The notes under the pieces were generated by a model that saw only the letters and a program-made list of their open reading frames with translations, was not told the DNA's origin and made no database searches. A stretch of DNA of 35,269 nt. It comes from Collimonas sp. OK607. Its GTDB lineage: Bacteria > Pseudomonadota > Gammaproteobacteria > Burkholderiales > Burkholderiaceae_D. The DNA is taken from the NCBI RefSeq assembly GCF_900111995.1, contig NZ_FOKF01000044.1:1-35269 (forward strand), given 5' to 3'. This document shows, piece after piece, positions 1-35,269 of this stretch (positions within the stretch are counted from its first letter, which is position 1; every line of letters begins with the position of its first letter). The position numbers were made by a program, and so were the translations under genes.

Positions 1-34
1 GTTCAATCTGAGCCAGGATCAAACTCTTCAGTTC
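1..34 (-). rRNA. rrs: 16S ribosomal RNA, 5' end only (partial)
   Basis: The reverse complement of the first bases reads AGAGTTTGATCCTGGCTCAG, the universal start of bacterial 16S rRNA, followed by ATTGAAC. Counting back from the conserved GAAGAG puts the mature 5' end near position 34. The rest of the gene lies outside the window to the left, so only the 5' end of the rrn operon is present. Confidence 0.97.
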
Positions 35-344
35 AATCTCTGTTTTGTGGCATTGCTGCCTAGCATCTCTGCTATCGCTCACTCAAAATACTGACAGGCC
101 ACTTTCTCTCGAAAGCGCCTATTTTCTTCTTTTGTGAACATTTAATGTTTTAAGTTATACGCCAGCCACTTACATCAACAACGCTGCACTTCCATCAAAC
201 GCCCACACTTATCGACTGTTAATTGTTAAAGAACCTTCTACTTCGCGTCACCAGAACCCCGGTTCGCGTCGCTGTCAAATCGTTTTGTTTGTCAGCATCC
301 ACCGCCTTGAAGATCCGTTATTTCCGGTCTTGTCTGCAGCGGGG
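35..344 (-). other. rrn operon leader (pre-16S transcript)
   Basis: This 310-base stretch lies between the predicted rrn promoter and the 16S 5' end and holds no believable gene; open frames here are chance. It contains a boxA-type antitermination signal and, just before the mature end, a repeat of the AGATTGAAC that occurs inside the 16S start. It should be transcribed and removed during 16S maturation. Confidence 0.75.
224..235 (-). promoter_or_regulatory. boxA antitermination element of the rrn leader
   Basis: On the minus strand the sequence reads GGTTCTTTAACA, close to the rrn boxA consensus TGCTCTTTAACA. It sits about 190 bases before the 16S 5' end and downstream of the promoter, the usual place for the Nus-factor loading site that prevents Rho termination of untranslated rRNA. 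The assignment rests on motif and position only. Confidence 0.75.
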
Positions 345-350
345 AGGCGA

Positions 351-412
351 ACTATAGCAAGGGCATACTCGGCTTGCAAGTATTTTTTTCAAAAACCCAT
401 TTATTTTTTTCC
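351..412 (-). promoter_or_regulatory. rrn promoter with UP-element-like A/T tract
   Basis: On the minus strand a -35 TTGCAA (374-379) and a -10 TATAGT (351-356) are separated by 17 bases. Directly upstream (380-412) lie A/T runs of the kind that bind the alpha-subunit C-terminal domain as an UP element. Transcription would start near 344 and run into the 16S gene. The arrangement is typical of strong rrn P1 promoters; the start site is inferred. Confidence 0.65.
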
Positions 413-416
413 TGGA

Positions 417-445
417 CATAAAAAATGGGCCGCTAAGCGGCCCAT
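417..445 (-). terminator. Rho-independent terminator of the phasin gene
   Basis: A perfect 9-bp stem (425-433 pairing with 437-445, loop TAA), rich in GC at its core, is followed on the minus strand by TTTTT. It begins about 25 bases after the phasin stop codon. It separates phasin transcription from the rrn promoter immediately downstream on the same strand. Confidence 0.85.
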
Positions 446-470
446 CAAAATCCGTCACGTAAAAGCTTTA

Positions 471-1037
471 TTATTTCTTGTCGGCCTGCTTGACAGTTTT
501 TTCTGCCGCTTGCGAAAACTGGCTGGTGACCGTAGTCAGGTTGGTTTCCAGCGCTTCCGCCGCTTGTTTGGCGGTCTTGGTCAATTGCTCGTAGCCGGCG
601 TTGGCATTATCAAAGGCTGATTTCAGTATTGCTACCGCGCTTTCAGAACCGGCCGGTGCATTTTTTGCGACTTCGTTCAACAATCCTATTACCTTGCCAT
701 GGGCATTGGCAATTTGGGCTTCAGTAGTTTTAGTGAACTCAGCTTGGGTACCGGAGGCAATAGCAGCCAGGTGACGACCATAGGCCATCGCTTTTTCCGT
801 ATTCGGCTGCGCTTGTGCTGCGCTCAGCGCGAAAAATTCCTGCGGGTCTTTGGCGGAGAGCAGTTGCTTGGCTGCAACAGCGGACTCTGCCGCCGAAGCT
901 TTAGCGGCACCGAGGTTCAATTCGATCACTTTTGTGACGCCTTCGAGCGCTGTGCCGGTCAGCGCATTGATCATGGCGAGTTGGGCTTCGAAGTTTGCCT
1001 TGATAGCGGTCGAAAATTGTTCTGACATTGAAAACAT
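471..1037 (-). CDS. phaP: Phasin family protein (polyhydroxyalkanoate granule protein)
   Basis: The 188-residue product fits the phasin family: small, Ala/Gln-rich, almost entirely amphipathic helix, no signal peptide, and a Lys-rich tail (EKTVKQADKK). Phasins coat PHA/PHB granules, limit their size and stop other proteins binding the polymer surface. Recognisable features are the N-terminal block starting SEQFSTAIKANFEAQLAMIN and the central NTEKAMAYGRHLAAIASGTQ region. The first ATG is preceded by AAGGA at good spacing; a second Met at codon 4 is possible. The phaB gene lies just upstream on the same strand, which supports a role in PHB storage. A strong terminator follows the gene. Confidence 0.92.
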   Translation of the reverse strand: MFSMSEQFSTAIKANFEAQLAMINALTGTALEGVTKVIELNLGAAKASAAESAVAAKQLLSAKDPQEFFALSAAQAQPNTEKAMAYGRHLAAIASGTQAEFTKTTEAQIANAHGKVIGLLNEVAKNAPAGSESAVAILKSAFDNANAGYEQLTKTAKQAAEALETNLTTVTSQFSQAAEKTVKQADKK

Positions 1038-1152
1038 GGTTTTTTTCCTTGAGGTTCAATAGATACTTACTTCATACCAGCTGCGACCAATATTGGGCAC
1101 AGCAACAATTAAAGTGCGTTGCAGCCATGTATAACTACAATCAGTACGCACC

Positions 1153-1893
1153 TTAGGACATATGTTGGCCGCCATTGATGGCGATATTCGCCCCCGTCAC
1201 AAACGCGGCCTCATCTGCTGCAAGATAGGCGACCAAACCCGCGACTTCCTCTGGCTTTCCCAGGCGCCCCATTGGAATTTGCGGAATAATCTTGCTGTCG
1301 AGCACGTCCTGTGCAATCGCCATCACCATCTTGGTCCCGATATACCCGGGCGAAATAGTGTTCACCGTCACACCCTTGCGCGCTACTTCCAGCGCCAATG
1401 CTTTGGTAAATCCATGCATGCCGGCCTTGGCCGCCGCATAGTTGCTTTGCCCAAACGCACCTTTTTGCCCATTAACCGACGAGATATTGATAATGCGTCC
1501 CCAGCCGCGCTCGACCATGCCATCGCATACAGGCTTGGTCATGTTGAATACAGAATCGAGGTTGGTGTGCATCACAGCATCCCAGTCGGTCTTTTCCATT
1601 TTCTTGAAGGTCATGTCGCGCGTGATACCGGCGTTGTTGACCAGCACATCGACCGGGCCGATTTCCGTCTCGATGGTGCGGATGCATTCCCTGGCCGACT
1701 CGTAGTCAGCCACGTCGCAAGGATAGGCGCGAAACTGGTAACCTTGTCGGTCCATCGCTACCAGCCATTCGTTGGCTTTGGTATTGCCTGGCGAATAGGT
1801 CGTGATTACCCGATATCCCAGCGCTGCCAGCTTGATGCATACGGCTTCACCTAAACCGCCCATGCCGCCAGTCACTAATGCAAGTCTTGCCAC
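1153..1893 (-). CDS. phaB: Acetoacetyl-CoA reductase (PHB synthesis)
   Basis: The 246-residue protein is a short-chain dehydrogenase that reduces acetoacetyl-CoA to (R)-3-hydroxybutyryl-CoA with NADPH, the second step of polyhydroxybutyrate synthesis. Visible features are the nucleotide-binding TGGMGGLG (8-15), NNAG (86-89), and the catalytic Ser139, Tyr152 and Lys156 in the S...YxxxK pattern. Its length and the motifs MTFKKMEKTDW and NISSVNGQKGAFGQSNY match PhaB closely. The start is GTG at 1893, chosen because a full AGGAGG sits 7 bases upstream. It is followed by the phasin gene after 115 bases. PhaA and PhaC are not in the window, so the usual phaCAB operon is not formed here. Confidence 0.93.
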   Translation of the reverse strand: MARLALVTGGMGGLGEAVCIKLAALGYRVITTYSPGNTKANEWLVAMDRQGYQFRAYPCDVADYESARECIRTIETEIGPVDVLVNNAGITRDMTFKKMEKTDWDAVMHTNLDSVFNMTKPVCDGMVERGWGRIINISSVNGQKGAFGQSNYAAAKAGMHGFTKALALEVARKGVTVNTISPGYIGTKMVMAIAQDVLDSKIIPQIPMGRLGKPEEVAGLVAYLAADEAAFVTGANIAINGGQHMS

Positions 1894-1946
1894 GTTGCTG
1901 CCTCCTAATGTCTTGTTTTGTGATGCTGTTGAAAATGGCGCCGCCT

Positions 1947-1988
1947 ACTAAACACCCGGAGGTGCGAACTAAACAGACGGGTTTTAGT
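1947..1988. promoter_or_regulatory. Repeated ACTAAACA motif upstream of phaB
   Basis: ACTAAACA occurs at 1947-1954 and again at 1968-1975, exactly 21 bases apart (two helical turns). An inverted partner, GTTTTAGT, lies at 1981-1988. The set lies 54-95 bases upstream of the phaB start. It could be an operator for a repressor such as PhaR, but I do not recognise the motif, so this is only a candidate. Confidence 0.3.
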
Positions 1989-2070
1989 ATGGCCGTGACA
2001 CATTACATCCGTATGACACGATGCAGCGGCGAGAAGGGAAATTTGTAACGATGGGGTCACTTGGCTTGAA

Positions 2071-3150
2071 TTAAAACGTATGGCGAATACCTAGCGTAAC
2101 CTCGGTCTGATTCTGGTTTGCAAAGCCGCCGCCAACTGCGCCCGAATCTGCATTGACCAACGTTTCCGAGGCGCCATCTGCATTGTTCAGATAGGCCAGG
2201 TTAGCGATCAGGCTGGTACGTTTGGAAAGACTATATACACCCAGCAAACGATAAACCTTGCTGTTATTCGAAAGCGTCGTGTTTTTGCGGTACAGAACAT
2301 CGGCAGAAGCTGTAAAGACCGGTGTTACGATATAGTCCAAGCCGAGTTCGACGGCATTGGCCTTTCTCGCGCCAAGGCTGGAAATTGACTGGAACGTGCC
2401 TGGCCCGCCAATATGGCTATTGGCATATCCTAACCTGACCCTCGCCAGACCGAAGGTGTAGCTACCTCCCAGCGTTATCAGTTTATAGGTATTGCCGGTG
2501 TTATTCGTCGCAGCCCCATCCTTTTCATTGTCATAGGTTAGCGCAAAATAGAACGGTCCTTGGGTGTACTGGACTGCGGCGTTATACACGCTCCCGGCGG
2601 AAGTATTGTCTGCAACTTCACCTGCCGAATACATCAAGCCGGCCTTCAAGCCCTTGACTGTCGGCGTTACATATTTGATGATGTTGTTATAAATTTCGCT
2701 GACCGCATCAAACTCGGAGAATTTGAAGACCGCCCCGGAGTTGTATCCGCCCAAAAACACATTCCCGACCAGCCAGTCGTCGTTGAAATTCCATTGTTTA
2801 CCTACAGTCAAGGCGCCAAATCCGCCATCCAGTCCGACATAGGCGTTACGTGAAAAAAGCTGGCCTGTGGCAGACTGCGAACCGTTGGTCGGGTTGAAAC
2901 CAGCTTGCAAATTGAAGATCGCGTTCAGGCCATTGCCGAGGTCTTCCTTGCCCCGGAAGCCGATATTGGAAACACCCAAAATACTATTCACCGCGGATAG
3001 CTTGGATTGTGTACCGTCGCCGACATGGTTAACATAACTCAGGCCAGTATCGATAACACCCGATACCGCAACGGTCGTCTGTGCCATTACCGGGCAGGCA
3101 GCAGCACCGAATAGTGCTCCCGCCATACTGCGTTTGATTCTTTTTTTCAC
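2071..3150 (-). CDS. Gram-negative trimeric porin, Burkholderiales type
   Basis: The product is an outer-membrane general porin of the OmpC/PhoE-like family common in Burkholderiales. Its mature N terminus (QTTVAVSGVIDTGLSYVNHV), alternating beta-strand pattern, FNLQAGFNP, RNAYVGLDGGFGALTVGKQW and C-terminal phenylalanine (LGIRHTF) are all family hallmarks. The start chosen is GTG at 3150, because AGGGGA lies at correct spacing and it leaves a standard 23-residue signal peptide cleaved after VMA. A longer frame from TTG at 3177 is less likely. It begins 105 bases after the ammonia-lyase stop on the same strand with no clear terminator between, so it may be the last gene of the ureide operon and provide outer-membrane entry for the substrate. 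Confidence 0.9.
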   Translation of the reverse strand: MKKRIKRSMAGALFGAAACPVMAQTTVAVSGVIDTGLSYVNHVGDGTQSKLSAVNSILGVSNIGFRGKEDLGNGLNAIFNLQAGFNPTNGSQSATGQLFSRNAYVGLDGGFGALTVGKQWNFNDDWLVGNVFLGGYNSGAVFKFSEFDAVSEIYNNIIKYVTPTVKGLKAGLMYSAGEVADNTSAGSVYNAAVQYTQGPFYFALTYDNEKDGAATNNTGNTYKLITLGGSYTFGLARVRLGYANSHIGGPGTFQSISSLGARKANAVELGLDYIVTPVFTASADVLYRKNTTLSNNSKVYRLLGVYSLSKRTSLIANLAYLNNADGASETLVNADSGAVGGGFANQNQTEVTLGIRHTF

Positions 3151-3255
3151 TACTGTCCCCTTGAATTTTTTTATCAAATCGCAATAAATTGCTTTTGAAT
3201 TTTTATGTAGCGCGTCCGAAAATCTTTAACTTATTGAGAGTCCCCTATCTCAGTT

Positions 3256-4890
3256 TCATTGAGTGAATTTGCCAATGCTCTTTTCTACAGCCGTCCTCAC
3301 CGAACCGCTGACCACGAACGATTGCGCCACCACGATATCGTTGTGGAACCAGCGATCGCCTTCCAGGCAAGCCGGAATCTGACGACGGATTTCCTGATAC
3401 GCCGCTTGCGTACCCTTACCCAGCACGAAACCTGGCAACAGATCTTCCGTCATGGTCAATGCCTGCGCCGCCAGCAGCATCTCAACGCCGATGATGTATT
3501 GCGTATTGGCCACCACGGTTGCCGCCTTACGCGCACACCAGGTCGAGTTCGAGACGTGGTCTTCGCTATTGCCCTTGGCCGGAATGCTGTCGACGCTACC
3601 CGGCATGCACAGGGTGCGGTTTTCCATCACCAGCGAGCTCAGTGAGCATTGCACCACCGGATAACCGGTATTGACGCCACGCACACCGCTCATCAGATTG
3701 CGTGGCAAGCCCCACGACAAAGTCGGATCGATCAGACGTGCGACACGGCGTTCGCAGATGCTACCCAGATCGGTGATCGCCATCGCCAGCAGATCCATCG
3801 CTTGCGCCAGGTATTGGCCGTGGAAATTACCGCCGGAAATGATTTCGAAGCCGCCGCCTTCTTTATCAAAGATCAGCGGATTATCGGTCGCGGAGTTGAT
3901 TTCCTTGTCGACGATATTATCGATATAGTCCAGCGCATCGAATACCGGGCCATAAACCTGCGGCGCGCAACGCAGCGAGTACACATCCTGGATACGCGAG
4001 CTGTAAGGGATATCGGTACGGCGCGTTTCTTCCGGAAACTGCACGGCGCGCGCTTCATGCGTGGTACGGGTCGAACCGGACAGCAGATTGCGGATGATGG
4101 CGGCAGTCTTGATCTGGCCAGGATGCGGGCGGGCTTGCTGGATACGGTGATCGAAAGCGGCCATTTCAGCGCGCATCGCCTCCAAAGTCAGGCCCAGCGA
4201 CAGGCAGGCATCGCTCAGCAGATTGCGTGAATCATGCGCGACCAGCACTGCCACCGCCAGCGAAACGGTACAACCGTTGATCAGGGCCGAGGCATCCTTG
4301 GCTTTCAGATCGAACTTGACCGGACCGACGCCAGCCTTGGTGATCGCTTGCGGCGCGCTCATGCGCTGGCCTTGATACATCACTTCAGCTTCATCAAAAC
4401 CGGCAATCGCCGCCGCCAGGTAAGACAATGGCGCCAGATCGCCGGAAGCGCCGACCGAACCTTTTTGCGGCATGATCGGATGGATGCCGGCATTCAGGAA
4501 CGCCAGCAGGCGGTCGACTACTTCGACCCGTGGCGCCGAATAGTTGCTGGCAAATGCATTGGCGCGCAGCAGCATGGTGGCGCGGCTGACTTCTTCCGAG
4601 AACGGTTCCCCCATGCCGACGCAATGCGCCTTGATCATCTGGGTCTGGAACAACTCGATATTTTCAACCTTGATGCGGGTGTCTTTCAACAAACCGACGC
4701 CGGTGTTGAAGCTGTACATCATCGGCGCTTCATCGTGCATCCAGGTCGATTCGATATAGTCGCGGCTTTCTTTCAAGGCAGCGCGTGAAGAGTCGGCCAG
4801 CGTCACCGGCAGATGTGGCGCGCGGGCGACGTCGACTACTTGTTGCGCGGTCAGGTTGAAGCCGTCGATGGAGATATTTGTTTTCGTCAT
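3256..4890 (-). CDS. HutH-like aromatic amino acid ammonia-lyase (MIO enzyme)
   Basis: The 544-residue protein belongs to the histidine/phenylalanine/tyrosine ammonia-lyase family, which removes ammonia from an aromatic L-amino acid to give an aryl acrylate. The Ala148-Ser149-Gly150 triad in GSVGASGDLAPLSYLA would cyclise into the MIO electrophile, and Tyr59 lies in MYSFNTGVG at the catalytic lid position. IQDVYSLRCAPQV carries the conserved substrate Arg. Two positions differ from the usual HutH: NGCT instead of NGTQ at 205-208, and GNFHGQ where HutH has GNFH.E. No hutU, hutI or hutG lies nearby; the neighbours are ureide genes. Substrate is therefore open: histidine, another aromatic amino acid, or one released by the upstream amidohydrolase. 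It is safe as a family member; gene symbol withheld. Confidence 0.88.
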   Translation of the reverse strand: MTKTNISIDGFNLTAQQVVDVARAPHLPVTLADSSRAALKESRDYIESTWMHDEAPMMYSFNTGVGLLKDTRIKVENIELFQTQMIKAHCVGMGEPFSEEVSRATMLLRANAFASNYSAPRVEVVDRLLAFLNAGIHPIMPQKGSVGASGDLAPLSYLAAAIAGFDEAEVMYQGQRMSAPQAITKAGVGPVKFDLKAKDASALINGCTVSLAVAVLVAHDSRNLLSDACLSLGLTLEAMRAEMAAFDHRIQQARPHPGQIKTAAIIRNLLSGSTRTTHEARAVQFPEETRRTDIPYSSRIQDVYSLRCAPQVYGPVFDALDYIDNIVDKEINSATDNPLIFDKEGGGFEIISGGNFHGQYLAQAMDLLAMAITDLGSICERRVARLIDPTLSWGLPRNLMSGVRGVNTGYPVVQCSLSSLVMENRTLCMPGSVDSIPAKGNSEDHVSNSTWCARKAATVVANTQYIIGVEMLLAAQALTMTEDLLPGFVLGKGTQAAYQEIRRQIPACLEGDRWFHNDIVVAQSFVVSGSVRTAVEKSIGKFTQ

Positions 4891-4990
4891 TTTCTTTTCA
4901 GTTCAGAAGTTGTATGGCGGGTTGCGATCACAACCACCTGCGCAACCGCGTGAGGTATCGCTGTTCTGACACCAACACTGAGCGCCACAG

Positions 4991-6253
4991 TCATTTTTTA
5001 AAATTTTCTACAAAATTGGTGAAGACGTTGGCAGCCGTTTCTGCGTCTTCTACTGTCATGGTCTCTAGCGGATGATGAGAGATGCCGCCGTTGCCACAAC
5101 GCACAAACAGCATCGCGACATCTGCGATTGCAGCCATCGCCATGGCGTCATGCCCGGCGCCGGATGGCAGATACCGCACCGGCGTTCCGCAACGCTCGAC
5201 CGCCGCTGCCAGTTGCGCTTGCAGCCACGGAGCGCAAGGGACGCTAGGCGCCTCGTGCGTCTTGCGGGTCTGGATGATCACGTTACGGCGTTGTCCGATC
5301 TTTTCGATTTCAGCCAGAACGTCGGTCGTCGCACGCCGACGCACCGTATCCTCCCCAGCACGGATATCTATCGAAAAAATCGCCTTGCCCGGAACCACAT
5401 TCGCAGCACCATTCGGCACATTAAACTGGCCGACCGTGCCAACCAGTCCGGGTGTTCCGCTGCAACGCCGTTCTATGTACAAGCCGATTTCCGCTGCTGC
5501 CATGGCGGCGTCGCGACGCATGTCCATCGGCACGGTGCCAGCATGGCCGGCCAGGCCTTCAATCTCGACCATGAAGCGCGAGGCGCCGGAGATCGCGGTT
5601 ACGATTCCCACCGGCAGGTCTTCGCTAAGCAACATTGGACCCTGCTCGATATGGACTTCGACAAAAGCCAGTACCGATTCAGGTGCATAAGCCGCTTTCG
5701 CCAGGCCGACCGTATGGAAACCTGACGCCGCCATCACTTCCCGCATTGTGTGACCATCTTCATCACGGTTATCCAGCACCGCCATATCGAAGGTGCCGGC
5801 CGCCGCACGGCTGCCGAGCAGGGTCGCTTTGAAGCGCACGCCCTCCTCTTCGGCGAAACCGATGACTTCAAGTGCAAACGGGAAGCGCTTGCCTTCGGCA
5901 TTCCATCGCTGAACGCAGGCTATCGGCAGCAGGACGCCCAGATTGCCATCGAAAATGCCGCCGTTGCGTACAGAGTCAAAGTGCGATCCGGTCAAAAGCG
6001 CGGGGGCGCCTGGCGTCAGGCCTTCATAACGTCCGATGACATTGCCGGCCGCATCGCGTCGTACGCTCATACCCGCTGCGCACATCCAGTCGGCCAGCTG
6101 CGCCGCAGCACCGTGGTGGGCCGGCGTCAGATAGGTGCGGGTCATCATGCCCGCGGTTTCTGTATGGACGGCCAGCGCCTGGGCGTCGGACATAATGCAT
6201 TGGCCGATTTCGTTCGGATACTCTAGTGCCGAGTTAGACGATAACGTACTCAT
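4991..6253 (-). CDS. M20 amidohydrolase: allantoate amidohydrolase or N-carbamoyl-L-amino acid hydrolase
   Basis: The 420-residue protein belongs to the M20 group containing allantoate amidohydrolase (AllC/HpxK), N-carbamoyl-L-amino acid hydrolase (HyuC) and beta-ureidopropionase, all of which hydrolyse a ureido group. Metal ligands are visible: His91 in GSHFDS, Asp102 in GIFDGN, the Glu pair in FAEEEG (about 135-137), His in VHIEQGP and His393/394 in SHHPLE. LLGSRAAAGTF is the family helix start. It starts at ATG 6253 with a strong GGAGG and overlaps the end of the allantoinase gene by 4 bases, so the two are translationally coupled. With PuuE upstream, allantoate is the likeliest substrate; N-carbamoyl amino acids are the alternative. 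Confidence 0.85.
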   Translation of the reverse strand: MSTLSSNSALEYPNEIGQCIMSDAQALAVHTETAGMMTRTYLTPAHHGAAAQLADWMCAAGMSVRRDAAGNVIGRYEGLTPGAPALLTGSHFDSVRNGGIFDGNLGVLLPIACVQRWNAEGKRFPFALEVIGFAEEEGVRFKATLLGSRAAAGTFDMAVLDNRDEDGHTMREVMAASGFHTVGLAKAAYAPESVLAFVEVHIEQGPMLLSEDLPVGIVTAISGASRFMVEIEGLAGHAGTVPMDMRRDAAMAAAEIGLYIERRCSGTPGLVGTVGQFNVPNGAANVVPGKAIFSIDIRAGEDTVRRRATTDVLAEIEKIGQRRNVIIQTRKTHEAPSVPCAPWLQAQLAAAVERCGTPVRYLPSGAGHDAMAMAAIADVAMLFVRCGNGGISHHPLETMTVEDAETAANVFTNFVENFKK

Positions 6254-7197
6254 TTTGGGGCCTCCGACATCAGGTTAGCTGGGGGAAATGTATTGATCCA
6301 ATGACGCGCGATATCACTGCGGTGACAGATCCAGACCTGATCGTGTGCCTGCACGTAATCCAGGAAACGCTGCAGCGAACGCATCCGGCCGGGACGCCCA
6401 AGCAAGCGGCAGTGCATGCCGATGGACATCATTTTCGGTTCGGTTTCACCTTCGGCATAAAGCACATCGAAAGCATCTTTTAAATATTGAAAGAACTGAT
6501 CGCCATTATTGAATCCGGCCACCGTGGCAAAACGCATGTCGTTGGTATCGAGCGTATAAGGAATGACCAGATGTGGTTTGCTGCCGCCATCGCTGAGTTT
6601 GACGTCGGTCCAGAACGGCAAATCGTCGCCGTAATAATCGGAGTCGTACAGAAAACCGCCGTGCTCCACCACCAGTTTCCTGGTGTTCGGCGAATCGCGC
6701 CCGGTGTACCAGCCAAGCGGCGCCGCTCCGGTCAATTTTTTGATGATTTCCATGCCCATGCGCATATGCTCGCGTTCGGTAGCTTCGTCGAAATTCTGGT
6801 AATGGATCCAGCGTAAGCCGTGGCAGCAAATTTCATGCCCCAGATCGACAAAGGTTTGGGTCAGCTCCGGATGTCGTTCCAGCGCCATCGACACGCCAAA
6901 AATGGTCATTGGCAAACCGCGCCGCTCGAACTCCTTCAAAATCCGCCATACCCCGGCACGAGAGCCATATTCGTAGATGCTTTCCATGCTCATGTGCCGG
7001 TCTTCATACACGGCCCCGCCCACAATTTCAGACAGGAACTGTTCAGAAGTGCGATCACCATGCAGCACGCAATTTTCTCCGCCTTCCTCATAGTTCAGGA
7101 CGAATTGCAGCGCAACCCTGGCATTGCCTGGCCATTGCGGATTCGGTGGAGTGCGGCCATAACCGATCAGGTCGCGTGGATAATTATCTGTAATCAT
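6250..7197 (-). CDS. puuE: PuuE-type allantoinase (polysaccharide-deacetylase fold)
   Basis: The protein closely matches the metal-independent allantoinase PuuE, a member of the carbohydrate esterase 4/NodB fold that hydrolyses the hydantoin ring of allantoin to allantoate. Signature stretches include YPRDLIGYGRTPPNPQWPGN, FVLNYEEGGE, MSMESIYEYGSRAGVWRILK, EICCHGLRWI, PLGWYTGR and PHLVIPYTLDTNDMRF. The start is placed at ATG 7197 (315 residues) because PuuE proteins start a few residues before YPRD; an upstream GTG at 7206 adds only three residues. It lies 68 bases after the racemase and overlaps the amidohydrolase start. Unlike Zn-dependent AllB it belongs to a different superfamily, so the pathway follows the Pseudomonas/Klebsiella hpx style. 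Confidence 0.92.
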   Translation of the reverse strand: MITDNYPRDLIGYGRTPPNPQWPGNARVALQFVLNYEEGGENCVLHGDRTSEQFLSEIVGGAVYEDRHMSMESIYEYGSRAGVWRILKEFERRGLPMTIFGVSMALERHPELTQTFVDLGHEICCHGLRWIHYQNFDEATEREHMRMGMEIIKKLTGAAPLGWYTGRDSPNTRKLVVEHGGFLYDSDYYGDDLPFWTDVKLSDGGSKPHLVIPYTLDTNDMRFATVAGFNNGDQFFQYLKDAFDVLYAEGETEPKMMSIGMHCRLLGRPGRMRSLQRFLDYVQAHDQVWICHRSDIARHWINTFPPANLMSEAPK

Positions 7198-7265
7198 CAA
7201 TATCACTTAAAATTTAAATGGCTTGCAAAACAAAAGTAGTCAGCTGAAAACCTGGTGCCTGATGC

Positions 7266-8000
7266 TTAACTGCGTGAGAAATTTTCCAGCAAACCCGTAT
7301 ATGACTTCGATGGCGGTGTAGCCCAGTCGCCGCGCTTGCTGGTTCTCAGGCCAAGTTGAACCAGGCTTTCCACCAGCTTCACTGCCACCGTCACACCATC
7401 GATTACAGTGATGCCAAGCTCCTTCCCGATCGCTTCACAAAGGTCGGACATGCCAGCGCAACCGAGAACTATGCTGTCGGCTTTGTCTTCCTCCATCGCA
7501 CGACGGCATTCGTCGACAATGATGCGATAGGCGTCCGAACCGGGCTTTTCCAGATCAAGCACGCATAGCTCGCATGCCCGTACCTTGCGACAGAAGCGGC
7601 TCATGCCATAGATTTCAGCAAGATGCCACGCGATTCCACAGGTCCGCTCCAGCGTGGTGACCACACTGAATCCGGTGCCGATCAGGCTCGCTGCATGCAT
7701 CGCTGCTTCAGCGATACCGATCACGGGACCGCGCGCCGCTTCACGTGCGGCATATAGCCCCGGGTCGCCGAAGCAGGCAATCACATAACCATCGACACCA
7801 TCGGCCTCGCCCAGCCGGATTTCATCGAGAATGCCAGGCACGCTCAGCGCCTCGTCGTAATAGCTTTCGATGGATGCCGGCCCCATGCTCGGACTGACCG
7901 CCACGATTTCCGTACCGGCGGCAGCCACTTGACGGGCGCTATGGCCGATTTTCTCGGTCATGCTCCAGGTCGTATTTGGATTGATGATTTTAATTTTCAT
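7266..8000 (-). CDS. Asp/Glu/hydantoin racemase family protein, allantoin-racemase-like
   Basis: This is a cofactor-independent two-cysteine racemase of the Asp/Glu/hydantoin family. Catalytic cysteines are Cys76 in ACFGDPGL and Cys181 in LGCAGM, counting from the chosen start. The N-terminal IKIINPNTT and SMGPASIESYYDEAL resemble hydantoin racemase and the allantoin racemase HpxA, which interconverts allantoin or hydantoin enantiomers so that a stereospecific hydrolase can use both. The start is ATG 8000, with AGG about 8 bases upstream and the family N terminus right after it; a longer frame to 8063 adds 21 residues with no similarity. It lies between permease and allantoinase, which fits a role in cyclic-ureide use. 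Confidence 0.87.
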   Translation of the reverse strand: MKIKIINPNTTWSMTEKIGHSARQVAAAGTEIVAVSPSMGPASIESYYDEALSVPGILDEIRLGEADGVDGYVIACFGDPGLYAAREAARGPVIGIAEAAMHAASLIGTGFSVVTTLERTCGIAWHLAEIYGMSRFCRKVRACELCVLDLEKPGSDAYRIIVDECRRAMEEDKADSIVLGCAGMSDLCEAIGKELGITVIDGVTVAVKLVESLVQLGLRTSKRGDWATPPSKSYTGLLENFSRS

Positions 8001-8160
8001 ATTTGAACCTGAATAATTTAGGTGACTCACCGCCGGGAAGAATAGCGGCGGCAGTCGATGCACTAAATGTGGCAGTCGACAATCGCGTCTGATTCAGAAA
8101 CACTTTGTAGAAACACCTCGTGCGCGCGGCATAATCAGCCGCGCACGGTCGATCGTGGTT

Positions 8161-9639
8161 CTACAGTGAATCCGTCACGCCGCCTGCAAGTCGGCTGGTG
8201 ACCGGTGCGCGCTGCTTGGCATTGAGACCCCAATAAATTGCCAGGCCACAGCCCATGCCAATGAACCAGGTGAAATTAGCCAATCCGCCGAGGGATGGAA
8301 TCAGCACACACATAATCGGAATAATTGCGGATGGAATCAGTGCCATGATGGCTTTGGGGTTGTAACCGTGGCTATACCAGTAAGCACCCTTGCGATCCAT
8401 CGTATACAAATCATCGACGATCACACGTTGCTTCTTCACCAGATAGAAATCGGCGATCAGGATGCCGAACAGAGGGCCGATGAAAGAACCGAGGACATCC
8501 AGCGTGTAATGGATAACGTGTGGATTGTTAAACAGGTTCCACGGTGTGATAAAGATGGAACCCACTGCCGCGATCATGCCACCCATGCGCCAGCTGATCA
8601 GCTTCGGCGCGACGTTCGAAAAATCAAAAGCCGGCGAGACGAAGTTGGCGACGATGTTGATGCCGACAGTGGCAATCATGAAAGTCAGAGCACCCAATAC
8701 CACCGCAAAAGTACTGTCAATGTGGCTGACCATTGCCACCGGATCGGTGATCAACTTGCCGAATACTGGCAGCGTCGCAGCAATACAGACCACTGTCAGC
8801 AACGAGAAGCCGAGAAAATTGACCGGCAATCCCCAGAAGTTGCCTTTTTTGACTGCCTTGTAATCCTTGCCGTAGCGAGAAAAGTCGCCGAAGTTCAGCA
8901 TCGGGCCGGAGAAATAAGAAACTACCAGCGCGACTGCGTTAATCATCACTGGAATGACTGCCAGGCCGCTGTATTTGACACCGCCCAGATTCAGGTCGAT
9001 GTTGCTCCAGCCTGCCTTCGCTATAAGCCAGATCGCAAGCATGATCATGACGACATAAACCGCCGGGCCAGCCCAGTCTATAAACTTGCGGATGCTGTCC
9101 ATGCCGGTCCAGAACACGATAGCTTGCAATACCCACATCACCATGAACCCTACCCAGCCCAGAGCGGACAATCCGACAAATCCATATTGCTTGACGTCAG
9201 CGTAGGGAGCCAGTTGAGGGAAGAATTTGAGTACGATCAACAGGAAAGCACTTGATGCAAGAAAGGTTTGGATCCCGTACCAGGCTACGGCAATCAATCC
9301 TCGGATAATCGCCGGGATATTGGCGCCAAGTACGCCGAATGTGGTACGGCAAATCACCGGATAAGGTGCGCTTGTCACCTGGCTGGGTTTTGCTACGAGA
9401 TTGGTAAAGAACTGGACGATCATGATGCCGACCAGCAACGCAACCAGCACCTGCCAGCTACTGAGTCCCAAGGCAAACAGGCTGCCCGCGGTCACGTAGC
9501 CACCCACGCTATGTACATCGGACATCCAGAACGCAAAAAAATTGTAAGTGCCCCAAGTCTGCTTTTTCAGTGGCGCCAAATCTTCATTTGTAAGTCGGTC
9601 GTCATACGACGGCTTGATCACTGCATTGTGCTTTTCCAT
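8161..9639 (-). CDS. NCS1-family permease for a nucleobase, allantoin or hydantoin
   Basis: The 492-residue protein is a 12-helix NCS1 (nucleobase:cation symporter-1) transporter, related to Mhp1 (benzyl-hydantoin), PucI (allantoin) and yeast Fur/Dal4. The N-terminal TNEDLAPLKKQTWGTYNFFA and MSDVHSVGGY are typical, AWYGIQT carries the Trp and Gln that contact the hydantoin ring in Mhp1, and GINIVANFVSPAFDF contains the conserved Asn of helix 8. The start has AGGAG six bases upstream. It is the first gene of the predicted operon, transcribed away from the RpiR regulator. Substrate cannot be read from sequence alone; neighbouring enzymes point to allantoin or another 5-substituted hydantoin. 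Confidence 0.92.
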   Translation of the reverse strand: MEKHNAVIKPSYDDRLTNEDLAPLKKQTWGTYNFFAFWMSDVHSVGGYVTAGSLFALGLSSWQVLVALLVGIMIVQFFTNLVAKPSQVTSAPYPVICRTTFGVLGANIPAIIRGLIAVAWYGIQTFLASSAFLLIVLKFFPQLAPYADVKQYGFVGLSALGWVGFMVMWVLQAIVFWTGMDSIRKFIDWAGPAVYVVMIMLAIWLIAKAGWSNIDLNLGGVKYSGLAVIPVMINAVALVVSYFSGPMLNFGDFSRYGKDYKAVKKGNFWGLPVNFLGFSLLTVVCIAATLPVFGKLITDPVAMVSHIDSTFAVVLGALTFMIATVGINIVANFVSPAFDFSNVAPKLISWRMGGMIAAVGSIFITPWNLFNNPHVIHYTLDVLGSFIGPLFGILIADFYLVKKQRVIVDDLYTMDRKGAYWYSHGYNPKAIMALIPSAIIPIMCVLIPSLGGLANFTWFIGMGCGLAIYWGLNAKQRAPVTSRLAGGVTDSL

Positions 9640-9956
9640 CTTTGTCTCCTAAGGTTTGAACATTGCCAAGCTTTATTGTTTTATAAGCAAGGTGATTCGT
9701 TTTATGCGCCTACGCTTTTCAGTCTTTCGCTGAATGTGGCAAGACGCATGCGTTACTTAGAGCTTATTCGTTGCCTACCGCTTAAATCGGAAGTGATGGA
9801 TAAAGAACCACTACCGCTACCTCGCTTTGGCAATTCTTTTTTATGGTAATTTATTTTCACGAACAACTCATTGAAAATCTTTTTTCATCCCGTGTCAAAT
9901 CTTTTTTTCACATCGTGTAAAATAATTTTTCACTCGGCATTTCATAGTTGTAACTC
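9640..9956. promoter_or_regulatory. Divergent control region with three RpiR-like palindromic boxes
   Basis: This 317-base gap separates the permease operon (minus) from the RpiR regulator (plus) and contains no gene. Close to the regulator start are three inverted repeats: TGAAAATCTTTTTTCA at 9872-9887, GTG..AAAT..TTTCAC at 9892-9911, and GTGTAAAATAATTTTTCAC at 9915-9933. All share the form TG-N-AAA...TTTTCA, the style of many RpiR-family operators. Their centres are about 22 bases apart, so all lie on one face of the helix. The inferred role is operator sites for the adjacent regulator, acting on its own gene and perhaps on the operon. Confidence 0.6.
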
Positions 9957-10820
9957 ATGACTAAAACAACATCTTCCGCAGCTGCGCTGTCGACGCGTAT
10001 CCAGCAACATCTCGGTCAACTGCCGCAAGCTGAAAAGCGCCTGGCCGACATGATCCTGGAGTCGCCTGGCCACATGGCTAGCTACTCGGCGTCTGAAATT
10101 TCAAAAATGGCCGGAGTGTCCAATGCCACGATGACGCGGCTGGTGCAGCGTCTTGGCTATCAAAATTACGATCAGATGCGACGCCTGGCCCGACAGGGGC
10201 AGGATTGGGGTTCACCGCTTTACCTGCTGGACCGGCCGGAACAAAGCACCGCTAAAGATGGCGCCGACTTGTATGAGCAACATATCGCCTCCAGCACACA
10301 GAACATTCGCGGTACGTTTGCCGGAATATCTCCCGCTCTAATCAATGAAGTTGGCAAGAAAATCGCCAAGGCTCGCCAGGTGAGGATTTTCGGGCAGCGT
10401 AACAATTATTTTTTTGCCTCCTACCTGCGCTGGCAATTCATTCAGTTCCGCAACAACGTTTATGTGTTGCCGGTGTCAGGAGAAACGATCGCAGAATATC
10501 TGGTCGGCCTGGAGCCTGAAGATTTGTTCATCGTCTTTGGATTGCGACGACGTAACCCGTTGCTTGCCGACTTGATCGCGGCGGTTAGCAGTTTCGGCGT
10601 AAAAACGCTGCTAATCACAGACTCTTCCAACCGTGGCGACCTGGGAGCGGACTGGGTACTCAAATGCGATACGAAAAGCCCGATACCGCTCGACAACCAC
10701 ACCGCAGTAATGGCGCTTTGCCACGTTTTGTCGGCACAGGTAATTGAAAAGGTCGGCACTTCCGGCCGGCAGCGATTAGTAAAAATTGAAGAGTTGCACG
10801 CAGCATTAAGGGAGCTGTGA
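9957..10820 (+). CDS. RpiR/MurR-family transcriptional regulator
   Basis: The 287-residue protein has the RpiR architecture. An N-terminal HTH (about 15-85; LPQAEKRLADMIL, SASEISKMAGVSNATMTRLV, LGYQNYDQMRR) is followed by a SIS domain (about 120-265; ARQVRIFGQRNNYF, DLFIVFGLRRRNPLLADLI, VKTLLITDSS). SIS domains in this family usually sense sugar phosphates, but RpiR regulators are also known in purine and ureide clusters. It is transcribed divergently from the permease operon and lies next to three palindromic boxes, so it is very likely the local regulator. The inducer is unknown; a catabolic intermediate of the operon is the reasonable guess. The ATG follows an A/T-rich leader without a strong Shine-Dalgarno. 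Confidence 0.88.
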   Translation: MTKTTSSAAALSTRIQQHLGQLPQAEKRLADMILESPGHMASYSASEISKMAGVSNATMTRLVQRLGYQNYDQMRRLARQGQDWGSPLYLLDRPEQSTAKDGADLYEQHIASSTQNIRGTFAGISPALINEVGKKIAKARQVRIFGQRNNYFFASYLRWQFIQFRNNVYVLPVSGETIAEYLVGLEPEDLFIVFGLRRRNPLLADLIAAVSSFGVKTLLITDSSNRGDLGADWVLKCDTKSPIPLDNHTAVMALCHVLSAQVIEKVGTSGRQRLVKIEELHAALREL

Positions 10821-11048
10821 ATTCAACATCCCAACTGCATCCGAACCCTATGCCCTCCTGGCTCGAAGCTACGTCATCGTCTGCGAGACGGCAGATACCG
10901 CCTTGATATATATTAAAGTGCATGATGAGATCGGCGCGTTGCACATTACCGGAACAACGCGCGCAGCCAACTGACGCACGCACCGGCCCATAAGCACAAG
11001 TACAAGCAAGGCGCCGGATTCGGAACACTTTAGCCTGGGACATACGCC

Positions 11049-11882
11049 ATGGAACGTACTATTGCTGCCCTGCTGCCAGGCCATCGAGTGATCGACGATG
11101 GCGACATGCTGTTATGGCGGGCACTGCCTTTGGAAGAACACAATCATCTGGGGCCTTTTATCTTCATCGATCACTATCGGCACAAAAGCCAACGTGGCAT
11201 CGGCGACAAACCACACCCGCACGCTGGAATTGAAGTCTTGAGCTACCTGCTGGAAGGCGGCGTCGAGCATCGCGACAGCATGGGCATGACCGACCGCCTC
11301 GGCCCCGGCGATGCGCAATGCATACGCGCAGGGCGCGGCATCATCCACGCCGAGCAGCCGCAAGGCGGACGGCACGGGCTGCAACTCTGGACCACTCTGC
11401 CGCCTGAGCAGAAGCTGGCCGAGCCAAGCTACGCGTCATTTCGCGCGGCAGACATCCCGTCGCTGGTGCGCGAGGGCGTGCAGCTGAAGGTAATGGCCGG
11501 CCGGGTGGATAACCTGGAAGGTCCGATGCGGCTTGCCTCACCCACCACCCTTGCACACATACGGCTGGCGCCCGGCGCCACCGTTTCGTTGCCGGTAGAC
11601 GGCACCGCCGAACTGGGGCTGTATGTCATGGACGGACAAGTCAATAGTGGCGGCGCTGTCATTGATCCCGGCAAGCTGGCCCTGCTTACACCGGGCGAGC
11701 ACGTCAACATCACCGCGACAGGAAGCGGGCCATCCGACGTGATCCTGTTGGGCAGCGCGCCGGTAGAAGGTGCGATCTTGTTCTCCGGCCCGTTCGTAAT
11801 GGATACGCCAGAACGCCTGGCGCAAGCAAAGCGGGATTTCGTCAGCGGCAAAATGGGAACCCTGGACGGCGTTCCGTTCTGA
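11049..11882 (+). CDS. Pirin family protein (cupin metalloprotein)
   Basis: The 277-residue two-cupin protein has all four pirin metal ligands: His56 and His58 in KPHPHAGIE, and His100 and Glu102 in GRGIIHAEQP. Bacterial pirins bind Fe or other metals; some (YhhW) have quercetinase activity and others bind enzymes such as pyruvate dehydrogenase. The family is recognisable from the N-terminal LGPFIFIDHYR through the C-terminal FSGPFVMDTPE and PF-end signature. It stands alone, 228 bases after rpiR and convergent with the downstream substrate-binding protein. The ribosome-binding site is weak (GGGAC), so the exact start is less certain than the gene. Confidence 0.92.
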   Translation: MERTIAALLPGHRVIDDGDMLLWRALPLEEHNHLGPFIFIDHYRHKSQRGIGDKPHPHAGIEVLSYLLEGGVEHRDSMGMTDRLGPGDAQCIRAGRGIIHAEQPQGGRHGLQLWTTLPPEQKLAEPSYASFRAADIPSLVREGVQLKVMAGRVDNLEGPMRLASPTTLAHIRLAPGATVSLPVDGTAELGLYVMDGQVNSGGAVIDPGKLALLTPGEHVNITATGSGPSDVILLGSAPVEGAILFSGPFVMDTPERLAQAKRDFVSGKMGTLDGVPF

Positions 11883-12225
11883 GATATCCGTTACCACGAT
11901 AGCCACGCTATCTGAACCCGCATTCTGCAGCAATGTCGGGGAAACGCGACGTACTCAGCTTAGTCAAATACCATCAAAAAGAAACATCCGGCTCTCTGCC
12001 GTAAAGCAGCATAAATACAACATTTTTTCTAAAAATACCTTTTGCACCAACAAAATATCAAGGCATCCCGGCAAGTATTTCCAATATCAGCCAGTTCTAT
12101 CCGCAACAAAGTGAAACCGCTTGTCCGGGCGACATGAAGACCGTCAACCTGCCAATCGGCCCTATACCAGTGGCGGTGACGCTTTATCATTAACGGATAA
12201 CTAACGGATAACGCATCTTTCGTTA
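11883..12225. other. Convergent intergenic region, no gene seen
   Basis: This 343-base gap lies between two genes that end towards each other. It contains a short hairpin (GATAGC/GCTATC, 11898-11912, loop of three) just after the pirin stop but with no T-run. It also contains an exact 11-base tandem duplication, TAACGGATAAC twice, at 12191-12212. A 7-bp inverted repeat (12207-12213 with 12221-12227) overlaps the stop of the binding-protein gene. A 66-codon frame on the minus strand (12029-12229) has no ribosome-binding site or recognisable sequence and is not called. Confidence 0.5.
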
Positions 12226-13218
12226 TCAACTCAACGATGCCGGCCCCGCCTCGCGCACGTCGATTTTCTTCGGGATCAGTTTCAGATCGAAGAAAGTATC
12301 AGCGATGACCTGCTGTTCAGCCAGGATTGATTTGCTGATCGGCTCGGTACCGAATGACGAGCGCTTGACCAGCACATCGACGACGGGTTTCGGTATGCCC
12401 CACACCGCTGCCAGTTCGGCCGACAGTTCATTGCGATTGGCGTTTCCCCAGACGTCGATCTTGTTCAACTCATCAATCGCAATGCTCAGCACATCGGCAT
12501 TCTTGAGCGCATAGTCTTTTGAAGAAAAGTAATAGGCGCGATTCTTGACCACGCCGGTGGCATCGGCCAGGATGCGCGCCGATAAGGTTTGTTCCGCTGC
12601 AGCCAGAAACGGCTCCCAGATCGCCCAGGCATCTATCACGCCTTTTTCAAATGCTGCCCGCGCATCTGCCGGCGACAGCCAGACCGGAGTGACGTCGCCA
12701 TAGTTCAGGCCGGATTTTTCCAGCAGCTTGACCAGGAAATAATGCACATTCGAACCCTTGTTCAGGGCGATCTTTTTGCCCTTCAGTTCGGCCACGGTCT
12801 TGATGGCAGAATCGCCTCGAACCAGGATGCCTTCCACTGCCGGGCGCGGCACAGTCGCGGCGACATAGACGATGGGCGTGCCATTGGCCTGCGCAAAGAT
12901 TGGCGGCGCCTCACCGACATCGCCGAAATCGATGGAGCCGACGTTGAGCGCTTCAAGCTGCACCGGTCCGGCAGAGAACTCTATCCACTTGATCGTCACG
13001 CCCAGTGGCGCCAGCCGCTTTTCCAGGGTACCGCGCTTCTTGAGCAGGCTTAACAAGCCTTTCTGATGGCCGATCCGGAATTCCCGCTGTGCCGCATGCG
13101 CCAGCAATGGCGACAAAGCGACTGCAGCAAGGCTCAGGCCGGCTTGTAACAGCTGGCGGCGTTTGCCGGAGACGCTGAGGTTCGGCTTGCTCTTGTTCTT
13201 TCCATGCGCGATGCTCAT
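12226..13218 (-). CDS. SsuA/TauA-like ABC substrate-binding protein (aliphatic sulfonate type), orphan
   Basis: The 330-residue protein is a periplasmic binding protein of the NMT1/SsuA class. An N-terminal signal begins with a twin-arginine-like GKRRQLLQAGLSL (Arg20-Arg21) and ends near LLAHAA, so Tat export is plausible. The mature part shows FRIGHQKG, LEALNVGSIDFGDVGEAPP, LKGKKIALNKGSNVHYFLVK and VIDAWAIWEPFLAAAE, all family hallmarks. SsuA-type proteins deliver aliphatic sulfonates, taurine or nitrate-like compounds to SsuBC-type transporters. No permease or ATPase gene is adjacent, so it must rely on a transporter elsewhere or be a remnant. The start is ATG 13218 with AGGGAAG six bases upstream. 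Confidence 0.88.
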   Translation of the reverse strand: MSIAHGKNKSKPNLSVSGKRRQLLQAGLSLAAVALSPLLAHAAQREFRIGHQKGLLSLLKKRGTLEKRLAPLGVTIKWIEFSAGPVQLEALNVGSIDFGDVGEAPPIFAQANGTPIVYVAATVPRPAVEGILVRGDSAIKTVAELKGKKIALNKGSNVHYFLVKLLEKSGLNYGDVTPVWLSPADARAAFEKGVIDAWAIWEPFLAAAEQTLSARILADATGVVKNRAYYFSSKDYALKNADVLSIAIDELNKIDVWGNANRNELSAELAAVWGIPKPVVDVLVKRSSFGTEPISKSILAEQQVIADTFFDLKLIPKKIDVREAGPASLS

Positions 13219-13637
13219 GTTGTCTTCCCTGGCTATTGGTGATTGTTGGTGGCAGGACCCGGATGGGTATCAGGCAAACGCGAGTATACGAAGACGACCA
13301 GTTTCTTGAAAGTAATCATAACTTCCATGCATATGCGGTTTTCACATAAATGACGTTAGTCGACAACACGTCCCGATTAACTACCAGGAATCCCTCTTTA
13401 GCCGTTTTCGCTTCGGCGCAACACCGATCTCCAAATACCCCATCGTTACATTGACTATCCCACAAGAAATGTGCAATATATAAATCGACACCAACAATGT
13501 TTAACAAAAAATTACAAACACAGAAACATTGCCAGAAGACATTATTTTATTTGGTGGTTTCCAGTTATAAGCGCACCCAATTGGCACATCCGATAAACAA
13601 GGAGCGCGCAAGGAAACAAAGGGAGAGGATCACGTCA
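13219..13637. promoter_or_regulatory. Divergent intergenic region with a candidate promoter for the two-component operon
   Basis: This 419-base region separates the binding protein (minus) from the sensor kinase (plus). I see no gene; an ATG at 13497 is in frame with the kinase but gives 47 extra residues of unlikely composition. A candidate plus-strand promoter has -35 TTGACT at 13451-13456 and an A/T-rich -10 near 13475-13482 (AATATATA; spacing 18 or 20). That gives an untranslated leader of about 150 bases. Spacing is not ideal, so the promoter is tentative. Confidence 0.4.
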
Positions 13638-15344
13638 ATGTCTTGGCGCGAAAACACTATGCCGGCATCCAAGCTGGACGAACAAAATGAAATCGCGGCA
13701 AGTCTGACCACAGATGCCGCCGATGCGCTGATGGTTGCCCGGATGCGGCTGGTCTTGGCTGTTTCGGGTTTACTGGCGATTTTTGTCGACCCCTCCGGCT
13801 TAAGCGGCGTTAATCATTTCACTTGGTTCGTCTTTTCCGGCTATATCCTTCACAGCGTTGCCATTTACATTTTTTCGCTGCTTAACCTGCCATTCTCGCA
13901 AAGTAAGCGCGTCCACTGGCTGGATATCTGCTGGTATGCACTGATCGTTTTGTTCACTGGCGGCATCAACAGCTTTTTCTCCCTGTTCTTCTTTTTCGCC
14001 ATTCTCACGGCATCTTTTCGCTGGGGCTTCGAAGAAGGCGCGCGAATTGCCATTGCTTCAGCACTAATGCTTACCCTAACCGGCTTGATCTCCGAGGCCG
14101 GACAAGATCTTCCTCGGTTATTGTTGCGCACCACCTTCTTGCTGACGTTCGGATACATGAGCGCGCGCTGGGGGGAGTCGAAAATAGAACTGAAGCGCCG
14201 CATTGCCTTGCTTCGCGATGTCAGCCGGTTATCGAATCCTCGTTTCGGGGTCGATCACACCATTACCTCTGTCCTGAAGAAAACATTGGCGTTTTTCAAA
14301 GGCAGCAGCTGTATTTTGGTGATGCAGGATAAGGATTCCGCGATCTATTCATTGCGGACGATAAAAGAAGGCGATGCGGAGCAATCGATCAATGCCGTAG
14401 AAGTTCGTGCAGAAGCGGCATCACAGCTCATGGTTTTTCCCCAAGATCATATCGTTGCATACACCCGCCTGCTCGGGTCGTCCATGCCTATTCTCGGCGG
14501 AGCCCTGACGTATGACAGTGCGAGCGGAAAATGGGTCAAGCGCGATGAGGAAGCAAGCCAGAACATAGCCGAGCTTCTGGAAACAGATTCCTTCATTAGC
14601 GTTCCCTTGTCATTGCGAAAAGGTGACGGCCGTATTTATGTGGTTTCACGGAAGAACAGATTCAGCAAAACGGACGCCCTGTTTTTGAGTCATATCGCTG
14701 AACAGGCATTTCCTGTCATCGAGAACATCGAGATTCTCGACCGGATGGCCTCGGAGGCTGTCACGCAAGAGCGGAAAAAGATTGCGTTGGATATTCACGA
14801 CACTGCGATCCAACCGTATATCGGCTTAAAAATGGGGCTCAGTGCCTTGCGGAATAAAGCTTCTGCCGACAACCCATTGATAGAAGATATCGACAAATTG
14901 ATGGCAATGGCGGCACAGGTCATCGGCGATTTACGCCGCTATGCCGGAACATTTAAAAATGCATCAGGACAAACCGAACCGATATTTCTCGTGGTTCTGC
15001 GTCAACAGGCAGCGCAAGTCAGGGAATTCTACGGGATCGATATCGAAGTCAGCATGGTGGGCGAACTCAACGTCAGCGATCGCCTGATTGCGGAGGTGGT
15101 ACAAGTCGTGCGCGAGGGATTGAGCAATATATGCAAGCACACCGTCGCGCAACGGGGATGCGTAAAACTCCGCTGTACAAACGGATGGCTGAAAATTCAG
15201 ATCGAGAATGAAGGCGCCGGCCTCCCGGCAGCCGACTTCATACCGCGGTCGATTACCGAGCGGACTGCCGCGCTGGGCGGAAGGACGCACGTGAAGTCAG
15301 GGCCGGACGGCGGCACATCCGTATATGTCGAGATACCCGTTTGA
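13638..15344 (+). CDS. Membrane sensor histidine kinase, NarX/UhpB/DesK class (HisKA_3)
   Basis: The 568-residue kinase has an N-terminal block of about five or six membrane helices (about residues 30-190, e.g. SFFSLFFFFAILTASF). A GAF-like domain follows (about 200-370), then a HisKA_3 dimerisation domain with phospho-acceptor His387 in KIALDIHDTAIQPYIGLKMG, and a C-terminal HATPase with N-box EGLSNICKH. The G1 box reads ENEGAG rather than the usual DxGxG, a mild deviation. The start chosen is ATG 13638 because GGGAGAGG precedes it at good spacing. The cognate response regulator begins 12 bases after its stop, so the two are co-transcribed. The signal is unknown; integral-membrane sensing fits a lipid or envelope cue. 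The adjacent Tad locus is a possible target. Confidence 0.92.
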   Translation: MSWRENTMPASKLDEQNEIAASLTTDAADALMVARMRLVLAVSGLLAIFVDPSGLSGVNHFTWFVFSGYILHSVAIYIFSLLNLPFSQSKRVHWLDICWYALIVLFTGGINSFFSLFFFFAILTASFRWGFEEGARIAIASALMLTLTGLISEAGQDLPRLLLRTTFLLTFGYMSARWGESKIELKRRIALLRDVSRLSNPRFGVDHTITSVLKKTLAFFKGSSCILVMQDKDSAIYSLRTIKEGDAEQSINAVEVRAEAASQLMVFPQDHIVAYTRLLGSSMPILGGALTYDSASGKWVKRDEEASQNIAELLETDSFISVPLSLRKGDGRIYVVSRKNRFSKTDALFLSHIAEQAFPVIENIEILDRMASEAVTQERKKIALDIHDTAIQPYIGLKMGLSALRNKASADNPLIEDIDKLMAMAAQVIGDLRRYAGTFKNASGQTEPIFLVVLRQQAAQVREFYGIDIEVSMVGELNVSDRLIAEVVQVVREGLSNICKHTVAQRGCVKLRCTNGWLKIQIENEGAGLPAADFIPRSITERTAALGGRTHVKSGPDGGTSVYVEIPV

Positions 15345-15356
15345 AGAGGTAAAAAC

Positions 15357-16043
15357 ATGAAACCGGCAAAAGAAACCATTCGCGTAATGTTGATTGACGA
15401 TCATCAAACCATGCTGTGGGGATTGGGTAAATTGATTGACGGCGAAAAGCCGCGGATGGAGGTAGTCGGGACCGCACGAGGTTGTGAAGAAGCTCTTGCT
15501 AAAATTGAACAACTTGTCCCGGATGTCATTTTGCTGGACCTCGACCTGGATGGAAAAAACGGCCTTGATATCCTTCCGGCCCTGCTAACGAATGGCATAT
15601 CACGTGTATTGATCCTGACCGGCGAACGCCGGCAAGCGACGTTGGATATGGCTGTTCTTAGCGGCGCCCGAGGGATAGTGCACAAGGATGCATCGGCGGA
15701 ACAGGTACTGAAGGCAATAGAAAAAACCCATCGAGGTGAACTTTGGCTTGACCGTGAAGCGCTCGGCAGGGTATTCGGTGAACTCATGACCCCTGCAGCT
15801 GTGCGCAAGCCTGACTGCGAGGCGGAAAAAAAAGCAACCCTGACAGCCAAGGAACAAAAAATCATTCACACTATTATAGAGGGCAGCGGTGCTTCGAATA
15901 AAACACTTGCGCAGCGATTGTTCATCTCTGAACACACGCTGTGTAACCATTTGACCTCGATATACCACAAGCTGGATGTGAGTAATCGGCTTGAGTTGTA
16001 CGTGTATGCGACCAAGCATCAATTGGGGAATCCCAATCCTTGA
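15357..16043 (+). CDS. NarL/FixJ-family response regulator
   Basis: The 228-residue protein combines a receiver domain (about 8-130) and a LuxR/GerE-type HTH (about 165-222). The acidic pocket is Asp14/15 in MLIDDHQ, the phospho-acceptor is Asp61 in VILLDLDLDG, and the conserved Thr and Lys are in LILTGE and VHKDAS. The HTH reads KTLAQRLFISEHTLCNHLTSIYHKLDV, close to the NarL recognition helix. A GAAGAGG ribosome-binding site lies just upstream. It follows the kinase by 12 bases, forming a standard two-gene phosphorelay. NarL-type dimers bind short palindromes, and such a palindrome occurs twice in the promoter region of the Tad locus, so a regulatory link is plausible but untested. Confidence 0.92.
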   Translation: MKPAKETIRVMLIDDHQTMLWGLGKLIDGEKPRMEVVGTARGCEEALAKIEQLVPDVILLDLDLDGKNGLDILPALLTNGISRVLILTGERRQATLDMAVLSGARGIVHKDASAEQVLKAIEKTHRGELWLDREALGRVFGELMTPAAVRKPDCEAEKKATLTAKEQKIIHTIIEGSGASNKTLAQRLFISEHTLCNHLTSIYHKLDVSNRLELYVYATKHQLGNPNP

Positions 16044-16232
16044 TTGCAAGGTAAAGGATGGCCCGCTGAACTCCAGAAGGACACCTTGGCAGGGTTGATC
16101 CTTGTTGTGATATGTCCGTCTCCCGATCTCATGTTTTTTAACACGCTGCGCTTTAAAATATCATCTGGTTGCAGCTTCGGTCCCATCGGGCCAAATCGCA
16201 TGAAGCATTTATGTCGTTTATTTAAGTTCATC

Positions 16233-17345
16233 TCAACGGGCCGAAGCTCGCATTGAATGAACCAGAGGAAAACGACGCACAGTAGTTTCGTCACAACGCG
16301 CCTGCGCCCCGACTAATTTCTCAGCGTCCTCTTCGATCGGCTCAGTGCCGGCCAAAGCTGTTGGCTGAAGATGCTGGAAACTGGTTAACGGCAGTCCGCT
16401 CTTCAAAAAATAGAGCGGACGATGCTTGCTTTCGTCGAACATGCGGGCGAGATACTCCCCGATGACGCCGATACTCAGCAGTTGCATACCGCCGAGAAAC
16501 ATGATCGCGACCAGCAAGGATGGATAGCCCGGTACCGGATTACCATAAATCAGCGTACGCAGGATGATGTAGAAGCCATAGCCGAAAGCGCCGACAGCGC
16601 TTACCAAACCGGCGTAGGTAGCCACCTTGAGCGGGATGCCGGTAAAAGAGGTGATGCCTTCGAGCGCGAAATTCCACAGTTTCCAGTAATTCCACTTTGT
16701 GGTCCCCGCGAAACGGGGCGCACGCCGGTAGGGAACCGCCTTTTGCGGGTAGCCGATCCAGGTGAACAAGCCTTTCATGAAGCGGTGCTGCTCACGCAAC
16801 TGAGCGATGGCGCCGACCGCGCGTCGACTCAACAAGCGATAGTCGCCGGTGTCTTCGGGAATGCGGATCTGACACATTTTTTGGATCAGCCGGTAAAATA
16901 AAAACGCAGTGGTTTTTTTGAGCATGCCCTCGCCGTCGCGGCAAGTGCGCATGGCGTACACGACATCGTAGCCGGTGAGCCATTGCGCGATAAGTTCGGG
17001 AATCAGTTCCGGCGGATCCTGCAGATCGGCATCGATGACGATCACGGCATCGCTATCGGCGTGATCTAGGCCGGCGGTAAGCGCAATTTCCTTGCCGAAA
17101 TTGCGGCTCAGGTCTACCAACATCACACGCGCATCTCGCGTCTGCAGTTCGTTGATGACGTCGACCGTGCCGTCGGTACTGCCGTCGTTGACGTAGATGA
17201 ACTGGCTACTCATGTCTACAGTATTGAGCACAGCGCACAGCCGCCGGTGGAATTCGGGCAAGACTTCCTGTTCGTTAAAGACCGGGACCACAATCGACAA
17301 CGATCTCCGGGGAACTTGTTCTAGCTCCATTTTGTCGAGTAGCAT
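16233..17345 (-). CDS. Family 2 glycosyltransferase, GtrB/DPM1/ArnC-like with C-terminal membrane helices
   Basis: The 370-residue protein has a GT-A domain (about 15-240) with SIVVPVFNEQEVL, YVNDGSTDGT, the metal-binding VIDADLQDPPELIPEL and GDYRLLSRRAV. Two membrane helices (about 250-320) follow, the architecture of polyprenyl-phosphate glycosyltransferases that load a sugar onto undecaprenyl phosphate (GtrB, ArnC, YfdH). The C-terminal 60 residues are polar and unrecognised. The start is ATG 17345 with GGAGGGG eight bases upstream. It is the last of three minus-strand genes after tadC (membrane protein, methyltransferase, this gene). Its product could feed a lipid-linked sugar to a glycan or protein O-modification pathway. 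Confidence 0.9.
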   Translation of the reverse strand: MLLDKMELEQVPRRSLSIVVPVFNEQEVLPEFHRRLCAVLNTVDMSSQFIYVNDGSTDGTVDVINELQTRDARVMLVDLSRNFGKEIALTAGLDHADSDAVIVIDADLQDPPELIPELIAQWLTGYDVVYAMRTCRDGEGMLKKTTAFLFYRLIQKMCQIRIPEDTGDYRLLSRRAVGAIAQLREQHRFMKGLFTWIGYPQKAVPYRRAPRFAGTTKWNYWKLWNFALEGITSFTGIPLKVATYAGLVSAVGAFGYGFYIILRTLIYGNPVPGYPSLLVAIMFLGGMQLLSIGVIGEYLARMFDESKHRPLYFLKSGLPLTSFQHLQPTALAGTEPIEEDAEKLVGAQARCDETTVRRFPLVHSMRASAR

Positions 17346-17472
17346 TGCTTACCCCTCCAAGTCATAAAACATGTGGCACCCGATCACGGCATCGGAAAAC
17401 TCAACAGGAACACGAGCTTGTCGATTACCGGGCCGGCACTTGCATTAGTTCCACCAGCGTTCAACATAACTA

Positions 17473-18237
17473 TCATTGGCGGGCTGGACGCCCTATGTAA
17501 TATTGGGTCCATAACAGCCCGGAGCCGACCTTGCCGCGCAATTTCCGCTCCAGCCACTGTTCCAACCTCAATCCGATTGCGCCACCAAATTCGGCAACCA
17601 AGGGCAGGTATAGCCCCGACTGGTATCGATCCGTAACCTCAAAACCGGCGGCGACCATCTGACTCTCCACCGTGCGCGCCGTCATCAGGTTGATGTGGCC
17701 CGTTTCCAGTATCGGTTCGCCGTAAATACGCCGCACCAGCTGAATCACACCGGGAAGAAAAGCGACCTTAGCCGCCAGTTCGAGCGGACTGTAGCGCTGC
17801 GGCGTCGACAGTACCAGCACCCCGCCCGGTTTAAGCAAACGCTGCATACCGCTCAACGCCGCCGCCGAGTTGGCAATATGTTCGATAACCTCGGTGCACA
17901 GAATGAGATCGAAACTGTGCGCAGGCAAGGACGAGGCGCATATATCGTCCAGCGCCAGTTGCAGGTTAGGCAGCTTTTCCCGCAAGGGTGCGGCATGATT
18001 CAGGAAGGCGGTTTCGATGTCGGTAGCGAACAGTTCGTCAAACAGGTTCGCCAGCACAGGCAAGTAAACGCCAGAGCCTGGCCCAACCTCCAACGCGCGC
18101 GCATGGGCCGACGGCGCGTAGCGGCGCAGCGCATCAAAAATCCAGTCGCGCCTGGTACAGTGCAGCCAGCGCCGGGTCGGATTACTGGAACGGTACAACG
18201 TTTCCTGCAGCGCCACCAATTCAAGTTCGGAAGCCAT
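17473..18237 (-). CDS. Class I SAM-dependent methyltransferase
   Basis: The 254-residue protein has the Rossmann methyltransferase signature. Motif I is ALEVGPGSGVYLPVLA (about 48-63), motif II-like acidic residues are in LFATDIE, and motif IV lies in FDLILCTEVIEHI, with LLKPGGVLVLSTPQRYSP after it. The style is that of the UbiE/Coq5-like group often found in glycan and lipopolysaccharide clusters. The start has AGGGAG eight bases upstream. It lies 65 bases after the polytopic membrane protein and 127 bases before the glycosyltransferase, all on one strand. The acceptor molecule is unknown; a sugar, lipid-linked intermediate or protein are all possible. Confidence 0.87.
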   Translation of the reverse strand: MASELELVALQETLYRSSNPTRRWLHCTRRDWIFDALRRYAPSAHARALEVGPGSGVYLPVLANLFDELFATDIETAFLNHAAPLREKLPNLQLALDDICASSLPAHSFDLILCTEVIEHIANSAAALSGMQRLLKPGGVLVLSTPQRYSPLELAAKVAFLPGVIQLVRRIYGEPILETGHINLMTARTVESQMVAAGFEVTDRYQSGLYLPLVAEFGGAIGLRLEQWLERKLRGKVGSGLLWTQYYIGRPARQ

Positions 18238-18302
18238 GACATCTCCCTCTGGTTCCTTGGTCCCGGCTTGGATACCGGGTTGTAATTTGTTCGCCAGGAC
18301 TG

Positions 18303-19856
18303 CTAACCTGGTCCTTGGTTCGCTGCCTTGCTCAGCAGCGCCTGAAATTTCGAGGTATTGCGCAGCAAGACTGAATGGTGCTGGTCAAAATAGACCTCTT
18401 TGAAACTGCCTTCCGCCAACAGCAGTTGCCGGATCGGCGCGTCCTTGCCAACGATGGCAAAGTCGATCGAGAGCCGGTCGAACTTCTCTTTCCAATTGGC
18501 TTTGCCTGAGTAGATGTCCAGAAAATCTGTAAGAAATTTGTCGCCGTATATGTCCGCACGCCCGTCAATAAACACTTTCAAGGCGGGCGACAAACGATAA
18601 ATCAGATACCCCCCCTCACCGTAGTTATTGAACATGTTGCCGGTGATGCCGTTGGCAGCCACAAAATTGGCTGCGTTGACCGGCAGCACTTCATTGACTT
18701 TCTCTTTGTCGTTGGAATGATATGTCGGCGCGTAGGCCACCAGGCTGGTAGTGAAGATAGCCAGCACGATCCAGTTCAATACGAATTCACCTTGGCCCAG
18801 TTCTTTACTGCTGCCAAGCCATTTCGTATACCACGACGCCAGGCTCGATCGATGCCAACTCGCCGAAATAGTCGCTATGGTGCCTCGTGAAAGCGCGAGG
18901 GCAATGAAAGGGACGACGGCCAAGACGGCCACTGGAATATGCCGGGTCGCCAGAAAGCCCATCACAATGAAAAAAGCTGGAATCAGAACTTCCGTGATAT
19001 CAGGTTTACGTGATGCAAAGCTGTAGGAAAGGATGAAGATCAGAACAAGCATCAGGTATGCTTTTGGGCCGAAATCATGGAAATTCGGACTTTGCCATTC
19101 CTGTATCAGGTCGTTTGCCGCCATGCCGAGTACCTGGAAGGGATACAGCCAGTGCGCCAGGAATCCCGGATTAATCAGACTCGCTAACGTAGTAGCGCAC
19201 ACCACCTGGGTCAGCCAGACCAGACGCTGCTTTTGCTGGCGCGTGCGTGCATGGCCCATCCAGTAATTGATCCATTCGCTGGACGTGAACAGGCCGACGA
19301 GCGCGATGCCGATCAGGTAGCCGCCGTGGGCGTTTACCCAAATTACCATCAGGAAGGGCAGCAGGAGCAGGGATCGTCCTGCGTTGTAATATTTATGGGT
19401 CAGCAACACAAACAGGAAAATGGCGAAGCAGCAATAGGTGATTAGCTGCGGTCGCGGTGCAAGACCGCCGGCAAAAGGGAGAGCCGCAATAAACATCAGG
19501 ACAGATGCGACTGCTGTCGACTGCGCGATTCGCCGTGTAAGGACAAAGACAATACCGAGGGCGGACATCGCGAAAGTGACGGTTAACAACTTCACCCCCA
19601 GCGGCCCCAACCATGCGAACATACCGTACAGCACAACCTCAAAGAGCCACTCATGCAACACCCAAGGTTGTCCGAAGCGCGTGAATGAGAAGATGTCGCC
19701 CGCTGGCAGCGCATGATGGGAGAGGATGTATTCTCCCGTTTTGAGATGCCAAAAATAGTCAGGGTCGATTAGAGGTTGAATAAAAAGCAGCAGCAGGAAT
19801 ACGGCAATGAACGACAGCCTTGTTTTATTGAGCAGCGTGGTTATGGTCATTAACAT
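18303..19856 (-). CDS. Polytopic membrane protein, GT-C-like, function unknown
   Basis: The 517-residue protein has about 10-12 predicted membrane helices followed by a soluble C-terminal part of some 130 residues. The first periplasmic loop, after helix 1, contains PLIDPDYFWHLKTGEYIL and PAGDIFSFTRFGQPWVLHEW. Acidic residues directly after helix 1 and a C-terminal globular domain are the layout of GT-C glycosyltransferases using polyprenyl-linked donors. The C-terminal motif NNYGEGGYLIYRL, followed by VFIDGRADIYGD, recurs in a family I know only as uncharacterised membrane proteins. The ribosome-binding site is poor, and ATGs at 19856 and 19850 are both possible. Next to a polyprenyl-phosphate glycosyltransferase gene, a sugar-transfer role is a reasonable guess, not proven. 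Confidence 0.75.
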   Translation of the reverse strand: MLMTITTLLNKTRLSFIAVFLLLLFIQPLIDPDYFWHLKTGEYILSHHALPAGDIFSFTRFGQPWVLHEWLFEVVLYGMFAWLGPLGVKLLTVTFAMSALGIVFVLTRRIAQSTAVASVLMFIAALPFAGGLAPRPQLITYCCFAIFLFVLLTHKYYNAGRSLLLLPFLMVIWVNAHGGYLIGIALVGLFTSSEWINYWMGHARTRQQKQRLVWLTQVVCATTLASLINPGFLAHWLYPFQVLGMAANDLIQEWQSPNFHDFGPKAYLMLVLIFILSYSFASRKPDITEVLIPAFFIVMGFLATRHIPVAVLAVVPFIALALSRGTIATISASWHRSSLASWYTKWLGSSKELGQGEFVLNWIVLAIFTTSLVAYAPTYHSNDKEKVNEVLPVNAANFVAANGITGNMFNNYGEGGYLIYRLSPALKVFIDGRADIYGDKFLTDFLDIYSGKANWKEKFDRLSIDFAIVGKDAPIRQLLLAEGSFKEVYFDQHHSVLLRNTSKFQALLSKAANQGPG

Positions 19857-20045
19857 GGTGGGCAGACTTTTATGTACTTCGACATGAAGAAGCCGTTTTG
19901 AAATGAATCAGCACAAACGATCTTGTGAAGGCTAATAAGCAATAGCTGGAAAATTCGCATCCCTCATACAATGCAACCGGCAAGGCAGATTCATTGAGCG
20001 AACCCGCCCTATTACGTCCGGTTCTTTTGCCATCGTTTCAAACTC

Positions 20046-20957
20046 TTAGTGCCCGCCGCTTAACATTGGCAGTATGGTTCTGACAATTTGAATCACAGCC
20101 GGCCCCAGGATGACCATGATAATTGACGGAAATATGAAAACCACCAAGGGAACCAGCATTTTTGTAGGGACCTTGGCCGCCATTTCCTCGGCACGTACTT
20201 GCCTCTTGTGCCGCAGATCATCGGAAAATACCCGCAGGGACTCGCCAATACTTGTTCCGAACTTGTCTGCCTGAGTTAGCATGGTGGCGAATGTACCTAT
20301 TTCCTCAATCCCCGTACGCAGGGCGAGATTGCGCAAGGATTTTTCTCGTGTCCCCCCCGCCCTCATTTCCAAGTTGGTCAAGTGCAGCTCCTCTGCCAAG
20401 GCGACACTTTTCATCTTGATTTCGTCAGCCACTTTGGTGAGACCTGCATCCAATCCTAAACCTGCTTCGACACAAACCAGCATCAGATCTGCCGCATCAG
20501 GGAAGCTTTCAAAAATTTCCCGTCTGCGCATGCTGACCATCCAATGGAGCAGAAGATTAGGCAGGTAACAGCCGAGCATGGCTGCCAACATCAGGTACAG
20601 CAAAAACGTCAGACCATCAGAACGCGTCATTGTTCTCAACGCCATGAATGCCAGCGCCGCAAAGACAAGAGGCAGTAATGTTTTGATGCCAAAATAAATC
20701 AGCCGCGCATCGTCATGCCGAATTCCTGCATTGAGAAATTTGACACGTAGCGGTGATGCTTCCCAATTGCCGGTTGGCGAAGATAGCTCAGCAAAGGGAC
20801 CAACCAGATTCACCATGGTTTCAGTCCATTGCGGCTTCTCAGTCGGATTGGACATTGCTTGCAGTCGCTGTTCTGTTTTAGTTGGGGTCAGCCAGAAAAA
20901 CAACCCTGTCAGTCCCAGCGTTACAGTGAAGAAAATGAGTACGGATAGCATTAACAT
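20046..20957 (-). CDS. tadC: Tad pilus inner-membrane platform protein TadC
   Basis: This protein (about 303 residues) is the second GspF-like platform component of the Tad/Flp secretion system. It has an N-terminal membrane anchor, a cytoplasmic T2SSF domain (EIFESFPDAADLMLVCVEAGLGLDAGLTKVAD, positions about 150-185) and C-terminal helices (LVPLVVFIFPSIIMVILGPA). It acts with TadB to anchor the TadA ATPase and assemble pilins. Two start codons lie six bases apart: ATG 20963 is only one base from its Shine-Dalgarno AAGGGAG, while ATG 20957 has ideal spacing, so 20957 is preferred. It lies directly after tadB and is the last recognisable tad gene in the row. Confidence 0.93.
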   Translation of the reverse strand: MLMLSVLIFFTVTLGLTGLFFWLTPTKTEQRLQAMSNPTEKPQWTETMVNLVGPFAELSSPTGNWEASPLRVKFLNAGIRHDDARLIYFGIKTLLPLVFAALAFMALRTMTRSDGLTFLLYLMLAAMLGCYLPNLLLHWMVSMRRREIFESFPDAADLMLVCVEAGLGLDAGLTKVADEIKMKSVALAEELHLTNLEMRAGGTREKSLRNLALRTGIEEIGTFATMLTQADKFGTSIGESLRVFSDDLRHKRQVRAEEMAAKVPTKMLVPLVVFIFPSIIMVILGPAVIQIVRTILPMLSGGH

Positions 20958-20969
20958 TTTCATTCTCCC

Positions 20970-21962
20970 TTATACCCGGATTCTAATTATTTTTCTTAGA
21001 ACCAAAATACCGATAGCCATCATTATGAGCATGTATTTGATTATCGTGATGCCGATAGGATCGTGCCACAAGGGGGCCATGAAATCCGGATTCAAGAGAC
21101 TCATGGCTGCGCCCAATGCGAATGGCATGAGTCCTAAAATCCAGGCAGATAAACGCCCCTCCGATGACAATACCCTGATCTTGGAAAATAGCTTCAAGCG
21201 TTCACGAATCAAGCGGCTCAAGTTGCCGAGTACTTCGGTCAGGTTGCCGCCTGAGTCGCGTTGAATCAACACCGCGACAACAAAGTAGCGCAGATCGGTA
21301 ATCGGTACGCGTTCGCTCAGGTTAGTCAACGCCTGCTGCATCGATACGCCAAAATTTACTTCATCGTGGACGATGCGGAATTCGCCGGCAATCGGCTCCG
21401 CCATTTCATCTCCAATCATTTGCAAACCGGACGAAAATGCATGTCCGGAACGCAACGCCCTGCTCATCAGATCTAGCGCTTCAGGCAATTGTTGCTCAAT
21501 TCTGGTTAAACGGCGACTCCGCTTACGGCGTACATAGAGTAATGGCAAAGCAGCCAGCGCGATGCCAATCATCCCCCCAAACAGGATGGATTGATGAATC
21601 AGGAAAGTCATCATCAGGCAACCCGCCACTCCCAATGCCAAACATGATAACAAGAGCTTGGATACGGTCCAGCCCAGGCCCGCCTGCAGGATGAATCTAT
21701 CCAACCTGCGTGCTCTGGGAAGGTTCAGCAGCATTCTCTCGAATACCGGTATTTCGCTCAGCATCCGCTCTTTCAATAGTTGCGATTGCTTGGTCTTATC
21801 AAGAGAAGCCGAGAGTGCTTGCAGGCGCTTCGCAATTTTTTTTGCTTGCGGCCCCCTGTATGATTTCCACATCAAATAGAAGCCTTCCAGAAGCAGGACC
21901 ACGGCGACGAAAACAAGCACTGCTATGATCAGGAAGGCGTTACCACCGATTGACTGCAGCAT
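20970..21962 (-). CDS. tadB: Tad pilus inner-membrane platform protein TadB
   Basis: This is the first GspF-like platform protein of the Tad system (330 residues from the chosen start). Features are the N-terminal membrane helix (FLIIAVLVFVAVVLLLEGFY), a pair of central helices, and the T2SSF domain with LPEALDLMSRALRSGHAFSS, NFGVSMQQALTNLSERV and QRDSGGNLTEVLGNLSRLIRE. It forms the TadB/TadC base that couples ATP hydrolysis by TadA to pilin extraction. The start at ATG 21962 is chosen because AAAGGAG precedes it at proper spacing; an ATG at 21980, overlapping tadA, has no such site. It sits between tadA and tadC. Confidence 0.93.
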   Translation of the reverse strand: MLQSIGGNAFLIIAVLVFVAVVLLLEGFYLMWKSYRGPQAKKIAKRLQALSASLDKTKQSQLLKERMLSEIPVFERMLLNLPRARRLDRFILQAGLGWTVSKLLLSCLALGVAGCLMMTFLIHQSILFGGMIGIALAALPLLYVRRKRSRRLTRIEQQLPEALDLMSRALRSGHAFSSGLQMIGDEMAEPIAGEFRIVHDEVNFGVSMQQALTNLSERVPITDLRYFVVAVLIQRDSGGNLTEVLGNLSRLIRERLKLFSKIRVLSSEGRLSAWILGLMPFALGAAMSLLNPDFMAPLWHDPIGITIIKYMLIMMAIGILVLRKIIRIRV

Positions 21963-21976
21963 GATTGCCGCTCCTT

Positions 21977-23329
21977 TCATTGGTAATGTTTAGCGGGATC
22001 GAACATGGCGTCCGGCAATACCACACCGAACGAGCGCAGGCGTTCCATAAACTTCGGTCTCACGCCTGTCGCATGAAAATAGCCTTGGACCTCGCCGTCG
22101 CCGCCAACACCGGTTTGCTTGAAAGCGAATATTTCTTGCATGGTGATTACATCGCCCTCCATGCCAGTTATCTCTTGAATGCTGGTGATTTTTCGCTTGC
22201 CGTCGGTCAATCGGATAGCTTGGAGCACTATCGTAATGGCCGAAGCAATTTGCTGTCGCGCGGCTTTGTGCGGCAGATTGAGATTTGCCATGCCCACCAT
22301 GTTTTCGAGCCGGGATAGCGCATCTCGCGGCGTATTGGCGTGGATGGTGGTGAGCGATCCTTCATGTCCTGTATTCATCGCTTGCAGCATGTCGGCTGCT
22401 TCGGCGCCGCGTACTTCGCCAATGATGATCCGGTCAGGCCGCATCCGCAACGCGTTGCGCACCAAAGCACGCTGGGTAATCTCACCTTTGCCCTCAATAT
22501 TCATTGGCCGCGTTTCCATGCGCACCACGTGCGGCTGCTGCATCTGCAGCTCCGCTGCATCTTCGATGGTGACAATGCGTTCCGAGACCGGAATGTAGCC
22601 GGACAGGATGTTCAACAATGTCGTCTTGCCGGCGCCGGTGCCGCCGGAGATTATCATGTTGACTTTAGCCTTGCTCAACCCCTCCAGCATGAACGCCATT
22701 TCCGGTGTCAAGCTCTTGAGCTCGCTGACCAGATTATCCATCTTGAGGGGAATATGCGCGAATCGGCGTATCGACATCATGGGACCATCCAGCGCTACCG
22801 GCGGAATGACTGCATTGACCCGCGATCCGTCTGGCAACCTGGCGTCTACCATAGGGCTCGACTCATCAATCCGCCGCCCCACCAATGACACAATTTTGTC
22901 GATGATGCGCAGCAGGTGCTTTTCATCGGTAAAGGTGACGTTGGTCAGTTCCAGCTTGCCCCTGCGCTCCACATAGATCTGTTCATAAGAATTGACCAGG
23001 ATATCGGAGACGGTTGGATCGGCCATCAACAATTCCAGCGGGCCGAATCCAAGCATTTCATGCTGAATATCGCGGATAAGCGAACGTCGCTCGAGGTCAT
23101 TGATCACCGCTTGCTCTTCGTAAAGCAAACGTTCAACCATCGTAGCGATTTCTTGCCGCAACATTTCGGGGGCCAAGGTTTCCAGTGCCGTCAAATCGAA
23201 TTTATCCAGCAGCTTGAGATGGATCCTGCCCTTCAATATCTTGTACGCATCGCTTGCAACCTGTCCCTGCCCCTGAGGTTGTTCGACAGGCTCTATCCTG
23301 ACGGCGTTTAATTTTTCTCGGAAAGACAT
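21977..23329 (-). CDS. tadA: Tad pilus assembly ATPase TadA (CpaF family)
   Basis: The 450-residue protein is a VirB11/PilT-superfamily secretion ATPase that powers Flp pilus assembly. The nucleotide-binding site is [14 protein letters not shown] (about 225-240), the Asp box is [12 protein letters not shown], Walker B lies in [14 protein letters not shown], and the His box is [18 protein letters not shown]. The N-terminal CpaF region ([24 protein letters not shown]) is intact. The start is set at ATG 23329 because GGAG stands nine bases upstream and CpaF proteins begin at such a point. An in-frame GTG at 23404, overlapping tadZ, would add 25 residues. The gene is in the conserved order tadZ-tadA-tadB-tadC. 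Confidence 0.95.
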
Positions 23330-23400
23330 GTTATATGCTCCGGTTACGCTTGCTGGTTGACGCTGAGGTTCGACTGAAAATTTGCGACTCGGGGCCCTGA

Positions 23401-24552
23401 TCACGCCCGCCTAAACAGCCGGCCTAACAAACTCCGACTTTCTTCTTCCCTGGGGCTTAGCGATAGCGCGAATGCAGCCAAATTCCTGGTCACCGCATTC
23501 GAACGTGCAGCTTCCATCATCGGGTCGCCGTGATTGATCGATGCATTGACCTCTTTATACGAATTGGGAACAGTGTGCAGAGTGACCGTCCCTAACGAAT
23601 TCCGTATCTGATCGATGCCAACTTCACCGCTCTTCTCGTAGCGGTTGACTATCAACTCGACCTTGTCCATCGGATAGCCCAGCGATTTGAATATTGTCAG
23701 CAGTTTCTTGGCATTCCGGATGTATGGCAGCCCTGCCTGCAATACCGGGAAAATCCGGTCGGCACGATCCAGCGCCTTTATCGTCAGTGTGTCCAGGGTC
23801 CTGCCTACATCGAGCAATATGAAGTCGTATTGGGTTACCGCCAGGTTGAGGATGACGTCGATATGCTCAGGCTTCATCTCCATGGCTTGCGCTGGATCTT
23901 CCGGCGCCGCAAGTATGCTGTAGTTCGGCGCCACCCTGACGGTACTGGCCGCCAGAAACGTTGCGTCCAGCCGGCTAATATCGCGAGCGACATCAGCCAG
24001 AGTCGAGGTGGGTGCGCCATCATGCACAAACGACAGTGCTTCGCCAAATTGCAGATTCAAGTCTATTAGCAATACTGACTTGGCTTCCGCCAGCTGGTAA
24101 CCGAGATTGGTCGCCAGGAAAGTAGCGCCGCTACCGCCTTTGCATGGCATGAACGCCAGTATCCGGCCGAGAGTCCTGACGTGGCTGCCGATACGCTTGG
24201 CCGCGATGCGGCTGACAGCGGCTTCCAGCGCACTGGCAGTCACCGGCGAAGGTAGCACTTCCCGCACGCCGGCACGCATCGAGTTGATCAGGAATTCGGG
24301 CGTGTGCGTGGCGCAGAGCAGGATGACCGCGATGCTCGGGTGATGGGTAGTGACATATTCGACCTGGGCAAGTTCGGTCGGGTCGCAGCACATGCCCTCA
24401 ACGAGCATCAGGTCCGGCTGCTCCTGTTCGGCGACGATACGCATCCGGCTTTTACCGCCTTCAACCAACGTGGCCGAGTGCGAGTGCGTACCCAGGATCC
24501 TGCCCATCTCTTGCAGGTTATTGATATTGGGAGAAATCACCGCGATTTTCAT
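23401..24552 (-). CDS. tadZ: Tad locus localisation protein TadZ/CpaE
   Basis: The protein (383 residues from ATG 24552) has an N-terminal receiver-like domain (about 1-125) lacking a normal phospho-Asp pocket. It is followed by a ParA/MinD-type ATPase domain with KGGSGATFLATNLGYQLA, where the deviant Walker A lysine position reads Ala, as in TadZ proteins. LLIDLNLQFGEA and YDFILLDVGRTLD give the Walker A' and B regions. TadZ/CpaE localises the Tad machine, often to a pole. ATG 24552 is favoured over ATG 24579 because AGGGA lies at good spacing and the protein then begins MKIAVISPN. Located between the tadE-like pair and tadA. Confidence 0.92.
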   Translation of the reverse strand: MKIAVISPNINNLQEMGRILGTHSHSATLVEGGKSRMRIVAEQEQPDLMLVEGMCCDPTELAQVEYVTTHHPSIAVILLCATHTPEFLINSMRAGVREVLPSPVTASALEAAVSRIAAKRIGSHVRTLGRILAFMPCKGGSGATFLATNLGYQLAEAKSVLLIDLNLQFGEALSFVHDGAPTSTLADVARDISRLDATFLAASTVRVAPNYSILAAPEDPAQAMEMKPEHIDVILNLAVTQYDFILLDVGRTLDTLTIKALDRADRIFPVLQAGLPYIRNAKKLLTIFKSLGYPMDKVELIVNRYEKSGEVGIDQIRNSLGTVTLHTVPNSYKEVNASINHGDPMMEAARSNAVTRNLAAFALSLSPREEESRSLLGRLFRRA

Positions 24553-24569
24553 TTTTATTTCCCTGAGTG

Positions 24570-24998
24570 TTAGGAACAAATTGCCGTACTGTTCGGGTCT
24601 TGCCGCATGACTTCCCGTGGCAAATAGGTAGAAAAAACGGGCATCGCGAATGCGGCAAGTTTTGTACTACCTGCGATAGGCGATATCCATTGGTAGTTGA
24701 GACCGGTAATCGTCACCGTTACCCCCGCACAAGTAGAGGCGGTGCAGCCAGCGGGGCTCCATGCCAGATCGATGGCTGAAATCTGCGGCAAAAGGGCTTG
24801 CATCTTCGCCAGAACCGCCGCCTCCTGAGTAGTGTCATCGCAGACAACGGCGTACCGCGCTCCAGCCCGTGTGGCCTCGTTCGCCGCATTCCAGGTAAAA
24901 AGCATGCGGCTGAAGTCGGTTATTCCCAACAAAAAAGTCAGGAAAAGAATCAGCACTAAAGCGAACTCCACCGCAGTGGCTCCAGATTGATTTTTCAT
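24570..24998 (-). CDS. tadF: TadE-like pseudopilin (second of pair, TadF position)
   Basis: The 142-residue protein is a TadE-family pseudopilin with the prepilin-type processing motif SG|ATAVEFALVLILFLTFLL: Gly at -1, Glu at +5 and a long hydrophobic helix. Two Cys (AGCTASTCAG) fall in the periplasmic part. TadE and TadF are minor pilins cut by TadV and needed for Flp fibre formation. The start at ATG 24998 overlaps the stop of the preceding tadE-like gene in ATGA, with GGAGC just upstream. An open frame extends further to 25160, but that part is a shadow of tadE. Confidence 0.88.
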   Translation of the reverse strand: MKNQSGATAVEFALVLILFLTFLLGITDFSRMLFTWNAANEATRAGARYAVVCDDTTQEAAVLAKMQALLPQISAIDLAWSPAGCTASTCAGVTVTITGLNYQWISPIAGSTKLAAFAMPVFSTYLPREVMRQDPNSTAICS

Positions 24999-25435
24999 AG
25001 CGAGCTCCGCATGGTCGCGCTGATATTGCTGTAAGTGATACCATTTGCCGTGCCGCCGAACGAAACGCCAAACACGCTCCCGAACAACGGCTTGAATTGG
25101 TAACCGCTCACCGTAACCGTCACGGTGTTGATCAACGGATTGGAACCTGCCGTTTGCCAAGTCGGCGTCAGCACTTTTCCCAAGGTAAGGCCAAGCGTCA
25201 AAGGCGTTCCGGTTCCGGCTGTATTGCCGTAAACCACCAGATTTTTTGCTTCGGCGGTATGGGTTCCTGGTGTCTGCACCGACAGATAACGAACCGCATC
25301 CCGCACCGACTTGGTAATCGTGTTGTACTGGTACATCGCCCGGCCAAATTCCGTTGTAATGAAAGTTAGGAACAACAGTAATGGCAGGACCAAGGCAAAT
25401 TCAACGGCCGCCGTCCCTTTCTGCCTAGTTTTCAT
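24995..25435 (-). CDS. tadE: TadE-like pseudopilin
   Basis: This 146-residue minor pilin starts with a short basic leader, MKTRQKG, followed by TAAVEFALVLPLLLFLTFIT. That is a TadV-type cleavage site (Gly at -1, Glu at +5) plus hydrophobic helix. The rest is periplasmic and Gly/Thr-rich. TadE-type pseudopilins probably sit at the base or tip of the Flp fibre. GAGGA precedes the start. It begins 10 bases after tadG and overlaps the next tadE-like gene by 4 bases, indicating tight co-translation. Confidence 0.9.
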   Translation of the reverse strand: MKTRQKGTAAVEFALVLPLLLFLTFITTEFGRAMYQYNTITKSVRDAVRYLSVQTPGTHTAEAKNLVVYGNTAGTGTPLTLGLTLGKVLTPTWQTAGSNPLINTVTVTVSGYQFKPLFGSVFGVSFGGTANGITYSNISATMRSSL

Positions 25436-25445
25436 GACAGTCCTC

Positions 25446-26720
25446 TTAGCGAACTAAAACCGGAACCAGCGGGCCGGCCGCACCGCCTGCCAATCCATTG
25501 TTTGTACATGGACTGTCCACGGCGCCGGCATTACCTCGAAATTCCAATTGCACGGTCACCGTAGGCCCGCTTAACGGCTGCAACATGAACATGCATGCAT
25601 AATCAATAACCTTATTTGAGGCATCGACAACAGGCGCAGTCACCAACCTTCGGCTAAAGCCATACAAGTTATGCTGGCCTCCTGTGCCCGGCGTAGCCAA
25701 CGTCTTGAAACTGTTCAATTTCAAACCTGTAATGCCATCTCCTGCGCTCAGACTGGTTCCTGTATCGTCATAAGACGCAAAGGCCGCGCGTTTCGTCGTG
25801 AAGTTAGCTGCACTCGGATCTGAGCCTGCTGCCGGGGTTCCCGACCAGGCGTTTTGTGGAACTGCGTTGGTCCAATTGGTCGAGGTATACGCATAGCCCG
25901 AATAATCTGGATGATTAACGCTGGGGCCGGGATCACTATTCTTATAGATACCGAAACGGTAATTCCACGTGGCATCCACAGAAGATTGGATGCCCGGAGT
26001 TCCTAATGTATCACCCAGCTTGGTGCCGCAATATCCTGGTTCGCCAAGTTCCGTTTTTGTCTCACTCGCATTCGTGCTGCCGTTCAAGTTGTACCAACCC
26101 ATTTCACCGTTAGATTGCGTGCCGTTGCCGACCATGTTGACCCACTCTCCGATCTGGAATCCGTAATTCGGTGCGGTCCCGCTTGTCTTAGGTTTCAGTC
26201 CAACTGGGATTGGGCAAGTCGATTGGGCGCTGGCACGAGTCGCTACCGCGAGCGCCATGACGTTTTTCGTGTTCTGGTAAGCCGCCGTGTCGCCGGAGAA
26301 AGCGCCCATGGATTGCAGCAACCACATTTGCACGCCTGACTGCGTATGCTGACATTGCGCATACCTGGCGCTCGCTGGAACGGTAGTTGCGGCATAAGCC
26401 GCGTCCTTGAAAGTGATATCCGTCGCAGTCACCTTACCTTGACTACTCCACGTGGCAGACTGAAAATTGACGTTATTCAGATTGCCTGCGGTAGTACCGG
26501 CGCTGATGGCGCGCGTCAATGCCGTGCTTTCACCATCAAGCTCCTGTGCGGCCGCCAAGGAACAGCTGTCCATTGCCGTTTGCAGTTCTGTTTTGACGAC
26601 GAATAGACGGCCAAAATCCAAGGCAAATGCCATGAACCCAAGCAAAAATAGCAGGACGAGCGACACGGTGACTATCACTGCCCCGTCCTGGCGATTGCGA
26701 TGGCAAACGATATGGCCCAC
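25446..26720 (-). CDS. tadG: TadG-like Flp pilus assembly protein
   Basis: The 424-residue protein has an N-terminal pilin-like helix (DGAVIVTVSLVLLFLLGFMAFALDFGRLFVV) followed by DTG-type Tad-associated sequence LQTAMDSCSLAAAQELDG, the TadG N-terminal domain. A long periplasmic Ser/Thr/Gly-rich part follows, with no recognisable von Willebrand A domain. The pilin-like helix lacks Glu5 (Thr instead), so it is probably a membrane anchor and not cut by TadV. The start is GTG at 26720, with AAAGG at good spacing. In other Tad systems TadG is required for adherence or fibre assembly. It follows flp2 by 64 bases, an A/T-rich gap. Confidence 0.85.
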   Translation of the reverse strand: MGHIVCHRNRQDGAVIVTVSLVLLFLLGFMAFALDFGRLFVVKTELQTAMDSCSLAAAQELDGESTALTRAISAGTTAGNLNNVNFQSATWSSQGKVTATDITFKDAAYAATTVPASARYAQCQHTQSGVQMWLLQSMGAFSGDTAAYQNTKNVMALAVATRASAQSTCPIPVGLKPKTSGTAPNYGFQIGEWVNMVGNGTQSNGEMGWYNLNGSTNASETKTELGEPGYCGTKLGDTLGTPGIQSSVDATWNYRFGIYKNSDPGPSVNHPDYSGYAYTSTNWTNAVPQNAWSGTPAAGSDPSAANFTTKRAAFASYDDTGTSLSAGDGITGLKLNSFKTLATPGTGGQHNLYGFSRRLVTAPVVDASNKVIDYACMFMLQPLSGPTVTVQLEFRGNAGAVDSPCTNNGLAGGAAGPLVPVLVR

Positions 26721-26784
26721 GGCGATACCTTTTTTTAAAGTTTTTACAAAGAGAATTTTCGAAACTAAAATTTTGCCTATAAAA

Positions 26785-26958
26785 TTAGGTGCAGCTAGTA
26801 GTAGTCAAACAACTCGCTACACGGGTAATAAAGTTAGCAAAGCTAGCGGTAGTCAGAGCATTGAGAGCGACAACCAGTGCGATAGATACCACTGCAATGA
26901 TTAAGGCATACTCGACAACTTGAGCCCCGCTCTCATCCTTAAGAAACTGAGTAAACAT
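26785..26958 (-). CDS. flp: Flp-type IVb prepilin, copy 2
   Basis: The 57-residue prepilin has leader MFTQFLKDESG, cleavage before AQVVEYALIIAVVSIALVVA (Glu5, Tyr6 conserved), and a short C-terminal tail SCLTTTSCT with two cysteines spaced C-x5-C. It is a paralogue of the gene just upstream; the helix segments are almost identical while leaders and the loop after the helix differ. ATG 26958 is chosen over an upstream codon because AAGGA lies eight bases away. Either or both paralogues may be the major Flp subunit. Confidence 0.93.
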   Translation of the reverse strand: MFTQFLKDESGAQVVEYALIIAVVSIALVVALNALTTASFANFITRVASCLTTTSCT

Positions 26959-27050
26959 GATATTTTCCTTTACAACGTCAATATCCACTTGGCAGCCGCA
27001 CGACTGGACTCTGGCGATTTAACTTAGTCTTAAGTCACTGTAATCAGAGC

Positions 27051-27085
27051 GGTGGTCCGCGACCGTTAGCGGCCGCGACGCCACC
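27051..27085 (-). other. Strong hairpin between the two flp genes
   Basis: On the minus strand the left arm GGTGGCGTCGCGGCCG (27070-27085) pairs with CGGTCGCGGACCACC (27051-27065) around a four-base loop. That is some 14-15 pairs with one bulge or mismatch. No T-run follows, so it is unlikely to be a full terminator. Such hairpins often protect the 3' end of a highly expressed pilin message or partly attenuate read-through. It lies 22 bases after the flp1 stop. Confidence 0.6.
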
Positions 27086-27106
27086 GTAGATTCCTGCTTC
27101 TTTCCC

Positions 27107-27313
27107 TTAGGTGCAAGCTGTCGAGGTCAAGCATGTGTTAACGCGGTTGATAAAGGTGTTGAAAGTGGCACCGGTCGTTAGTGCCCTAAGTGCCACGACC
27201 AGCGCAATCGATACGACGGCGATGATCAGCGCATATTCGACAACTTGAGCGCCATCCTCATCTTTCGCAAAAGAGCGAATGGAGCGGTCAACCGTGGTTA
27301 AAAATTTGTTCAT
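27107..27313 (-). CDS. flp: Flp-type IVb prepilin, copy 1
   Basis: The 68-residue prepilin has a 21-residue leader ending DEDG, then AQVVEYALIIAVVSIALVVA with Glu5 and Tyr6 of mature pilin. A tail with FNTFINRVNTCLTSTACT ends in a C-x5-C pair. It is exported, cut by TadV and polymerised into the Flp fibre. The start at ATG 27313 is supported by AGAGG nine bases upstream. A 158-base gap before it and a hairpin after it suggest separate, higher expression than its neighbours. The mature sequence closely matches copy 2. Confidence 0.94.
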   Translation of the reverse strand: MNKFLTTVDRSIRSFAKDEDGAQVVEYALIIAVVSIALVVALRALTTGATFNTFINRVNTCLTSTACT

Positions 27314-27355
27314 TTTTTTTACCTCTTGAAGATAGTTATGAATCAAAATTTACTG

Positions 27356-27393
27356 CGTCGCTATTACATGGGTACCGCCTACTACTTCGTCAA
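27356..27393 (-). promoter_or_regulatory. Candidate flp promoter
   Basis: In the 158-base gap before flp1, the minus strand has TTGACG (27388-27393) and TGTAAT (27363-27368) 19 bases apart, with a start predicted near 27356. Spacing is longer than ideal, so this is tentative. A separate pilin promoter here would make biological sense. Confidence 0.3.
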
Positions 27394-27471
27394 AACAACA
27401 AACTACAACAACAACTGATTTTTTTATGGCCCTCCCCGATCAACAAGGCCGCCGCTCTCTCATTTTTGACG

Positions 27472-27750
27472 TTATCGTGATCCTCCATTGCCAATGCCTC
27501 CACCTATATTGATAACGTTGACCGCTGGCGGCGGCGACCTGAAAGTGTCCTGATAAAGAATGATGGCCTCCCTGGCCGCTTTGCCATCCATGCCTGCCAC
27601 CTGATCGGGATTCCTGCCAGCGTCAGGATTGATGGTCATCTTGAGTTTGGCTTCGCGCACGGCGTCGCCGAACTTGGTGTCGTAATTGGGTGTCATCGTT
27701 GAGCAGCCCGCCGTCAGGACGAGCAACAGTGCGATTGCGAGCTTGTTCAT
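27472..27750 (-). CDS. Small Tad-locus lipoprotein
   Basis: The 92-residue protein has a lipoprotein signal: MNKLAIALLLVLTAGC with lipobox LTAGC, so Cys16 should be lipidated. The mature part contains TPNYDTKFGDAVREAKLKMT and INPDAG, and ends in a Gly-rich tail. Small lipoproteins with this TP.YD..FGDAVR pattern commonly follow rcpA in beta-proteobacterial Tad loci. By position it may be the pilotin- or RcpB/CpaD-like helper of the RcpA secretin, but the family's function is unproven. AAGGA precedes its ATG, and it starts 11 bases after the rcpA stop. Confidence 0.85.
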   Translation of the reverse strand: MNKLAIALLLVLTAGCSTMTPNYDTKFGDAVREAKLKMTINPDAGRNPDQVAGMDGKAAREAIILYQDTFRSPPPAVNVINIGGGIGNGGSR

Positions 27751-27761
27751 GGACTTTCCTT

Positions 27762-29414
27762 TTATTTGATTTCAGGAACAGCGGCAAGAGAACTAACTTC
27801 TACGTCTGCGACTGGAACTGGTGCTACTTCTGCGACTGGAACTGGTGCGGCGACTGCGACTGGAACTGGTACTGTCGTAGCGGTTGGAACTGGTGCTGCT
27901 TGTGCGACTGGAACCGGTGCTGCTTGTGCGGCCGGGACCGGTGCTGCGGCAGGGGCCGGAGCCTGTGCCGGAGCGGAGCCTTCCAGGCTGCCGTTGAAAT
28001 ACACTGCGCCGCGGCTAGGTACGACATGGTTGTCCGTCGGCAGCGTAGGCGCCTCTGCCAGCGGCTTCACCAGGTGCGGCGTAATCACGAACAACAGTTC
28101 CGTCTGATCAGTCTGGAACTCGGAACTCCTGAACAGCGCCCCCAGGACCGGCACCTCGCCCAAGCCTGGAAAACGCTTTATGGACTCAGTGACGTTGTTC
28201 TTGATCAGGCCGGCAATGGCGAAACTTTGTCCATCGTTGAGCTGGACGGTAGTATCCGCCCGACGTACAGTCAGCGACGGCAGCACTGCCGTGACGCCAC
28301 CGACAGTGGTGAACGGCGAGCCGACCTGCGACAGGTCTGACACTTCCGACACCATCTTCAGGTTGATCCGGGTGCCGTCCAGCACGGTGGGCATGAACTT
28401 CACGCCGATACCGAATTCCTTTTCTTCCAGCGTAATCGTGGGTACGCCATTATTGTTGGTTTGCGATACCGGAATGAAGATCTTGCCACCCGACAGGAAA
28501 CTGGCTTGCTGACCGCTGATAGCCATGATGTTCGGTTCAGCCAACACCCGCACCAGGCCATCATCCTTCTGTCCATCCAGATTTACCGCAGTCCTGCCAA
28601 TCTTCAACGCCTGCAGCAAGCCGGCACCGTTACTCAAGAAACTGGACAGCAGGGAGAAAGTATTGCTGCCGCCATTGCTGGCGCGAGTCAGGTTGACACT
28701 CGCCCCTAGTTTATCGAGCAATGTCTTGCTGACTTCGGCGATTTTCACTTCCAGCATCACCTGCTGCGGGGTCATGATGCGCAGCATGTTGACCACCTTC
28801 TTGCCGTCACCGTATGCAGTGGCCAGGTTCATCGCTTCGTCGAGCTTGACGGCATCAGTGACTTTGCCGGTCAGCACCAGTGCGTTTTCGGCTCCCCGTA
28901 CTCTAATCCCGGTTTCTTCAGGCATCAATTCGGTGATCTTGGCTTGCAGGCTGCCCGGGTCGACGGTAACGATGATGTCCTTGATGACGCAGCGCCCATT
29001 CGAGCCTTGCAAGACCACATTCATGGAGCCGGTCTTTCTCCCTAGAAAGAACAGTTCAGTAGGACTGAGCAACGTGATCTCCACATCTGCCACGCCATCC
29101 GAAGCTCCCTGTGCCGGCGCTGGCGGTGCATTCCCCGGCGCTGCCGGTGCGTTCTTGTCATTCGATGCAGGTGGTTTGCCCGCCCGGCTCGACGACTGGC
29201 CGCCGATCAGCATGCGCGCTGCGGGAGTATCCAGCCTGATGACACTCGATTTGCCGAGAGTGACATAAGTTACAGGGTCAACCGTTACGGATCCGCAAGG
29301 TTTCAGTCCTGAGGAGCCGGGAGTGTGAGTGGCAACAGGTGCAGTTGCCGCGAACGCGCCGCCTGTCATGGTCAACGCAGCGAAGAAGATCGCATTTTTT
29401 TGGTTGTTATTCAC
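27762..29414 (-). CDS. rcpA: Tad outer-membrane secretin RcpA/CpaC
   Basis: The 550-residue protein is the outer-membrane pore of the Flp pilus. It has a signal peptide (to about residue 22, GGAFA) and an N-terminal pilus/secretin domain interrupted by an Ala/Pro/Gly-rich insert (about 72-108). A BON-like domain (ALVLTGKVTDAVKLDEAMNLA) and the secretin core (about 260-460; VRVLAEPNIMAISGQQASFLSGGK, GIGVKFMPTVLDG, RFPGLGEVPVLGALFRS, TELLFVITPHLVKPL) follow. After the core comes an unusual 65-residue tail of seven Pro/Ala/Val octapeptides. The start is GTG 29414, with AGGGAG upstream. It lies between rcpC and the small lipoprotein. Confidence 0.95.
   Translation of the reverse strand: MNNNQKNAIFFAALTMTGGAFAATAPVATHTPGSSGLKPCGSVTVDPVTYVTLGKSSVIRLDTPAARMLIGGQSSSRAGKPPASNDKNAPAAPGNAPPAPAQGASDGVADVEITLLSPTELFFLGRKTGSMNVVLQGSNGRCVIKDIIVTVDPGSLQAKITELMPEETGIRVRGAENALVLTGKVTDAVKLDEAMNLATAYGDGKKVVNMLRIMTPQQVMLEVKIAEVSKTLLDKLGASVNLTRASNGGSNTFSLLSSFLSNGAGLLQALKIGRTAVNLDGQKDDGLVRVLAEPNIMAISGQQASFLSGGKIFIPVSQTNNNGVPTITLEEKEFGIGVKFMPTVLDGTRINLKMVSEVSDLSQVGSPFTTVGGVTAVLPSLTVRRADTTVQLNDGQSFAIAGLIKNNVTESIKRFPGLGEVPVLGALFRSSEFQTDQTELLFVITPHLVKPLAEAPTLPTDNHVVPSRGAVYFNGSLEGSAPAQAPAPAAAPVPAAQAAPVPVAQAAPVPTATTVPVPVAVAAPVPVAEVAPVPVADVEVSSLAAVPEIK
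27801..27968 (-). repeat. Seven tandem 24-bp repeats in the 3' end of rcpA
   Basis: Seven consecutive 24-base units, diverging towards the left-arm end of the coding sequence, encode the octapeptide APVPVAxx in the secretin tail. Units begin at 27801, 27825, 27849, 27873, 27897, 27921 and 27945. The core GACTGGAACTGGTGC is nearly invariant in the first five. Such in-frame arrays can change copy number by slippage. Confidence 0.9.
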
Positions 29415-29440
29415 TTGAACTGCTCCCTAGATTGTTTTAG

Positions 29441-30280
29441 TTAAAAACAGTTAAGTGCCCGGCTGCCGTTCTGAATGACCTCGACGCATTCCGAGGCTGA
29501 CGCTATCGCCGGCCTGCTGCGCACTATCCTGGGCTTGGCAGCCGCGACCTTGGTCGGCAACGCTACCGGCTCTACATGCTCTCCAAATAACTGGTTCTTG
29601 GTAATGCCTGCGGTGCCTACCGTCTTCTGGTCCACCTGGTTGCGCAGCACCAGTGACAATGTGCCGACGCTGCGAGCAAGATCAAGTTTCTCCGCGTCTT
29701 CCAGCGATAGCTCCAGTGTCACTGCGCTGACCACCTTGGGCTTGGTATCGTCCCGGCCGGACTCCTGTGCTACCGCCAGCACCAGTACATGCTCCAGCAC
29801 GGTCTTGCTGATCTGCTTGCCTTCTTCGCCTTTGCCCTTGTCTTGCTGGGCATTCACCACGACGTCAACATAGTTGCCAGGGAGTGCGAATCCGGCTACG
29901 CCGACTACGTCATTGACGCGCACAGTCATTGCCCGCTTGCCCTCAGCAATCACAGCCGAAAGACCTCCTTGCGTACCGACCGGCGCCAGCTTACCTTCGA
30001 GGATGGCTTCGCCGCGCAGCACGCCGACTTTCACCACCCGATCCTGCACATCCTTGATTTCCTTGAATGCGCCCGCAGGCACCGAGCCGCTAGGCCAGTC
30101 GATGGTCGACAGCATTTGTGGATTGATCTTGCTGCCAAGTTCGATATCGGACACCGCAACCACCACCTTGTTGGATGCGATACTCCCTCGCTGCGATACC
30201 CATCCCGCAGCATAGACGGCCGCTCCGAGGCCAATCACCGCGGCCAGTAGCAGCAATCCAAGTGCTTTAATGTTTTTCAT
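29441..30280 (-). CDS. rcpC: Flp pilus assembly protein RcpC/CpaB
   Basis: The 279-residue protein has one N-terminal membrane helix (LGLLLLAAVIGLGAAVYAAGW) and a SAF domain (about 38-105, VVVAVSDIELGSKINPQMLS). The CpaB middle part (GKRAMTVRVNDVVGVAGFALPGNYVDVVV) follows. RcpC associates with the RcpA secretin and is needed for Flp fibre export. The C-terminal part carries a Cys pair (ECVEVIQNGSRALNC) that could form a disulfide. It lies between tadV (37-base gap) and rcpA (26-base gap). Confidence 0.93.
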   Translation of the reverse strand: MKNIKALGLLLLAAVIGLGAAVYAAGWVSQRGSIASNKVVVAVSDIELGSKINPQMLSTIDWPSGSVPAGAFKEIKDVQDRVVKVGVLRGEAILEGKLAPVGTQGGLSAVIAEGKRAMTVRVNDVVGVAGFALPGNYVDVVVNAQQDKGKGEEGKQISKTVLEHVLVLAVAQESGRDDTKPKVVSAVTLELSLEDAEKLDLARSVGTLSLVLRNQVDQKTVGTAGITKNQLFGEHVEPVALPTKVAAAKPRIVRSRPAIASASECVEVIQNGSRALNCF

Positions 30281-30317
30281 ATCCGGCCCCAGTCAGGTTT
30301 AAGATTTAACTTGCCAC

Positions 30318-30902
30318 TTACAAATAACCCAGTTGATTCGCCACCACATAGCCGATGGTGCCAATGCCAATGCTGACGCCGTACGGCATTCTCCCTACCG
30401 ATTTGCTTGCTTCCATACTGACGCTTGGCTTGATGCCTCCTGCCGCAGAGAACACCATGGTTTGCACGATATTTTTTACGTTGATTAAAACGCGCCCCAG
30501 CGCTTTGTTAAACAATGCGAATCCCAGTGCAACGATGCCGCCTGCGATCAAAGTAGCGATGACTGCAAAGACGATAGATGGAACACCAAGAAACGCACCG
30601 ACCATTGCTATCAGCTTTACATCTCCCGCCCCCATCGCTCTAACTGCATAGAGCGGCAGCATCATGAAAAATCCCAACAGCATGCCCTCGAAGGCCCAAA
30701 GCAAACCTGCTGGCAGCGAGGCCGCCGCCGCCGTGCTGTAGATCAAGCCGAACAGCGTGCCACTCGCGGTCAGCCAGTTCGGTATCTTGTAGGTGCGGCA
30801 ATCACTCACTGCGGCAACGATGAGCAGGATGAACAGCACGCATGTGCGTGGATCTGTCACCAGCATGCCGAGGAGTTCAAGTAGCGCGTAAAATTCTTGC
30901 AT
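30318..30902 (-). CDS. tadV: Prepilin peptidase TadV/CpaA (A24 family)
   Basis: The 194-residue polytopic membrane protein carries the two catalytic aspartates of the A24 aspartic peptidases: Asp34 in AAVSDCRTYKIPN and Asp94 in GAGDVKLIAM. It lacks the N-methylase domain, as expected for CpaA/TadV. It should cut the leaders of the three Flp-like prepilins and the TadE/TadF pseudopilins in this window. The ATG follows a weak AGAGA. It is the second gene of the locus, 84 bases after the 48-aa prepilin. Confidence 0.93.
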   Translation of the reverse strand: MQEFYALLELLGMLVTDPRTCVLFILLIVAAVSDCRTYKIPNWLTASGTLFGLIYSTAAAASLPAGLLWAFEGMLLGFFMMLPLYAVRAMGAGDVKLIAMVGAFLGVPSIVFAVIATLIAGGIVALGFALFNKALGRVLINVKNIVQTMVFSAAGGIKPSVSMEASKSVGRMPYGVSIGIGTIGYVVANQLGYL

Positions 30903-30986
30903 GATCAGTCTCTGTGTTCAGTGATAATGTTCTGTGATAAAACATGTACCCGGAAAATCGCGGCAACTTGAAATCGATGCGATTTC

Positions 30987-31133
30987 TTATGTTTTCTTGA
31001 CCAGCGCTAACACCATCAGTAAACAAACTACGACGATAAGCGCGCCTACCAGCGCAAACTCTAATAACGACACGCCAGCATCGTCCATCAGGAAATACCT
31101 GGTGACATGCGACAGATCCTTGGAAAATCGCAT
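30987..31133 (-). CDS. Third, very short Flp-like prepilin (48 aa)
   Basis: A 48-codon gene, short enough to be missed by usual cut-offs, encodes MRFSKDLSHVTRYFLMDDAG followed by VSLLEFALVGALIVVVCLLM and VLALVKKT. The leader ends in Gly and the mature part has Glu5-Phe6, the type IVb prepilin pattern, but only 28 residues would remain: one helix plus KKT. AGGAGA precedes the ATG at ideal spacing. It is the first gene of the Tad locus, 84 bases before tadV and about 70 bases after a predicted promoter. It could be a minimal minor pilin or a regulatory or decoy substrate of TadV. A longer overlapping frame (30877-31470) is a shadow. Confidence 0.82.
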   Translation of the reverse strand: MRFSKDLSHVTRYFLMDDAGVSLLEFALVGALIVVVCLLMVLALVKKT

Positions 31134-31195
31134 AGGTTTCTCCTGAATAAATTTTCATAATTGACTCGACTTGTTTCGACTGAGCGCCGATGTTT

Positions 31196-31268
31196 GTGTT
31201 GTTGAGTTGAGTATAGGCAGGAGAAAAAGCAGGGGTATGAACGATGAGTCCTAATTTGAATAGGACCG
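31196..31268 (-). promoter_or_regulatory. Left arm of a 73-bp inverted repeat; predicted tad promoter
   Basis: This arm matches the right arm (31532-31604) in inverted orientation at 68 of 73 positions with no gap. Read on the minus strand it holds a palindrome GTCCTA-N7-TAGGAC (31248-31266) and a -10 TATACT (31210-31215) with no clear -35. That suggests an activator-dependent promoter starting near 31203, about 70 bases before the 48-aa prepilin. The palindrome would be centred near -54. All mismatches between arms fall between operator and -10. Confidence 0.7.
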
Positions 31269-31531
31269 ACCGCCTTTTTTTGATCAGGGAAGGCAGGAGT
31301 AATCCACTAGGACAATCAGGAGAAATCCATCCGAAGCGTATTCGTACGCCGTGTAACCGCTCACGTAAATGATTCAGAAAAAACGTATCAATGCTGGCTG
31401 GCAACTGGGAAACACGCTGACGGATCATCCCGGCATCAGCTGCTGTAAAGTTCAAAAATAATTTCCACACAGATTCATCCTGTCCGCCCCAGTAGATTTA
31501 TCTTGCCCGTCCTCAATTAAATAAAGGCGCG
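31269..31531. other. Spacer between the two promoter arms, no gene seen
   Basis: This 263-base stretch between the inverted arms has no supported gene. A further half-site TAGGAC occurs at 31308-31313. Nothing else repeated or structured stood out, so it may only separate the two outward-facing promoters. Confidence 0.4.
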
Positions 31532-31604
31532 CGGTCCTATTCAAATTAGGACTCATCGTTCATGCCTCCGTTTTTCCTCCTGCCTATACTCAACTCAACA
31601 ACAC
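31532..31604 (+). promoter_or_regulatory. Right arm of the 73-bp inverted repeat; predicted rightward promoter
   Basis: The copy of the tad promoter arm on the plus strand. The palindrome GTCCTATTCAAATTAGGAC lies at 31534-31552 and the -10 TATACT at 31585-31590, both identical to the left arm. Transcription would start near 31597 and run rightwards to the terminator at 31857-31890. Confidence 0.65.
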
Positions 31605-31890
31605 GAGCATTGCCGTATCGAACATGATGTCGACATTGCCGATACTGAAGGCAGTGGAGTATTTCGACGCGCAAGACGTGCCGGGTGCATGGCCATGGCC
31701 GCACCGACCCGACTGGCGGATTTCGCCGCCGCGGCCAGATCTGATTGCGACTGAGAATTAGCAGCGAGCGACGATGTGCGGCAGGACTGCAGCGTCTATC
31801 GTAGCTGGATGTGCAGAACCAACCAATTTTTCCGCTCAGCCTGCCACGGCTGATTTCCGCTCCTGATACCAGAGGAGGAGCGGGTTTTTT
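31597..31890 (+). ncRNA. Candidate small transcript (about 295 nt) or short-peptide gene
   Basis: Between the rightward promoter arm and a strong terminator lies a stretch without a recognised gene. A 45-codon frame (ATG 31624, stop 31759-31761) begins MMSTLPILKAVEYFDAQDVP, but it has no ribosome-binding site and I recognise nothing in it. Either a small RNA or a poorly translated peptide could be produced. The call rests only on the promoter-like arm and the terminator. Confidence 0.4.
31857..31890 (+). terminator. Rho-independent terminator, plus strand
   Basis: CCGCTCCT (31857-31864) pairs perfectly with AGGAGCGG (31876-31883), followed by G and TTTTTT (31885-31890). No recognised plus-strand gene lies before it back to the rightward promoter arm, so it implies a transcribed unit there. 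It also faces the end of the convergent HTH regulator gene. Confidence 0.85.
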
Positions 31891-31958
31891 ATTTCAAAGT
31901 CGGCGAGGTATTAACGCCGGTGAATTGCGGGAGATTTCAGACACCTCCCGTGAACATG

Positions 31959-32630
31959 TTATTTAGCGACGCTCGCCGAAATCGGCTCTGACGCGTCCGC
32001 ATCGAATCTGAAGCGGCAAACATGCGCTCCCTTCACCATACATGCTTCATGCACCACTTTGCTGTCGGTAAATGTGGAGAGCAACGCAAGATCGAATCGG
32101 CACACCTGGGGGTGTTTGCTTGCCAGATCATGGAACACGCAATTGTCGGCCTCGATAACCGGAATACCTTTTATGTTGGCTGGAGCATTGGGATTGACCC
32201 TGTAGCCAAGCTCTTCCATGATCACGGCCAGATTCTGCACCTTGGCGGACAGACTTTCTCCTGCTGCGCCGTTAACGCGCAACTGTTTCGCCACTGTTTC
32301 ACCCATGGCAGCGAGGCGTGCGCCGGCACCTTCTTCACCAGCCTCCTGTTCCAGCATCCCCATCAGTAATTGCGCAAACCAGGAATACTGACGAGGGAAA
32401 GAGCTATTTCCCTTGTCGGTCAATACATACAGCTGTTCCGGACGCCCGCCGGATGGCCGGGTAATGCTTTTTGTCACAAGCGTGTTTGCTTCCAGCGTAG
32501 CCAGGTGCTGCCTGACCGCTGTACGCGTTATACCGAGAGCCTTGGAGAAGTTATCAACCGTCAGGCCGGCTTTATTTTTGATGAGGAGCTCAAGGAACTC
32601 CCTGTGCCGCACTCCTATCATGTCGCTCAT
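31959..32630 (-). CDS. SufR-like HTH regulator with predicted Fe-S cluster site
   Basis: The 223-residue protein has an N-terminal winged HTH (about 5-75; DNFSKALGITRTAVRQHLATL and RPSGGRPEQLYVLTDKG wing) and a C-terminal domain with four cysteines at 164, 177, 197 and 205, spaced C-x12-C-x19-C-x7-C. The segment NCVFHDLASKHPQVCRFDLA matches the SufR/COG2345 style, where such cysteines hold an Fe-S cluster that controls DNA binding. The start is ATG 32630 because GAGGAG lies at proper spacing; GTG 32636 is too close to it. It is divergent from the DUF4142/cupredoxin pair, with a 9-bp inverted repeat between. It may sense iron, oxygen or redox stress. Confidence 0.85.
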   Translation of the reverse strand: MSDMIGVRHREFLELLIKNKAGLTVDNFSKALGITRTAVRQHLATLEANTLVTKSITRPSGGRPEQLYVLTDKGNSSFPRQYSWFAQLLMGMLEQEAGEEGAGARLAAMGETVAKQLRVNGAAGESLSAKVQNLAVIMEELGYRVNPNAPANIKGIPVIEADNCVFHDLASKHPQVCRFDLALLSTFTDSKVVHEACMVKGAHVCRFRFDADASEPISASVAK

Positions 32631-32683
32631 TTTCACTCCTCAACTCGCATCTGGCGAAGCCAGCCTTTATTATGACAGAAGCA

Positions 32684-32718
32684 CTTAAAACATAAAAGGC
32701 TTTACAAAGTGTTTTAAG
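32684..32718. promoter_or_regulatory. Inverted-repeat operator candidate between regulator and DUF4142 gene
   Basis: CTTAAAACA (32684-32692) is matched exactly by TGTTTTAAG (32710-32718) across a 17-base spacer. It lies midway in the 129-base divergent promoter region. It is a good candidate site for the SufR-like regulator, acting on both directions. Confidence 0.5.
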
Positions 32719-32759
32719 CTGATTATTCTGAATTTTTAACCAGATAACGAGGCTCAAAA

Positions 32760-33284
32760 ATGAACACCGCACTAAACGTCTTGATTGCAGGCATGTTGAC
32801 CTTGGGAACTACGGTAGCGATGGGCCAGTCAGCAGCCCCGAACGATGCGCAGATTGCCGGAATTGTGGTCGCGGCCAATACAGTGGATATCAATGCCGGC
32901 ATGGTGGCCAAATCGAAATCCCATAACAAGGAAGTAAAAGAATTTGCGCAGCGCATGATTACCGACCATTCCGGCGTCAATAAGCAGGCCACGGCTTTAG
33001 TCACCAAGTTGCACGTCACACCAGAAGATAGCGCGACAAGTAAAAGCCTTAAAGATGGCGGCGTAGCGAACCTGAAGCACCTCCGCACACTTAAGGGCAA
33101 AGCATTCGACGCGGCTTACGTCGACCATGAAGTTACTTATCATCAGGCGGTCCTCGACGCGATTGACAAGACTCTCCTGCCCAGCGCCCAGAACGCCGAG
33201 TTGAAAGATCTGATTACGAAAGTCCGGCCTGCAATCGATGCCCATTTGCAGCACGCGAAAGAAATTCAAGCGTCAATGAAATAG
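32760..33284 (+). CDS. DUF4142 domain protein, exported
   Basis: The 174-residue protein has a signal peptide (ending near VAMGQS) and a ferritin-like helical DUF4142 domain: AQIAGIVVAANTVDINAGMVA, VKEFAQRMITDHSGVNKQA and a C-terminal AIDAHLQHAKEIQ. The conserved TDH and H...H residues resemble a four-helix metal-binding bundle, although no activity is established for the family. GAGG precedes the ATG. It is followed after 4 bases by a type 1 copper protein and is divergent from the SufR-like regulator, suggesting an envelope redox or stress unit. Confidence 0.9.
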   Translation: MNTALNVLIAGMLTLGTTVAMGQSAAPNDAQIAGIVVAANTVDINAGMVAKSKSHNKEVKEFAQRMITDHSGVNKQATALVTKLHVTPEDSATSKSLKDGGVANLKHLRTLKGKAFDAAYVDHEVTYHQAVLDAIDKTLLPSAQNAELKDLITKVRPAIDAHLQHAKEIQASMK

Positions 33285-33288
33285 AGAG

Positions 33289-33654
33289 ATGACTATGCCT
33301 GGCCTCCCATGCCGCGTCGGTTGGCGGCGTCGATGCATTGCTTCAGCGCTGCTGCTTTGCGCATGTGCCGGCACGATGCCGGAGGCCGGTGCAGGTACTC
33401 AACCAGTGAGTCATGCGATTATTATCGACGGTATGAAATTCTCGCCCGAGGCAATCGAAGTCAATGCGGGCGACACGGTTGTATGGACTAACAAAGATGC
33501 CTTTCCTCATACGGTTACTGCGGGAAACCACAGTTTCGACTCGAAGGAAATTGGCTCTGGCCGATCCTGGAAATTCAAGGCGACTGTAAAAGGGGTGTTT
33601 CCCTACATCTGTTCCTTCCATCCGACAATGAAAGGGAAACTGGTGGTTAGATAA
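33289..33654 (+). CDS. Cupredoxin (plastocyanin/amicyanin-like copper protein)
   Basis: The 121-residue protein has an N-terminal export signal (a lipobox-like LLLCAC is present, so it may be a lipoprotein) and one cupredoxin domain. Type 1 copper ligands are all visible: His74 in FPHTV, Cys108, His111 and Met114 in YICSFHPTMKG. IIIDGMKFSPEAIEVNAGDT and VVWTNKD are typical of amicyanin/plastocyanin-like periplasmic electron carriers. It begins 4 bases after the DUF4142 stop, so the two are one transcript. ATG 33295 is an alternative start. Its partner oxidoreductase is not in the window. Confidence 0.92.
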   Translation: MTMPGLPCRVGWRRRCIASALLLCACAGTMPEAGAGTQPVSHAIIIDGMKFSPEAIEVNAGDTVVWTNKDAFPHTVTAGNHSFDSKEIGSGRSWKFKATVKGVFPYICSFHPTMKGKLVVR

Positions 33655-33738
33655 CGCACAGCTTCATTCAACGGGACACCATTTTTATGCGTCAATGTCA
33701 AACGCCTGTCATATTGTCTCGCTAAGATCTATTCCAAC

Positions 33739-33834
33739 CTCACATATGGCTATCGATATGTGAGTAGATTCATCAATAGCCCTGTCACTTTGCAGATAGC
33801 ACTGGGCGGCTAGAATCTTCTCACATATCGATAG
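33739..33834. repeat. Nested inverted repeats (22-bp arms, 41-nt loop) with a third half-site
   Basis: The arms at 33750-33771 and 33813-33834 are inverted copies with one mismatch in 22 (core CTATCGATATGTGAG and complement). Overlapping the left arm is a second perfect 9-bp inverted repeat, CTCACATAT (33739-33747) with ATATGTGAG (33756-33764). CTCACATAT therefore occurs three times in 96 bases. No T-run follows the long hairpin on either strand. It lies between the ends of two convergent genes. Confidence 0.8.
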
Positions 33835-33887
33835 TTCAAAAACCCCTCCCCGGCTATGCGAGCTTAAGTGAACAATTTCACTTTCAC

Positions 33888-34748
33888 TCAAGGTGGAGGC
33901 GGATTGGGCTGCAGATACTCTTGCCCCGTGAGTTGCATCCGGGCGCCCAGCGGGCCGCCGACAGCGTAGGGCAAGGAAGTAAGTAGCGAGTTCGCAAAGT
34001 CCCCTTTATATAACTTGGAACCCTGATGGCTCAAATTTGAATTGGCGTCGATGTAGATCGACTCGCCAAGTCCTGACCATAGCCGGCAAAAACCGTAGTC
34101 TTCCGACAGATAGCGGCGTGTAACAGGATCGACCATGACATCGAAGAAGCGGTAATGCAGTCCGCGGTCGGGGACATCAATGCTATCGGGTACATAGTTA
34201 AGCTCAGGATAGCTGGTAATCAACCGCTCGAACACGCTACGCTTGATCACCATGAAGCCGGTCGGCGCTTCCTCCATTCGCATGAAGCCATCGGCTTGCA
34301 CTTCCAGATTGATCTGGTTATCGCCATCGGCAACTCTTGCATTGACGGTATAGCGCGTATATCCCGCCTCGAATTGCTGTTGCGTAGTTCCTGCCGGCAG
34401 GCCTTGCTGAGGCCAGTTTTCCCGTTTGAGCGGATATACCCCCGCCGCAATATCGTAGCCTGAACGCAGTAACCGGAATGCGGCTTCGGGGGAAAATCCG
34501 ATATCGGCATCGATCCAGAACAAATGCGTCCATTGCGGGTTGGCGAGAAATTCTGCAACGCAGTTGTTACGCGCGCGCGTGACCAGGCTTTCTCCCTGGT
34601 GCATGACAACCTGCATCGGCATGCCGGAGCGCTCGGCTTGAATAGTAAAATTCAATAGCGATGTCACATAGTTCTGGAAATACTTCCCGTCATGGCTAGG
34701 CGTCATGATCACGGGACAAATACGTGTGAGATCAACCGGTTCAGGCAT
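33888..34748 (-). CDS. GT-A-fold glycosyltransferase-like protein
   Basis: The 286-residue protein has features of a GT-A glycosyltransferase without signal peptide or membrane helix. VIMTPSHDGKYFQNYVTSLL comes at the start, ARNNCVAEFLANPQWTHLFW is next, and a DxD motif lies in WIDADIGFSPEAAFRLL (Asp80 and Asp82). PTGFMVIKRSVFERL and SEDYGFCRLW follow in the acceptor half, and the C terminus ends in PPPP. Proteins of this type are widely annotated as hypothetical or GT2-like; the sugar and acceptor are unknown. It is a single gene, convergent with the cupredoxin and next to an insertion sequence. GC and codon use do not obviously differ from neighbours. Confidence 0.75.
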   Translation of the reverse strand: MPEPVDLTRICPVIMTPSHDGKYFQNYVTSLLNFTIQAERSGMPMQVVMHQGESLVTRARNNCVAEFLANPQWTHLFWIDADIGFSPEAAFRLLRSGYDIAAGVYPLKRENWPQQGLPAGTTQQQFEAGYTRYTVNARVADGDNQINLEVQADGFMRMEEAPTGFMVIKRSVFERLITSYPELNYVPDSIDVPDRGLHYRFFDVMVDPVTRRYLSEDYGFCRLWSGLGESIYIDANSNLSHQGSKLYKGDFANSLLTSLPYAVGGPLGARMQLTGQEYLQPNPPPP

Positions 34749-34872
34749 CTTCGTTTCTCTTGTCGATTTATTGTTGTTAAATTAAGACGCACTCTGAGAC
34801 GTGAGCCCCGCTCATTTTACCAATATACGATACGACGATAAATGAATCGTCGCTCTCCGTAGCCGTGATGTG

Positions 34873-34922
34873 GGGTCAGAGTCGAGTTTCGCGATAAAAC
34901 CTGCGAAAGTCGACTCTGACCC
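34873..34922. repeat. Palindromic GGGTCAGAGTCGA hairpin element
   Basis: Arms of 20 bases (34873-34892 and 34903-34922), GGGTCAGAGTCGAGTTTCGC and its near-perfect inverted copy with one mismatch, surround a 10-base loop. The TCAGAGTC/GACTCTGA core resembles REP-like intergenic elements seen in many proteobacteria, often near Y1 (RAYT) transposases; none is in the window. It lies just outside the predicted IS left end. Confidence 0.75.
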
Positions 34923-34923
34923 G

Positions 34924-35269
34924 AATGGCACTTACTTAAGCGCCAAGTGCCTGAATTAGTGAGGAAAAACAGGCTGGCAAGATGGTAAGCTTAAGTCGCC
35001 AAACCATCGCCACCATCCAAGAGCCAGCCCTCATGCATAGTAATCGTTCTGTGTTATCTCGGCAACGTCGGGTTCGACATCACGCTGCCACCAACGACGC
35101 ATTTCGTTTTTTCGATCTACTTACTTCGCCGGAACTATTTGACACACTGGAGGCGTCGTTGCCGGTTCACCGTGAACGGCTCTTCGCGCCAACGGAGACG
35201 CTGTCGATGTTTATGGCTCAGGCGATGAAACCGGATCGGTCTTGTCAGGGGATCGTCGATGATGTGGCG
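34924..35269 (+). mobile_element. IS4-family insertion sequence, left part
   Basis: The left end of an insertion sequence enters here and runs off the window. The likely terminal region is AATGGCACTTACTTAAGCGC, starting about 34924, and includes the small inverted repeat GGCACTT/AAGTGCC (34927-34933, 34945-34951). The exact end and target duplication cannot be fixed because the right end is outside the window. Confidence 0.65.
35033..35269 (+). CDS. IS4-family transposase, N-terminal part (runs off the window)
   Basis: An open frame from ATG 35033 continues in frame to the last base (79 codons, no stop). It begins MHSNRSVLSRQRRVRHHAAT and continues with NDAFRFFDLLTSPELFDTLE, LPVHRERLFAPTETLSMFM and QAMKPDRSCQGIVDDVA. 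This N-terminal pattern is typical of IS4-family DDE transposases, whose catalytic Asp residues would lie beyond the window. I cannot tell whether the element is intact. Confidence 0.85.
   Translation, partial: MHSNRSVLSRQRRVRHHAATNDAFRFFDLLTSPELFDTLEASLPVHRERLFAPTETLSMFMAQAMKPDRSCQGIVDDVA

Follow-up and report, generated by a model that had tools for sequence, protein, structure and literature searches.

A predicted activator-dependent tad promoter in Collimonas sp. OK607 and an inverted copy that may drive a small RNA

Introduction

PprB of Pseudomonas aeruginosa is a NarL-like response regulator, and members of the NarL family bind short palindromes. According to the available parts of the published report, PprB and its partner PprA form a two-component pair that is encoded within the flp-tad-rcp locus and acts as a positive regulator of the pilus genes (PMC3510237). 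This PprAB control of tad is the nearest known system to the locus of the soil bacterium Collimonas sp. OK607 described here, where a two-component pair is likewise encoded at the tad locus. The two differ in what is recorded of their promoters: the predicted PprB site, GGCTAATAC, is unlike the palindrome found in Collimonas (PMC6821963), and an inverted twin promoter is not mentioned in the available parts of either P. aeruginosa paper (PMC3510237, PMC6821963).

Response regulators also switch on small RNAs, as described in the accessible sections of reports on GacA and RsmY/RsmZ, DosR and DrrS, and QseF and GlmY (PMC2375449, PMC5360333, PMC6075780). RsmY/RsmZ, DrrS and GlmY are known from experiments, whereas the Collimonas RNA is a prediction and would be driven by an inverted copy of a pilus promoter. 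At a related tad locus, that of Variovorax paradoxus EPS, an antisense RNA signal in the operon of flp and the prepilin peptidase is reported from RNA-seq in the portion of the paper available (PMC7494200). The predicted Collimonas RNA would resemble it as a non-coding transcript at a tad locus, but the V. paradoxus RNA is antisense to the pilin operon, while that of Collimonas would extend outward from tad without covering any of its genes. The antisense signal lends plausibility to RNA-based control of a related tad locus but comes from a different transcript. Among the matches listed in our literature search, given as titles and the beginnings of abstracts, we found no description of a twin inverted tad promoter arrangement, nor of an operator for the tad-linked regulator in Collimonas and its relatives.

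Results and Discussion

An inverted pair of predicted promoter modules at the head of the tad locus

The window, that is the whole stretch of 35,269 nucleotides analysed here, represents one entire contig of the OK607 genome. Its tad locus is headed on the reverse strand by a flp-like gene of 48 aa (30987..31133, -), whose match to Flp_Fap lies below the curated cut-off (E 0.021) and which is followed by the genes for a prepilin peptidase, CpaB/RcpC and a secretin. As a pilin-like protein, the product of the head gene is unusual; the canonical Flp pilin, of 67 aa, is encoded inside the locus (26785-26988) and has two matches in each of three further Collimonas genomes (L080-L082). The 3' end of the secretin gene carries a 24-bp tandem repeat of about six copies (27803-27948).

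Upstream of the head gene, a repeat finder recovered an inverted pair of 109 nt with 84% identity, consisting of a left, tad-facing arm (31185..31293, -) and a right arm (31507..31615, +). The six remaining inverted pairs within the 5.3 kb around it measure just 14-22 nt each, and the 109-nt pair is therefore not attributable to chance. The cores of the two arms (31196-31268 and 31532-31604) align gap-free and are identical at 68 of 73 positions; this comparison reproduced the repeat with two outward-facing modules that a preliminary description of this DNA had proposed. Each module consists of the palindrome GTCCTA-N7-TAGGAC, 32 nt and a TATACT hexamer. The left operator (31248..31266, -) and left -10 (31210..31215, -) predict a transcript start at about 31203, some 54 bp downstream of the operator centre, and the right operator (31534..31552, +), which is identical to the left one, and right -10 (31585..31590, +) predict a start at about 31597. 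A lone GTCCTA half-site with TCCTGCC repeats is located upstream of the left operator (31308-31313, -), and TCCTGCC is found again just before the -10.

The exact palindrome occurs at two places in the window, the two arms. When the 5.37-Mb genome was scanned for the composite of operator, 32 nt and TATACT with up to three mismatches, eight matches were obtained, the arms having 0 mismatches and the other six 3 each; the reversed pattern gave 27 matches in the same genome at this threshold. With up to two mismatches, the composite module is found in the two arms only. The bare palindrome without the -10 was counted in eight genomes and did not exceed its reversed-pattern control. No sigma-70-like pair of -35 and -10 was found between 30900 and 32000, which confirmed, together with the module scan, the earlier view of one palindrome and one TATACT common to both arms with no clear -35. 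The constant spacing of palindrome and -10 and the lack of a -35 are the layout of an activator-dependent promoter. A mobile element or dispersed repeat was considered and rejected, as the only matches of the region in its own genome are those of the two arms to each other.

The left arm as a probable conserved tad promoter

The tad-facing module is kept in relatives. In eight of the nine Collimonas genomes with the locus, TATACT follows the start of the left operator at a distance of exactly 51 nt, with zero or one mismatch in the 5+5 bases of the operator; in the ninth (L081), ATCCT-N9-AGGAC and TAGAAT are spaced alike. Fetching tad loci by their CpaB yielded 57, of which 51 are from outside Collimonas. 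Twelve of these 51 contain a palindrome of GTCC or CTCC type at a distance of 50-51 nt from a hexamer resembling a -10, namely loci of Polaromonas (L028-L030 and L044), Acidovorax (L031), one Variovorax (L032), Herminiimonas (L070) and Massilia (L046, L047, L054, L055 and L077). The five Massilia loci are mutually similar, score only at 2-3 mismatches and have the palindrome 729-765 nt upstream of CpaB; in the other seven it is located 900-982 nt upstream. Singly, these palindromes are weak and near chance (0.05-1.15 chance matches per non-Collimonas locus for the generic scan and 0.08-0.52 for the 3-mismatch one), and it is their common consensus and spacing that carry the weight. Left out of the twelve were L034 with a C-rich palindrome, L076 with GTCC-type half-sites (GTCCTA...GGGAG) and no accepted -10, and off-motif matches, which occurred at about the chance rate. 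No accepted module of palindrome and -10 was found in the other 39 loci, including most of those from Variovorax, where either the operator differs or the scan missed it. According to our analysis, the tad-facing left arm is probably an old and conserved promoter.

A NarL-type response regulator as candidate activator

At the far end of the tad locus, in an arrangement resembling that of PprAB, are a HisKA_3 sensor kinase (13497..15344, +) and a NarL/FixJ-type response regulator with Response_reg and GerE domains (15357..16043, +), of which the latter is our candidate activator and the former its probable partner. The kinase is also found beside the regulator and tad in L080-L083. The preliminary description had pointed to this regulator, and the linkage of a response regulator of fitting family to the locus held up: it is encoded on the tad contig in all nine Collimonas genomes that have the locus, as judged by a close CpaB, with 84-95% identity across the eight others. 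The remaining six of the 15 genus genomes are without close relatives of both the regulator and CpaB, having distant relatives or none.

The distance between the regulator and the last tad gene is 13-82 nt in the Collimonas genomes L080-L082 and about 1 kb in L083, a genome of the same family; in OK607, three further genes are found between them. These genes (16233-19856) encode a glycosyltransferase, a methyltransferase and an unknown protein of 517 aa, for which there is no room between tad and the regulator in L080-L082. Across the 29 other tad genomes searched, 28 contain a relative of the regulator at E <=1e-30, and the contig of this relative agrees in length with the tad contig in 13 of the 16 genomes compared. 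All three exceptions are MAGs, and one of them, L083, has the regulator beside other tad genes.

From linkage and family membership, we posit that the regulator may bind the palindrome and that it is likely the activator of the tad promoter. It is rather doubtful that the palindrome is bound instead by another transcription factor, for which it speaks that some tad genomes without a recognised operator still carry relatives of the regulator. The P. aeruginosa site predicted for PprB, to judge from the available part of that report, points in the same direction, being different from the palindrome and having no exact match in the window; the six one-mismatch matches there (4.34 expected) are all outside the promoter region. 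Another factor is, however, at odds with the joint presence of the regulator and an operator-like module at the tad locus in all nine Collimonas genomes, and with the finding of no further full module in the OK607 genome, which is expected for a local regulator. A comparison of recognition helices supports no claim either way, since it included some wrong-frame proteins and the helix is kept also in a taxon without the operator.

Origin and distribution of the right arm

Searching the aligned tad upstream regions for the inverted pair, as proposed earlier, recovered it in C. antrihumi (L023), but it is not general to tad loci. Both arms were found in two of the nine Collimonas genomes with the locus, OK607 and C. 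antrihumi, and one module in the other seven, five of which are more distant genomes where the scans could miss a more diverged second arm. When the four arms of the two species are compared in gap-free columns from the operator outward, seven sites group them by side and one by genome. In the whole arm alignment, the upstream part of which is alignment-sensitive, eleven sites group by side, one by genome and one cross-wise. The sole by-genome site is a T/A variant in the operator that both arms have in common within each species. The right arms thus appear to descend from a single inverted duplication within a clade of four species.

In a tree of 2.8 kb, OK607 and OK242 form one pair (0.975), C. 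antrihumi and OK307 another (0.991); this tree was used instead of a 6-kb tree, which was distorted by differing gene content. The tree of cpaB alone agrees with the pair of OK607 and OK242 and does not recover that of C. antrihumi and OK307. The right arm is absent from OK307 and OK242, which both retain its 3' flank, the missing piece in OK307 amounting to about 240 bp between matching flanks. Two separate losses within the clade are therefore the simplest history of the second arm and a probable one. In OK307 (L027), about 250 bp separate the tad edge from the next gene (286 aa). In OK607, a SufR/PadR-like regulator and a DUF4142 gene (31959-33284) adjoin the tad edge and have no tblastn match in L023-L079.

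A predicted short transcript from the right arm

The preliminary description had one copy driving the tad genes and the other an unannotated unit. The right arm does run towards a terminator, and what it drives would most likely be a short RNA without coding function. An intrinsic terminator with a 9-bp stem, a loop of 11 and T6 is located at 31856..31890 (+; -15.5 kcal/mol, z -2.75); it is missing from the list of one scanner, whose loop limit is 8. From the predicted start at 31597 to this terminator, the transcript would span about 297 nt (31597..31893, +), and its counterpart in C. antrihumi 158 nt, ending in a terminator with T8 (-11.6 kcal/mol, z -3.61). In OK307, the hairpin stem is set apart from a T4 run (z -1.24), and in OK242 there is no T-run (z -0.32). 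Hence among the four species, the terminator is intact in the two with the right arm and degraded in the two without.

No ORF is common to the transcripts of OK607 and C. antrihumi. A 45-aa ORF at 31624-31761 was rejected as the coding unit: it has no Pfam match, its best match in 15 genus genomes has an E of 0.043, no ribosome-binding site was seen by eye, and it is absent from the 158-nt counterpart. An open 3' frame found in both transcripts was likewise rejected, having by eye no common start codon. Rfam gave no match in the window at gathering score. The unit has the sequence features of a small RNA under response-regulator control, namely the site of the candidate regulator, a short predicted transcript and an intrinsic terminator. 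Searches by duplex energy and by exact complementarity found no convincing target of the predicted RNA. In the former, covering 27 regions of OK607 with 30 shuffles each and computed without an accessibility term, the start of the regulator gene ranked top (z -4.9); in the latter, complementarity was at most 8 nt in five start regions, and none of at least 8 nt was found at flp in C. antrihumi.

It is very unlikely that the two palindromes form a bipartite operator for tad, by cooperative binding or a loop of about 286 bp, with the right arm as a binding site and not a promoter. This reading would fit two identical operators near tad and a combination of operator and -10 without further occurrence in the genome when up to two mismatches are allowed. 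It would, however, leave the right -10 and the terminator superfluous, the distance between operator centres differs (286 bp in OK607 versus 241 bp in C. antrihumi), and seven of the nine Collimonas genomes were found with a single module.

Divergence of the two arms

The preliminary description had placed all five differences between the cores in the stretch between palindrome and -10. They do fall there (31224-31236 in the left and 31564-31576 in the right arm), but this is partly a boundary effect, because the arms were cut where matching ends. Counted from the operator outward in 87 gap-free columns, the OK607 arms differ at 13, with 0/19 in the operator, 5/32 in the spacer, 0/6 in the -10 and 8/30 after it, and the chance of 0 differences in the 25 sites of operator and -10 is 0.008. 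Of about 33 columns upstream of the operator, 9 are mismatched and 2 are gap columns, counted with gaps since a gap-free alignment overstates the differences there. The arms of C. antrihumi differ in 23 of 87 columns, again with none of them in the 25 sites of operator and -10 (hypergeometric P 9e-5). Selection on operator and -10, as suggested earlier, is thus consistent with their 0/25 changes in both species, but a freely drifting spacer in the left arm does not fit the counts: between the left arms of OK607 and C. antrihumi, the spacer differs at 1/32, less than the part after the -10 (5/30) and much like the upstream part (3/32 plus gaps). The spacer that has drifted is that of the C. antrihumi right arm.

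The right arm might instead be a decaying relic of the inverted duplication, idly transcribed at most, with the left arm as the working tad promoter; we regard this as possible, though improbable. The presence of the right arm in two of nine Collimonas genomes and its probable double loss would be in line with decay, as would the C. antrihumi right arm, whose spacer differs from that of its own left arm at 12/32 and which lacks the ATCG-N2-CAT stretch present in Collimonas left arms. The transcript start and 3' part are conserved between OK607 and C. antrihumi, but the middle is not, which also suits a relic. Decay is harder to reconcile with an operator and -10 unchanged between the arms of both species while neighbouring bases diverged, and with intact terminators in just the two species that have the right arm. 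In favour of a maintained right arm, those of the two species also have 23 of 24 bases in common after the -10.

In OK607, the left and right spacers differ less (5/32) than the right spacers of the two species do (14/32), whereas after the -10 the opposite is seen (8/30 versus 2/30). This contrast could be accounted for by gene conversion in the OK607 lineage or by rapid drift in that of C. antrihumi, and because of the bases after the -10, the duplication is older than the spacer likeness suggests. We offer it as a tentative idea that the tad locus acquired a dedicated regulatory RNA when a copy of its own activator-dependent promoter was flipped, so that both units would be switched together by a single private regulator that has two genomic sites, and that gene conversion kept the cores of the arms alike.

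Conclusion

The best reading of the locus, to which we assign a probability of about 0.6, is that of an activator-dependent tad promoter with a flipped copy that makes a small RNA. The left arm would be the main tad promoter, with a -10 but no -35, needing an activator on the 19-bp palindrome upstream of its start; this activator would most likely be the NarL-type response regulator, together with its kinase. An inverted duplication of the promoter, at a distance of 240-290 bp centre to centre, would have taken place in the common ancestor of four Collimonas species. The copy would face out of the locus and drive a short RNA, probably non-coding, with its end at the terminator. Since both arms have the operator module in common, the signal that switches on the pilus genes would also switch on the RNA.

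For the tad-linked regulator in Collimonas and its relatives, this provides a concrete candidate operator with a conserved and directly testable geometry. The second copy was probably lost twice and therefore looks dispensable; it may represent a young case in which promoter duplication gave rise to a possible regulatory RNA, probably lost again in two of four species.
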